From: Prosopocoilus inquinatus | Taxonomy: Eukaryota; Arthropoda; Insecta; Coleoptera; Lucanidae | Assembly (NCBI GenBank): GCA_036172665.1 | Contig: CM069873.1 | Coordinates: 39,583,501 to 39,647,500, forward strand | Length of the DNA stretch: 64,000 bases | Direction: 5' to 3' | Shown here: positions 1 through 64,000 of the stretch, piece after piece | How positions within the stretch are numbered: position 1 is the stretch's first letter | Layout: every line of letters starts with the position of its first letter | Made by a program: the position numbers and the translations under genes | The notes under the pieces: generated by a model | What the model was told of the DNA's origin: nothing | Seen by the model: only the letters and a program-made list of their open reading frames with translations | Databases searched by the model: none

Positions 1-1562
1 TGCTCATTTAAGTTCCAGTTAAAAATAGGAACATTAAATAAATGTGATATTATAAACGTAATTACTTAAGTACTTTTATATGAAGAGTATTAACCTTACC
101 AGGTAAAATTTGGACAGACGAAATTTTTGATGCGAGATTTCTGATTACATTTTGACAGAAACGTAATCTCAATAAAAGCAAATTTCTGTAAATGCGACAC
201 CCCAAATTCTTGCCATGATTTTGTTCTCCGCTGCCTTACATACAAAATAAATTAAATTAAATGAAATTATCCAGAACTGCAGCATTATATTTGACTAAGA
301 AAGTTGGTTGTGCCTTTTGGATACATGATAGACATTAGGAGTATATTAATTTAACATAGATTAATGCACGGCTTACAAAAATAATTGCATATGAATATAA
401 AGTAAGGAACATGTAGAGCAGTTACAGTTTTACAAAAAAGTTTTAAATGAAACTTAATTGGTTGTGTAAGAAAAAGTTTGAGAAAAACTAACTTGATTGT
501 TCGAGTCCGCCATTTGAATTTTAAACCCTCCTACTTTTATCAAAAATAAACATCGTCAATGTACCTTACTTTTTATTCACCCTGTACATAATTTATGTTG
601 ATTATTTTTTTAAATAACTCATTTTTTAATTGAAGCTCATATATTTCATAGCCTAGTTTAATGCTTTTTTTTCTAAGTAGTCTGATATCAAATACGTTTT
701 ACTAATTACGATTAAAATCAGATTTTTCAGGTAAAGTCGTTAAACTTTTGCTAAATACCTACTACAATATACTAAATAAGTTCAACTCAGGTCATTCCAC
801 ACCCTTACCTATCCACTGAGTACCTACAGCAGGATTTGAAAAAAAATGGATGAAGAACTTTTTGTCGTGGTAGATGCGATATGTAAAAATGTGTGTGATG
901 TTCCATTTAAAATAAAAAAGTTGATGTCAGTTCGGACAAAACCGCTCAATAGTATTAGTATGTCGGAAAATTCAATGTTTTGTATAACTTATTCTTTCCA
1001 AATTTCCTACCACCCAGTATGTGTAAAACCAAAATATCTGGCTGTATGTTTCTGAATTATAATTACATGTTTTCTACCAAAGATTATATAAATAAAGTTT
1101 ATATTATTTAAAATTTGGTTGTTTTATTTTGTTAACGTAATGACCAATTTTTCATCATAAAAAAATTATACAGGTGGGTCATTGGCATCGATTTCTTCCA
1201 TAGCCCCTTAACTGTTAATTATAAAAGAAAATTTGTTACACAAAAGTTATCGCGTATAACGAGTGCTACATCAAAAAATTATTTGCACATATACATCGTG
1301 TCCCGAAAGGAAGTTTACTACCAAACTTATACTTTTTTGGAATGTATTTTATTCAGCAACTGCATCTCTCAATACTTCCTTCAGAGATAATAGATTAACG
1401 TAATTGTGACTTTTCCTTTTGTCATTCGGATCTTGTCAGAAGCTGTAATGGTAAATGGAGGTATCTCGAAAACATAAATCATAATACAATATTTTAAAGA
1501 TTGCTATACTTTAAATTCTAAACTATTTATTAACTTTCATTGTTCACCTACATTAAAATATT
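1..1562. other. AT-rich stretch without recognisable gene
   Basis: I see no coding region with recognisable homology here. The short open frame at 846-1055 has no known motif and lies in AT-rich sequence. The string CACCCTGTAC at 578-587 resembles sequence often found at the ends of small insect DNA transposons, but no partner end was found. Confidence 0.5.
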
Positions 1563-2340
1563 CAATGATCGCCAAAAAGTCAGCATCAAATGGGAAAAAT
1601 CTTTATTGTTGATTTTTCGAGCAAACTTTTTACGCTAATAATTTCTGCTTGTCTGAAAACCTATTTAGCCCCTACCAGATATACCGAGTGAATTTTACTT
1701 AGAAAAAAGAGTTGTTCGTAATGGTCAAAATCGTAAAATTGTTATTACTCGAAAACTAATAAAGATTTCAATGAGATTTCTTTAACCTGGGTTAGTTTCA
1801 GCTTACTGCGTAATATCAAAGCCAGAAAATAGCTTAATCTTCTTTAATTTCCCGAAAAATTTACACTTAATTTCAAAATTCTATTTATTGGGGTGAAAAC
1901 TTCAAATATTTATAATTGGAAAAAATAAAAAAGAAAATTAATTACTGCTTCAGGTATTGTATTATTTAGCGAAAGTAATATTTGTACCTAATTTTTACAT
2001 TTTGTTGCAAGTTACTTTTTAAGAGAAATATTTTTCGTTGATACCTAATGTGCATTTAAATGACATCCGAAAACTCTAATCTACCCCTGTAAACGACTTA
2101 CTTTCACAAAAACTATAATTTTTTTTTTACAACTACCTAATTGAGGTGATTTCTTTTTATTTAGAGTTTACTTGTTTAGTCAATTAAGTACTTCTCCTCT
2201 TTCATAAAACGACTAAAGAAGACATCAGATCACATTAAAATACAAACACAAAGGTGGTTTTACATTTTAAAGTAATTTAAAATCAAGTCCTATTATTAAA
2301 ATAGCCCTTTAGTAATTTGATTTGACAATAAAGAATTCCG
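1563..2340 (+). repeat. Dispersed repeat R, copy 1
   Basis: The copy begins CAATGATCGCC and matches the sequences starting at 7362 (minus), 8005 and 22358 over several hundred bases, including the phrases CCTATTTAGCCCCTA and AAATTGTTATTACTCGAAAA. Its distal part (about 2060-2340) matches the inverse of 8578-8935. Copies 2-4 begin TA-CAGTGATCGCC or CAGTGATCGGC, which looks like a mariner-type terminus after a TA target site. There is no coding capacity. The far end is not sharply defined. Confidence 0.7.
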
Positions 2341-2760
2341 CAGCAACCTCATATTCTGCCTGCTGACAACCACTGAGACGGATAACTCTCCTAGCGAATT
2401 TATTCGCTTTTACCAGATATGCGCTATTTCTGCTTGTCACATGTCTCTCTGGTATGCGTCGTTTTTGTCTTACGAAATAAAAGGTAGGTGGCGCAGTTGT
2501 AACATATTTCGTAAGGCACTCAATCTCTGTCTAAAGACACAGGTACTGCCATCATATGTTTTTGACACGCGACAGTGGGTATTTGACCTTAAACAAATCA
2601 GTTGTCAAAAATGACAAACTGGAATATTTTATGTAAATCAAGATGAAAAATAACGTCAAATAGTTTCATTTACCATTTTATTGAGACAAAGTATAAATTT
2701 ATAATAAAGCTAAGCAACTACGAGACGATATGACATAATAAATGGGAAAGTTCTGCCTAA

Positions 2761-2888
2761 GGCCCGATCTTACCACCTCCGGATAAATATAACCGTCGGT
2801 TAATATCCTTGGAAACCTTCGTGCTGATAATAGTTTCCTAGGATATTAACCGACGGTTAAATTTATCCGGAGGTGGTAAGATCGGACC
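2761..2888. mobile_element. Palindromic PIF/Harbinger-type MITE
   Basis: The insertion is 128 bp, runs from GGCCCGATCTTACC to GGTAAGATCGGACC, and is almost fully self-complementary (arms of about 50 bp round a short loop near 2815-2830). It is flanked by TAA on both sides (2758-2760 and 2889-2891), the 3-bp duplication typical of PIF/Harbinger. The related element at 15136-16023 has the uninterrupted site, which confirms the insertion boundaries. Confidence 0.85.
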
Positions 2889-3373
2889 TAAAATGTATAT
2901 TTTTTTGTCCGGTATTACCTACGGTTTTTTGGACTGGGTCCTAAAGCTCATTTTCATCCTAACTGTTTTTGGAATTCGCTAAATCCAATTATTTTCCGAA
3001 TCCCATTATCCAGAACTTAATAGCTTACCCTTGGAACATAATGCAAAATTACAATTAGTCAACAATTTTTAATTTCAAAGTTAACAGCTAAATTATTGAA
3101 ACTTCTATTTCTATGGTCAACTGTTTAGAAATTTATGCCTTGAAATAATTTCGGGATTTAAGTAAACTTTAATATTTTATCTGGAAAGCTTCTAATATAC
3201 TCACGTATGCTTTTTGGTTAATTTTTTCGGTTTATTGTGTCATATTCGCACTGTTAACGTCTAGATTTATTGTAAAATAATTGCTTGTTCGTTGTAAACT
3301 TATTATTGTCGTCAATAACATAGAAATTAAAATGATTTGCGTTATATTTGCGTCTGATTTACATAAAATATTC

Positions 3374-4587
3374 AGAAAAATTTTGTGCAAATCGTTTTTG
3401 ATTGCAGTGAGAACCTCGAGCAGCCTCTGGACAGCTGTTTCAGCCCTGCTTGAGGCTTCTTCAGCAGAAACGTAGCTCGACATTCCCACTGCAGACCAAA
3501 AACGACTTGCCCAATTTATTCGCAAATGCGATGTAAGAATGGTGAACATATAAAATAGCGACATCTTACCATCGCTTTTTGACCTAACATTGCAGTAGGA
3601 TAGACAAATTGAAGCGGGATTTGCTCCTAATGAGTCCCCCATGCAAGGCGGCCATGCTTGCTGTCAAAGCATAATGAAAGATTTTAGAAAAATTTTGTGC
3701 AAATCGTTTTTGATTGCAGTGAGAACCTCGAGCAGCCTCTGGACAGCTGTTTCAGCCCTGCTTGGGGCTTCTTCAGCAGAAACGTAGCTCGACATTCCCA
3801 CTGCAGACCAAAAACGACTTGCCCAATTTATTCGCAAATGCGATGTAAGAATGGTGAACATATAAAATAGCGACATCTTACCATCGCTTTTTGACCTAAC
3901 ATTGCAGTAGGATAGACAAATTGAAGCGGGATTTGCAAGATGTCGCTATTTTATATGTTCATCATTCTTACATCGCATTTGCGAATAAATTGGGCAAGTC
4001 GTTTTTGGTCTGCAGTGGGAATGTCGAGCTACGTTTCTGCTGAAGAAGCCCCAAGCAGGGCTGAAACAGCTGTCCAGAGGCTGCTCGAGGTTCTCACTGC
4101 AATCAAAAACGATTTGCACAAAATTTTTCTAAAATCTTTCATTATGCTTTGACAGCAAGCATGGCCGCCTTGCATGGGGGACTCATTAGGAGCAAATCCC
4201 GCTTCAATTTGTCTATCCTACTGCAATGTTAGGTCAAAAAGCGATGGTAAGATGTCGCTATTTTATATGTTCACCATTCTTACATAGCATTTGCGAATAA
4301 ATTGGGCAAGTCGTTTTTGGTCTGCAGTGGGAATGTCGAGCTACGTTTCTGCTGAAGAAGCCCCAAGCAGGGCTGAAACAGCTGTCCAGAGGCTGCTCGA
4401 GGTTCTCACTGCAATCAAAAACGATTTGCACAAAATTTTTCTAAAATCTTTCATTATGCTTTGACAGCAAGCATGGCCGCCTTGCATGGGGGACTCATTA
4501 GGAGCAAATCCCGCTTCAATTTGTCTATCCTACTGCAATGTTAGGTCAAAAAGCGATGGTAAGATGTCGCTATTTTATATGTTCACC
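3374..4587. repeat. Array of four 312-bp units, two per orientation
   Basis: The unit starting AGAAAAATTTTGTGCAAATC at 3374 repeats at 3686 (period 312 bp). From about 3937 the same sequence returns in inverted orientation as two further units ending at 4587. This is a foldback structure of about 1.2 kb. Each unit gives a chance open frame of about 70 codons, visible three times; I treat it as non-coding because the same unit elsewhere (7078-7212, 15266-15345) is internally deleted without regard to frame. Confidence 0.8.
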
Positions 4588-4707
4588 ATAAAATATTCAG
4601 TTTGTCATTTTTGACAACCCGCTTGTTCAAGGTCAAATAGCCTTTGTCAAGTGTCAAAACCATATGATGGCAGTAACTGTGTCCTTAGACAGAGATCGAG
4701 TGCCTTA

Positions 4708-5574
4708 TTTTTTCGCGCCGCCATCAACTGTCATTGGTCAATTTCAGGATGTAATGTCGCTGGTGATTTAGCTTCTGCAGTGATGGCGTCAAGGGGTTAA
4801 GATATGCACGCGTCTTGGTTACCTCGTGCTTCTTACTTTCAAAATATTGCACAGCGAACATTGTGATTTTTGTGAATTACTTCCTGAGTAAGTATACTAC
4901 ACTTGCTTGCAATAAAATCGCGTACACCTTCAAAATCAAATAGCCGAGTTTTCACCTATATTTTGCTTTGTAAATGGGTATTTTGAGAATTTTGTCATGT
5001 TTCGAAGCATACAGGTTAGGAACTGCCGTTGAAATTATTACTATTTTACCTGATATGAAATTTTCGACGTGTTGGTGACAAGAGTATAGGAAAGTTTATT
5101 AAAACATGGAATCCCTTGAGGTTTATAATGGATTTTTTCTTAATTCAGAAGGGCATTATCCGAATCGTAAATCGACATTTTTGGACATCTATCTCCAACC
5201 ATCTTTTCTATTTGCAAATTCTTCCTCTTCCCACATATTATTTGTGCTTCATAGTATTTTTATTTAAGCTATAATCATTCGCTACTGCTGTGAATCACTA
5301 TTCGTCTTCTAAATTATTCGTTTTCTGTCAGTCTGAATTTTAATTGTTTGACACAGACAAATTAAATCTCAAGACCAACTTAATACAACGAAAAACAGGT
5401 GTGCGCGTTTTTTTTGCAAGCCACAGTACATTATCTCGTAGGTTAATTGCTTGTTTTGAATAAGCCCGTTGTTTTCTAGTGTAAGGTCCGGAGCAGCCGA
5501 TGGCCACCGAATCGTTTCACTGGTTTCCTCATTACTTAAAATTTCGGTTACTTTCTAGACTAACTATACATAAA
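4708..5574. other. Unassigned stretch
   Basis: Between two repeat copies I find no coding region, RNA gene or clear element ends. Composition is less AT-rich than the neighbours around 4710-4860. Confidence 0.4.
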
Positions 5575-5877
5575 CAGATAAAATAGCGACATCTTACTAT
5601 CGCTTTTTGACCTGACATTGCAGTAGGATAGACAAATTGAAGCGGGATTTGCTCCTAATAACTCCCCCATGCAAGGCGGCCATGCTTGCTGTCAAAGCAT
5701 AATGAAAATTTTTAGAAAATTTTTGTGCAAATCGTTTTTGATTGCAGTGAAAACCTCGAGCAGCCTCTGGACAGCTGTTTCAGCCCTGCTTGGGGCTTCT
5801 GCAGCAGAGACGTAGCTCGACATTTCCACTGCAAACAAAAACGACTTGTCCAATTTATTCGCAATTGCGATGTAAGT
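5575..5877. repeat. Stand-alone copy of the 312-bp unit
   Basis: This sequence matches a unit of the 3374-4587 array (phrases AAATAGCGACATCTTA, GCAAGGCGGCCATGCTTGC and CTCGAGCAGCCTCTGGACAG) but lies outside the long-TIR element. The unit can therefore exist independently and may be a small mobile element itself. Confidence 0.75.
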
Positions 5878-6239
5878 CGATTTGCTCTGCGCTGAACGGC
5901 TTTTATTCACCCTCGCGCTCATTGCATCCGAAGCCTGGAAAAGGTGGGAACGGTACTTTCTGTAAATACTCTGCGCTACATAATCATTATATTATTATGG
6001 CAGTGTCATATTTACATGTAAAGTAAGAATATATATGTATATAATTTTAAACGAGCCTTCATTTGCAAAAAAATATTTAAATAAATTTTAAAATAAAAAT
6101 GCAAATTTTCAAATTTTCACGCTTTGTAGCTTTGTACCTCTACGTCCACCTTTCATTTTACAGTGGACCAATTTATTTGAGCGAATAAAATTTTGCTATT
6201 GAGTCGGACGTCTCAACGGTTGTTTCTGACGTAAGCTAA
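5878..6239. other. Unassigned stretch
   Basis: No gene or repeat structure recognised between the 312-bp unit copy and the solo LTR. Confidence 0.4.
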
Positions 6240-6594
6240 TGTTACAGCCGTGACGCGCAAATAAATCTAGTCTTAGTAGAGAGTCATGCCATATTGCGTC
6301 ACAGAACATGATCGAAGCTTTTCGATGGTTCCAACAAGTACGAGTAAAGTCGAGAAGACAAAAATCTGCTGTAGAAGCCGTACAAGCGTGCCAGATAAAC
6401 CACTGAGAAGTTGGCGAGCGAAGGGTTCATACCTCGAATAAATAGAAAGTACATTTTGTAAAAGTGTTATTTGATAGATAAGTGTTGCAACTCATTACTA
6501 TTGTGTTTGTTTTTAATTGTTTAAAGCGACAGATTGTAATTAAAGTGTTCTGGAAATTAACGACTATAATTTGTGAACCCCCAAATTTGTAACA
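6240..6594 (+). mobile_element. Solo LTR of the Gypsy A family
   Basis: The sequence runs from TGTTACAGCCGTGACGCGC to ...TTTGTAACA and is clearly related to the Gypsy A LTRs at 9752 and 15002, sharing CCTCGAATAAATAGAAAGT and AAAAGTGTTATTTGATAGA, but is more diverged in its first half. No gag or pol follows. Flanks CTAA and ATAA would be a 4-bp duplication with one mismatch. It is best explained as the product of LTR-LTR recombination. Confidence 0.8.
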
Positions 6595-6639
6595 ATAAAT
6601 TAATAAAAGTCCCTTCGTTTAAGCCATTGTAAACGAATA

Positions 6640-7362
6640 TTTACAGGCTTTTTGTGAAAATAATTCATTAGCAGGAATAGGTTAGAGTTTTTAGAAGTCA
6701 TATAGATACGATTTCAATATCTTTGAAAAATATTTCTCCTGAAAGGCACCTTGAATCAAAAACGTAAAAAATATGGAAAAATATTACTTTTCGGTAAATA
6801 ATCAAATATTTGAAGCAATAATTAATCTTTCTTATTATTTTTTCTAATTACAAATCTTTGAAGTTTTCACCCAAAAGTATTAAATTCTGAAATTAAGTTT
6901 TAGTAGGTGAAATTAAAAATATGTGTAATTAAAGAAAACCAAGCTATTTTCTGGCCTTGATATTACGAAATAAGGTGAAACTAACTCAGGTTAAAGAAAT
7001 CTCATTGAAATCTTGATTAGTTTTCGAGTAATAACAATTTTACGATTTTGACCATTTAGAAAAACTCTATTTTCTAAAAAATTTAGTGCAAATCGTTTTT
7101 GATTGCAGTGAAAACCTCGAGCAGCCTCTGTACAGCTGTTCCAATTTGTCTATCCTACTGCAATGTCAGTTAAAAAAGCGAGCATAAGATGTCGCTATTT
7201 TATCTGTTCACCTTTATTTTCTAACTAATAAAATTCACTAGTGTATCTGATAGGGGCTAAATAGGTTTTTAAACAAGCAGAAACTATTGTCGTAAAAAGT
7301 TTTTTCGAAAAATCAAAAATAAAGATTTTTCCCATTTGATGCCGACTTTTTGGCGATCACTG
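6640..7362 (-). repeat. Dispersed repeat R, copy 2 (inverted)
   Basis: Read on the minus strand from 7362 it begins CAGTGATCGCCAAAAAGTC and follows copies 1 and 3. A 135-bp piece of the 312-bp unit interrupts it at 7078-7212. The base pair after 7362 is TA, as at copies 3 and 4. The 6640 boundary is approximate. Confidence 0.7.
7078..7212. repeat. Internally deleted 312-bp unit inside repeat R
   Basis: Both ends of the unit (GTGCAAATCGTTTTTGATTG and GATGTCGCTATTTTATCTG) are present but the middle is missing. It splits an otherwise continuous copy of repeat R, so it inserted later than R. Confidence 0.7.
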
Positions 7363-8004
7363 TATAACTTCTGAAATAAATATTAGTTCATTCGTTATGC
7401 ATGGCTTTAATTAAGAATGCGGTATTTTTATTCCTATTACAAACTCCTTTCTAATGTTTTACTTTTTACTTCTACTCCCCGAAACATTTATTAAAACGAT
7501 CGTATGATGTGATCTAAACTTGATTTAAATGCGGGAAGAATAATTAATAGTTTATTCATTTAACAATCCGGGAATCTGTCTATTTAGAAATGTTACTCCC
7601 AGTCCACAGATTAATATTAAATCAGATACCAAACTTGTAAACCAACATACCCTTGTAACAAGCTGACTTGACTTAAAACTAATCAAAACGGCAACTCTAG
7701 AAAAATGAACTTTATTGTCCTTGAGATTTCTTTTTTTTTTGTATAACCCTGTAATATTTTTAAACGACAGTAAAGAAAAAATACATTGTCAAATCAGTAC
7801 AAAAAAAAGTAGAAATTCTTTCTAATTAAAACAATAGATGACTTCTCAGTCCAAGATTATGACGTCCCAAGAAAAAGTCGCCGGTTTATTCAAGTTTCAT
7901 ATTAAACATTTTTATAAAACTTATGATAGCGCCTCTATTTTCGATAACGTAAAGAGAAAAAAATACTCTAACCAGAAAAATTATCGATTATTAGTTATAA
8001 TTTA
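7363..8004. other. Unassigned AT-rich stretch
   Basis: No element or gene recognised. The open frame that starts at 7838 runs into repeat R copy 3 and has no protein motif. Confidence 0.4.
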
Positions 8005-8570
8005 CAGTGATCGCCAAAAAGTCGGTATCAAATGGGAAAAATTTTTATTTTTGGTTTCTCAAAAAAACTTTTAAGGCAATAATTTATGCTTGTCTGAAAA
8101 CCTATTTAGCCCCTATCAGATATACCTAGTGATTTTTACATATTGAGTTTTTCAAAATGGTCGGAATTATAAAATTGTTATTCCTCGAAAACTGGTCAAG
8201 ATTTCAAAGAGATTTCTTTAAATTTGGTTAGCTTCAGCTTATTGGCTTAATAATATCAAGGCCAGAAAATTGGTTTTCTATAAATTCCGTTAAAATTGAA
8301 TTTTTCAATTTTTAGAACATGCTTTCACATACTAAAACTTAACTTCAGAATTTAATACCTTTAGGGTGAAAACTTCAAAGACTTATAAGTGGAAAAAATA
8401 ATTAGAAAGGCTTCAGATATTTGGTTATTTACCGAAAAATAATATTTTTGCATATTTTTTACGTTTTTGATGCAAGGTGCCTTTCAGGGGAAATATTTTT
8501 CAAAAATAATTAAAACGTATTTGAATAGCTTCTAAAAACGTTTACAGTGGTTTAAACGAGGAGATTTTTA
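8005..8570 (+). repeat. Dispersed repeat R, copy 3
   Basis: It starts TA-CAGTGATCGCC and follows copy 2 over its length. It is followed directly by a piece of the same family in the opposite orientation (8578-8935). Confidence 0.7.
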
Positions 8571-8577
8571 TATCTTT

Positions 8578-8935
8578 AGCTTACATGTCAAGTCAGTAGG
8601 CAGAATGTGGGATGGCTATGGATTTGCATACTGTCAAATCAGATTACTAACGGGCTATTTTAATAATAAGACTTAACTTTAAATTACTTTAAAATATAAA
8701 ACCACCTTCGATTTTGTGTTGTAATGTGATTTGAAATCTTCTTTAATCCTTTTATGAAAGAGGTCTTTAGTAATTTCAGCTGACAATTCATGGACATCTC
8801 ATATTCTGCCTACTTAATTGACTTAACAGGTAAACTAAATAAGAGAAAAATTTCCTCATTTAGGCAACTGTAAAAGAACATTTATAGGGTTTTTGTCAAA
8901 GTAAGTCATTTACAGAGGTAGATTAGAGTTTTTAG
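8578..8935 (-). repeat. Inverted distal part of repeat R
   Basis: The reverse complement matches the distal part of copy 1 (about 2060-2340), including AAGGTGGTTTTA, TTATTAAAATAGCCC and ATATTCTGCCT. Copy 3 plus this piece form a head-to-head arrangement. Confidence 0.6.
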
Positions 8936-8940
8936 AAGTC

Positions 8941-9340
8941 ATGCTTGATGTTATAACTAGTCAAAGAATTCAGAAAACTCAGAATTCCTGTCTTCGTTTT
9001 ATTTTCGGTTTAAAAAAATGGGAACCTGTTAGTCATAAACTTCAAAATGTTACCTGGCTGAATATGTATAGTAGAAGATTACACCATATCACTTGCTTAA
9101 TCCACAGAGTATGTGTTACCTCGTTACCATCATATCTCAGTTCTTCTTCTAATAATGCAGAGAAAGTCAATTCACAGTCGAAATTTAAGACGTACTAGTC
9201 TTTGACACTCTACTTTATTCGAAAGATATTTTTCATATTTTTCATCAAAAGTCTATAATACAATACCACGTGAGCTGAAACTGCTAGCGATAAATTCCTT
9301 TAGAAGAAAATTAAAGGAACGTATGCTTTCTATGCATTAG
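8941..9340 (+). pseudogene. LINE reverse-transcriptase C-terminal remnant
   Basis: The translation starts with TSQRIQKTQNSCLRFIFGL, then KWEPVSHKLQNVTWLNM. This is the C-terminal thumb/tail region of jockey/CR1-type non-LTR retrotransposon ORF2, where an RLQ.lQNscIRFIf motif is typical. A stop or frame change follows at about 9199, and after it the conserved NTIPRELKLL and FRRKLKERMLSMH tail can be read up to a stop at 9338-9340. The piece is 5'-truncated, as LINE insertions usually are. No poly(A) tail is obvious. The family assignment below non-LTR level is uncertain. Confidence 0.75.
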
Positions 9341-9656
9341 ATGATCGAGCATTTGACTACTTAGACATAGTTCTTTTTTTCTTATTCTCTTATTTTTCAG
9401 CTTTAATTTATAATTAGTACGTAAGTGTCAAGTTGTATCATTTTCATTTATACACTGTGAACGTTTAGTGTGGAACAATTCATATAAATGAGTACCAGAT
9501 CATCCGCGGTCGAAATCCTCGGACAGGTAAACCTATTTTCATTAGCGGGAATATTTTTTAGTCATCTTTCTTTTCCACCCCCACCCCTTTGCGCAATGAC
9601 GTCATCGACATTCTTTTTAATAGCACGCCCCCAATTTTGTAGCAGATTATATATTA
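9341..9656. other. Unassigned stretch
   Basis: No recognisable feature. It separates the LINE tail from the truncated Gypsy A end. Confidence 0.4.
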
Positions 9657-9751
9657 GATACAAAAGCTACCTCGTGGGAAGATGAAAGTGATCCACATCG
9701 ACCGTTTGGCTCCGTACTCTGTTCGGGACGAACAAAACTAAGAGGGGGCAG
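9657..9751 (+). pseudogene. Truncated integrase tail and PPT of a tandem Gypsy A copy
   Basis: This stretch matches 14909-15001, the end of the Gypsy A integrase frame (KLPRGKMKVIH...) plus the polypurine tract AAGAGGGGGCAG, and runs directly into the LTR at 9752. It is the 3' end of another copy whose 5' part is gone. The LTR at 9752 therefore had Gypsy coding sequence on both sides, the tandem arrangement made by LTR-LTR exchange or 2-LTR integration. Confidence 0.85.
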
Positions 9752-10083
9752 TGTTACAGCCGTCACGCGCAAACAGAATTATTTTTAGCATCAGTACGCC
9801 ACCTTGCATCACAGAACATGACTGGAGAGTACTCGATCATTCTAGTATGTTGGAGCAACAGAGGGCTCTGCTATATAAGCCATGCGATCCGTCAGGAGTG
9901 ATAATTATGAAGTTACCGAGCGATGGATTCGTACCTCGAATAAATAGAAAGTACATTTTGTAAAAGTGTTATTTGATAGACAAGTTCATTACAACTATGT
10001 TGTTAATTGCGTAAAGCGACAGCTTTGAATTAAAGTGTTCTGAATTTTAACGACTATAATTTGCGAACCCCAAATTCCTAACA
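9752..10083 (+). mobile_element. Gypsy A 5' LTR
   Basis: The LTR is 332 bp, TGTTACAGCC...CTAACA. The 3' LTR at 15002-16229 is also 332 bp once its insertion and duplicated site are removed. About 11 differences are visible in the first 134 positions, so the element is not recent. Confidence 0.9.
9872..9878 (+). promoter_or_regulatory. TATA box in the Gypsy A LTR
   Basis: TATATAA lies about 120 bp into the LTR, where a Ty3/Gypsy promoter is expected. It is also present in the 3' LTR (15123-15129), just before the insertion of the long-TIR element. Confidence 0.5.
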
Positions 10084-10086
10084 AAA

Positions 10087-10104
10087 TTGGTGTCAGAACT
10101 GGGA
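10087..10104 (+). other. Primer-binding site of Gypsy A
   Basis: TTGGTGTCAGAACTGGGA begins three bases after the LTR. The minus-strand relatives C2 and El3 have TGGTGTCAGGTGTGGG at the same place, so the core TGGTGTCAG is conserved. I did not assign the primer tRNA. Confidence 0.6.
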
Positions 10105-10114
10105 TATTTCAAGA

Positions 10115-11304
10115 ATGAAGCTGTACGAGTTAAAAGTGAAAGAGCTGGGTGAGGAAGTCAGTGAAAATGTGAAATTAGAAGTGAAAACGCAAACGCAAGA
10201 GATGAGAAAACAAATGGAAAGTATGGAAATAAAAATGGAAATTTACAGTTTAAAAACCGATCTAAATATATAAAATATGAAGATGCAAATTGATGAAAAA
10301 ATCGAAGATCTTAAAACCGAACATGACGAGAAAATTGAGGAAAAAATTGAAGATATTCGAACTCAGTTTGGCAGTATAATTAAAGACATAAAGTTTGAAT
10401 TCGACGACAAACTTAACAAAAAATTTGGTGGAATAAAAATTCAGTTCTCGGATAAACTAGAAGACACTGCATAAAGTGGAGCTTGGTCGTACTATTGCAC
10501 CATCAGCCGGGTCGTCCAGTCAGAAATTGAAACCCCCGTAATTTGAAGGCGACTTACCCTGGTCTACTTTCATTCGGCAGTTCAAAATTGCTGCTGATGT
10601 GAATGGCTGGAATGACTGTGACAAAGCTGCAGCACTCGTTTTAGCTCTGCGAGGTCCAGCATTGAATGCCTTACAGTCCATTCCTGAGGAAGTCCAAAAC
10701 AACTTTGATCAACTGGTGGAGAATTTAGAAATGTTTTGGTGATACACATATGAAGCAACTGCATACTATTCAATTAAAAACTCGTGCCCAGAAAAATGGT
10801 GAGTCACTTCAAGAATTTGAACTCGACATTGAGAAATTGGTCTGCATGGTGTATAGAGATTTCTTGCCCGAACCTGTTTTCCATCGGTTGGCTATCCAAG
10901 CATTCGTCGACGGTGTTAAGGATCAAAAAATGCAGCAAGTATTGCGATTGGGTAACTTCTCTAAATGCACTGATGTACTGGCTCGTGCATTGGAATTCGA
11001 GGCAGCCAAGCAAGCCTCCAGAAGTTTGGTACGCGTACGAGAGGTGAAAGCTGCTGATGAAAGTACACTAACAGAAATCCTGGAAAGGCTGAAACACCTT
11101 GAAGAGAAGAAATCCACGAACAATAGCAGACGAATTACAACTTGTTGGAACTGTGGTAAACCAGGTCATTTGAGTTCCAACTGCCGGCGCAAACGAGCGC
11201 GCCAAGAAGATGACAGCGAGTCTTTAAACTTAAAACCAGTCAGCAAGAAAGGGCGCATGCTGACTGATTCTACGGTTAGCCCCAAGATTGTCTCCATCTT
11301 CTAG
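10115..11304 (+). pseudogene. Gypsy A gag (broken)
   Basis: Gag coat protein of a Ty3/Gypsy element, now in several frames. It opens with a charged, coiled-coil-like part (10115-10474; heptad/hendecad pattern with DEKIEDLK-type repeats) broken by a stop near 10271. The capsid part then reads from about 10540 (WSTFIRQFKIAADVNGW) and continues after a stop near 10742 as QEFELDIEKLVCMVYRD. A single CCHC zinc knuckle, CWNCGKPGHLSSNC, lies at 11143-11184 and would bind genomic RNA. It is homologous to the El3 and C2 Gag proteins, where the same capsid motifs and knuckle occur. At least two disruptions make it non-functional. Confidence 0.85.
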
Positions 11305-13735
11305 GATAAGGAACAATGAAAATAGCTTGATAGCAGATGGAAAAATTAGTGAGAGATCTTTCCAATTCACAACTGATACCGAAGCGAATGTGTCCATCAT
11401 AAGAACAGATCTTTTACCAAAATGGAAGCTAGCAAATAATGGAAAGGTATATCACATCCAAACAGCTACTGGCGAGGTTACTTCAGTTTGTGGTGAAGCC
11501 GAAATTGACATGAAGATTGGAAATATGAAATTCAGACACAGGGTGTTAGTGGCAGACATTGTTGACGACTTCATGCTGGGAGTGGACTTTATGAAGAAAA
11601 ACGGCTTGGTTGTAGATTTTTTTTTCGTACCAGAAACGCAGGGGAAACGCAGAAAACCCAATTTGAAGAAGCCGGTAAGAATCCGAAACATCATCCGACA
11701 CATAAGTACTCTATCTCTCACATAGAATCCATATGCACCAGGAAGAGATTCCAACTCTCACCTAATACTTGCCCGGCCCAGCGTCAAACGCTTTGTCAGA
11801 GCGCTCAACCAAGTCGGCTATGCAACTACTAATTAAATTAAAAGATAAAGTTCTGCAAATTGGATCTGAAGAAAACCTCTCCACGTTCCTGGAATCTATC
11901 TACAGTACTAAAAGTAATATTGGACGAAAGTGTAAACATTCCAGCCTTAACCGATAAGTTAATTCTGGCGAAGTTGGAAGGAAATTTTGGTAGCTATCCT
12001 GCCGGAATCATAGAGCCAACTGAGATCAGCAGAGTCAAGAAAGGAATTTTACTGGCTCTGACTCTGGTGAAGATCCAAGAAACAATTCCTATTCGTCTTG
12101 CAAATATCAACAGTTACCCAGCGACCATACCCAGCGGAACAGTGGTGGGCAAATGTGAAGCAATTGCTTCTGTGAACCACATTCAAGTAAACGATGCATC
12201 CACTCGGCATCAGTCTGACACTCTACCACCACTACTAGAGAAATTGCTAGAAGAGGTATCAACATCGTTAACACCCATGGAAACAGAAGACATAGGAGGA
12301 CTATTTCGAAAATTCAAAAGAATCTTCGCCTTTACCGATAAAGACTTAACACGGACGGACATTGTTCAGCACAGAATAAACACTGGCGATTCGAATCCAA
12401 TTCGTCAACTCGGACGAAAACTGCCGTTGGCCAGGAGAGAAGAGGCTAACAAGTTAATCAAGAAGATGCATGGAATTATTGAACCATCGCAAAGTCCGTT
12501 GGCATCTCCTGTTGTACTTGTAACTAAAAAGGATGGCAGCACGCGTTTCTGTGTGGACCAGAGGCGATTAAATGATATCACGAAAAAAGGATAGCTATCC
12601 CTTACCTCGGATTGATGACACAATTGACACCTTATCCGGAGCGAGATGGTTGTCTCCTCTGGACTTGAAAGGTGGCTATTGGCAAGTTGGAATGCATCCC
12701 GAAGACAAGGAAAAGACAGCCTTCACTGCAGGTACTGGTCTATGGCAGTTCAAGGTGATGCCTTTTGGTCTATCCAACGCCCCAACCACTTTTAAGTGAC
12801 TCATGTAATTGGTATTGCGTGGACTTAGCTGGAAGACTTGCCTCGTATACTTAGATGATGTGATTGTGGTTGAAAGAACCTTCAAAGAACACCTTGCAAA
12901 TCTGAGGAACGTTTTCCAAAGGACTGAAGAGGCAAAGCTAAAATTAAATTCCGCCAAATGCAAGTTTTTCCAGAAAGAAGTGAATTACCTTGGACATGTC
13001 ATCTCTGAGGCAGGAGTTGCGACCGATCCGGTCAAGATTTTAGCTGTCAAGAACTGGCCACCACCGAAGAATGTGCACGAATTAAGAAGTTTCTTGGGAC
13101 TCTGCACCTATTACAAACGATTCGTTAAGGACTTTGCAAAGGCAGCGAAACCTCTACATGCACTGACCGAAGGAAAACATTTTTCTGGAATGTGGACTGC
13201 CAAGAAGCCTTTGACAATCTGAAGGATCTTTTAATGACTGCTCCTATATTGTCTTATCCAAGATCAGAGGGCAAGTTTATTATTGATAGTGATGCTAGCA
13301 ACTACGGGATTGGAGGCGTATACTGTCACAAGTGCAAGACCAAGAGTCAGTAACACAAGAACGTGTTATTGGTTACTTCAGTAAAATTTTGTCGAAAACT
13401 GAAAGGAACTACTGTGTAACCAGAAAGGCTTCTAGCCATGGTGAAAACAACAGAACATTTTCACAAGTATCTTTACGGGCGACAGTTTCATCTTCGAACA
13501 GACCATGCAGCATTGAAGTGGTTGCTTCAGTTTAAGAACGTAGAAGGCCAGCTTGCCAGATGGATAGAAAAATTGCAGGAGTATGATTTTACAATCGAAC
13601 GTCGTCCAGGCTGTGTTTGCTCAATAGCAGAAAATAGAGAAGGGATAATTCCCATCAGAAGAACTGGCGTCGTAGTAGAGACAGGTGGCAAACCGAAACC
13701 ATTAAGAGAGAACAGCGAGAAGATCCTGAAATAAG
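11288..13735 (+). pseudogene. Gypsy A protease, RT and RNase H (broken)
   Basis: Aspartic protease is recognisable at 11360-11640, but the catalytic triad reads DTEA where El3 has DTGA. RT motifs follow in changing frames: FCVDQRRLND (about 12550), SPLDLKGGYWQVGMHPED (about 12655), VMPFGLSNAPTTF (about 12760) and the catalytic YLDDVIVV (about 12849). RNase H begins IIDSDASNYGIGGV at about 13281. Frame breaks are visible near 12590 (stop after an A run), 12797-12799 (in-frame TGA), 13220 and 13325. Neighbouring frames in El3 cover the same domains without interruption, which makes the order certain. The gene is dead. Confidence 0.85.
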
Positions 13736-13887
13736 AACCATAATCAATGGAAGGAAGGAAGGACAGCAACGTCCCACCTGAGCAGAGATATCGGGGAAGA
13801 ATCCAGTGTTTAAAACCTATTGGACACAATGGGATTCTCTGGAGTTGAAGAGTGGGTTGCTAGTGGAAAACACCTAATGGGAGTGAG

Positions 13888-14967
13888 ATGAAGGACCAAC
13901 TCGTGCTTCCAAGGGTAAGGGTAGCGGAGGCCCTGGAGGAAATTCACGACGGTACGTCCGGTGGACATTTGGGCATCAACAAGACATTGTCGAAAGTACG
14001 AGAAAGGTTCTACTGGGCGAAATGTAGAACTGATTTGGAAAATTGGTGTGCCAGGTATACTACTACTACATGTGCTGCAGTATCCGGACCCGCGAAAAAG
14101 ACTCTAGGAAAATTACACCCTTACAACGTTGGAGCATCATTCGAGAGGATTGCCATTGACATAGCCGGACCATTTCCAGAAACCAATCATGGAAACAAAT
14201 ACATTATGGTGGTGACTGATTTTTTCACCAAATGGCCAGAAGGTTATGCTTTGCCAAACCAAGAGTCAGTAACCGTTGTGAATGCCTTGATAGAGAATTG
14301 GATAACAAGATTTGGAGTACCCATGGAGATCCATTCCGACCGAGACAGGAACTTTGAAGGACACATTTTCCAGGAATTAACCAGGTTACTAGGCAATTTC
14401 AAAACGCGAACAACTCCCTTGCACCCACAGTCAGATGGAATGGTGGAGCGTTCCAATAGGACTTTGGAGAGACATCTGGCTAAAGCTGTTTCGAAGAACC
14501 AACGGGACTTGGACGAACATCTTCCCCTTTTCCTGATGGCATACCGTTCTGCAGAGCATGACACTACTAAACGGACTCCATACAGTGTCTTATTCGGAAG
14601 ACAAATCCGTCTGCCTTGTGACTTAAAATTTGGACAACCAGAAACTCGACTGGAACTAAGTGAATACTCGCAAGAACTCGAACGCCGTTTAATGAACACT
14701 CACGAATACGTCCGACGTAACATCAGTTTGGCGACAGACAAAACGAAGACCCGCTACGATCAACGAGCCAATGAAACAAGATTCCAAGAAGGGGACCAGG
14801 TGTGGCTGTACAACCCCAGAAGGACTCGTGGTCTGTGCCCCAAACTACAGACGCCTTGGGATGGACCCTATCAAATAATTAAGAGGATCAATGATGTGGT
14901 CTATGGGATACAAAAGCTACCTCGTGGGAAGATGAAAGTGATCCACGTCAACCGTTTGGCTCCGTAG
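13888..14967 (+). pseudogene. Gypsy A integrase
   Basis: An uninterrupted frame of 359 codons encodes the HHCC region (HDGTSGGHLGINK, then a damaged Cys pair), the DDE core with D in IAIDIAGPF, D in EIHSDRDRNF and E in SDGMVERSNR, and the C-terminal chromatin-proximal GPY/F-type module (WDGPYQIIKRI). The zinc-binding CxxC has become CARYTTTTC: a Cys is replaced by Tyr and an ACT microsatellite has lengthened the loop, so zinc binding is doubtful. The frame stops at HVNRLAP, 34 bp before the LTR. Unlike C2 and El3 there is no macro domain or CCCH finger after it. Although open, it belongs to a dead element. Confidence 0.88.
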
Positions 14968-15001
14968 TCTGTTCGGGACGAACAGAACTAAGAGGGGGCA
15001 G

Positions 15002-16229
15002 TGTTACAGCCGTCACGCGCAAACAGATCTATTTTTAGCATCAGTACGCCACCTTGCGTCAGAAAACATGACTGGAAACTACACGATCATTCTAGTATGT
15101 TGGAGCAACAGAGGGTTCTGCTATATAAGCCGTACTAAGACACTCGATCTCTGTCTAAGGACACAGGTACTGCCATCATATGGTTTTGACACTTGACAGT
15201 GGGTATTTGACCTTGAACAAGCGGGTTGTCAAAAAGACAAACTGAATATTTTATGTAAATCAGAACTTAGAAAAATTTTTGTCCAAATCGTTTTTGATTG
15301 CAGTGAGAACCTACTGCAATGTCAGGTCAAAAAGCGATCAGAACGTAAATGTAAGGCAAATCATTTTAATTTCTATGTTATTAACGACAAGAATAAGTTT
15401 ATAATAAACGAAGAATAATTTTACAATAAATCTAGACGTTAACGATGCGAATATGACACAATAAACCGAAAAGTAACCAAAGAGCTTACGTGAGTATATT
15501 AGAAGCTTTCCAGGTAAAATATTATGTTTACTTAAATCCCGAAATCTTTAAACGATTGACCATATAAACAGAAGTTTCAGTAATTTAGCTGTTAACTTTG
15601 AAATTAAAAATTGTGGACTGATTGTAATTTTTCATCATGTTCCGTGGGTAAGCTATTAGGTTCTGGATAATGGGACTTGGAAAATAATTGGATTTAGGGA
15701 ATTCCAAAAACATTTAGGATAAAAATGGATCCAGTCCAGAAACCATAGATAATACCTGACAAAAAAGATACTTTTTAGGCAGAACTTTCCCATTTATTAT
15801 GTCATACTGCTTCGTAGTCGCTTAACTTTATTATAAATTTATACTTTGTCTCAAGAAAATGGAAATTGAAACAATTTTGCGTCCCTTTTCATCTTGATAT
15901 ACATAAAATATTCCAATTTGTCATTTTTGACAATTGATTTGTTCAAGGTCAAATACCCACTGTCAAGTGTCAAAACCATATGATGGCAGTACCTATGTCC
16001 TTAGACAGAGATCGAGTGCCTTAAGCCGTACGATCCGTCAGGAGTGATAGTTATGAAGTTAGCGAGCGAAGGATTCGTACCTCGAATAAATAGAAAGTAC
16101 ATTTTGTAAAAGTGTTATTTGATAGACAAGCTCATTACAACTGTGTCGCTAATTGCGTAAAGCGACAACTTTGAATTACAATGTTCTGAAATTTAACGAC
16201 TATAATTTGTGAACCCCAAATTCGTAACA
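15002..16229 (+). mobile_element. Gypsy A 3' LTR, split by a DNA element
   Basis: It starts TGTTACAGCC after the polypurine tract AAGAGGGGGCAG and ends TTCGTAACA. Removing 15136-16023 and one copy of the 8-bp duplication leaves 332 bp, exactly the length of the 5' LTR. Confidence 0.9.
15136..16023. mobile_element. Long-TIR DNA element, copy 2
   Basis: This 888-bp element has ends TAAGACACTCGATCTCTGTC and ...CGAGTGCCTTA, inverted repeats of more than 100 bp, and a perfect 8-bp target duplication AGCCGTAC (15128-15135 and 16024-16031). It is homologous to 2512-4707, but where that copy has a 1.2-kb array this one has only an 80-bp collapsed unit (15266-15345). It has no coding capacity and depends on a transposase elsewhere. 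Confidence 0.9.
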
Positions 16230-17757
16230 GTATGTAATCATAAATTTCTCTTCAACATACAATCTTAATCAAATTGAAGTTATATGATTGTCATATATGT
16301 TATTTCTTTATTTTATAAAACTCCCCAGAATTGCTCCTGCAATGCAAGAAAAATAGGTTCGGTTCTACAGTTGCAATAAAACTTCAGCTGATCGAAATAA
16401 AAATACTGTGTAAATATAAATAAAATTAATATTTCGGAACCCCTCCTATAATTTTATGTCGCTCCGTTTATAGCGCCGAGTATGATTTTTTTCTCATAAA
16501 ATGATTTCATTATTGTTTAGGCTGTTTTCGCGACCCTCCTATAATATCACCGCAACCCGCAGATTGAGAAACGATGCTCTATATTACCGTAAAGTTTAGT
16601 CAAATATGTATTAAATTTAATAATAATATAATAAGGTGTCCCGTTTAAGAAAACCTAGTAAAATAAACATATGTATACATTTTAGGATATTTTTCAAATT
16701 GAATATTGTTCTAACATTAGCGTAAAATTTAAAAAACAAATTTTTGATAAACATCTGATATATAACCTCAAATAAGTACCAATTTATATTTATACCTTTA
16801 TAATAAATTGGCCTACGCTTAATTGCTAATCAAATACAATAATAATTTTTTTTTTAATTATTTAATTATTTTTTAATTAATCAAATACAATAAACTTAAT
16901 TTTTACAAACTATTTAAAAATTAGGAATCATAATCTTAAATAATACAGAGTGTTCTTTTACTGTGTGCAAATACTTAAACCTGCAATATATCACCATAAA
17001 TGGCAACGATTGAACTCGTACGTTCTTAATAAAAATGTAATAGTTTTCGAGAAAAATGCAGTGGCAGATTTTTACTAAACCGTTTGAGAACTGCTGGCAT
17101 AGCTAAAAATGGAACGCGGCCACTTAAATTAAATGTAATAGTTTTCGAAAAAAATGCAAAATACAAGTTTAAGTATTTTAAGTTAATTAGTGTAATTCAA
17201 GAAGCTGCGGTACGTAATTGCCGAACAAATTAAAAGCGCAGTACAAACAAATTGTAATTTCTCATTCCATATTATTTTTAAAAGAATTATAAATATAATA
17301 GAGTAAAAAAGAAGTAATACTTTCGTAGCTAGCAGCGAGATTGCAGCAAAAGTTTATTTACGTAAAAAGGCGAAGGAACATTTTTAACGCGCTTGCCTAA
17401 TTGGTGCATACATTTTCATCGATAGTTGATATCGTAAAACAAATAAATCAAATATTATTTCGCTCATTGAATTAAAATAAATAAAATTTTAAATAAAATA
17501 ATTAATAAACGATATCAGTGATTATTATTACGAAACTCTGCGTTGAACATCGAGTGCGGTATTGGTGGGCGTATTCATACCGAGAAGAAGGCGAAGTTGA
17601 CCTTCCTATTTTTCTCGCATATTTCAGCGGTTCCAAACAAGTGGTCCATCCGAAATTTTTTGGCTATGATACGGTAGCCACCAAAAAATACCCGCAGAAG
17701 GTAGAATTTCGTGTAATTACACTGAGGTTTTTTTATTTGCATACAGTAAAAGATCAT
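16230..17757. other. AT-rich stretch without recognisable gene
   Basis: Two short direct repeats are visible: TAATCAAATACAATA (about 16827 and 16879) and AATGTAATAGTTTTCGA (about 17034 and 17132). No protein motif was found; the 98-codon open frame from 17518 has no recognisable domain. Confidence 0.4.
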
Positions 17758-17821
17758 GTTACCGTTCAATTTCTGCCCGACCCCGAATCACCCTGTATAT
17801 TGTTTATCGTGTAATATTTTC
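17758..17821 (+). repeat. Possible LTR-start fragment of Gypsy D
   Basis: TGTTACCG followed by CCCGAATCACCCTGTATATT matches the first bases of the LTR at 20990 (TGTTACCC then CCCGAATCACCCTGTATATT). It sits directly before a truncated pol fragment, as if a deletion joined an LTR start to pol. The match is short, so this stays tentative. Confidence 0.35.
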
Positions 17822-19903
17822 GCAGACCGCCCCAGAGAACTCTTTACGTTTCGCCGATTTTTCGACAAACATCTCGAAGTACTTTCCGAAATCCGTAAAC
17901 GCCTGACGGAGGCGGGACTAACCCTGAATCAGGACAAATGTAAGTTCTGCCTGAGCGAACTGAAATACCTCGGCTACGTGGTAGATCGACAGGGACTTCA
18001 TGTCGACCCTGAAAAAGTCCATCTTACAGATGCCAAAGCCAACAACTGTCAGGGAAGTCCGTCGTCTAATTGGAACTGCCTCATGGTATCGCAGATTTAT
18101 ACCCGGCTTTCAATTCATTATCGCTCCTCTGACTAATCTCCTTAAGAAAAATTCTAAGCATCGTTGGGATGAAACCTGCGATGACGCTTGGGAAAAGATT
18201 CGTGAACATCTGGTTTCTGCTCCAGTCTTATCGTGCCCTGATTTTTTTAAGGAATTTGTCATCCAAACTGATGCATCAGACTATGGTGTTGGAGCTGTAC
18301 TCACTCAACAACAGGAGGAAGGTGAGAAGGTCATTTGTTATTTGAGTCGTTCTTTAATCCGTACCGAACGCAACTATTCCACCATGGAAAAAGAACTTCT
18401 TGCGATGTTATGGACAATTGAAAAACTTAGGCCCTATGTTGAAGGTCCATACTTCACTGTTATTACCGATCATCATTCCCTGTTATGGTTGAACCGACTT
18501 CAGAATCCCTCTGGTCGTTTGAGTCGATGGGCCGTGCGCCTCCAACAATATGACTTCAGTGTTGTGCATCGCAAAGGGAAAGATCACGTTGTCCCTGACA
18601 TGCTTTCTCGTGCTGTTCCTGTAATCGATTCCATCGATTATGAAAACATCAAGAACAGTTGTATTTACATCTTCTGAAAAAAATTCAGTCGACTCCCGGA
18701 AAATTCCCAAATTTCAGAGTGGAGGGAAAAGTAATGTACAAGTTTGTTACGAATACTTACTATCGTATGTCTGAGGAAGAACCTCAATGGAAGCCCGTTG
18801 TCCCGAAGGAATCTCGGTTGAAAATTCTTCAGGAATTACACGATTCCTCAACTAGTGGTCATCTGGGAATCTGTAAGACCGGATCGTTCAAACGTACTAT
18901 TGGCCTAAAATGCATGCGGATGTGGTAAAGTATATCCACCGGTGTCAGACGTGTCTTCGTACCAAACCCGACCAAAGAACTCCTGCTGGCCTGATGGGAG
19001 GTCACTCGAAAATCACACGTCCTTGGGAGGTCATTAGTATCGATCTTGTTGGTCCACTGCCTAGATCTTCTCGAGGGTACCAGTATATCTTGGTAGCAAC
19101 GGACTGCTTCAGTAAGTTCACCCTATGTTTCCCCCTTCGAAAGGCCACTGCCCCTAAGATCATCCAGCATATCGAGGAAAACATCTTTCTCGTCTTTGGT
19201 GTGCCTCGCACCATTATTTCAGATAATGGAGTCCAATTTAAATCTAAGGAATATCAAAAACTCTTGACGGCCTATCAGGTACGCTCAGCATACACAACGT
19301 ACTATCATCCAAAAGCAAACCCTGTCGAACGCGTGAACCGCGTGATTAAGTCCGTGTTGACTTCTTATGTGGTGGAGGATCATTGTTAATGGGATCTCTT
19401 CCTGCCTAAGGTTGCTTGTGCTTTGAGAACGGTGCGTCATGAGGTTACTGGTGTGACTCCATATTTCCTGAATTTTGGACGTGAAATGTGTCTCAAGGGT
19501 AATTTGACCCCGATTCCTAACCCCGAAAAAAATTAAACCAGTTAAGTTGGAAGTTGTTCCTCAAGATCCGACGGATCTTCAATCTCGTACCGGCAAATTT
19601 GCGGTTATTTATAAAGAAGTTCAAGGAAGGTTGCAAAAAGCCTATGAGAAGCCCAAAGGTCGTTATGAACTCCGTAGGCGAAGTGTAGTTTACCAACCCG
19701 ATCAGCGGGTGTGGCGTAAAAATTTTGTGTTGTCCGATGCTTCCAAGCATTTCGCGGCCAAGCTGGGCGATAAGTTTGTTGGACCTTTCCTTGTTCATCG
19801 ACATGTGTCCACGGACACTTACGAACGTAAGGACCATGAAGGTAACATACTTCCTGGTACGTGGAATACAGAACATCTCAAACCTGATTCCCCTGATGGG
19901 TAG
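17822..19903 (+). pseudogene. Gypsy D pol remnant (RT end, RNase H, integrase)
   Basis: A Ty3/Gypsy pol of a different lineage from Gypsy A, C2 and El2. The fragment starts in the RT thumb (KHLEVLSEIRKRLTEAGLTL, KYLGYVVDRQGLHVDPEKV), with the catalytic palm missing. RNase H follows (FVIQTDASDYGVGAVLTQQ at about 18257, TDHHSLLWL), then integrase (CQTCLRTKP, D in SIDLVGPL, D in ISDNGVQF, E in NPVERVNR) and a C-terminal basic region ending HLKPDSPDG. Frame breaks occur near 18020, 18677, 18910 and 19388 (in-frame stop). The 5' truncation plus several breaks make it inactive. Confidence 0.85.
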
Positions 19904-20056
19904 ATTTGCTTGCTTCTTTTTTTTCTCGGCCTGCGGGATGGGTCCCTTAGATTTCTCCCGACCTATCTTCTGCGTGGAGTAAAAGGCTCCTAAAAGAATC
20001 AGTCCCAATTCCTCTTAACACCTTTGGAATTGAACGTCTTCGGATGTTCACGTGTG

Positions 20057-20194
20057 ATGGAGCGACTTTTCGATCAGTCTCGTCGTTTGCGAGAAGTCGC
20101 CTTGCAGTTTGCGAAAATTGTGGGAATGACAAGGAAGTTGGATCTCGTGAAGACTCTTCTTGCCCTCTCTTTCCGTGAACTTCGCTATAAGTGA
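20057..20194 (+). CDS. Possible small ORF downstream of Gypsy D pol
   Basis: A 45-codon frame starting MERLFDQSRRLREVALQF is amphipathic and rich in Leu, Arg and Lys, consistent with a helix. It lies between the integrase end and the LTR of Gypsy D. I do not recognise it; length and position alone do not prove that it is translated. Confidence 0.2.
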   Translation: MERLFDQSRRLREVALQFAKIVGMTRKLDLVKTLLALSFRELRYK

Positions 20195-20989
20195 CGTCTG
20201 ACAGGCCTCGCGATTGTGACGTTAAATGCCTCTATCCACCTGCACATTGCTTTCCTTTCTTCTTGTTTCAACCCTTTCTTCTACTCTAACTCTTCCCCTT
20301 TCGGATTGATCAGCTCGGCTCTGCCGACTCTGGGATATCTCTTAGCACCCGCCAGAGCGTGTGGGAGTTCCGAGCGTGCTGGATCCCGTGAAGGTATCGC
20401 TTGCCCTCTATCTCTGACGTACCGCTATCGGATGTTCCTCAGAGGAACCAGGACTGTAGTATGGTGCGTTCCGATTGGAGGACTTTTACTTTCCTGTCGT
20501 CTGTCTTCCTCAACTTTTCTCTTTATTTCTGCTCCCCCCCCCTTAACCTCTACCTTTTTGGGTGCCTTTTTGAGATTTGTTTTCCTTTGAATTTTTACTT
20601 ATTACCCGGTTTCGAATTTCTTTGATTTACTTTTTCTGAACTTGGAAAACCACCCGGTTGTGATTTCTTTGAGTTTTGTCCGCGGCTTCGGCCGAATCCC
20701 GTTTTGGTTTGAATTTTTCCCGCGCTTTGGCCAAATTTTTCGTCGTTTATTATATTTTTCCCGCAATCTTTGACTATGAGTTTCCGTTCGCGTTTGTTGT
20801 CCGTCCGTTTGGGTCGTCCCGTTTGTCATTTCCCCCCGTTTTTTTGTTTCATGCGTATCTTCACCCCTTTCTTGCCTTGCTGCAGATCTTGGTCGTTCAA
20901 ATTGTGCTTTTGGTCTTAGGACCGCTTCCATCTGGCTTACTATAGAAATTTTACCTGTGGCAAAATTTCTACCGTAGTAAGAGGAGGAT
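20195..20989 (+). other. Gypsy D 3' non-coding region
   Basis: Pyrimidine-rich, higher-GC sequence between pol and the LTR. Near its end TAGAAATTTT...AAAATTTCTA (20943-20971) forms a 10-bp hairpin, followed by the purine tract AAGAGGAGGAT that would act as PPT. Confidence 0.5.
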
Positions 20990-22118
20990 TGTTACCCGAG
21001 CCCGAATCACCCTGTATATTGTTTACCGTTGTTTTCGATCGAATAAATTCTTTATTTAGCAATTTTAGAATTACGTATTATTGCACCATATTTCAAAATC
21101 AGCGTCTGCGTTCCATGTAGAAATTGACCCCCGGCATTTAAGCCCATTGGTTCTCATTGACGTAAGATTCTGTAGCGGTTGGTGGTTGCATTTCACCTCT
21201 TCTTTTTCTGTTACCCCGTCTCTTTTCCACCCGCCCGCTCGGAGCGATTTCAAAACTCAATTTACACTGCATCTCTCGACGTAACAGCACGTTTCGCGTT
21301 GGTGAATTTTTGTGTGTGTTTTCGTCCAAAATTTGTGTTGGGGAATTCAGTTGCAACCTTATTGCTGAATCATTTCGTTGAGTCGACAATTATTATTAAT
21401 GCAATTGCATTGTCTACGCCTGTTCCCCCAAGTTGCTCTGTGAACAGGTGAGTCCACTCGTTGATGTTTTGATTCGCTTCGAATGTTTCTATCGTGTACT
21501 TTTCTTCCTTACAGGCTTTACCCTTTACTCGTCACGCTTTACCCCTTTACGTTTACGTTTACGCTGTATCCATTGTCTTCCCGTTTGCCGTAACTTCACG
21601 TCTACATTTACATTGACGTACCTCCGTTGGATCTTCTTGTTTCGGCTGCAATCGCCGCATTCGCGGGGACATTTCTCTCGGCGTCTATTCACGCCGACCG
21701 GAGTTCCCCGGGACTTGGATACGCCCCGACCGGCAACGTGCCCCAGCTCTCTTCCCCTCTCCGGCGGGAAGCACGACGCATGACGCCTCCGTTGGATGTC
21801 TCCACTACGTAATCAGATCGGACAAAGTTATTAATTATTATTTTTATTTCCCATTTCCACGAAAAGCATGTGCGCTCTTCAAGTTAATTTTGTTTACCTT
21901 TTCTCTACATTTTTGCGCGGCACGACAAGTTAATTTTAATTTCGTTTAATATAAATTTACTTACGCTTAGTTTATTTGTACGCCCGTTGCGGTGGTGTTT
22001 TTAATTTGATGACTGTGTATATATATATTTCTTTGTAAATAAATCAAAGTGTTGTAAATATCCTGGATGAGTCGCGTTTTCTTGATTTTTCCCGCGGTCC
22101 CCTATAGCCAAAAAATCA
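20990..22118 (+). mobile_element. Gypsy D LTR (about 1.13 kb) with PBS after it
   Basis: TGTTACCC follows a polypurine tract, and the likely end ...AATCA is followed after two bases by TGGCGCC (22121-22127), a typical Gypsy primer-binding site. The LTR therefore has 3'-type sequence on its left and 5'-type sequence on its right. The body after the PBS is only about 230 bp before repeat R. The exact 3' edge is inferred from the PBS, since the partner LTR is absent. Confidence 0.65.
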
Positions 22119-22357
22119 AGTGGCGCCTTTCTTTTTTATTTTGTTTGTAACGATTTCGTACATACCCACTGGGGCTGGCCGGCGACGCCGAAACGTCTGT
22201 CACGGCGATCACTTGCAGATACCTAAGCAGGTAGGTAGTAAGCACCCTTTACATATATGTTTGTATACGGTAAATGAAACAGAAAACAATAGCCTTTGGA
22301 ATAAATTCCTAAATTCAATTAATAATTAAAAATTAAAAATGAAAACATTTCTTATAC

Positions 22358-22830
22358 AGTGATCGGCAAAAAGTCGGCATCAAATGGGAAAAATCTTTAT
22401 TTTTCATTTTTCGAAAAACTTTTTACGGCAAGAGTTTCTACTTGTTTCAAAACCTATTTAGCCCCTATCAGATATACCGAGTAATTTGTACTTATTTAGA
22501 AAATAGAGTCGAAATCTTAAAATTGTTATTCCTCGTAACGTGGTTAAGATTTCAATGAAATTTCTTTAAATTGGGTTAGTTTTAGCTTATTGGATAATGT
22601 GAAAGCCAAAACTTAACTTCAGAATTTAATAATTTGTAGGGTGAAAACTGCAAAAAATTATAATTGGAAAAAAATAAGAAAGATTAATTATAGTTTCAGA
22701 TATTTGATTATTTACCGAATAGTAATATTTTTGCATACTTTTTACCTTTTTGATGCAAAGTGCTTTCCAGGAGAAACATTTTTCAAACATAATTGAAACT
22801 TGAAAAATCGTAGAAAGTAGGGAGTTTTCC
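22358..22830 (+). repeat. Dispersed repeat R, copy 4
   Basis: It starts TA-CAGTGATCGGC and follows copies 1-3 (ATCAAATGGGAAAAATCTTT, AACCTATTTAGCCCCTATCA). It ends within about 40 bp of the Penelope-like fragment. Non-coding. Confidence 0.7.
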
Positions 22831-22865
22831 CTCGTCATATAATTGAACCTTTAAAAAGAGCGTAA

Positions 22866-23561
22866 GATAAATCATGTTACAAAATTGACAGATACGTATC
22901 AGATTTTGCTAATAAAATTCTTTCATATGAAATAGAGGTAACTTTCAAAGTTCTTACCAAATTAACTTGGAAATTAGATTACACCTTAGGTCAGTTAAGT
23001 AATTTTCTTGATAATATCACATTGACTAATTTTCTAAATTTTGAAAATAAAAAAAATGAAAAATATTTTAATAAAATTCGATTGACACAGATTAAAAAGT
23101 TAGATAATCTTATTTCTATTAGAGATAAAAATTTTTACATTAAATTTGATCAAAATATAATAAATAAGTGGCTTGTAAATTATACAAATACTGAGATTCC
23201 ATCAAATTTAAAATACATTTTCGCTTTAGGCAAAAAATTTTCATTACCTTATTTTCATAAACAACAAGTAGATTTCTTAAAAGTATTAAGTAGCTTAGAG
23301 TTTGGTATAAAATCTTTAGATTCACCTTCAAAAATACAAATAAGAAATAAAGTTTGTTCTAATTTTTTAAATTATATTAGAAATATTAATAAAACTTTTG
23401 AAAAATCAAAGTATAAGATTCTTATTAAAGATGTTTTGTCTTGTAAAAAATTTCTTAAAGATAACCCTAATATTATTGTTACTACGGTTGATAAAAGTAA
23501 TGGAACCGTTTTAATTGATAAAACTGATTATTTTTCAAAAGTTCAAACTGATGCTGTCTGA
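22866..23561 (+). pseudogene. Penelope-like element, N-terminal ORF fragment
   Basis: The frame is open from 22866 and contains LKYIFALGKKFSLPYF and NIIVTTVDKSNGTVLIDKTD, matching the region before the RT core of Penelope-like elements (the ALGLKF...P and KADKG..VVi.dk.DY motifs). The stop at 23559-23561 looks like the result of a small frameshift, because MLSDNTY, another motif expected next in this family, follows in a different frame. The LTR of Gypsy C2 then cuts the gene at 23572. The RT core and GIY-YIG endonuclease are missing, and the sequence beyond C2 (30025 on) is not the continuation. Confidence 0.75.
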
Positions 23562-23571
23562 TAATACATAT

Positions 23572-23927
23572 TGTTACGTTTCTAGGGTTTAAATTAATTT
23601 ATTTAATCGAATAAAACACTCGGTAACAAACTTAACCGTAATTTAATAATGATTACAATCTAATTTATTTGTAACAATTTATTTTATACACTAAATCTAA
23701 CTTCGACGATCGCTAATTAGAATTCGACTGGCTCCTGAGTCAACCCCGGTCGATTTTATATTCTAGGCGGCCTTCTCATTTGTTCCATCTTCGAAGATGC
23801 TGGAAACATCGAGTTTGTTCGGTAGACAGCTCGGCGGCGCGGCGACGCGGCGTGCCGATGACGCACAATAACGAACCGACTTCTTGACGCCTTCAGTGTG
23901 ACGTAGTGGGCTGAGTGGCACGCCACA
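23572..23927 (-). mobile_element. Gypsy C2 3' LTR
   Basis: In plus orientation it reads TGTTACGTTTCTAGGG...CACGCCACA. The polypurine tract (CTGCCCCCTTCTTA on the plus strand) adjoins it at 23928. Confidence 0.88.
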
Positions 23928-26900
23928 CTGCCCCCTTCTTAAAAGCGTTTCGGCTCGAAATGTTCCTGCTGATAGTCTTGAAGGAGGATGTCGGAATCTA
24001 CATGCTGACCCATTCCTGCAACTTCTCGTCTGGAAGAAGTAGCAGTCCACAATATTGCTGTTGCTGACTGTTGCCTATGGGTGGTGGCTGCAGACTAGGA
24101 CTTCAATTCCCGTTCTGTGGAAGATGACTTCCATCATGCTTCGAATTACTCTCCAGTCTAGTCCTTCCAATCCGCAGCCCAATTTGGGGATGGCTAACTT
24201 CATCTGGTGGTTCTCTACTAGCTGTCTCCTCAGGCTATATAGGGCTCTCCACATACTTTGATAGTCAGGTTTACCGCTTGATGTCTTCTTAGTGACTAAA
24301 TAATGCACGTGGCGCCTCCGATCTGCCGTCAAATCGATGATCTGCAGACTCTTGCCTACCACGGGATGCTGTCTTCGGAGCTCCTCGATTTGGCCAAATT
24401 TCTTGCTAAACACCTGAGCGATTCGTTTGGACATTTTCAGGTCTTCTGCTACCCAGTGGGCCAGACTGTACTCCAGTGGCACTTTAAAGAGATCTTGTTG
24501 CTTCTCCGTGGTCACTCCAAACCGTGCCTTGCTTCCATCGGCGTGATGAGACATGAAGCTTTCGAAGTTCACTTCGGAAACTTGTGCCCTTTGTACTGTC
24601 CCTTCATCTGCTTCTCCATGGTAAGGGGCTATCCGGTTGAAGTGGATTACTTTGGGTTTGCCATGGGGTCCCTCTTGAAGCGGTAAACGACGCCGTTGAT
24701 CCATTTCATCACTTTGTAAGGACCTTCCCAAGAGGTCTGCAGCTTTGGGGACAGGCCTCGACGTCTTTGGGGGTTATAAAGCCAGACCAGTGCTCCAGGT
24801 TGGTATCCCCCGTGTTGAGCGTTGATGTCATAGATAGTGCTCCTTCATCCGATCGCTGGCCGTCTGTATATTGTGACGCACATGGTTGTTGATTTCGTCC
24901 ATTTTCCTGCGTAATTTGCTCACGAAATCTTCGTCGGTAGAGACTTCGCCAGGCTTCACACCAAACTTCAGGTCGCAGGGCAGTCTCGGCTCTGGCCCGA
25001 ATACCACTTTCGCTGGAGTCTCCCCTGTTGTCTCGTGAACGGACGAGCGGTATGCCATTAGAAACAGGGGAATGTACGTCTCCCAGTCCCTCTGATGATT
25101 GGAAGCGACCTTGGACAAATGTCGGTTGATGGTTCTGTTCAACCTTTCCAACATTCCGTCCGACTGTGGGTGGAGTGCAGTTGTTCTAGTTTTTCGTACG
25201 CCGAGCAGAATACACACGTTCTTGAACAAGGCCGATTCAAAGTTCCTTCCTTGGTCTGAATGCAGTTCCACAGGTGCACCATACCGTCTGATCCATTCCC
25301 TGACAAGGACTTCCGTAATAGTGACTGCCTCTTGGTTAGGTAGGGCGTAAGCTTCAACCCACTTGCTAAAGTAGTCCATTACCACGACGATGTACTTGTT
25401 TCCACCATTCGTTTCCGGGAATGGGTCGGCTACATCGATAGCAACTCTCTCAAAAGGACTTCCAACGTTGTACTGTCTCATGGGAGCCTAGCCCCGCCTG
25501 TGGGGACCTCTACTGGCTGCGCAGACTGCTCACTTTCTGCACCAATCCTTCACGTCTTCCTTGCAGTTCACCCAGTAAAATCTTTCGGGCACCTTCTCCA
25601 TAGTCTTCTTAACTCACAGATGCCCTCCCGAAGTTCCATCGTGAAGTTCCCTTAGAACTTCTGGCGCCCAATTCTTGGGGATTAGTAACTGTGTCTTCAG
25701 TTCCATGCCTTCCTGATTCCCTACGCTTCGTCTCAGAAGATCACGATCCAACACTATGGAGTCCCACTGCGCCCAGTATGATTTTACGGACGGTCCACAT
25801 GGTGCTACCTCTTCCCAGGTAGGCCTCGCGTCCCTGCTTTTCCACTCTAGCACTAATTTCAAATCCGGGTCGTTCTCCTGGTCTGTTCGCAGTTCTTCGC
25901 CTTGCCATTTGTTGTCAACTATGGCTGTCCTCGCAGTCATGGCTATTTTCTCGTCCAAACGACTACAGTGCTTACAGTCTTCGGCAGAGGGTCTTCTCGA
26001 CAAAGCATCGGCATTTCGATGGCTAGTTCCTGCCCGATGCTGAATTTCAAAATCGTACTCCTGAAGTCGTTCGATCCATCGTACAACTTGCCCTTCTGTG
26101 TTCTTGAAACGGAGAAGCCATTTTAGAGCGGGATGGTCGATCCTCAGGAGGAAGCGTCTATCATACAAATACTTGTAGAAATGTTCTATATAAATGTTGC
26201 TACGGCAGCTAGCAATTCCCTTCTTGTGACGCAATAGTTTCGTTCTGGCTTTGATAGGACTTTACTGAAGTAGCCGATCACCTTCTCTTGCCCCTTTTGT
26301 ATCTGGGAGATTACGCCACCGATCCCAACGTTGCTAGCATCTGTGTCCACGACGAACTTGCCTTCCGGGAGTGGATAACTCAGAATAAGAGCACTAATCA
26401 AGTACTGCTTTAGTAGTTCAAAACCAGTTTGACACTGTTGGTCCCATTCAAATGGACGACCTTCTTCAGTGAGTTTTGTCAACGGCAAATAAAGGAACGC
26501 AGCGCCGATAGTAAGTGCACAGGCCAAGGAAACTCCTTATTTGGTGTTTATTTCTGGGAGTTGGCCAGTCTTTTACCACCCGAATCTTCACAGGGTCCAC
26601 GGCGATTCAATTTCCATTAACAATGTGCCCCAGGTAATTCACTTCCTTCTGGAACAGGTGACACTTCTTGAGGCTAAGCTTTAGTCCAGCTCCGCGAAGC
26701 CGCTGGAGCACTTCTTCCAGGTTCCTCAGGTGGTCGTCGAACGTCTTTCCCACGACAATTATGTCATCAAGGTACACCATGTCCATTGTCCAGGACACAC
26801 CTTTCAGAACCGTCTCCATTAACCTCTCGAATGTCGCTGGGGCATTATATAACACGAATGGCATCACTGTGAACTGCCAAAGACCCATACCAATGGAAAA

Positions 26901-28227
26901 CGCCGTCTTTTCTCGATCTTCAGGCGCCAGCTCCACTTGCCAATATCCACTCTTTAAGTCCGAAGTTGAGAAGATCTTTGAACCGGCCAGGGTGTCCAGG
27001 GTATCATCAATTATTTAGTATTATTATTGAGTAACCGGTAGTCTACACAGAACCTGGAGGACCCATCCTTTTTCATCACAAGCACTACTGGTAACGCCCA
27101 CGGGCTGCTTGATGGTTCCATTACATTATCCTTTTCCATCTCGCGAATAATGCGTTCCGCTTCCTTACGCTTCGCCAACGGTAATCGCCTTGCAGCTTGA
27201 CGGATAGGTCTGTCTTCTCCAGTCTCTATTTTGTGTTTCACGACATCAGTTCTTCCCTTGGATCCATTTTCTACCTCGAATACATCTTGATAGCGGCCGA
27301 TCAGATTCTTTGCTTTTGTCTTCTGGTCTGGAGTCAATTTCTGGACTGTTGACATAACCATTTCCCATAATTTCTTTGGGACTTTCGCTTCTGGCACGTT
27401 TGTTTCAAGTTGCCGGGAGATGGAGGACACCATGATGCAGCTTCCCAATATGGTTCCTTTCTTGATTGATTGACGGAGAAACAATTGACGTTCATCAGGC
27501 GGACAGGTACTTCCTACTTCGCCGTCAACAACATTTTCTCAACGAAGACTCCTCTTCCAATCTTCTGATCATCAGTATTAGTTTCAACCATAATGACTTG
27601 CCCATCTTGAAAAACACCGTTCAGTTTTGCGTCGACGATAACCTCAGTCCTGCTGGGTAATACAACGTCTTCAGCGAGGACTACTCGAGCGGCCACGTCT
27701 CCTCGTTGATGTAGAACCAACTCCTCATTATTGACCGCCATCACGCCACGCTTTAAGTCCAATTGAAACCCGTGGGCACACATGACGTCCATGCCCAAAA
27801 TTGCCTCGTCCTCTATGTCTGCTACCCGTGCACGGTGTTTTATTGGAGTTGAACCAACGGTGATGATAACCTCTACTTCACCGTGGACAGTTAGTGATGT
27901 TCCAGTTGCAGTTTTCAGTCTCCACTTGGTCGGCTCGGTGCGTCCAGATGACTTGATGACGTCGGGTCTTAGGATGGTCTTCGTCGCACCCATATCCAAC
28001 AACATGGTGTGAGGAATGTCATCAATGGTAACATCCACGAAGACACTACTGGTTAACTGCCGTAGGGATATTCCTTGTTTGGATTTCGTCTTTGGGGGCT
28101 TTTGAATACTGGTCGACGTTTGCCCTTCTGTACCGACCCGGCTTAGTTTAACTGTGACTTCCTTGGATCCTGTCTGGGCTTTGGACATCGCCTGCAAACA
28201 TGTCCTTCCTCCTGACAATTCGAACAC
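23763..28227 (-). pseudogene. Gypsy C2 pol with decayed macro domain and CCCH finger
   Basis: Pieces in order are: protease (28227-27514; the active-site string reads DMGA where El3 has DTGA), RT (27484-26607 with YLDDIIVV), RNase H (26527-25950, VDTDASNVGIGGV), integrase (HHCC remnant, then 25481-24828 with DDE motifs), integrase tail plus macro domain (24731-24075), and the CCCH finger (24050-23994, CYFFQTRSCRNGSACRFRH). The macro domain shows damage at positions intact in El3: SLAHW in place of SLAHC, KMSKR in place of KMSKG in the ligand loop, and GCGLE in place of GCGLD at the catalytic Asp (about 24165). The K-K pair in LVTKK is still there. At least six frame breaks separate the pieces. 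The last frame runs into the LTR. Confidence 0.87.
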
Positions 28228-29575
28228 ACCAGCGGCTTCTTCTGCTTGAAGACCTGTTCCACAAACATCCTTGGCGGTGACATACTCCCTGGGTCGCAGA
28301 TAGCAGATCCCATCTTGGCGTTAGCGGATTCTTCCTCTTCTTCCTCTTGGAAGTCCATAGCCGCTCGCACCTTGACATGCCCTCTTGAGACTCGTCTCGC
28401 CGGTTCAAATTCCAAGGCATTCTCAATGCCTGCTGGTTGTCTGGGACACGGATTCCATCTATGAAGGTCTGCACCGTCAAACATTTGAGGAATTCAACAG
28501 GAGCTGTGGTTATATGCCAACTGGGACAGACGCGCTACGTCCGCTTCGAATTCCTGAAGACTTTCTCCGGATTTCTGACAGCGATTCCTCAACTGCGCAT
28601 GGTATACCTCGGTCAGATGGGCCTGTCCGTAACCCATTTCCATCCTATTCACCATATCGAAGTCTTCTTGTTCCTCTGGCAGCATCGTCTGTAGCATATC
28701 GATAGCGGCCACAATTAACGAAGTGGCTTTTTCGCTGGCCGTCCATCTGTTCGCCTTTGCTGCTGCTTCGAACTGTTTGAATTAGTTGGGCCAAGAAGCC
28801 TTTCCATCGAACGTTGGTGGTTTTATTTTCAATTCCGAATTTTCTGCTGGTCCTTCCACAATTTGGGTTTCATTATTTCTAGTGTTTCTACTGGTGGCTG
28901 ATCCCCGAACACTCGCAACCCCGCCATGATTTGTTCCAGATTCTTGATTTTGTTGTCCTGCTGGAATATTATTTCCTCCACATTTCCTTGCAGGTTTCTT
29001 GTTTCTTCCGACATTTTTACCACTAGTTTATCTTCGAGTCCTTTTGTTTGTTCTAGAAATTCACCCTTCAAATTTCCGGACTGTTCTAGAAGTTTCTCGT
29101 CGAAATTTCTGGATTGCTCTCGAAATTAGTCTCTAGATTGTTCCAACAATTTATTTTGTAATTTGTCGAAATTTCCAGATTTTTCTAGAAGTTTCTCCTC
29201 TAAATTTCTGGATTGTTCTCGAAGCTTCTCTAAATTTCCAGACTGTTCTTGAAACTTCTCGTCCAAATTTCTGGATTGTTTCATCAATCTAGTTTGTATA
29301 TCGTCGTTGAAATTTCCAGATTGTTCTAGAAGCTTTTCCTCTAAATTTCTGGATTTTACAGGAAACTCATCCTTCAAGATTTTATTAAAATCGACGGGAC
29401 CACACGAAATTTCGAAAAGGAACGTCTCTGGATCTTCACCAGCTGTCAACAAATCGCATCGGAGACGCTGTTGAAGTGCACCTTTCAAACCACAGGTTTC
29501 TAACTCTCGTTCTTCTAATTCGATTTTTAATTCGGCCACTTTTAAGTCTTTCAACAACACTTTTTTCGTAGCCAT
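28143..29575 (-). pseudogene. Gypsy C2 gag (broken)
   Basis: It begins MATKKVLLKDLKVAELKIEL with the SAP-like N-terminus also seen in El3, followed by an 11-residue repeat array (LEQSRNLDEKF type) shorter than that of El3. A stop lies near 29126. The capsid part follows (28712-28494, QKSGESLQEFEADVARL) and then a CCHC-type knuckle (CSNCQEEGHVCRRC, about 28190-28230). Several frame changes disrupt it. The gag-pol slip sequence GTTAAAC is still present just upstream of 28143. Confidence 0.82.
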
Positions 29576-29674
29576 TGTTTTTTTTTTTCGATACTCTACT
29601 TATTTAATAATCTGATTATATTTAATTTACTTTAAATTGTTTATTTATTTGCACAAACCCACACCTGACACCAC

Positions 29675-30024
29675 TGTTACGTTTCTAGGGTTAAAATTAA
29701 TTTAACTAATCGAATAAAACACTCGGTAACAAACTTAACCGTAATTTAATAATGATTACAATCTAATTTATTTGTAACAAGTTATTTTATACACTGAATC
29801 TAACTTCGACGATCGCTAATTAGAACTCGACTGACTCCTGAGTCCACCCCGGCCGATTTTATATTCTACGCTGCCTTCTCGTTTGTTCCATCTTCGAAGA
29901 TGCTGGAGAAGTCGAGTTTGTTCGGTATGGACGGCGCGCCGGCGCGGCGTGTCGATGACGCACAATAACGAACCAACTTCTTGACGCCTTCAGTATGACG
30001 TAGTGAGCTAAGTGGCGCGCCACA
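29675..30024 (-). mobile_element. Gypsy C2 5' LTR and PBS
   Basis: 350 bp, TGTTACG...GCGCGCCACA in plus orientation. The PBS TGGTGTCAGGTGTGGG is read on the minus strand just left of 29675. Confidence 0.87.
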
Positions 30025-30931
30025 ATACATTGTAATTTCGAGTTGCACACTTGCAAAATATAAGTAAACCAATGAAACAAATGGCCATGGAATATTTTTA
30101 GTTAGTTAGGAAGAATGTAAATACCATAAGAAGAAAATAAATACCTAACCATAGTGTTGTTAAATAACCGGTAATTTATTTTTAATGTTACCTTACCGGT
30201 GATATTACCCTAATATTACCAATTATAAGTGGCGACATTTCGTACTGGAGTTACCAATTACACTTTTAACAAAAAATGTGATATTTACTCAATTTGCTGA
30301 TTAGTTTGACAACGGATACATACTAAATTTTTATCTTTTGTTAATAAAAAGGTGTCCGATATTTAATATTATGTATTTCCAATAAATGAATTCACGGGTA
30401 AACGAAAATCATTTTAGGTTATGAAATATATATTTACTTTTTTCAGTATTTACGGTTTTCTTAAGTAATCAAAAATATTCCTTGACCATGTGTTTCATTG
30501 GTTTACTTGCATTTTGAAGTGTGCAACTCGAAATTACGTTATGTTGACAACTGAGGTAACATACGGTAACAAATGAATGTTACCTTACCGGTAATACTGG
30601 AAATTTACCGTAAGGTAACGTGGTAATATTACCAACTCACAACACTACCTAACCATAACTTAAAAATATTTTCCTTCTGACATGAAATTATTTGGTGGAA
30701 ATGCATAATATTAAGTATTGGAAACCTTATTTTTTAATAAAAGACAAAAACGTAAGAAGTATCCCATATTAAATTAATCAGAAAATTGAATATATATCAC
30801 CTTTTTGTTTAAAGCGCAATTAGTAACTCCAGTCCGAGATGTCGCCACTTGAGCTGTAATCGGTCGTAATCGGTAACATTACCGGTAAGGTAACAGTAAA
30901 AATAAATTACCGGTAATTTAACATAGCACTA
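30025..30931 (-). mobile_element. Outer hAT-type MITE, left end missing
   Basis: The pieces 30025-30151 and 30656-30931 match the inverse of the element at 30152-30647 in register, so they are one copy interrupted by another copy of the same family. The right end reads ...TTAACATAGCACTA. The left terminal 100 bp or so are absent where the C2 LTR begins. Confidence 0.75.
30152..30647 (+). mobile_element. hAT-type MITE inserted into its own family member
   Basis: 496 bp with ends TAGTGTTGTTAAAT and ...CACAACACTA, and a perfect 8-bp duplication CCTAACCA (30144-30151 and 30648-30655). Internal sequence is rich in palindromic ACCGGTAA/GGTAACATT strings near both ends, which may be transposase-binding sites. 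Non-coding. Confidence 0.85.
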
Positions 30932-31663
30932 ATGCGCCCTGAGAAACTTTATAAGCAAAAAACCGAAGCTGTCCCTACTGATTGATGTGTATACTGTGGT
31001 ACGATTGTTCAATATAGCTGATTTTAAGAGCGTTTCCGTTAGTAACTGGTTATTATTTCTGGCAAATTTCTGGTCATGCCTTTGGTTATGCCAACTGTCA
31101 TTTCTGATCAATATCTCATATTTTTGAATGACTGGATGCTTTAATATTAATATTAATCTGTAGTTTAAAAAACGGAGATGGAAATTTAGCTTACACGGCT
31201 GCAGCACAGCAGCGCCTGTGTTGAGAGAATCTTTAGTACAATAAATTTAAATAAAACAAAAGTGCGAAATAAGCTAAATACTAATATCTTAGCAAGAATT
31301 CTTCATTCAAAACGTTTAATTTCACAAAAAAATTGTTATGATTTTGAAATTACAGCTGAATTGTTAAATAATCATAATAATAAAATATATAATTGGTTAT
31401 TTTTCGAGAAACTTTTATTTTTATTACTTAGTATAGTTTTGCTTATGTTCCAATGTAAAATTGTGTGTAATTTTATAAATAAACAATAAAATGACATTAT
31501 ACTATAATTTCAAATCTAGTGAAATTTTGGTCAGATCTAGTAACTTTTTGAGGCACCCTCTTAGAACTTCAGATTTCGACCTGGCAACGCTACACGCACA
31601 GTATACACATCAATCAGTAGGGACAGCTTGAGCTTTTCGCTCTTACCGTTTCTGAGAGCGCAC
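30932..31663. mobile_element. hAT-derived element with long TIRs
   Basis: Inverted repeats at 30932-31000 and 31595-31663 share AGCTGTCCCTACTGATTGAT and TGTATACTGTG and continue outward with lower identity (GCGC-CTGAGAAAC). A single copy of the same end occurs at 44342-44374. Between the repeats lies a piece of hAT transposase (31220-31489). No clear duplication was found. Confidence 0.65.
31220..31489 (+). pseudogene. hAT transposase C-terminal remnant
   Basis: VERIFSTINLNKTKVRNKL reads in frame from 31220 and matches the C-terminal dimerisation region of hAT transposases (compare VERAFSQMSLIKTKLRNRM in the complete transposase at 46530-48500). About 90 codons remain; the catalytic core is gone. 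Confidence 0.7.
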
Positions 31664-32413
31664 GTGCGAAATGAGGCGAGCATCAGGAGAGAGGTTTATT
31701 GGCAATTGAAAATTTTTGTCCAGGCTGTTTTAGTAACGTATTTATCCGCAGAGATGGCGCTAGGAGTAAGTGTAAATTTGGCGCGAATGAAATGTCACAT
31801 CAATGTCAATTGCTTTAGTGATGGCGGTGATGGTGATCATTTAAGTAAATTAAAGAACTGGCACAAATATAATGGGTTAAATCAAATTATCCGCTAAATA
31901 AACATTAATGATGATTAAATTATTTTTGTGTGACCAAAGAATAGTCTCTAATATAAACAGAGTTTGAGAAAAATGGATCTCGCAAGATCTGCAAAAGAAG
32001 ATTTAAATGTGTAGTTATTGGATGCAATTCATGTTCCTATCAGACCAAATTTCCTGCAATTTGGAATTGGGGCTGCTAATTTAGTCAACGAAGCCCTGTG
32101 ACAATTTCGATGCAAGAAGACGTGTATGCGTCACACTGATGAAAGGTAGCATTACCGTTAGCATCATAACAACCCGTAATAAGGTTTTTATTTTACCAAG
32201 TTAACAATGGCAGTAAAATATAAATTGTTACAGATATGTGTATCCAGGACATGAATGCAGGAAGATTAAATTAATACGGAGACTTAACTTGTATCCTACA
32301 TCGTATTATCTACCGAGGCAATTCGTCATTTTAATAGAAATGGAAGTGCAGAAGATAGGAGCTACAACTATGAAACAATCATTTTAAATATTTTATTAAA
32401 GTGTAACAAGTAT
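31664..32413. other. Unassigned stretch
   Basis: No recognisable gene. The 89-codon frame at 31628-31897 begins inside the preceding element and has no motif. Confidence 0.4.
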
Positions 32414-32791
32414 TGTCACGACCCTGGTAAGATCAAGGGTCGCAAAGGGGGGTTGCTCAGAGGGAGCAGTCGCTAGCTAGTAGCGGAGGTACCTTAATGG
32501 AATGCTAGAAAGTTAAAAATAAAAATAACCATACCTTTCAGAAGCGGTTTATTTGCAAAAACTCAAAGAATCCCTTCAGCAAGCAGAGCCCGGTAACCGC
32601 CAGGTGACGTCCACGGCACCGCACACACACACCCGTCTGTCTGTCTATCTGTCTGTCCCCGCGACGCGTTTTCCTAGCGGTTTTATTATGCCTGCCTGCT
32701 GAAGTCAGCAAATCATTTATCCCAGTCTATAACTAATTAATTGAAACAGTTATAACAATAATTGATACCTACCTTAGCATCATTTGTGGCA
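32414..32791 (-). mobile_element. El2 3' LTR and polypurine tract
   Basis: TGTCACGACCC...TTTGTGGCA in plus orientation. The PPT reads AGAGGGGGGAAA on the minus strand immediately before the LTR. Confidence 0.9.
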
Positions 32792-33086
32792 TTTCCCCCC
32801 CTCTGGAGAAAAAAACGTCTCCTGACCGTTTCTTAATGGATACAATTACCATATCGTTTTTATTAAAAAGGTAACGATTGAATAGCCACAAATGATACTA
32901 GGTTTACATATACGAATCAATCTAAAAGTAAAAAAGACATATGAAAAACTGTAAACTATCTATATAAAACACGTATGTAAGTGAAAAATAAACGCAATAC
33001 AAATTAATTTTACTCAAAACCGCACTCACAGTTTTAGTTTTAGAGTTCGGACGGATACTTTAGCAGTTTGTGGAAAGGGAATCCCT

Positions 33087-33561
33087 TTACGTTAGTTTGT
33101 CACAGGACAATCCACCAAAATCTTCTACGTAACCACCAAGTTCTCCGGCGTTGTTGACCAGTGGCTTTTTAGGCTCCCCGACGTTAGTGTTTACGGGTTT
33201 TTGCTCAGTGGCCTCTTCAAAAGCAGCAAGCAGTTAAATTGGACCTTTTGATGGTAGTTGGTAATGAGTTCCTCAATGGCCTGTCCCAGATTTGCTGTTG
33301 ATGAACTTAGGCTCTTGTAGTAGAAGTACTCTTGTCCTTTGGTAAATGGTGTGAACAGGACCAACAAGACCCTTGCACGCCCTACTCAATTCAGGCGTGG
33401 CATCTGCAATGTGCTGGAGATTCTTGAGGTTGTAGTTGATTGTCCAGTTTTGTGGAACAATTTTGGTCAAATTCTGGAGGCTCTGTTTCATCCCCATGTT
33501 TTTTTGTGACGGTCAGGTGTATCCCTTTCCCTTGTAATTTGTCCGTCTCCGTACGGTTCAT
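33087..33561 (-). pseudogene. El2 decayed accessory ORF between env and 3' LTR
   Basis: Coding-like sequence spread over at least two frames. One frame (33497-33273) reads MGMKQSLQNLTKIVPQNWTI, and after frame changes LGQAIEELITNYHQKVQ and then TEQKPVNTNVGEPKKPLV with a stop at 33087-33089. Base composition is more balanced than the surrounding AT-rich element sequence. I do not recognise the product; it may be a captured host cDNA or an accessory gene specific to this lineage. Confidence 0.4.
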
Positions 33562-34340
33562 GCAAAATTAAAACAAAAACAAAAGTAAATAATAATAAAA
33601 ATTAATATTAATTAATACTAAATAAACTTCTAATGAATTTACACACACATTTATTATTGTATTTATACAATTTAATTTTTTTTTTTTTATTATAATCTAG
33701 GATTCATTTAAAGGTTCTGTTATAAACGACATTAAAATACGTATTTGGATAGTTTGAATAATTTTAGTGTGTGCAATTTATATATTCATACAACACTTTG
33801 GATTAAAACATTGGGTAGCCTTGTTAATATGTAGATTATTCTAATAAACATGTAGTGTACGTACTTTAACTTATGTCATCGAAAATTTCATTCTTTACTC
33901 TTTTCGAGCATACAATACATATTTAATACTTTCAAACAATTAGTCCATATGGCTAATACATAAGATATATTTTGTCTTACGTAACATAATATACTTTTAT
34001 AAAGTTTCATTCTCTTTCATTTTCTTTCTTATAGTACTAACTTAGTATTAATGTAATCGAAAATTTCATTCTTTACTTTTTTCGAATATACAAAATACTT
34101 GTTGCAATTTTGCAGTTGAAAATTTCAGTTCTTACTCTTTTCAACTACAATTACTCACTGTAAAATATTTAATAATTAGGCCATTTCATACTTTCAAGTG
34201 TTATTACTTTAATATTTAACCCATTTAATCATTTCTTTTACTATTAATTTACATAAATTGCGTACCCACTCATTTGCTTTGTAATTATTTACAGGGGGCC
34301 CTTACATCTTTGATTCTAACTTACTAGGCTGCAGTCCTAG
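33562..34340 (-). other. El2 AT-rich non-coding region with a 30-bp repeat
   Basis: The string TCGAAAATTTCATTCTTTAC occurs at about 33879 and 34057, and a variant (TTGAAAATTTCAGTTCTTAC) at about 34115; each is followed by CTTTTC or TTTTTTCGA, giving a weak palindrome. No coding sequence recognised. Confidence 0.6.
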
Positions 34341-36245
34341 TTAATGTAGACTCGACTCTGATGTAGATGCTTTAAGATTAATCTTACAACTTCTCCCGTC
34401 TGGCAAGACAAAGATTCCCTCATCGTACTGTTTTGAACCAACAATTCCTTGCGAATCCCTTCTTGTCACTTTATTTGCACAACATGTTCTTACTTTTAAA
34501 TAACACCAAATTATAATAACTATACCAATTACAGTTAATACCGTGCCCGTGGTAATGAATCCTATGTGTGTGTTTTTTCTGAAATTAAAATCTAAATCTA
34601 GATCGTCAATATCTTTTAACACCTCATCTAAATTTCTACTGTTTTCTTTTAGCCTACTTCCTTTAACTAAGTCTTCCAACTTATAAAAATTTATTTTGTC
34701 AAGGTCAGCAATCAATGGATTTATTAAATTTCTTTCTGTTGTGTTGAAATGAAAGAATTTCCAGCGTGATGAATATTGAATACTTTTTGTAAACTTTACT
34801 GAATGAACTGGATTTAAAATTATGTTTTTGGAAAACCCTTTGCACTCTTCAGATAGTGTAATTCTTCCTGTACCCCATAATTCTATATACTCAATTTTTT
34901 GGTTATTTTTGCAATTAACAGTCATTGTTTCTCTGTTTGGTGCTACGAAAATCCACGAGTTATAAACGCCTGACTCAATAAATTTTGTTCTATTCAAATA
35001 AATGATATGTCTTTCACATACATTGGGCAATTCTTTTACTGGCCGAAATAACTGAACTTCACATGATTGTTGTGAGTCAGATAAAATTGGTTTTTCATAA
35101 TTTAAAATGTAGTTTCTGTTTTCTGAAATAAAACAATTCTGAAATTCACTTTCATCTAAATGAAAATATTTATTGTGCAGTTCATTAATTGCTAAATATC
35201 GAAATTCATTGTTAATAAATATAAAGTTGTTGTCATGTAGTCTAATTGGAACTGATACAGTTTTAAATAAAAGGTAAGGATTTACATGAACTAATGGAAT
35301 TTTTAAAGCACAATTCAATTTTGATTGTAGAATAAAAACGTTTACCTTTAAAATTCGCCACAAAAGTGTATTATCCTCATGATCTAAAATATTAAATGGT
35401 AATTTTAGCCCTGGTGGAATATGGTTAATAATTGTATTTAGTTGTTCCATGATAGTCGTGGGTGTAATTAATAAGGGGTGCAAAATTCCTTGCTTCGCAG
35501 CAACTAATACATTTACAAGATTCGTTGTTTCTAACTGCTATTGATCAATTAAAAGAGTTAGCAAAGCTACATGATCCTTCAGTCGTCTATCTATTTTATA
35601 AATAAAATCGATGTCGGTTAAAGTACTGTTTACCAAAAATTTTAATTTTTGAAAATTTTCGAGAATAATTTTTTCATTGTGCTGAAAATGACCAATAGTA
35701 TTATTTAAAGAATCCAAAGTTGATTTAACGACAGAAGTTTGTTTGGCTAAAATTTTACTCATTTGTTTTTCGTTTTTTGTCAATGCTCCTATTGCTTTCT
35801 CGAAATGTTCTTCATCTTCTGTAGTTAAGGTTCCAAACAAAACTTTTGAAGCTTTACCTACAATATCAAAATACCCTCTTTTTACTCGAACGTGGCCAAT
35901 GAAACTTGGTATTACATTTCTTTCCCAAGTGACCCGATTCATAGTTTGATTTATTAAATTAATGTAATTGCCACATAGTTCATTTTTCTCAAGCAAAGGC
36001 TCATTACAGATTTCTGTTGTTTCCCTAAACATATTTCTCAGTTGAACAAATTTATCATCGTATGACTCTAAATCTGTGTAAGTAATAATATTCCAAAAAG
36101 TATTAGTCAGATATAAATTACCTACATCTTCAAATAAAATTCCTGATGTTTTTTCTAACGATTCGACTTTATATGGAATTTTTACGTCTTCTTCTCCATA
36201 TCCAAATGTGAAAAATATCAAGTATAAGAAATAATATAACTCCAT
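34341..36245 (-). pseudogene. env: El2 env, baculovirus-F-like envelope glycoprotein with a premature stop
   Basis: Envelope fusion protein of the errantivirus type. The first frame (36245-35538) begins with a hydrophobic signal peptide (YYFLYLIFFTFG), and at residues 120-123 has a furin-type site RVKR followed by GYFDIVGKASKVLFGTL, the usual start of the fusion subunit in baculovirus F and Gypsy Env. A TAG at 35538-35540 ends it after residue 235. The same frame then stays open to 34341, through Cys-rich ectodomain sequence, a transmembrane segment (GFITTGTVLTVIGIVIIIW, about 34555) and a cytoplasmic tail of about 60 residues. Apart from that one stop the frame is open for 634 codons. Errantiviral env is normally expressed from a spliced mRNA. 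Confidence 0.88.
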
Positions 36246-36401
36246 TTCAATTTTCTTGCTTATGACCCTGTAACAATTCTTTATTTATATATACAGTCTA
36301 CACTTTAATTGGAGGAAAAAAAATCCAACGTATGATAAAAATACTTAATTATATCCCCTTAAAATTAAACTTATTATTTATTTGTTTATTTAAGTAAAAA
36401 C

Positions 36402-39400
36402 TTATGGCGTCCATTTTTCGTAATAAGGAGCTAAACGCGAAATGTGAACTGTCTCTCGTTTGGCCTTTTTGCCTTTTCCCGATTCTATAACGTAATTTAA
36501 GTTATTTCGTTTTTCAACTATCGTATATGGGCCAAAATATTTTGGTTGTAACTTATCGCTCTTTCCTACTTGTCTGATGAACATTTTTAATTTTACCTTA
36601 TCTCCTACTTCAAAACTCGCATTACGATGTTTTTCGTCATATCGTGTTTTATCAATTTTTTGTTGTTTAATAATATTATTACGAGCTTCTTCTCTTAACT
36701 TTATAATTGCTTTTTGATTACGCAATGCAAAATCAGTTGTCATTAATTGATTTATTTGAGCATCAGACGGTAAAACAGGTTCTCTGCCATAAACTAAAGA
36801 GAAAGGGCTACATTTGATAGTTTCCTGACGAGTGGTATTATACGCAAATACGCAATGAGGAAGGAAGACATCCCAATCCTTTTGAGACGTGGAACAATAT
36901 TTACTCAACATGTCTGCCAACGTTTTGTTTAGCCGTTCGGTGAGTCCGTTGGTAGAGGGTTTGTAAGCTGTAGTAAAACTACTCCCTGTGCCTAGCAACC
37001 TTAATAACTCTGTGACGAGACGTGACATGAAGACAGCTCCCCTGTCGCTGAGTAACTTTTTTGGTGAACCATGTCGACAAATGATCTGCTGCATGATAAA
37101 TTTTGCAACAGCTTCTGCTTTACCATTAGGAAGGGCTTTGGCCTCCGCCCACCTAGTCGCATAATCTGTCGCCACAACGATAAATGTACAACCAGAATTG
37201 CTTTTTCGAAAAGGGGCTAGAAGATCTATACCAACCATTTCGAAAGGATTTCCTACTTCAATCGGATTTAATAATCCTGCAGGTTTTTGATTTAACCCTT
37301 TACGCATTTGGCAATCAGGACATCCCTTAATATATTTTTCTACATCGCGCTTCATACCTTCCCAAAAGTATTTTTTTCTAATTTTGTCTAATGTTCGAGA
37401 AATTCCTAAATGTCCGCTAATAGGTTCATCGTGATTATTATATAAAATTTCTGCGCGTATATCTGCTGGTATTACTAATAATTTCGTTTCTGTGTTTGGT
37501 TGAATTTTATATAAAATGCCGTTTATAATTTCAAAATTTTTAGCTGCCCTTTGTAAAGCCGGTCCACCGAATTGTTCATCGTTAATAGCTGCAATAATCT
37601 CTTGTATTCGTGCATCCTTAGATTGTAAGTTGATTAATTCCTTTGTTGAAATTAAAAAAGATGGAACCTCTAAAGCTTTAGATTGATCGAATGTAGTTGC
37701 CTCCGTACAGGGATATCTAGAAAGAGCATCTGCATCCTTATTTGCGGATCCTTTTTTATGAAAAATTTTATACGAATATTCCATTAATTTGAGTGCCCAT
37801 CGAACTAACCTGCTACCGGGAGTTTTTAATGATTGAAGCCAGCAAAGAGAATGGTGATCAGTTACTATTATGAAATTTTTTAAGCCCCAAAGATACGATC
37901 TGAAGTACTCAACTGCCCAAACTGCAGCCAAACATTCTAATTCACTTATTGTATAATTTTTCTCATACGGAGTTAGAGTGCGAGAAATATAAGACAAAGG
38001 ATGAAGTTTACCAGATATATGATCTCTTTGAAGTAGAACAGCTCCAATACCCACACCACTAGCATCTACGTGTAATTCTGTATCCGCCAATGGATTGAAA
38101 TGATGTAAAAGAGGTGGACTTGCAAGCTTAGATTTCAGTATATTAAATGCAGTTTCTTGAGATCTTTCCCAGATGAAATTCGACTTGGATCCGATAATAT
38201 TATAAAGAGGTTTAGCTATAATTGAGAAACCAGGAATGAATCTTCTGTAGTAATTGCATAAACCTAAGAAACTCTGCACATCTTTAACCTTTTTTGGAGT
38301 TGGAAAAGAAATTACCGCCTCAACTTTTCGATTGTCTGGTTGAATACCATTACCAGAGATGTTAAATCCTAGAATATGTATGTTTTTATAAGCGTACTTA
38401 CATTTAACAGGTTTTAGAGTTAGACCTGCATTTCTGATGCATTGGAAAACGTTATTTAATCGATCTAAATGTTCATCAAAAGTTTTACTTACTACTATTA
38501 TATCATCTAAATAAATAGCGACCTCTTTCCATTTTAGATCTTTAAAAACTGTATCCGTTAATCTCTGGAAAGTTCCCGGAGCATTACAGAGACCGAAACT
38601 AAGTCTATTAAATTCAAATAATCCGTCATTCGTTATGAACGCTGATTTATGCTTATCCTCTTCTTTAATCGCACACTGCCAATAACCGCTATTTAAATCT
38701 AAAGTTGTAAAATAACTATTTCCGCCGAGAAAATTTAAAATGTCATCGATTAGGGGCAGCGGATAAGCGAATTTGGTTGTAATTGCATTTAGTTTTCTGT
38801 AGTCGACACAGAAACGGTAGGTGTTGTCAGGTTTTTTAACTAAGACCACTGGGCTTGCAAACTGACTATCTGAAGGACGAATTATACCTAACTCCAACAT
38901 TTCTTGAATTTGATTTGAAATGATATTTCTTTCTTTAAGGCTCACTCTATAAGGACGCGATTTTACCGGTGCATTATTTCCAATGTCAATTGTGTGTTCG
39001 GTTAAATGTGTCAGTCCTAACATTGATGAATCCCATGCCATAATGTCGTTATTATTTCGAAGTAATTTACTTAACCTTTGTTTTTCTTTATCGCCCAATT
39101 CAGCACTAATATTAAAGTGTTGTTCACTTTGTACATTACAAACAAAGTTTTTGTTAAAATCAAAATTTTCTTCATTGTAGGCTATGTCATTAACAAAGTC
39201 ATCAGTTTTGTATAAATAACCCAATACTGTTCCTTTACGTAATGTGGAAGGAAAGTTTCCATAATTAAAAATATTTATTTGATGGTCACCCAGAAATTCA
39301 AAAGGATTGCTTAATTCTAATTTATTTTTATTCAGAAACTCCATTCTAGGAAAGAAAGTGTAAAATGTTACTTTCTCATTGTTATTTAAATTATCTATTG

Positions 39401-39761
39401 TAACGTGACATTTTTTATTACATTTTCGTGCAATAACTACGTCTTCACATAGTTTAATTTTAATTATTTTATTGTTCGAAATTTCATTTACAATTTCTTG
39501 ATCAGGTAATGTATTCCATAGATCAACGCTACTATTTCGTATGGTATTGGATGCTTCTGTTTCCGTTTCCTTGTTTAAATGATATATTTTGATATTAATA
39601 TTGGAATTTTTGAAGACATACAAGATCATATTTTTTATTATATCCCATTTACATCCATCTAACCCACAGGCAATTTTGTTTTTTAAGTTGCGTAACATTG
39701 TTAAATTTTTCTTTAAAAACCCTTGCGATTCCCGAGGACATTTAAAAATCTCGCGCCACAC
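36402..39761 (-). CDS. pol: El2 RT, RNase H and integrase, with the end of a macro domain at its N-terminus
   Basis: Open for 1119 codons. The first 22 or so codons overlap the preceding gene and are probably not native. Residues 28-62 read KNKIACGLDGCKWDIIKNMI..., the C-terminal part of a TARG1-like macro domain with the GLD motif. RT follows (FCVDYRKLNAI; YLDDIIVV at about residue 416), then RNase H (HVDASGVGIGAVL, about 565), integrase HHCC (HDEPISGHLG; CPDCQMRK), DDE (D in GIDLLAPF, D in LLSDRGAVF, E in NGLTERLNK) and the C-terminal module (FGPYTIVEKR). It ends APYYEKWTP. The frame is +1 relative to the protease frame. RT to integrase look intact; translation linked to protease does not. 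Confidence 0.85.
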   Translation of the reverse strand: MWREIFKCPRESQGFLKKNLTMLRNLKNKIACGLDGCKWDIIKNMILYVFKNSNINIKIYHLNKETETEASNTIRNSSVDLWNTLPDQEIVNEISNNKIIKIKLCEDVVIARKCNKKCHVTIDNLNNNEKVTFYTFFPRMEFLNKNKLELSNPFEFLGDHQINIFNYGNFPSTLRKGTVLGYLYKTDDFVNDIAYNEENFDFNKNFVCNVQSEQHFNISAELGDKEKQRLSKLLRNNNDIMAWDSSMLGLTHLTEHTIDIGNNAPVKSRPYRVSLKERNIISNQIQEMLELGIIRPSDSQFASPVVLVKKPDNTYRFCVDYRKLNAITTKFAYPLPLIDDILNFLGGNSYFTTLDLNSGYWQCAIKEEDKHKSAFITNDGLFEFNRLSFGLCNAPGTFQRLTDTVFKDLKWKEVAIYLDDIIVVSKTFDEHLDRLNNVFQCIRNAGLTLKPVKCKYAYKNIHILGFNISGNGIQPDNRKVEAVISFPTPKKVKDVQSFLGLCNYYRRFIPGFSIIAKPLYNIIGSKSNFIWERSQETAFNILKSKLASPPLLHHFNPLADTELHVDASGVGIGAVLLQRDHISGKLHPLSYISRTLTPYEKNYTISELECLAAVWAVEYFRSYLWGLKNFIIVTDHHSLCWLQSLKTPGSRLVRWALKLMEYSYKIFHKKGSANKDADALSRYPCTEATTFDQSKALEVPSFLISTKELINLQSKDARIQEIIAAINDEQFGGPALQRAAKNFEIINGILYKIQPNTETKLLVIPADIRAEILYNNHDEPISGHLGISRTLDKIRKKYFWEGMKRDVEKYIKGCPDCQMRKGLNQKPAGLLNPIEVGNPFEMVGIDLLAPFRKSNSGCTFIVVATDYATRWAEAKALPNGKAEAVAKFIMQQIICRHGSPKKLLSDRGAVFMSRLVTELLRLLGTGSSFTTAYKPSTNGLTERLNKTLADMLSKYCSTSQKDWDVFLPHCVFAYNTTRQETIKCSPFSLVYGREPVLPSDAQINQLMTTDFALRNQKAIIKLREEARNNIIKQQKIDKTRYDEKHRNASFEVGDKVKLKMFIRQVGKSDKLQPKYFGPYTIVEKRNNLNYVIESGKGKKAKRETVHISRLAPYYEKWTP

Positions 39762-40470
39762 AATGAGCTAAACTGTATTGTTTCGATATTTTAAATAAAT
39801 CTCCGCATTCTTCCTTAATATTTGAATACGTTAACGTTGATTGAGAATGCTTAACAAAATCTGAAAAACATTTTTCGTAACTAATGGAAAAATCTTCATT
39901 TTCTTTGAAAATATGTGGGGTATCCTGACCTATGCTAATACTAGAACGCTGCTGACCGTCGTTCGCTATCGTGTTACTTCCAAAGTCAACGTCCGTGTCG
40001 TTCTTAAACATTTTTATGCGGTCTTTTTTAAAAGTTACAGTGTTATTAATGAAATTTATGTTGGCCTGATTGTCCTTCAAAAAGGGATACCCTAAAATAA
40101 TATGTGGTGCTAATTTATCAACAACTAAAGCTTTTATAGGATAGCTTTCTTCGTTTATGTTAATTACGATTTCAGTTATACCTATAGGATAAACGTGATA
40201 ATTATTTATTGTATTTAGGATTAATTCCTCTTTTAAAGGAGAAATTTTATTGGCAAAACAAGGTCTTACTAAATTGTATGATGAACCAGTATCTAATATC
40301 GCTGTTATATATTTATTGTTTACTTTTCCTTTAATTTTAAGTATATTCGTATCTTTTAAAAATACAGGCGCTACGGTGGCTGGCGTTGTATTATAAAATG
40401 TCCAATTTTTACTGAGACCTTTATTAACATTTTTATTATTATTACTTAGGCCCTCGCCGTTTGATTCCAA
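39742..40470 (-). pseudogene. El2 protease and start of a macro domain
   Basis: The frame is -1 relative to gag and extends slightly upstream of the first usable start, as expected for a frameshift product. The aspartic protease active site is LDTGSSYNLV (D at residue 60), with IILGYPFL as the flap-distal motif. After a linker it enters ECGDLFKISKQYSLAHCVAR, the N-terminal strand-loop of a TARG1-like macro domain, and hits a stop at 39742-39744. Past the stop the same frame continues with MSSGIARVFKEKF, the ligand-binding loop region. About 60 codons of the domain's middle (with the catalytic Lys) are then missing before homology resumes in another frame in the next gene. The domain is therefore broken by one stop and one frame-changing deletion. 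Confidence 0.82.
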
Positions 40471-40481
40471 CAGGACAGAAT

Positions 40482-42260
40482 TTAGGGCCTCGTGAAATTC
40501 TGTCCGTTCCGGTTTCCCTGCGCTTTATTATATTGTTGATTTTTGTTAAAATATTCAGAATTTTTATTACATATCAATTCATTGTAACGTGACGGATAAT
40601 TAGCTCTTTGAAAATTGTTTTGGGTTCGATAGCAAATATTAGCAGTATGGCCACTTCGATGACATAATTGACAAATAGGTCTGCCGTTCAATGTTCTACT
40701 GCGATTTTGTAACGTGAAAGAATTATTTGGAATTCTATTTATGTTATTAGTAACTGGATCTGGTTTTTGGTTAACTCCCCCATGGTGACTCTGATAATTT
40801 TGCCTATATTGATATAAGTTGTTATAGTTCCGTTTCGTGAAATTCTGATTGTAGTTAGGATAAAATTTCTGATTTTGATTAAACTTGACCTTAGTAAGCT
40901 CTAATTTCATTTGCTTCAATTGCTCTGCAATGTCTGTTACAGTATTCTGTAAAACTTGTGAATTTTGTAGAAATTGTGAATTTTGTACCGAATGTGAGTT
41001 CTGTGACATAGAACCATTCAGTTTACTTATGGTTTTCGGCAGTATCTCTGTTTTGAAAGAGTGACCTTCTCGTTCTGTTTCAGCTACATATTCAATGAAA
41101 TTTTCAATTTCCCCGAGCGATGAAGGACGCGTTAAATTTATCATATATCTGTGATATGGTAATAACCCTGCAATAACTCGTTTAATAATGTCCGTTTCGG
41201 CCATATTTGGGTTAACCTCGTAACATAAGTCTAAAATATCGTAGTAATATGTTATTAATTGCTCATCTGTTTGTTGTCTGCGAGAAATTAATCTAGCTTC
41301 AATATCTGTATCGTAACTCGGACCGATAAATTTGTTTTTAAATTCTTTTGTTGTCAATGTCCAGTCGGCATTTGGATGTCTTTTAACAAATTCCCGGAAC
41401 CACACTGCAGCCGAATTTCGTAAAGAATTACCAAAATAACATAATTGAAGTGTATCATCCCACGCGTTCGACTGTGCAGCTAATTTATAGTTTTTTAAGA
41501 AAAAAATTGCGTCATCGGAGGACGGATCAAAAATAGGTGGTGGGAAATATTTCGGTTTTGTAGGAGTTCGATTTTGAAGTAACATTGATAATGTGTTATT
41601 GACTGTAGCAGGATTACTGTTTGAGAAATTATGAGATTCTTGTGATTCTAAAATAAAAGTGTCCGCTATGTGAGCATCCCTAACTGGTTTAGAACTTTTT
41701 CTAGAATTAACTTGAGGAAATCTCACAGATTCATTAATTGTTTCTGTTGGCAACTGGAATCTTGTTGATTTTGGAATGGCACCGGTTTTTTTGATATTAG
41801 AATTTGGGGTAATTTCTGAGCCAACCACCTCGTCATAAGAGTTATCATTTGTCATACGAACTGACTCGAACATTTTTGATGAATTATTATCTCGGTCAAA
41901 AGCAATTTCGGGGGGTAGTACACTGTTAATAGAGAAACTTGAGGGCGGCGGCGGCGGGGGTATTTCTGAATTATCGGAAAGGCATTTAAATTTATTTATT
42001 TCTGGAGGAGTACTTTCCGGAAGAACTGTAATAGTGGTCGGTTCATTAATTGTAGTAACTATCGATGAAATTGGAGGAACCACGGGTTCTAAATATTCAC
42101 TTGCGGCAGGAACGGGTGTTTGACTAGGAGAACGCGGAATTAGCGAGCTCCTCGCGCTAGGGAAAAATACATCCTTTTCCAAATTTATCTCTATATCGTA
42201 TTTATTTTTGTCGTCTTCTTTGCTTTGTGAACGAGTCTTAGGTTTTTGTCGTTTATCCAT
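40482..42260 (-). CDS. gag: El2 Gag
   Basis: Intact at 592 codons. Residues 1-220 are low-complexity, Ser/Pro-rich and include a poly-Pro run. The Retrotrans_gag capsid domain follows (PKYFPPPIFDPSSDDAIFF, AAVWFREFVKRHPNADW, LISRRQQTDEQLITYYYDI, at about residues 235-400). A Gln/Asn-rich linker leads to one CCHC zinc knuckle, CQLCHRSGHTANIC, at about residues 530-543. It should form the particle shell and bind RNA. Pol is entered by a -1 shift just before the stop at 40482. Two AATTTTGT-type repeats in the linker (about 40955-41000) give a short NSQFLQNSQ repeat. Confidence 0.9.
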   Translation of the reverse strand: MDKRQKPKTRSQSKEDDKNKYDIEINLEKDVFFPSARSSLIPRSPSQTPVPAASEYLEPVVPPISSIVTTINEPTTITVLPESTPPEINKFKCLSDNSEIPPPPPPSSFSINSVLPPEIAFDRDNNSSKMFESVRMTNDNSYDEVVGSEITPNSNIKKTGAIPKSTRFQLPTETINESVRFPQVNSRKSSKPVRDAHIADTFILESQESHNFSNSNPATVNNTLSMLLQNRTPTKPKYFPPPIFDPSSDDAIFFLKNYKLAAQSNAWDDTLQLCYFGNSLRNSAAVWFREFVKRHPNADWTLTTKEFKNKFIGPSYDTDIEARLISRRQQTDEQLITYYYDILDLCYEVNPNMAETDIIKRVIAGLLPYHRYMINLTRPSSLGEIENFIEYVAETEREGHSFKTEILPKTISKLNGSMSQNSHSVQNSQFLQNSQVLQNTVTDIAEQLKQMKLELTKVKFNQNQKFYPNYNQNFTKRNYNNLYQYRQNYQSHHGGVNQKPDPVTNNINRIPNNSFTLQNRSRTLNGRPICQLCHRSGHTANICYRTQNNFQRANYPSRYNELICNKNSEYFNKNQQYNKAQGNRNGQNFTRP

Positions 42261-42820
42261 ATGTCTTCAAGTCAATGTCCGTTATTTTATGAAGAAGGAA
42301 AAAAAAGGAATTAAACACGTGTCATTTATAACGCAATTACGGAATCTTATTACGTAAAGTAAAAATACAAATAATATAACTTCACGCATTTCCTGTTACG
42401 TTCGCGGTTTCAGAATTCGACACCATCCGCTTGCCTCCGTCATCAGAAAAAAAATATTTCATTAACGTAAATAATTAAAATATTACAATAAATTATTTTA
42501 TTTTCATTCCCGCACATATTATTATTATTATTATTAAATTTTGTTTAAAACAAGTCATGATTATAAATAATCGAAAACATATATATATAAATCGGAGAAA
42601 TACTATTAACATTGTATTAAAATTACTTGAAAATAGTTACCGTTATTTGAAACAAAATAAGTAACAGAATAATATCATCCTAAATTTTTCTATGTAAGTA
42701 CACGAAAAAGTGGTGCTTAAACGAATCCAAAAAAACTTTTCAAACAAATTCGTTAAATTACATTTTTGCATTACAAAAAAAAATAAAATAAAATAGATCG
42801 CTTAAGGCGCCTCCACCACT
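42261..42820 (-). other. El2 5' leader and PBS
   Basis: The leader lies between the 5' LTR and gag. The PBS is read on the minus strand two bases inside the LTR as TGGTGGAGGCGCCTTAAG (about 42801-42818). The rest is AT-rich and non-coding. Confidence 0.65.
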
Positions 42821-43198
42821 TGTCACGACCCTGGTAAGATCAAGGGTCGCAAAGGGGGGTTGCTCAGAGGGAGCAGTCGCTAGCTAGTAGCGGAGGTACC
42901 TTAATGGAATGCTGGAAAGTTAAAAATAAAAATAACCATACCTTTCAGAAGCGGTTTATTTGCAAAAACTCAAAGAATCCCTTCAGCAAGCAGAGCCCGG
43001 TAACCGCCAGGTGACGTCCACGGCACCGCACACACACACCCGTCTGTCTGTCTATCTGTCTGTCCCCGCGACGCGTTTTCCTAGCGGTTTTATTATGCCT
43101 GCCTGCTGAAGTCAGCAAATCATTTATCCCAGTCTATAACTAATTAATTGAAACAGTTATAACAATAATTGATACCTACCTTAGCATCATTTGTGGCA
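42821..43198 (-). mobile_element. El2 5' LTR
   Basis: Identical by eye to 32414-32791 except one A/G difference (CTGGAAAG against CTAGAAAG). It contains a CA dinucleotide run and TCTGTCTGTCTATC-type repeats. A TATA-like ATAATAAAA is on the minus strand at about 43092-43100. Confidence 0.9.
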
Positions 43199-43521
43199 TT
43201 ATTATTATATGTGAGTGATTAGCTGATTTATAAAATTTAAAGGTGGTCAAAGTACAGTATTCTGAATAGAAATTGTTAAAAAAGAAGTTTAATTTGCAGT
43301 AATTTTGAAGATATTCGCACTTAAAGTCAAAAATAATGTGTACAGATAAAGAAAGAATGTATTGAATTGCATGAATGAATGAATGACAATGTACAAATAA
43401 TGTGTTATTACTTGCAGTTACTTTTGCAGTTAAATATAGTAATTTGAGAAAAATATATGGTCTGTTTTATTAGCTTAAAATCTAGTAAATATCATAATTT
43501 AAGCATGATTTTCCGTTTCTT
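43199..43521. other. Unassigned stretch
   Basis: Nothing recognised between the El2 5' LTR and the palindrome. Confidence 0.4.
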
Positions 43522-43523
43522 TA

Positions 43524-43654
43524 GGTTTTCTTCTCCACACATTCATTTAAGTAATACGTTATATTCTGTAAAGACTTGTAATGTATATTACAGCACATTA
43601 GAGTCTTTGCAGAATATAACGTATTACTTAAATGTATGTATGGAGAAGAAAACC
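43524..43654. mobile_element. Palindromic MITE or hairpin, TA-flanked
   Basis: GGTTTTCTTCTCCACACATT on the left pairs with AATGTATGTATGGAGAAGAAAACC on the right. The arms are about 53 bp with few mismatches around a loop of about 25 bases (43577-43601). TA sits on both sides (43522-43523 and 43655-43656), as for mariner-type MITEs. A transcript would fold into a long hairpin. Confidence 0.75.
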
Positions 43655-43656
43655 TA

Positions 43657-46273
43657 AATAATTATTTAAATTAAAAAGGCGCGTAAAAAAACGCGCGTAG
43701 AATAGTGGCGCAATCGCAACAGATAAATATGTTACTAAGTACTACTACGTCATATTACCTGGACAAAAAATTTACATGGCAATTGGCTCTCTCTCCTGGC
43801 AGGCATTCATCAAGCGGCCGAGCGTGGCGCAACGGTCAATGGTTGATGGCCTCGTTCTGGTAACCACAGGAGCTGAGTTACTAATTCAACATAGCTATTG
43901 AACACACATGCTTTTGGAGTGCCAATCTTCAGCAGCTAGTATTCTCACATTAACCCTTTAAGAACACGAGTTGTTAACTTTCAACTTGCTGTGTCTGCAT
44001 CAGGGTCTGCATTTAGGCTCGGTGATCACCTGAACAACACCCGAAAAACGGACGTTCCGTCAAAAATCCAGCACACATTCAATATGGCCGTCAATTACCG
44101 ATCAGCTGTTTTGGTGGATAAGTAACTATTAGATTATCTTATCGAATTTCATCATGTTTGGACTATTTTGAGCTCATTTGTAATTTTTCTAATAAAACAA
44201 GCTTTTGTTTTTTAAAATAAGAAGTATATCTTACGAAATAAATAAGCTTTTCAAGTAGCGACATCTGATAGTATTAAAATGACTGCCCGCCTACTTGGGT
44301 TCGGAAAATTGTAGTATGAACTTCAAAGGTGCCGACAGAAGCTGTCCCTACTGATTGATGTCCATACTGTGCTGTACCGGGGTGCACGGGGTGTTAATTT
44401 TGAACACATCCTAGTGGTGTTGTGTGATAAGTAATTGAAAGTGAAAAGCATTCTAATTTTAATCTAATAATGTTGAGAAGTTCTTCAAGATAACAATTCG
44501 TTTGAGAAAATGATGTTGAAACTTTACGACACTGAAGTCCGCAGAGTTTCCCCTCCAGCGGGTTTTTTTTTATTGCTCTCCCACCAAGAGACGGCGGTAA
44601 AGTGCAGAAAGGGGTGGGGGATAAGGAAGCGCGTCTCGTTTACTTTACATTTTCACTTGTATTTAATGAAATAATGCACCCACGAGGTTTAATATCATCG
44701 TAAGTACATCAGAGTCTATACAGTAACACAGAAACATGGAAACGACAGAAATATCGAATTACATTCACGACCGAGAACGCCTACGTCCACGGCAGACGTC
44801 ATAAAAACTGCCAACTCTTAAACAAATTGTACTTTTTTATTCCGCAACGCAAACTTTTGCAATTGCACAGATGCTTAGATTAATACAAGTGCACTGGCGA
44901 TATGGAGCCCGAAAAGTTGTTCCTGCCTAGAATTTTTTTTATTTCGCAAAATCGAAAACTCCCTTAAGCCGCACGTGTTAACGTAAGCACGCATAACTTT
45001 CTTAATAAACAACGCGGAAACGTGAATTTTCACAAGTGGATAGGGTGAACCTTGCGCTTTAAGGATATGGAGTCCAAAAAGTTGTTCTCCCCTAGAATTT
45101 TCAGTCATTCGACGGAATGTCGAACGACGCACGGACTCTTTACGCGCCAAAAATGAAATTGTGCGCGCAGAAATTGATAATAAATTGCGACCGTAATTGT
45201 TACTCTATCTGGTACAAATAGGTATAATTTAACTCAGGTGCACTGCAGACGTAATCAAACTCGCCGTTTTCGTCGGGAAAGTACGTTTTTTCGCAATTTC
45301 CCGTAAAACATAAGACCGCGACATCATATGTCGAATTACGACGCGTGCCGGTATCTTTAGCCGGAAAGATTGCGAGTATGCGGTGGTGCGTACGTACAAA
45401 TTTCGCGACTTGGAACTTTTTAATTAAACAATAACGCTTGAATCTGAATTTGCGCAGTTGAATGAACGGAAACTTGCACTTTTAAGGAAACGTTACTCCC
45501 TAGAAATTTGAGTTATTCCACGAAATGTGGAACGGTGCACGGACAAATATTAATAATCGTAGATTGTAACTTTTAAATTGTCTAAGTCCCAATTTTGTTT
45601 TAAAGTAATAGAAACTGAAACATACATATAACAGGTAAAATAAAAACATTTTTAATAACCCACTAAGCAAAAAGATGTTATATAAACATTGTGTGAACGT
45701 TATTTTGTTAGATGTAATGTTTACGGTTAAACGTTTTTAATGTAGAAAGTAACGTTACGCCAATAGTTCTATGTCCTAATAAGCGATGTTGCAGAATAAC
45801 GTTACAAAAAAAATGTTGACCCGACGTCTCTTTATTAACGCTGCATAAATATAAATTGCAATGTTTTATTAATGTTTACATGTAATATTATCTTTATGTT
45901 TCCTATATACTTGTTTCATGAACGTTCCTTTAGGAATGTGTCACTGACGTTCCTTTAGAAACATTGCACTAGTGTTGCAGTACAACACACCGTGTTTCAC
46001 TTCTCAACTGCACACCCCTGTCCTTTTTTTTATTTTATTTACGCATCGATCGTAAAATTTTCACCTTGTCTAATCATGAAAGGTTATTACGAAAAGTTGT
46101 TTAAAATTAGGAAATAACGCCAATTCCCAAATTTCAGCGAAAATTTTTGATTTTTAATTATTTGATTAACAAAATAATAAACAAAAACTTGATAAGTCAC
46201 TTCAAATAACTGAAAATCGAGAAAACGACCCCACAAAATCCAATTTGAAAACTAACAGACTAAACGCACAGAC
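43657..46273. other. Non-coding stretch with minor repeats
   Basis: One end of the 30932-31663 element occurs at 44342-44374. A diverged repeated block is seen at about 44898, 45065 and 45495 (GGAG-CC-AAAAGTTGTTC, CCTAGAATTT and GACGGAATGTCGAACG-like strings). AACGTT-rich sequence follows at 45700-45990. No gene recognised. Confidence 0.45.
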
Positions 46274-46281
46274 AACCCAGC

Positions 46282-48927
46282 CAGTGTTGCCAACAGTTGA
46301 AAAAAGTTTTCACTAAAAGGGATGCTAGAAACCACTAAAAAATCACTAAATTTAACATAAGTATACGTTGCCTACAAGCTTGTCAAATAAATTTCATTAA
46401 AATGTATAAACTGAAACAAGTAAAAAAAATAAATATAAAAACAGTAGCATTTACTATATATTTTGCAAAAAAAAAAACAACGAAATACAATTTGTTCTTA
46501 TATACAAATAATAAAAACAACTATTATAATCATACGATATCTAACACAGACAATTCAGACTCAGTAATTCTGTATGTTTCATTTGTTTTAACTTTTTTAA
46601 GAACGTCATTAGGTATCTCAAAATTAAAACAACATTTGTTTCTTCGCTTTAAAGCTGCTCTTATTGTTAAAATGGCATTTAACATTTCAGATTCCATCCG
46701 ATTGCGAAGTTTAGTCTTAATTAAAGACATCTGACTAAAGGCTCTCTCAACTTCTGCGTTGGAATGGGGTAAAACAAGCATACTTAATGCAAACTTGGCT
46801 AAATCACAAAACGGGTTGTTTCCTAATGCATCCTTAAAATTGTTTACCTCAATCCAAAAACACTTAGTATTTGTTACCTCTTGCCACTTGTTATAAATTA
46901 TTGAATACCATTGTTTTTCTATGATATCAATAGCATTGCTATCACATCCCATAGAACGTAATAAAGGAACTATCGACTCTTTGTGAACTTTTAGTGCATT
47001 TTCAACCGAAAGCAAATTTATTTTTCTTAAAACTTCAAAGTTACTTGGAAGCCTTGCTTTTATTTGATTAATTAAAACACTTGTGAAGTTAATACACCTT
47101 TGCCGAATACCCAACAAATCAATATTAGAATTTTTATTTTTTAATTCCTTTACTTTTTCCTCAAATAAATATCCTAAGTAAGCATTTATGTCAATATAAT
47201 CATTAATATTATGCTCAAATAAATCAAATTTAGTGCCTGGAGTTGTAATTCTACCGACCAAAATATCTATTAAAAATTTTAACTCATCAAGCAATTTAGT
47301 TGGATCAGCATCTTTCGCTTCAAAAAGCTTATTGACTCTTTGTACATCAGCTAAAATTGGTTTAATGAAGATTAAAAACAATAAATTTGAATCATCATTA
47401 TACATTTGATAGAGCATTTCAGCTGAGTAAAATTTTTCAGTTGATCGAACTATTCCAAAGTGAGTTTTTAATTCTAACCATTGATCATACAATCGTTTCA
47501 CGGCAGTTTCAATGGATAGCCATCTAGTATCACATGTTCTCGTAATTTTTAAAGGCTCGTTCCCTTCATCGAGTAGCTTGTATAACTTAATATACACATT
47601 TTGCCTACTGGATGACCTGGAAAACCACTCATACGTTTCCCTCACAAGAAATTCTAGATTACGAGGTAAAGTTTCTTTTACAGCTACTGAAACTGCCAAC
47701 TGTAGTGAGTGGCAAAGACATCGAATAAGAACCAAGGAAGGAATATCATCTTTCAGTCTTTTATGAACGCCACTATTGATGCCAGTCATGACACTCGCAT
47801 TATCTGTGCCAAGACCTTTTAAATTTTTAAGAGGTAAGTTAAAAGAAAGTAACGTCTGTTTGAGGCAGGTGACTATGCCCTCAGCATTACATTCTGTTAA
47901 CTCAGGCATATCTAAAAATGTTGTCACAAATTCACTGGACTTGCCAGTATAATACATTATTACAATACCTAAGTATTTACTCACAGAAATATCAGTTGAC
48001 TCGTCTATTAATAAGCTATATGGGCTATCGGCTATATCACAAATTAGATCAGTCTTAAAATAGTCAGCTAACACATTTTTGATTATTGCACCACATTTAG
48101 TTCGATGCATTTGCAGATATTCTGAAGCTTTACCATCAAAAATTCCTTTACATAGAGTAGTTAAATGATCGATAGTTAAAATGCTGCAATGTTGAGCAAT
48201 AAAGCATGCTAGACGACATTCAGCCACTTTTGCTAGTGTAGTATCTTCCACTCGAGGGAACGGAATCACATTTTGTCTTTGAATTGAAGATGCCGCTGCT
48301 ATATGTCTCTTGGTAGATTGATGTTTTGTTAAGTCGCCTAAATGATTTCGGAGCAGAGTTCCACATAATTTGCATTTTGCAACTTCTACGTTATCAACAA
48401 GTTGCGACACAAGCCAATTCTTCAGTACTGGTGCCTTTAACCATTCTTTTCGAAACTTTTGCGTATAACGAGTGGTCATTCTAGAAATATTAACATTCAT
48501 TATTACTAATAGATTGTTGATATTTTGTAATAATTATTTTTTTAATATACTCACTGGTATTACTTACTTTTTACAGTATCGTCCACGTGCACACGCACAG
48601 CAATCAACTTGCACGACCCGCATGTGACCCGCGCAACTGCGAGCGCTCGCCAGAGAATAGAAACCAATAGAAACTAGCAATTACAGAAATAATACCAACA
48701 CAAAATTTCATAATAAGAAAAATCTAAAAACTTAAGCTGCTTGGTTTCAGTATTCATCACTTTGAACAACGTTTTCAAGAAATTCACTTACAATAATCAC
48801 TAGATTTCACGGTTTTATTTGAAGAAATCTCCAAAAAAAGCACTAAACACTAAATTTAAAAAAATATCACGAACTCAAACTTAAAACCACTAAATTTAGT
48901 GTAAAAACCACTAAGCTGGCAACACTG
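46282..48927 (-). mobile_element. Complete hAT transposon 1
   Basis: 2646 bp with ends CAGTGTTGCCAACAG and ...CTGGCAACACTG, and a perfect 8-bp duplication AACCCAGC (46274-46281 and 48928-48935). CACTAAA/CCACTAAA strings cluster inside both ends (46310-46360 and 48830-48910), typical of hAT subterminal binding repeats. It carries one intact transposase, so it could be autonomous. Confidence 0.92.
46530..48500 (-). CDS. hAT transposase 1 (BED-type zinc finger)
   Basis: 656 codons without interruption. It catalyses cut-and-paste transposition in the nucleus. An N-terminal C2H2 BED-like finger (C43, C46, H60, H66; CKLCGTLL...KHQSTKRH) should bind the element ends. The RNase H-like core has D166 in SLLIDESTD and D233 in GLGTDNASVMTG, and the insertion domain carries the CLCH string at 261-264. 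The C-terminal dimerisation region reads LPHSNAEVERAFSQMSLIKT and holds the conserved Glu. Length and layout fit the SCAND3/ZBED-like group of insect hATs. I see no broken motif. The start at 48500 is the first Met; a second Met at residue 8 is possible. Confidence 0.92.
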   Translation of the reverse strand: MNVNISRMTTRYTQKFRKEWLKAPVLKNWLVSQLVDNVEVAKCKLCGTLLRNHLGDLTKHQSTKRHIAAASSIQRQNVIPFPRVEDTTLAKVAECRLACFIAQHCSILTIDHLTTLCKGIFDGKASEYLQMHRTKCGAIIKNVLADYFKTDLICDIADSPYSLLIDESTDISVSKYLGIVIMYYTGKSSEFVTTFLDMPELTECNAEGIVTCLKQTLLSFNLPLKNLKGLGTDNASVMTGINSGVHKRLKDDIPSLVLIRCLCHSLQLAVSVAVKETLPRNLEFLVRETYEWFSRSSSRQNVYIKLYKLLDEGNEPLKITRTCDTRWLSIETAVKRLYDQWLELKTHFGIVRSTEKFYSAEMLYQMYNDDSNLLFLIFIKPILADVQRVNKLFEAKDADPTKLLDELKFLIDILVGRITTPGTKFDLFEHNINDYIDINAYLGYLFEEKVKELKNKNSNIDLLGIRQRCINFTSVLINQIKARLPSNFEVLRKINLLSVENALKVHKESIVPLLRSMGCDSNAIDIIEKQWYSIIYNKWQEVTNTKCFWIEVNNFKDALGNNPFCDLAKFALSMLVLPHSNAEVERAFSQMSLIKTKLRNRMESEMLNAILTIRAALKRRNKCCFNFEIPNDVLKKVKTNETYRITESELSVLDIV

Positions 48928-49008
48928 AACCCAGCTGATCGAGGCTAGTTTTCTCTCTCTCTAATGTTCGTCACGATACCTCTCACTCTACATTCCATCC
49001 ACCCCATA

Positions 49009-51910
49009 CAGCGTTGCCAACCTTACGATAATTATCGTATTGATACGATAATTTACTTCGTTACACGATATACGATACTAAAGTCATTATCGTATTAAAT
49101 TATACGATAATTTCTGCTTTGACCAATTTAATTTTTCTTCTTAAGGATTAGTGCAATACAAGTTGCCTTCCGTATTTTTTTTTAATTTTTTAAGGATTTC
49201 TTTTCTTGCCTATGACCTGTATTTATGCCTGTGTTTTTCGTGTTACGCCATCTATCGAGCCTCAGCTTGATCATCAGCGATGAGACGTCAATCTTCATTT
49301 TTCAGTAATCTGTGATGTACCGATGAGTTGTTATCACAAACTCAGAATTTTAGATTTACGGATTGAGAAAATGTAAGTATATTTTCATTTTTGATCGTTG
49401 TAATGTATCACTATTGCGTAAATTTATTCTTAAAAGGCTGAAGATATAATCAAAATGTCTAAACGCAAAAGCCAACACAACAGTCAGGGTGACGAAGATG
49501 GTAACACAAACAAAGACAAGAGAAGAGCAGAACAGCATTTTAGAATGGAATGGCTAACTATTCCAGAGTATAAACACTGGTTGGCACCAGTACCAAAAAA
49601 CAGAAACAGGGCTAAATGTACAATATGCGGTGGAAAAGAATTTAATTCAGAAATAACCGTTATAAAAAACCACTTTACATCGCAAACCCATCAGCGGAAT
49701 ATGGTTGGCAGAGAAGGCAAGAAAGAAGACAAGCTTACCCAAAGTTTAGAAATAAAAGCCGCAGAAATCAAATTATGTAGCATCTTTATAGAACATAATT
49801 TTTCATTTAATTCCTTAGCTCATGTAGAAGGAGCTCTCAAGAACTGTATCAAGGATTCAGAAATTTTAAAAGGAGTTAATTTAAAAAGAACAAAAACATC
49901 AACAATTACGAAAAATGTCATTGCATTATATGAAAAAGAAGACCTTACTTCATCATTGAGAGACGTGAAATTTAGTTTCTTGATTGATGAGTCAACAGAC
50001 ATAACTACAAAGAAGAGTTGTGTTGTCATTGTAAGATATTTTGATAAAAATATGCAAAAAGTCTCTAGCAGGCTGTATGACTTACTTGAAGTTTTTAAAG
50101 ACGGGGAAGTACATGCTACAGCAGACCATCTCTACAAGTTGGTAATGAATTCCTTTAGAGAAAGAAACTTTGATTTAAACAACCTTATTGGTTTTGGTGC
50201 AGATGGGTGCAACACTATGTTTGGTGAACATAACTCTTTCGTCAGCAGACTTAAAAGTGATTTTCCAGGAATTATCGCTACTAAATGTATTTGTCACTCA
50301 CTGCATCTGTGTGCAAGTAGTGCATGTGAACAGCTTCCTAATGAATGTGAAAAGTTAGCAAGAAATATTTATAACTATTTTAAGGTAAGCAACTACAAAG
50401 ATTTTTATTAAAGCTAACTAATGTTAAGTATTATTACAATTACAGAACAGTTCAAATCGCCAAGCTGATTTTGAAGAGTTTCAAATATATGCTGAAGTTG
50501 AAATTCACAAAATACTAAAACCCTCCCAAACCCGATGGCTTTCTATTGCTATGGTATCACAGAGAATTTTAGAACAATGGAATGCATTAAAACTCTACTT
50601 TACCGATAAGTGGCTTGCTGAAAGTAATGTGTCTAGTGAGGAAATCTATAACAGTTTAAACAACCAATTCATGCAATTATATTATTGTTTTTTGTCTTGG
50701 ATATTGCCAAAAATTTCAAATATAAATCAGTATTTTCAAAGTGATAAAGTAGTTATTCTCAATCTACATAAAAGAATGCAAGAAGAATTCCAGGATTTGT
50801 TGTTGGCTTATATGAGATATGATTATATTACCTCAAGAAAACTAAATGAAGTAAATCCAGCAAATGCTTCTTATTTCAAAAATAAAAAATCACTATATCT
50901 AGGCGTTACATTAGCACAAAAATTGGAAAATCCTCTAATTAAGAATGATGTAGAAAAATTGAATTTGTTTCTTTCGAACTGTCAAAACTTTCTCTGTGTA
51001 CTTTGTTGTGAGTTAAAAAAAAGGTATAATTTTGGAGATGACAACTATTTATCAAATTTAGATATCTTTTTGCCTAAAAATGTTGTATCACTGTCATTTC
51101 ACGAAACTCATCCTTCTCTAGCAGTATATTTTAAAAATTTTCCAAGACTTATTTCAGCTGAAAATCATCAAAAAATTGATGATGAATGGAGAAAACTTCC
51201 TCTGTATAATAACTTGCCGAGTGTATCATTAGATATTGATGTTTTTTACTCTAAAGTATTAGACATAAAAAATGATGCTCATGTGCCACTGTTTTTTAAT
51301 TTAGCAACTTTTATTTTAAATATTTTGTCTTTACCACACTCTAATGCAGAATGTGAAAGACAGTTTAGCAAAGTGAATCTAATAAAAACCAAAGTGAGAA
51401 ATCGTTTAAATATTCAAACATTGTCAGCCATTCTATTATCTAGTCAACATATCAAAAACAATGGTACCTGTGTAAAATTCCAACCTCCTGTTAAAATGAT
51501 TCGAATGTGCAATTCAACCATGTACGATCATAAACATTCTACCTGTGTTAGAAATGAAAATTCAGATGCTGCTGACTGTTTGAAAATGTTTTATGAATAA
51601 TAGGTAAACTGTTTTTTAGAGACTAGTGTTACTGGTTAGAACATTAGAACTAGGGTTTAAAATGTAAAATATATTTTGTAAGAAAAGAACGAAAAAATAA
51701 CATGAATAATGAAATTATTTAAATAAAAAGTAACTACTTATAAATACAGTAATGCGTGTTTATTCTACTACTACAAAATTTACTTTAAATTTGTTGAATA
51801 GCAAGTTTGAAAAATAAGCTTAAAGTAATTAATACGATAATTTTGCCTAAAACACGATATTTTCTCTTCAATTGGTACGATAAATTGGTGTAAGAAGGTT
51901 GGCAACACTG
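49009..51910 (+). mobile_element. Complete hAT transposon 2
   Basis: 2902 bp with ends CAGCGTTGCCAACCTTACG and ...GTTGGCAACACTG, and a perfect 8-bp duplication ACCCCATA (49001-49008 and 51911-51918). ACGATAAT-type strings are repeated many times within 49020-49120 and again near 51835-51890 and are the likely transposase-binding sites. It begins only 82 bp after hAT 1 ends and shares its terminal 12 bases, but the interior differs. Confidence 0.92.
49455..51600 (+). CDS. hAT transposase 2, two exons
   Basis: Exons 49455-50384 and 50446-51600 join in phase 0 across a 61-bp intron (GTAAGC...TTACAG), giving 694 residues; without splicing the first frame stops at 50409-50411. Features: a BED-like finger C55, C58, H73, H79; core Asp residues in FLIDESTD (178) and GFGADG (250); CICH before the insertion domain; RWLSIAMV early in exon 2; and a dimerisation region LPHSNAECERQFSKVNLIKT with the conserved Glu. 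It is a paralogue of transposase 1 with low identity. Nothing looks broken, so an active enzyme is plausible. Confidence 0.9.
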
Positions 51911-51918
51911 ACCCCATA

Positions 51919-52355
51919 CCAAATCATTGCCACAAATCTGTGATCATTGCCTAATATTAACTTATGGTTGAATCCATAACCTTAAAACATTTGTAATTGG
52001 TTTTAACAAATTTTTAGTTAGAATGTAAATATTACCTACCTATATTTTGTAGAATGATGCCCGTAAGCACATTTTGGTTTTACAAAGGCGACCTGTTGAA
52101 TATTTAGCTACAAAATTTTATAGCTCGGCCGCTAAAAAAAGATGATGTGGTAAATATTTATGAAATTTACAGTGAATACTTAAAGACATCTTATTTTGTT
52201 TGGTTTTAGTTTACATAATATTCTGAACTTGGATTTTGATGCTGTGCAAGGTCATTGTGTTTTAGATGAAGACACACGGTACACAATCCCGCTCTTGCAT
52301 ATTTCATTTTAGATTTAAATTAAGAATAGTAAGTATAATTTTTGTAAGTTTATAT
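51919..52355. other. Unassigned stretch
   Basis: No recognisable feature between hAT 2 and the MITE at 52358. Confidence 0.4.
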
Positions 52356-52357
52356 TA

Positions 52358-52678
52358 CAGTAGAGTCTCAATACAGTGAACTAATTGAGGAACGGCTTTG
52401 TCACTCCACCGAGGTTGTCCACTGTACAAAGTGCTGGCAAAAGCACCTCATCTGTGATACTTACAGTGTGTTATACATGTACTAAACTACTGCTAAAGCT
52501 AAGCTTTGGAATAATCAGTTGTAAGTGTGTCAAGGAAGTTCCTACGTATATACGGTTTGTGCAATTCACTCTAGCGAGGTACATTTTGTTCGCTATTCAG
52601 AGGTTGATGTAAATATTTTGTGTTCACTGAAATAGATAGTTCACTATATGGTATATTCACTATACTGAGACTCTACTG
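52358..52678. mobile_element. Tc1/mariner- or pogo-type MITE
   Basis: 321 bp with inverted ends CAGTAGAGTCTCAATACAGTG and CAGTAGAGTCTCAGTATAGTG, flanked by TA on both sides (52356-52357 and 52679-52680). The ends resemble pogo/Tigger termini. No transposase; the open frame inside is a by-product. Confidence 0.85.
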
Positions 52679-52680
52679 TA

Positions 52681-54533
52681 TTAATTTTATGTCATCATGG
52701 TAAACATTAGTAAGAAAGCCATATTTAGCCACATGCATCGGGAAATCATATGGTTGCAAGGCAAGAGATTTGTGGATCATCCAAATTAGTGCCGCCAACA
52801 CTAGTGGATACAAAACAATTGTTTTGCATAAACTGTGGTAGGAAAGTGTAGTCTGAGTACGGCCGCCGCAGCATCGCTTATCTCAACACGGTGTAAAACA
52901 AGATGTTGCATCGTGCTGATGCTTTGTTTTTAGTAGATTAGTGCATTGCATTGTAACAGTAGTATTAGTCTGAATGTCGTGGCTTTAACATTGCCTTATT
53001 CAATTAATCTCAATTTTTGTATTTTTTTCAATAAATTTTTGTTTTTTTAAAAATCGTTTTACGCGAACGCGTAATTTAAGTAAAGTGTATTCTTGATTGC
53101 ACAATTTATTTTCGCACACTTGCAAGTTTTACTCACGATAATTCCCGTATGTTATTTTTTAATAACCAGGAAAATTGAGGTTTTCCGATTACATTATATC
53201 TTTATACAATACATTTAAATGTGAAGTAAATTACATGCACAGTTTTGCCACAGCCAACCAGATTGCTTATTAATTTTCTGTCATTAATGTTTATTTTTCA
53301 ATTTACTTAAGAACTACAGTTGTAGTACTGATTAGCGTGATGATTTCATCAAAGTTGTGTTAGTTATTTTAATACAAACCATACACTTATAATAAAAGAA
53401 ATGAAAGCAAAATGTGGAATTATCTATGCAAGCAATGATCGCTTCAATATTTTCAAGTGTGAATTTTCAGAATAAAATAGCATTTTATGTTTTTGAGGAA
53501 AAATAACGTCAATTTCGCGCGTGTTTTTATTATTTCAATGAACTCGAGAATTAAGGCCTCTGAAGTTTAAAAATGGTATGTTAAACAAGCACTCTGGTAA
53601 CAATGTCTTAACTTTTTGCATGTCTGCAAAATAGAATATGTGCATTAATATGGCCTTCTTATTCATGTTTATCGTTAGCATATATAAAAAATGCAAAGTT
53701 GTATGATGATACACAGATTTTTAACCTTTGATATGCAATTTGAAAGAACTAGTATGTATCATGCGGCTTAACAAATTGAGTCGCTCAAAATTGAACCGTG
53801 AATATTAAATGAATGGTCACACTTGTACCAATGAAATTATAGCAGAGTTTAAAGATATGAAACGTCACCAACCACCATCAACAAAACAAAATTTTCCTAT
53901 ATTACAAAATAAGGCAGGTTTTTAAGCTTCTTTTCATATCTAAGAAATAAAATAGAAAAAAAAGTGTACACGTCTTATAAAACTTGTTCGACATCCCCGT
54001 CCGACTCAATGGGAAGATTTGTATCTCTTAAAAGTGTGGGTTAGGGACAGAGAATATACTAAACAAGAAGGGACTTGCCTATACTAAAATCTTGTTCTGC
54101 GTAAGAGACCTCTATGAACACATCAGGTACTGAACTGTGCACGGGTTATCTGGAAACGTTTGTTAAAACGATAATAACAATTATTCTTAGATCTATTGCT
54201 ACAGTTTTAATAAACAATTCTAAAAAATTAACCCTGAAATAAACTTCTTATGGCCACTTTTACCACTTGCGGTTATTTTGCTGGTTAGGTGTAACCACAG
54301 GTTTATTCTAAAATACGCTGTTACCACTTCTGGTTACGCTGAATCTTGACAAACCGCCGGTAATTTCTCATGTTAACCGACACCGCTGGATGGTACTCCA
54401 GTTAAATGCTACACTGTAGGTTAACATAAATATTCGAATGCTTTGATTGGTTTGTAAAATCACGTGCTCTTTTGTTTCGTAAAACTGATTGTGCCGTGAA
54501 TAATTGTGAACTGAGAACCTATACTGCTGTGAA
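52681..54533. other. AT-rich stretch without recognisable gene
   Basis: No coding region, element end or RNA gene was recognised. Part of it, towards 54230-54530, may be the 5' region of the Harbinger element that follows, but its inverted terminus was not found. Confidence 0.4.
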
Positions 54534-56327
54534 ATGGAAGAAGAAATACAATTGCAAAAAGAAATGAAACTTGAAGAAATAATAATAAACTTTCTCTTTC
54601 CCATACGTTCTGAACATATTGTAAGAGCAAGGGTGGATCATATGAATCGTAATTCTGATTTTGAGTTCTCCAAGAGATTTCGGATATCAAAAGAATGTTG
54701 TAGTCATCTCTTGGAAGAAATTGGACCTCCTAGCCAAAGGTAAACGTAATGTTATTAATATTAATCCATTAAGTTTTCTGTTATAGGAATGCAGCTATCT
54801 CTACATCAGTTCGTTTACTTTTAACCCTCAGGTTTTTCGCTACAGGCGATATCTGACTTTTGTGGAGTTAGTGAGTCTGCAGCATCTGTAATTATTAAGT
54901 TAGTATCAGAAGCAATATGCACATTACGTGATTGATATATAAAAATGCCAGCAAGACAGGAAATACAGAAAGTACAAAGAGATTTTTATAATATTGCACG
55001 TTTCCCCACAGTCATAGGAGCAATTACATATGTACGAATTCAATCTCCAGGTATAGAAAAATAATACTTTGTTGTAAAGCTTATACATAAATACTGTTAT
55101 AATTAGGTGGTAAGGTAGCAGAAAATTATCGCAACAATGGTTATTTTTCCATAAACGTTCAAACCGTATCCGATTCTGAATTAAAAATACTAGACATTGT
55201 AACTCGATGGCCCAGGGCAACCCATGATCAGGTGATTTTTAATAACTCTGTACTAAAAGCAAGGTGTGAAAGAGAGAACTTTGAAACTGCTCTTTTACTT
55301 GGAGATTCAGGATATCAAAATACGTGAGTATTATCATTTCTATATTGAAGCAACATAATATTTTCATATTATATACAGAAATTATTTATTGACACCAGTC
55401 AATAATCCAACAACGAGAGCGGAGGAACTTTATAACAAGTCCCATATTCGAACAAGAAATGTTGTTGAAAGACAATATGGAGTCTGAAGAAGAAGTTTTC
55501 CAGTACTTCGTCTTGAATTGCGTTTAGCTATAAGCAGGTAAAGTGTACAAAAAAAAACTTATGATCACATTAAAACTCCATCGGAATAGTTCATGGAATT
55601 AAAAAGATACAATTTTCGCTCCAAGGTTTACTCTTTTGCTCTGATGAAAGTGGATGTAGAATTTGTTTTCCAGGATACAATTTTACATGTAAAAACAAGG
55701 TATCTTAATTATTTCCTTTCCTAACAAGTTTGCAGCAAAGTAGTTCAGTAAAAGTTATGCAGAAGTAAAATTAAAAGTTGATATTCTTATTAATTTTTTT
55801 CTAACATTTTCTGGTATTGAAACAAACAGAAAAAATTATGTTTACAAATGTTAAATTTGCTCAAAAAATTAAGTATTGGTTAAAAAAAAGAAAAGAAAAA
55901 TTCCATGGCTAGTGCCATCTTTTTAGTATTTTTAAAGAAATCCTTTTGCTTTATATTTCAGTACCAGATGTTAGAAGAAAATAAATACAATAATTGACTT
56001 TTAATTTTTATTCTTTACAACTTCTGTCTTACCTACTTTGGTGTAAAATTAGTAGAAAGGGAAATATTCCTTATCTTTACTAACACTTAACTAGTGTTTA
56101 GCAATTACTACTTTACATTATATTGCTATTCCAGAACACAAGCAGTTGTAGTTGCCACTGCGATTCTACACAATATTTGCATTGCCATGAAAGAAGAAAT
56201 TCCTCCCGATGATGACGATGTAATTCTGGATGCGTTTCATGAATACCAACACGAAATTGAGGCTCACGGAGGAATCGTAAATGGACACAGAAGAGCGGTT
56301 ATGATAAATTACTTTAATGAATTGTAA
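54534..56327 (+). pseudogene. PIF/Harbinger (HARBI1-like) transposase, multi-exon, inactivated
   Basis: The DDE nuclease of a PIF/Harbinger transposon. Exon-like blocks: 54534-54740 (RFRISKECCSHLLEEIGP), about 54785-55050 (VRLLLTLRFFATG, then FCGVSESAASVIIKLVSEAI in another frame, then FPTVIGAITYVRIQSPG), about 55108-55324 (ENYRNNGYFSINVQTV, VTRWPRATHDQVIF, LLGDSGYQNT), about 55379-55540 (NYLLTPVNNP, RNVVERQYGV, then RRSFPVLRLEL) and about 56135-56327 (VVVATAILHNICIAM). GT...AG junctions separate blocks. Defects: a frame change near 54850, a stop near 54932, loss of the first catalytic Asp (the motif after GAI lacks the usual Asp), and a TGA after RQYGV. The second Asp (GDSGY) and the Glu-bearing VVERQYG remain. 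Confidence 0.82.
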
Positions 56328-57290
56328 TTTTACATTTACTTTTACATTTATTACCTATTTTCTTCAGTAATATTAGACACAAATGTTATGAACTATGCCC
56401 ACCAAAAGAAATATGGGACGTGTAATATGTCGTACTCTAAATACGACGAGTTAATTATTGTTGTCATAGAGTGCGTTCTGAAAGTGTGCCAACGACTGTT
56501 CGAACAGTCATTTAACATGCAATTAGATACCTGCTTGTGTGCTCGAACAGTCATTTGCACACTTTCAAAAGATACCCATAGTGTATTCGTTCGTTTGTTT
56601 CTTTCTCTGTTACATTACCCTACAAATAATTTTAAAGTTGCATTCCAACTAATAAAATAACTCAAAAATGCATGAAGAGGGTTGTTTCAGATTTTTTTTT
56701 GAGGGGCGTAGTACCTACTAATCCATATTTTTGTAAAAAAACAAAACTTACTGAAAAAAAACTGCCAATAAAAAATAAAGCTTTCCTTAATTTTGTAAAT
56801 TTAATCTAGTTGCAATTTTTTTTCAAAGCAATTTCGATCACCAAAAGTTCCATTTTTTTTATGTTGCTCCAACAACGTTGTCTGTTGTGCTTCTACAAAG
56901 CGTATACGTTTTGCGGCCAGTTGTAAGTATGCATTATGTACCGCTTTGTTATCAACTGCAGAAATACAAGAAACAATTAATATCTATCTACACTTCTATT
57001 GACTTGAGTATCTTTTCGTTTTCGTCTTGTTGTTTGTGTAAACACGGTGTTTCTGTTGATTTAAGCAACTGTGGATTCCATTTTTTCTTGACAAGAGGTA
57101 TTGATGCCTTTCCACTCTTCTTGATCGGCATATATTTCTATTGTTTCTACAGTACCAGATTTAGATACTATTTCAGCATGTGAAGTTGAACTTTCTTGTT
57201 CAGTTATACAAGACAATGCTGAAAATGAACTGCTACAGTCCACAATACTATCTGAATCAACGGTAGACGGCAGTCCTTCAACACTTATAA
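56328..57290. other. Unassigned stretch with one inverted repeat
   Basis: GAAAGTGTGCCAACGACTGTTCGA (about 56478-56501) is inverted at about 56542-56568 (TCGAACAGTCATTTGCACACTTTC). No gene recognised. Confidence 0.5.
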
Positions 57291-57294
57291 GTAT

Positions 57295-57621
57295 TGTTAC
57301 ATTTCTAGGGTTTAATTAATTTATTTAAACGAATAAAACACTCGATAAAAACTTAACCGTAATTTAATAAAGCTTAAAAACTAATTTATTTGTAATAATT
57401 TATTTTCACACTAAAAATCAAACTTCGCCGTTCGCTGTTAGAATTCGACTGACTGGTGAGTCAACTCCGGGCGATTTTATATCTACTGCTGGCGTCTGGA
57501 AGTCTCTATGCTGGAAGATTCTAGTTTGCTCGATATAGGCCCCGAACGCGTGACGGCCGATGACACATCGAAGCGGACCGACTTCTTGACGCCTTGCGCT
57601 AAGTCAGGTTGGCTCGCCACA
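57295..57621 (-). mobile_element. El3 3' LTR
   Basis: TGTTACATTTCTAGGG...GGCTCGCCACA in plus orientation. The last six sense codons and the stop of pol lie within its first 18 bases (minus-strand reading), and the PPT just before it (AAGAAGGGGGCAG) is also coding. Confidence 0.93.
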
Positions 57622-60600
57622 CTGCCCCCTTCTTAGAAACGTTTCGTCTCGAAATGTTCCTGGTGATAGTCTTGAAGGAGGGTGTCGGAATCTACATGCT
57701 GGCCCATTCTTGCAACTTCCCGCCTGGAAGAAGTAACAGTCTACGGTTTTGCTGTTGCTGACTGTTGCCTGTGGGTGGTGGCTGCAGACTAGGACTTCAA
57801 TTCCCGTTCTGTGGAAGATGACTTCCAGCATGCTTCGAATTACTCTCCAGTCTAGTCCGTCCAATCCGCAGCCCAATTTGGGGATGGCTAACTTCATCTG
57901 ATGGTTCTCTATTAGCTGTCTCCTCAGGCTATATAGGGCTCTCCACATAGTCACATAGTCAGGTTTACCGCTTGATGTCTTCTTAGTGACTAAATAATGC
58001 ACGTGGCGCCTCCGATCTGCCGTCGAATCAATGATCTGCAAGCTCTTGCCTACCACGGGATGCTGTCTTCGTAGCTCCTCGATTTGGCCAAATTTCTTCC
58101 TAAACACCTGAGCGATTCCTTTGGACATTTTCAGGTCTTCTGCTACGCAGTGGGCCAGACTGTACTCCAGTGGCACTTTAAAGAGATCTTGTTGCTTCTC
58201 CGTGGTCACTCCAAACCGTGCCTTGCTTCCTTCGGCGTGATGAGACATGAAGGTTTCGAAGTTCACTTCGGAAACTTGCGCCCTTTGTACTGTCCCTTCA
58301 TCTGCTTCTCCATGGTAAGGGGCTATCCGGTTGAAGTGGATTACTTTGCGTTTGCCATGGGGGACCTTCTTGATGCGGTAAACGACGTCGTTGATCCGTT
58401 TCATCACTTTGTAAGGACCTTCCCAAGAGGTCTGCAATTTTGGGGAGAGGCCTCGACGTCTTTGGGGGTTATAAAGCCAGACCAGTGCTCCAGGTTGGTA
58501 TCCCCCGTGTTGAGCGTTGATGACATAGTGCTCCTTCAACCGATCGCTGGCCGTCTGTATATTGTGACGCACTTGGTTGTGGATATCATCCATTTTCCTG
58601 CGTAATTTGCTCACGTAATCTTCGTCGGCAGAGACTTCGCCAGGCTTCACACCAAACTTCAGGTCGCAGGGCAGTCTCGGCTCTCGCCCGAATACCACTT
58701 TCGCGGGAGTCTCCCCTGTTGTCTCATGAACAGATGAACGGTATGCCATTAGAAACAGGGGGATGTACGTGTCCCTCTGATGATCGGAAACGACCTTGGA
58801 CAAATGTCGGTTGATGGTTCTATTGAACCTTTCCACCATTCCGTCCGACTGTGGGTGGAGTGCAGTTGTTCTAGTTTTTCGTACGCCGAGCAGAGTACAC
58901 ACGTTCTTGAACAAGGCCGATTCAAAGTTCCTTCCTTGGTCTGAATGCAGTTCCATAGGTGCACCATACCGACTGATCCATTCCCTGACAAGGACTTCCG
59001 CAATAGTGACTGCTTCTTGGTTAGGTAGGGCGTAAGCTTCAACCCACTTGCTAAAGTAGTCCATTACCACGACGATGTACTTGTTTCCACCATTCGTTTC
59101 TGGAAACGGGCCGGCTACATCGATGGCAACTCTCTCAAAAGGACTTCCAACGTTGTACTGTCTCATGGGAGCCTTACCCCGCCTGTGGGGACCGTTACTG
59201 GCTGCGCAGACTGTACACTTTCTGCACCAATCCTTCACGTCTTCCTTGCAGTTCACCCAGTAAAATCTTTCGCGCACCTTCTCCATAGTCTTCTTAACTC
59301 CCAGATGCCCTCCCGAAGTTCCATCGTGAAGTTCCCTCAGAACTTCTGGCACCCTATTCTTGGGGATCAGTAACTGTGTCTTCTGTTCCATGCCTTCCTG
59401 ATTCTCTATGCTTCGTCTCAGAAGACCACGATCCAACACTATGGAGTCCCACTGCGCCCAGTATGATTTTACGGACGGTGCACATGGTGCTACCTCTTCC
59501 CAGGTAGGCCTCGCGTCCCTGCTTTTCCATTCTAGCACTAATTTCAAATCCGGGTCGTTCTCCTGGTCTCTTCGCAGTTCTTCGCCTTGCCATTTGTCAT
59601 CAACAATGGCTGTCCTCGGAGTCGTGGCTATTTTCTCGTCCAAACGACTACAGTGCTTACAGTCTTCGGCACAGGGTCTTCTCGACAGAGCATCGGCATT
59701 TCGATGGCTAGTTCCTGCCCGATGCTGAATTTCAAAATCGTACTCCTGAAGGCGTTCGATCCATCGTGCAACTTGCCCTTCTGGGTTCTTGAAACGGAGA
59801 AGCCATTTTAGAGCGGCGTGGTCGGTCCTCAGCAGGAAGCGTCTACCATACAAGTACTTGTAGAAGTGTTCTATCGTTTTTACGACGGCTAGCAATTCCC
59901 TTCTTGTGACGCAATAGTTTCGTTCCGGCTTTGATAGGACTTTACTGAAGTAGCCGATCACCTTCTCTTGCCCCTCTTGTATCTGGGAGAGTACGCCACC
60001 AATCCCAACGTTGCTAGCATCTGTGTCCACGACGAACTTGCCTTCCGGGAGAGGATAACTCAGAATAGGAGCACTAACCAAGTACTGCTTTAGTTGTTCA
60101 AAGCCAATTTGACACTGTTGGTCCCATTCAAATGGACGACCATCTTCAGTGAGTTTTGTTAACGGCTTAGCAATGTCTGCAAATCCAGGAACGTAGCGCC
60201 GATAGTAAGTGCACAGGCCAAGGAAACTCCTTATTTGGTGTTTATTTCTGGGAGTTGGCCAGTCTTTCACCACCTGAATCTTCACAGGGTCCACGGCGAT
60301 TCCATTTCCATTAACAATGTGCCCCAGGTAATTCACTTCCTTCTGGAACAGGTGACACTTCTTGAGGCTAAGCTTTAGTCCAGCTCCGCGAAGCCGCTGG
60401 AACACTCCTTCCAGGTTCCTTAGGTGGTCGTCGAACGTCTTTCCCACGACAATTATGTCGTCAAGGTACACCATGCACGTCGTCCAGGACAGACCTTTCA
60501 GAACCGTCTCCATTAACCTCTCGAATGTCGCTGGGGCATTACATAATCCGAATGGCATCACTGTGAACTGCCACAGACCCATACCAATGGAAAACGCCGT

Positions 60601-61941
60601 CTTTTCTCGATCTTCGGGCGCCAGCTCCACTTGCCAATATCCACTCTTTAAGTCCAAAGTTGAGAAGATCTTTGAGCCGGCCAGGGTGTCCAGGGTATCA
60701 TCAATCCGTGGCAGGGGATAGCTGTCCTTCTTGGTGACATTGTTGAGTAACCGGTAGTCTACACAGAATCTGGTGGACCCATCCTTCTTCTTCACAAGCA
60801 CTACTGGTGACGCCCACGGGCTGCTTGATGGTTCTATTACATTATCCTTTTCCATCTCGCGAATAATGCGTTCCGCTTCCTCACGCTTCGCCAACGGTAA
60901 TCGCCTTGGAGCTTGACGGATAGGTCTTTCTTCTCCAGTCTCTATTTTGTGTTTCACGACATCAGTTCTTCCCTTGGATCCATTTTCTACCTCAAATACA
61001 TCTTGATAGCGGCCGATCAGATTCTTTGCTTTTGTCTTCTGGTCTGGAGTCAATTCCTGGGCTGTTGACATAACCATTTCCCATAACTTCATTGGGACTT
61101 TCGCTTCTGGCACGTTTGTTTCAAGTTGCCGGGAGATGGAGGACACCATGGTGCAGCTTCCCAAGATTGTTCCTTTCTTGATATTGACGGAGAAACAATT
61201 GACGTTCATCAGGCGGACAGGTACTTCCTTCTTCGCCGTCAACAACATTTTTCCAACGAGGACTCCTCTTCCAATCCTGTGATCATCAGTATTAGGTTCA
61301 ACCATAATGACTTGCCCATCTTGAAAAACACCGTCCAGTTTTGCGTCGACGATAACCTCAGTCCTGCTGGGTAATACAACGTCTTCAGCGAGGACTACTC
61401 GAGCGGCCACGTCCCCTCGTTGATGAAGAACCAACTCCTCATTATTGACCGCCATTACGCCACGCTTTAAGTCCAATTGGAACCCGTGGGCACACATGAC
61501 GTCCATGCCCAAAATTGCCTCGTCCTCTATATCTGCCACCAGTGCACGGTGTTTTATTGGAGTTGAACCAATGGTGATGATAACCTCTACTTCACCGTGG
61601 ACAGTTGCTGATGTTCCAGTTGCAGTTTTCAGTTTCCACTTGGTCGGCTCGGTGCGTCCAGATGACTTAATGACGTCGGGTCTTAGGATAGTCTTCGTCG
61701 CACCCGTATCCAACAACATGGTGTGAGGAATGTCATCAATGGTAATATCCACGAAGACACTGCTGGTTAACTGCCGTAGGAATATTACTTGGTTGGCTTT
61801 CGTCTTTGGGGGCCTTTGAATACGGGTCGACGTTTGCCCCTCTGCACCGACCCGGCTTAGTTTAACTGTGGCTTCCTTGGATCCTGTCTGGGCTTTGGAC
61901 ATCGCCTGCGAACATGTCCTTCCTCCTGGCAATTCCAACAA
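57604..61941 (-). CDS. pol: El3 Pol: protease, RT, RNase H, integrase, macro domain, CCCH finger
   Basis: 1445 codons, entered from gag by a -1 shift. Domains: aspartic protease (DTGATKTIL, D78); RT (FCVDYRLLNNVTKKD; YLDD at 492-495); RNase H (VDTDASNVGIGGV, about 639); integrase HHCC (HDGTSGGHLGVKK...CRKCTVC, about 870-905), DDE (AIDVAGPF about 937, HSDQGRNFE about 1000, SDGMVERFNR about 1035); C-terminal module (WEGPYKVMKRI, about 1172). A linker of about 50 residues then leads to a macro domain (about 1246-1390): DLFKVPLEYSLAHCVAEDLK, KMSKGIAQVF, HYLVTKKTSSGKPDY, KLGCGLDGLDW. It resembles TARG1/OARD1, which removes ADP-ribose from Glu/Asp through a Lys and an Asp; K1320/K1321 and D1361 occupy those places. 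A zinc finger, CYFFQAGSCKNGPACRFRH (1402-1420), follows. Pol would act in the particle and then the nucleus. The role of the macro-CCCH tail is inferred, not shown. Confidence 0.93.
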   Translation of the reverse strand: MLELPGGRTCSQAMSKAQTGSKEATVKLSRVGAEGQTSTRIQRPPKTKANQVIFLRQLTSSVFVDITIDDIPHTMLLDTGATKTILRPDVIKSSGRTEPTKWKLKTATGTSATVHGEVEVIITIGSTPIKHRALVADIEDEAILGMDVMCAHGFQLDLKRGVMAVNNEELVLHQRGDVAARVVLAEDVVLPSRTEVIVDAKLDGVFQDGQVIMVEPNTDDHRIGRGVLVGKMLLTAKKEVPVRLMNVNCFSVNIKKGTILGSCTMVSSISRQLETNVPEAKVPMKLWEMVMSTAQELTPDQKTKAKNLIGRYQDVFEVENGSKGRTDVVKHKIETGEERPIRQAPRRLPLAKREEAERIIREMEKDNVIEPSSSPWASPVVLVKKKDGSTRFCVDYRLLNNVTKKDSYPLPRIDDTLDTLAGSKIFSTLDLKSGYWQVELAPEDREKTAFSIGMGLWQFTVMPFGLCNAPATFERLMETVLKGLSWTTCMVYLDDIIVVGKTFDDHLRNLEGVFQRLRGAGLKLSLKKCHLFQKEVNYLGHIVNGNGIAVDPVKIQVVKDWPTPRNKHQIRSFLGLCTYYRRYVPGFADIAKPLTKLTEDGRPFEWDQQCQIGFEQLKQYLVSAPILSYPLPEGKFVVDTDASNVGIGGVLSQIQEGQEKVIGYFSKVLSKPERNYCVTRRELLAVVKTIEHFYKYLYGRRFLLRTDHAALKWLLRFKNPEGQVARWIERLQEYDFEIQHRAGTSHRNADALSRRPCAEDCKHCSRLDEKIATTPRTAIVDDKWQGEELRRDQENDPDLKLVLEWKSRDARPTWEEVAPCAPSVKSYWAQWDSIVLDRGLLRRSIENQEGMEQKTQLLIPKNRVPEVLRELHDGTSGGHLGVKKTMEKVRERFYWVNCKEDVKDWCRKCTVCAASNGPHRRGKAPMRQYNVGSPFERVAIDVAGPFPETNGGNKYIVVVMDYFSKWVEAYALPNQEAVTIAEVLVREWISRYGAPMELHSDQGRNFESALFKNVCTLLGVRKTRTTALHPQSDGMVERFNRTINRHLSKVVSDHQRDTYIPLFLMAYRSSVHETTGETPAKVVFGREPRLPCDLKFGVKPGEVSADEDYVSKLRRKMDDIHNQVRHNIQTASDRLKEHYVINAQHGGYQPGALVWLYNPQRRRGLSPKLQTSWEGPYKVMKRINDVVYRIKKVPHGKRKVIHFNRIAPYHGEADEGTVQRAQVSEVNFETFMSHHAEGSKARFGVTTEKQQDLFKVPLEYSLAHCVAEDLKMSKGIAQVFRKKFGQIEELRRQHPVVGKSLQIIDSTADRRRHVHYLVTKKTSSGKPDYVTMWRALYSLRRQLIENHQMKLAIPKLGCGLDGLDWRVIRSMLEVIFHRTGIEVLVCSHHPQATVSNSKTVDCYFFQAGSCKNGPACRFRHPPSRLSPGTFRDETFLRRGQCGEPT
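61808..61866 (-). promoter_or_regulatory. El3 gag-pol -1 frameshift signal
   Basis: On the minus strand the heptamer G-TTA-AAC (61860-61866) directly precedes the gag stop TAA (61857-61859). After a five-base spacer comes a stem of ten pairs (61845-61854 with 61823-61832, two of them G-T). The 12-base loop contains GGGGC, complementary to GCCCC at 61808-61814, so an H-type pseudoknot can form. Pol is in the -1 frame. GTTAAAC is a known nidoviral slip sequence. The heptamer is conserved in C2. Confidence 0.75.
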
Positions 61942-63421
61942 ACCAGCGGCCTCTTCTGCTTGAAGACCTGTTCCACAATGCGGCGAACATCCTCGGCGGT
62001 GGCATACTCCCTGGCTCGCTCCTTTATAGTAGATCCCACCTTGGCGTTAGCGGATTCTTCCTCTTCTTCCTCTTGGAAGTCCATAGCCGCTCGCACCTTG
62101 ACATGCCCTCTTGAGACTCGTCTCGCTGCTTCAAATTCCAAGGCATAAGCTAATGCGTTCTTGGACGTCTTCGGATGGGTCATTCTCAATGCCTGCTGGT
62201 TGTCTGGGTCACGGATTCCATCTATGAAGGTCTGCACCGTCAAACATTTGAGGAATTCAACAGGAGCTGTGGGATATGCCAACTGGGCCAGACGCGCAAC
62301 GTCTGCTTCGAATTCCTGAAGACTTTCTCCGGATTTCTGACAGCGATTCCTCAACTGTGCATGGTATACCTCGGTCAGATGGGCCTGTCCGTAACGCATT
62401 TCCATCCTATTCACCAGCTTGTCGAAGTCTTCTTGTTCCTCTGGCGGCATCGTCTGTAGCACATCGATAGCGTCCCCTCTCAAGGCCACAATTAACGAAG
62501 TGGCTTTTTCGCTGGCCGTCCATCTGTTTGCCTTTGCTGCTGCTTCGAACTGTTTGAAGTAGTTGGGCCAAGAAGACTTTCCATCGAACGTTGGTGGTTT
62601 TATTTTTAATTTCGAATTTTCTGCTGGTCCTTCCGCAATTCGGGTTTCATTATTATTATTTTCTAGTACTTCTACTGGTGGCTATCCCCGAACACTCGCA
62701 ACCCCGCCATGATTTGTTCCAGATTTTTGATTTTGTTATCCTGCTGGAATATTATTTCTTCCACATTTTCTTGCAGGTTTCTTGTTTCTTCCGATATTTT
62801 TACCACTAGTTTATCTTCGAGTCCTTTCGTCTGTTCTAGAAATTCACCCTTCAAATTTCCGGACTGTTCTAGAAGTTTCTCGTCGAAATTTCTGGATTGC
62901 TCTAGAAATTTCTCGTCTAAGTCTCTAGATTGTTCCAACAATTTATTTTGTAATTTGTCGAAATTTCCAGATTGTTCTAGAAGCTTCTCCTCTAAATTTC
63001 TGGATTGTTCTCTAAGCTTCTCTAAATTTCCAGACTGTTCTAGAAACTTCTCGTTCAAATTTCTGGATTGTTCTCGAAGTTCGTCCTTGAAATTTCCAGA
63101 TTGTTCTAGAAACTTCTCGTCCAAATTTCTGGATTGTTCTCGAAGTTCGTCCTTGAAATTTCCAGATTGTTCTCGAAGTTCATCCTTGAAATTTCTGGAT
63201 TGTTCTCGAAGTTCATCTTTCAAGATTTTATTAAAATCGACGGGACCAGACGAAATTTCGAAAAGGAACGTCTCTGGATCTTCACCAGCTGTCAACAAAT
63301 CGGATCGGAGACGCTGTTGAAGTGCGCCTTTCAAACCACAGGTTTCTAACTCTCGTTCTTCCAATTCTGTTTTTAATTCGGCCACTTTTAAGTCTTTCAA
63401 CAACACTTTTCTCGTAGCCAT
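61857..63421 (-). pseudogene. gag: El3 Gag, split by a one-base deletion
   Basis: Starts MATRKVLLKDLKVAELKTEL; residues 6-40 (to GLKGALQQRL) match a SAP motif, a small DNA-binding helix pair. Residues about 75-215 are an array of 11-residue repeats of the type DELREQSRNFK/EKFLEQSGNFK, a hendecad coiled coil. The first frame ends at 62672 because one base present in C2 is missing at about 62683-62684. The original frame continues past it into the capsid region (QKSGESLQEFEADVARLAQL, CLTVQTFIDGIRDPDNQQAL) and a CCHC-type knuckle CWNCQEEGHVRRRC, ending at 61857. So this copy cannot make full Gag without help. Gag forms the particle; the SAP motif may bind DNA. Confidence 0.85.
62840..63230 (-). 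repeat. 33-bp tandem repeats inside El3 gag
   Basis: About 12 copies of a 33-bp unit (for example TTTCTGGATTGTTCTCGAAG plus TTC-TC-TTGAAA variants) encode the 11-residue coiled-coil repeat. C2 has fewer units at 29050-29350, so the array changes length between copies while keeping frame. Confidence 0.85.
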
Positions 63422-63523
63422 TATATTTTTTTTTTCCTATACTGTACTTATTTAATAATCTGATTAAATTTAATTTACTTTAAATTGTTTATTTATTTGC
63501 ACAAACCCCACACCTGACACCAC

Positions 63524-63850
63524 TGTTACATTTCTAGGGTTTAATTAATTTATTTAAACGAATAAAACACTCGATAAAAACTTAACCGTAATTTAATAAA
63601 GCTTAAAAACTAATTTATTTGTAATAATTTATTTTCACACTAAAAATCTAACTTCGCCGTTCGCTGTTAGAATTCGACTGACTGGTGAGTCAACTCCGGG
63701 CGATTTTATATCTACTGCTGGCGTCTGGAAGTCTCTATGCTGGAAGATTCTAGTTTGCTCGATATAGGCCCCGAACGCGTGACGGCCGATGACACATCGA
63801 AGCGGACCGACTTCTTGACGCCTTGCGCTAAGTCAGGTTGGCTCGCCACA
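63524..63850 (-). mobile_element. El3 5' LTR with adjacent PBS
   Basis: 327 bp, one A/T difference from the 3' LTR. The PBS TGGTGTCAGGTGTGGG is read on the minus strand just left of 63524 (about 63506-63521). Confidence 0.93.
63704..63710 (-). promoter_or_regulatory. TATA box of the El3 5' LTR
   Basis: TATAAAA on the minus strand, in the middle of the 5' LTR; the same string is at 57475-57481 in the 3' LTR. Downstream on the minus strand the LTR has AATAAA-type poly(A) signals. Confidence 0.6.
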
Positions 63851-64000
63851 GTATTATGCCTGTAAAAATTGTATATCAGTTTTTTCATCATAAAAATTAA
63901 TTCTGATTTTTAAAACTGTACTATATTGCCATTATTATACTAACATATATGATAGTTTTACTTATCATAATCGTATAAATTCTTACTTTTAATTTTTTCT

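What the first reader, a model, noticed from the sequence alone, without database searches (positions are those of the whole stretch)
57604..58200. Gypsy Pol with a TARG1-like macro domain and a CCCH zinc finger after integrase
The 1445-codon El3 pol frame continues without a break from integrase into a macro domain with the fold signature SLAHC...KMSKGIA...LVTKK...GCGLDGLDW and then a C-x7-C-x5-C-x3-H finger. Macro domains of the TARG1 type remove ADP-ribose from acidic residues; Lys and Asp are retained. Macro domains are known as anti-PARP factors in some RNA viruses, and CCCH fingers occur in ADP-ribosylation-linked antiviral proteins (PARP12, PARP13/ZAP). A retrotransposon carrying both suggests a built-in counter-defence or a way to control its own modification. 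I know of no description of this arrangement, but could not search.
Basis: partly seen in the sequence, partly recalled or inferred. Interest (0 to 1): 0.95.

Follow-up and report, generated by a model that had tools for sequence, protein, structure and literature searches.

The report
Gypsy retrotransposons carrying ADP-ribose eraser
A jumping gene in what is probably a beetle genome carries, inside its replication polyprotein, a relative of a cell enzyme that strips ADP-ribose tags, and several other families of such elements in the same genome carry one too, which hints that this tagging may be used against jumping genes.

Summary
The 1445-codon pol frame of a young Ty3/Gypsy element (57295-63850, minus strand; LTRs differ at 1 of 327 bases) runs from integrase into a TARG1/OARD1-type macro domain (PDB match E 2.5e-28; model 1.1 A from 4j5s) and a CCCH finger, ending 18 bases inside the 3' LTR. 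The Lys and Asp of the TARG1 catalytic pair are kept.

It is not a one-copy accident. Relatives occur in five named beetle species. The window's own genome holds six families with RT or RNase H whose pol region carries a TARG1-like macro domain, before RT or after integrase, plus a seventh seen only with protease; two unnamed contigs have it between RNase H and integrase. The window's second Gypsy (El2) has one too, split over two frames, missed by Pfam. All 50 macro domains in the final comparison keep Lys and Asp. Variants shared among 57 genomic copies indicate purifying selection (omega 0.33, p 0.0074).

Best reading: a pol-borne ADP-ribosylhydrolase undoing host ADP-ribosylation that hinders the element. 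The hydrolase assignment is strong; the target is inferred. Macro ORFs in fish retroviruses are in print (review passage); my searches showed no description of this Gypsy arrangement.

The parts
57295..57621 (-). 3' LTR (327 bp)
   Evidence: One mismatch to 63524-63850 over 327 bases; TG...CA ends; flanked by GTAT target-site duplication 57291-57294 / 63851-63854
57622..57634 (-). polypurine tract, read as codons RRGQ of pol
   Evidence: Read directly from the junction; LRRGQC kept in several relatives, e.g. P0001, P0007, P0116, P0118
57604..61941 (-). pol: protease, RT, RNase H, integrase, macro, CCCH; 1445 codons, stop inside the 3' LTR
57778..58200 (-). TARG1-type macro domain (pol residues 1248-1388; Lys 1320 and Asp 1361 correspond to Lys84 and Asp125 of TARG1, numbering recalled)
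57682..57738 (-). CCCH finger C-x7-C-x5-C-x3-H (pol residues 1402-1420)
   Evidence: Pfam zf-CCCH above cut-off
63524..63850 (-). 5' LTR; primer-binding-like TGGTGTCAGG follows after one base
   Evidence: tRNA-Leu reading of the primer site is recalled, not tested
61857..62489 (-). gag frame with CCHC zinc knuckle
   Evidence: Pfam PF00098
62672..63421 (-). gag N-terminal frame with SAP domain
   Evidence: Pfam PF02037
24078..24593 (-). macro domain of El1, an older broken copy of the same family (about 23.57-29.9 kb)
   Evidence: profile match E 6.1e-61; LTRs 91% identical
39745..39921 (-). El2 (other Gypsy family, F4): N-terminal part of a TARG1-like macro domain upstream of RT
   Evidence: profile match E 4e-6
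39462..39719 (-). El2: C-terminal part of the same macro domain, in another frame
   Evidence: profile match E 3.6e-9; El2 pol is 97.6% identical to that of L186 over 703 residues

Best explanation
The domain is a captured cellular TARG1/OARD1-type ADP-ribosylhydrolase carried as a module of the Gypsy Pol polyprotein. Shown: sequence and fold homology, retained catalytic pair, signs of purifying selection in the multi-copy family, and presence in several Gypsy lineages at three different positions in pol. Inferred: it is made with Gag-Pol, probably released by the element's protease and present in the particle, and removes ADP-ribose that host transferases place on element proteins, nucleic-acid ends or nearby chromatin, so countering a host ADP-ribosylation that slows retrotransposition. 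In family F1 the CCCH finger may hold the enzyme on RNA (inference).
For: TARG1 match E 2.5e-28 and 1.1 A fold match, ahead of DarG and of alphavirus and coronavirus macro domains. Lys and Asp both kept in 128 of 130 aligned proteins and in 50 of 50 rows of the second tree alignment; in genomic copies Lys 56 of 56 and Asp 57 of 57. Shared variants in 57 copies: omega 0.33, p 0.0074; integrase core 0.18. F6 L172 against L179 dN/dS 0.20. Six families with RT or RNase H in one genome, plus F6 with protease only, at two positions; RNase H-macro-integrase in P0108 and P0110. Predicted macro domains of arthropod-associated viruses are among the closest viral matches to the model (Kadipiro virus, virga-like viruses of thrips, a woodlouse iridescent virus). 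The host has PARP-domain loci that I read as PARP1 and tankyrase (ORFs, recalled motifs) and two with best solved relatives PARP12 and PARP13. In Drosophila lacking PARP-1 five mobile elements were significantly up and three down, and ten more tended up, nine of them Gypsy superfamily (PMC7712786 passages).
Against: No activity, target or restriction by ADP-ribosylation in insects is shown. PMC7712786 says the effect may be indirect. The contrast between singleton and shared variants is not significant for the macro domain alone (Fisher p 0.14), and singletons in the integrase core are themselves below the neutral expectation (omega 0.53, p 0.0005), so singletons are not a clean neutral control. 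L172 against L173 gives 0.81 on 4 changes, too few to weigh. The domain is less conserved within F1 (50-63% in the four rows compared) than RT (75-82%), which fits conflict but also weak constraint. The two PARP12/13-like loci may be inactive.
Confidence: 0.55

Rival explanations
1. Housekeeping of its own ends: the hydrolase clears ADP-ribose from 5'/3' ends of the element's RNA or cDNA, or from integrase/RT, so that reverse transcription and integration can proceed; no dedicated defence is involved.
For: TARG1 cleaves ADP-ribose from phosphate ends of nucleic acids, and the review itself raises transposon-derived RNAs as possible targets (PMC7050489 passages). The domain shares a frame with RT or RNase H in F1, F2, F3, F5, F7, P0108 and P0110.
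Against: Most Gypsy elements are not known to need such an enzyme (recalled). Overlaps in practice with the main reading.
Confidence: 0.2
2. Attack on transcriptional silencing: the enzyme removes ADP-ribose from host chromatin proteins (PARP-1 or SIRT6 targets) that keep the element quiet.
For: Mobile elements are mainly up in Drosophila without PARP-1 (PMC7712786 passages); SIRT6 mono-ADP-ribosylates KAP1 to silence L1 in mammals (PMC4695847 passages). The SAP domain in gag may bring particles to chromatin (inference).
Against: The Drosophila effect may be indirect; Pol products would have to act in trans on chromatin.
Confidence: 0.13
3. Integration targeting: the domain is a reader that tethers integrase to ADP-ribosylated chromatin or broken DNA, as chromodomains do for chromoviruses (recalled).
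For: Position directly after integrase in F1 and F2.
Against: F3, F4, F5 and F7 have it before RT, away from integrase; P0108/P0110 before integrase. A reader would not need the catalytic Lys/Asp, kept in all 50 rows.
Confidence: 0.07
4. Passenger: a once captured domain spread by copying without function.
For: Young copies are near-identical, so copy number alone proves nothing. Fisher contrast for the macro domain not significant.
Against: Codons 1216-1441 open and ungapped in 48 of 57 copies, omega 0.33 in shared variants, dN/dS 0.20 between F6 members L172 and L179, conserved catalytic pair across families.
Confidence: 0.05

Closest known systems
TARG1 / OARD1 / C6orf130 (ALC1-like macrodomain class)
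   Same: Fold, 36-37% identity to human chains in the structural alignment, 39% to the Panthera protein, Lys/Asp pair
   Different: Fused in a retrotransposon Pol, in F1 followed by a CCCH finger; the 16 post-integrase rows form a clade apart from cellular TARG1s, support 100/98
Macro domain ORFs in ray-finned fish Epsilon-like endogenous retroviruses (Basta et al. 2009, cited in PMC4977317)
   Same: Retroelement with a captured macro domain (one passage of the review seen; the original is not held)
   Different: Described there as additional ORFs in retroviruses; here an in-frame module of Pol in Ty3/Gypsy elements, in several families and positions. The type of the fish macro domain was not seen
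Macro (X) domains of alphaviruses, coronaviruses, HEV
   Same: Macro domain in viral proteins, proposed to remove ADP-ribose from proteins (PMC9503650 passages)
   Different: Structurally further from the model than TARG1; different class of element
Macro domains of arthropod-associated viruses (Kadipiro virus VP8, virga-like viruses; contig P0107)
   Same: Among the closest viral structural matches; P0107 macro 46% identical with Lys/Asp kept
   Different: Viruses, not integrating elements; class and catalytic residues of the BFVD matches not examined
DarG antitoxin and macro domains on IMG/VR contigs
   Same: Same macrodomain class for DarG (PMC7050489 passage); 134 IMG/VR stretches matched, 80 loci kept, 5 used in trees
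   Different: DarG keeps only the lysine of the dyad

Membership tests
TARG1-type macrodomain hydrolase | Sequence and fold of the ALC1-like/TARG1 class | tested here: met
   E 2.5e-28; target TM 0.96, 1.1 A
TARG1-type macrodomain hydrolase | Catalytic Lys84 and acidic residue 125 (Asp in the human sequence; the review writes Glu125) | tested here: met
   Both present in the window; 128 of 130; 50 of 50
TARG1-type macrodomain hydrolase | Removes ADP-ribose from Glu/Asp esters and nucleic-acid phosphate ends | not testable with these tools
   needs a bench assay
Ty3/Gypsy (Metaviridae) LTR retrotransposon | Order protease-RT-RNase H-integrase | tested here: met
Ty3/Gypsy (Metaviridae) LTR retrotransposon | LTRs, target-site duplication, polypurine tract | tested here: met
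Ty3/Gypsy (Metaviridae) LTR retrotransposon | tRNA primer-binding site | tested here: inconclusive
   TGGTGTCAGG one base after the 5' LTR; not compared with a tRNA
CCCH zinc finger | C-x7/8-C-x5-C-x3-H, profile above cut-off | tested here: met
   27.5 bits, cut-off 20.5; all four ligands complete in 101 of 130 relatives, cellular and truncated ones included
PARP13/ZAP-like antiviral protein | CCCH array with WWE and PARP domain (recalled) | tested here: not met
   One finger; no WWE or PARP domain listed in the Pfam scans of the frame
Viral macro domain acting against host PARPs | Loss of hydrolase impairs replication in presence of host PARPs | not testable with these tools

The most novel reading that the evidence does not exclude
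Ty3/Gypsy elements of insects have repeatedly acquired or moved a TARG1 hydrolase within Pol (before RT, before integrase, after integrase), in parallel with unrelated arthropod viruses, because insects use ADP-ribosylation, perhaps by PARP12/13-like proteins, as a so far undescribed brake on retrotransposons.
Probability: 0.42. Interest if true: 0.92.

Novelty: new variant of a known kind. Interest (0 to 1): 0.82.

Why it matters
A role of ADP-ribosylation in restricting retrotransposons is largely unproven (to my knowledge). A hydrolase kept inside Pol of several Gypsy families in one genome points to such a restriction and says where to look: remove each host transferase and watch the endogenous elements. 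It would extend the virus-host conflict over ADP-ribose from RNA viruses and phages to genome-resident retrotransposons, and offers a large natural set of TARG1 variants.

Tried and rejected
Chance or misread frame: rejected. Readthrough into flanking DNA: rejected, since the stop lies inside the LTR and the polypurine tract is part of the frame. One-copy oddity: rejected. Neutral passenger: made unlikely. El2 as a macro-free control: I first took it so on Pfam and used that label; wrong, its macro is split over two frames. Single capture versus several: not settled. In the first tree, post-integrase elements with P0108/P0110 as one clade are not rejected (AU p 0.30), nor P0108 with P0110 (0.495), nor elements with the RNA-virus domain (0.443); in the second tree all 25 retroelement domains as one clade are marginal (p 0.064). 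Identity of P0111: left open. WWE search in the host genome: not completed, so untested. In ORFs upstream of the two PARP12/13-like loci I saw no fingers by eye; no profile scan was made.

Full report
WHAT IS THERE. The window lies at G000:C5:39583501-39647500 of an unnamed 650-Mb genome. The element is 57295-63850 on the minus strand: two 327-bp LTRs with one difference, a GTAT target-site duplication, a primer-binding-like TGGTGTCAGG one base after the 5' LTR and a polypurine tract AAGAAGGGGGCAG before the 3' LTR. Pol is open from 61941 to 57604 and its stop lies inside the 3' LTR, so macro domain, finger, polypurine tract and LTR start are one coding stretch. Pfam finds the usual Gypsy domains in order and zf-CCCH above cut-off. 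Gag is in two frames in this copy (SAP domain 62672-63421, CCHC knuckle 61857-62489); several other genomic copies have frames of 1900 aa or more through the macro region.

THE DOMAIN. Pfam Macro is below its cut-off (18.1 bits against 22), but human TARG1 chains match at E 2.5e-28 over residues 4-138 of the 198-aa piece. The AlphaFold2 model has mean pLDDT 84; the ten-residue blocks of the macro core lie between 86 and 98, those of the finger and tail between 49 and 73. Foldseek in the PDB ranks eight TARG1/C6orf130 entries first, 4j5s_C with target TM 0.96 and 1.1 A. The finger's fold is thus only weakly modelled; its evidence is the profile score and conserved ligands.

HOW WIDESPREAD. A search with pol residues 1240-1445 gave 111 proteins, most from the longhorn beetle Aromia moschata. 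Searches with the domain piece and a small alignment added Molorchus minor, Gonioctena quinquepunctata, Pyrocoelia pectoralis and Brassicogethes aeneus (1195 hits, 120 listed). Aromia and Molorchus proteins also carry the integrase C-terminal domain; the other three are short proteins that fall in the element clade of the trees. Two hits labelled Erysiphe pulchra I take for contamination (inference). These beetles, plus a host TARG1-like stretch 61% identical to that of Tribolium over query residues 30-139, make a beetle genome likely; the genome itself is unnamed. In the own genome the first look gave 1463 candidates, of which 150 were scored, all at 98-100% identity, so 150 is a lower bound.

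MORE FAMILIES. A Tribolium TARG1 piece against the own genome found the host-like gene (C5:3752904, two TARG1-coding stretches in L171) and further repeat families at about 43-51% identity (150 of 1303 candidates scored). Pfam and profile scans of fetched pieces show: F2 (L185) macro after integrase; F3 (L183) and F5 (L184) between protease and RT in one frame; F4 with protease and macro upstream of RT (in L186 a stop interrupts the macro, in L178, L180, L181 and L182 none); F7 (L187) before RT with no protease match listed; F6 (L188) after protease, RT not seen in the fetched stretch. With F1 that is six families with RT or RNase H, plus F6. A search with Pfam Macro, which does not reach F1-type domains well, lists 39 matches from 135 candidates. 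P0108 and P0110, contigs of source lgn without names, have the macro between RNase H and integrase. An RT tree puts F3, F4/El2 and F7 in one clade (100/100), F5 with P0108 and P0110 (97/96, long branches) and F1 apart (100/100); F2 is not in it, its fetched stretch starting at RNase H. RT-RNase H identity to the window element is 75-82% within F1 and 44-50% for F3, F4, F5, F7, P0108 and P0110. The window's El2 belongs to F4 (97.6% to L186) and its macro domain is split over two frames; its Pfam scan had missed it. So the three Gypsy copies examined in this window (El1, El2, El3) all carry the domain.

SELECTION AND CATALYTIC RESIDUES. El3 against El1: macro dN/dS 0.45, RT-RNase H 0.38, integrase 0.42, finger and tail 0.73, whole pol 0.46; El1 is broken and has Glu for the Asp. 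To avoid choosing copies by their macro domain I took 60 of the 150 copies listed by an RT search (150 of 3738 candidates scored), picked by hand on contigs C1-C6, and compared codons 851-1445 with the window. Three were dropped (L137 not homologous there, L153 and L116 short), leaving 57, some with deletions. Lys is kept in 56 of 56 (one has a gap there), Asp in 57 of 57, finger ligands in 57, 56, 57 and 57 of 57; 48 of 57 are free of stops and gaps over codons 1216-1441. Against a neutral expectation from fourfold sites, variants shared by two or more copies give omega 0.33 for the macro domain (10 N, 13 S; p 0.0074), 0.18 for the integrase core (7 N, 16 S; p 6.5e-5), 0.26 for the integrase C-terminus (p 0.015) and 0.29 for the finger (3 N, 4 S; p 0.099); codons with more than one change were left out. 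Singletons give 0.72, 0.53, 0.64 and 0.77; those of the integrase core are themselves below neutral (p 0.0005). The singleton/shared contrast is significant for the integrase core (p 0.038), not for the macro domain (p 0.14). F6 members: L172/L179 dN/dS 0.20 at dS 0.40; L172/L173 0.81 on 4 changes; F4 L178/L180 0.23 on 2 changes; F3 against F4 0.17 with saturated dS. Lys and Asp are both present in 128 of 130 aligned proteins, cellular and viral relatives included (misses: P0095 by a gap, P0127 by a substitution), and in all 50 rows of the second tree alignment, for which 7 of the 48 rows of the first tree had been dropped and 9 added.

ORIGIN. In the first tree the post-integrase elements form one clade (19 rows, 100/99), in the second 16 rows (100/98); F2 falls outside. 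Beetle host TARG1s, the own genome's included, form another clade (99/99). Elements plus beetle host genes go together weakly in the first tree (63/85). All 25 retroelement domains as a single clade lose 15.9 log-likelihood units (AU p 0.064). Several captures are therefore favoured but not shown; the position in pol differs in any case.

HOST SIDE. The genome has five PARP-domain matches at four places. By eye and recalled motifs one is PARP1-like and one tankyrase-like; the other two have PARP12 (E 6e-21) and PARP13/ZAP (E 1.3e-12) as best solved relatives. In both the motif tyrosine seems replaced (my reading). So the analogy to PARP12/13 has a host counterpart, of unknown activity.

LITERATURE. 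From passages or listings, no whole texts. TARG1 chemistry and the remark on transposon RNAs: PMC7050489. Survey of ADP-ribose systems in 21,191 viral proteomes, PMC9503650 (abstract start, passages): in its main text the terms targ1, oard1, gypsy and transpos do not occur, and 'retro' twice, the passage shown being about 2H domains of fish retroviruses. PARP-1 and mobile elements in Drosophila: PMC7712786. SIRT6 and L1: PMC4695847. Fish ERVs with macro domain ORFs: PMC4977317. Searches for macro domain or macrodomain with LTR retrotransposon, Gypsy, TARG1, retroelement, transposable element or endogenous retrovirus showed me no description of a macro domain in a Gypsy Pol; only open-licence PMC papers are held, 20 of 81 and 20 of 48 hits were listed, and most hits were seen as listings only.

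VERDICT. Observation confirmed and enlarged; the hydrolase reading is strong, the counter-defence target is inference. The finger is a secondary feature of family F1.

Noticed in passing
window 36405-40524 (El2): The second Gypsy element of the window carries a TARG1-like macro domain upstream of RT, split over two frames and missed by Pfam.
   Followed up: yes
P0107 (8.6-kb contig, 2180 aa): RNA-virus-like polyprotein (Pfam methyltransferase, helicase, RdRp and Macro listed) with a macro domain 46% identical to the window's; groups with retrotransposon family F5 at 96/64.
   Followed up: partly
model maecf2c7631f1 against BFVD: Best viral structural match is Kadipiro virus VP8 (41% identity), with virga-like viruses of thrips and a woodlouse iridescent virus in the list: such macro domains recur in unrelated arthropod-associated viruses.
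   Followed up: partly
G000:C5:3752904 (L171): Host TARG1-like gene seems to hold two TARG1-coding stretches close together (tandem copies or exons).
   Followed up: partly
G000:C2:71727145 and C9:4463897: Two loci with PARP12/13-type transferase domains in this genome.
   Followed up: partly
window 62831-63228: Internal repeats in the gag coding region (about 75-88% identical units), with a weak apolipophorin-like Pfam match below its cut-off.
   Followed up: no
window 3371-4589: Large near-perfect inverted repeats (arms of 509 and 398 nt, 99-100% complementary).
   Followed up: no
window 46530-48500 (-): 656-aa frame with hAT transposase C-terminal region.
   Followed up: no
L185: Family F2 has about 184 further residues after the macro match with repeated acidic EDEIPL motifs, no finger by Pfam.
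   Followed up: no
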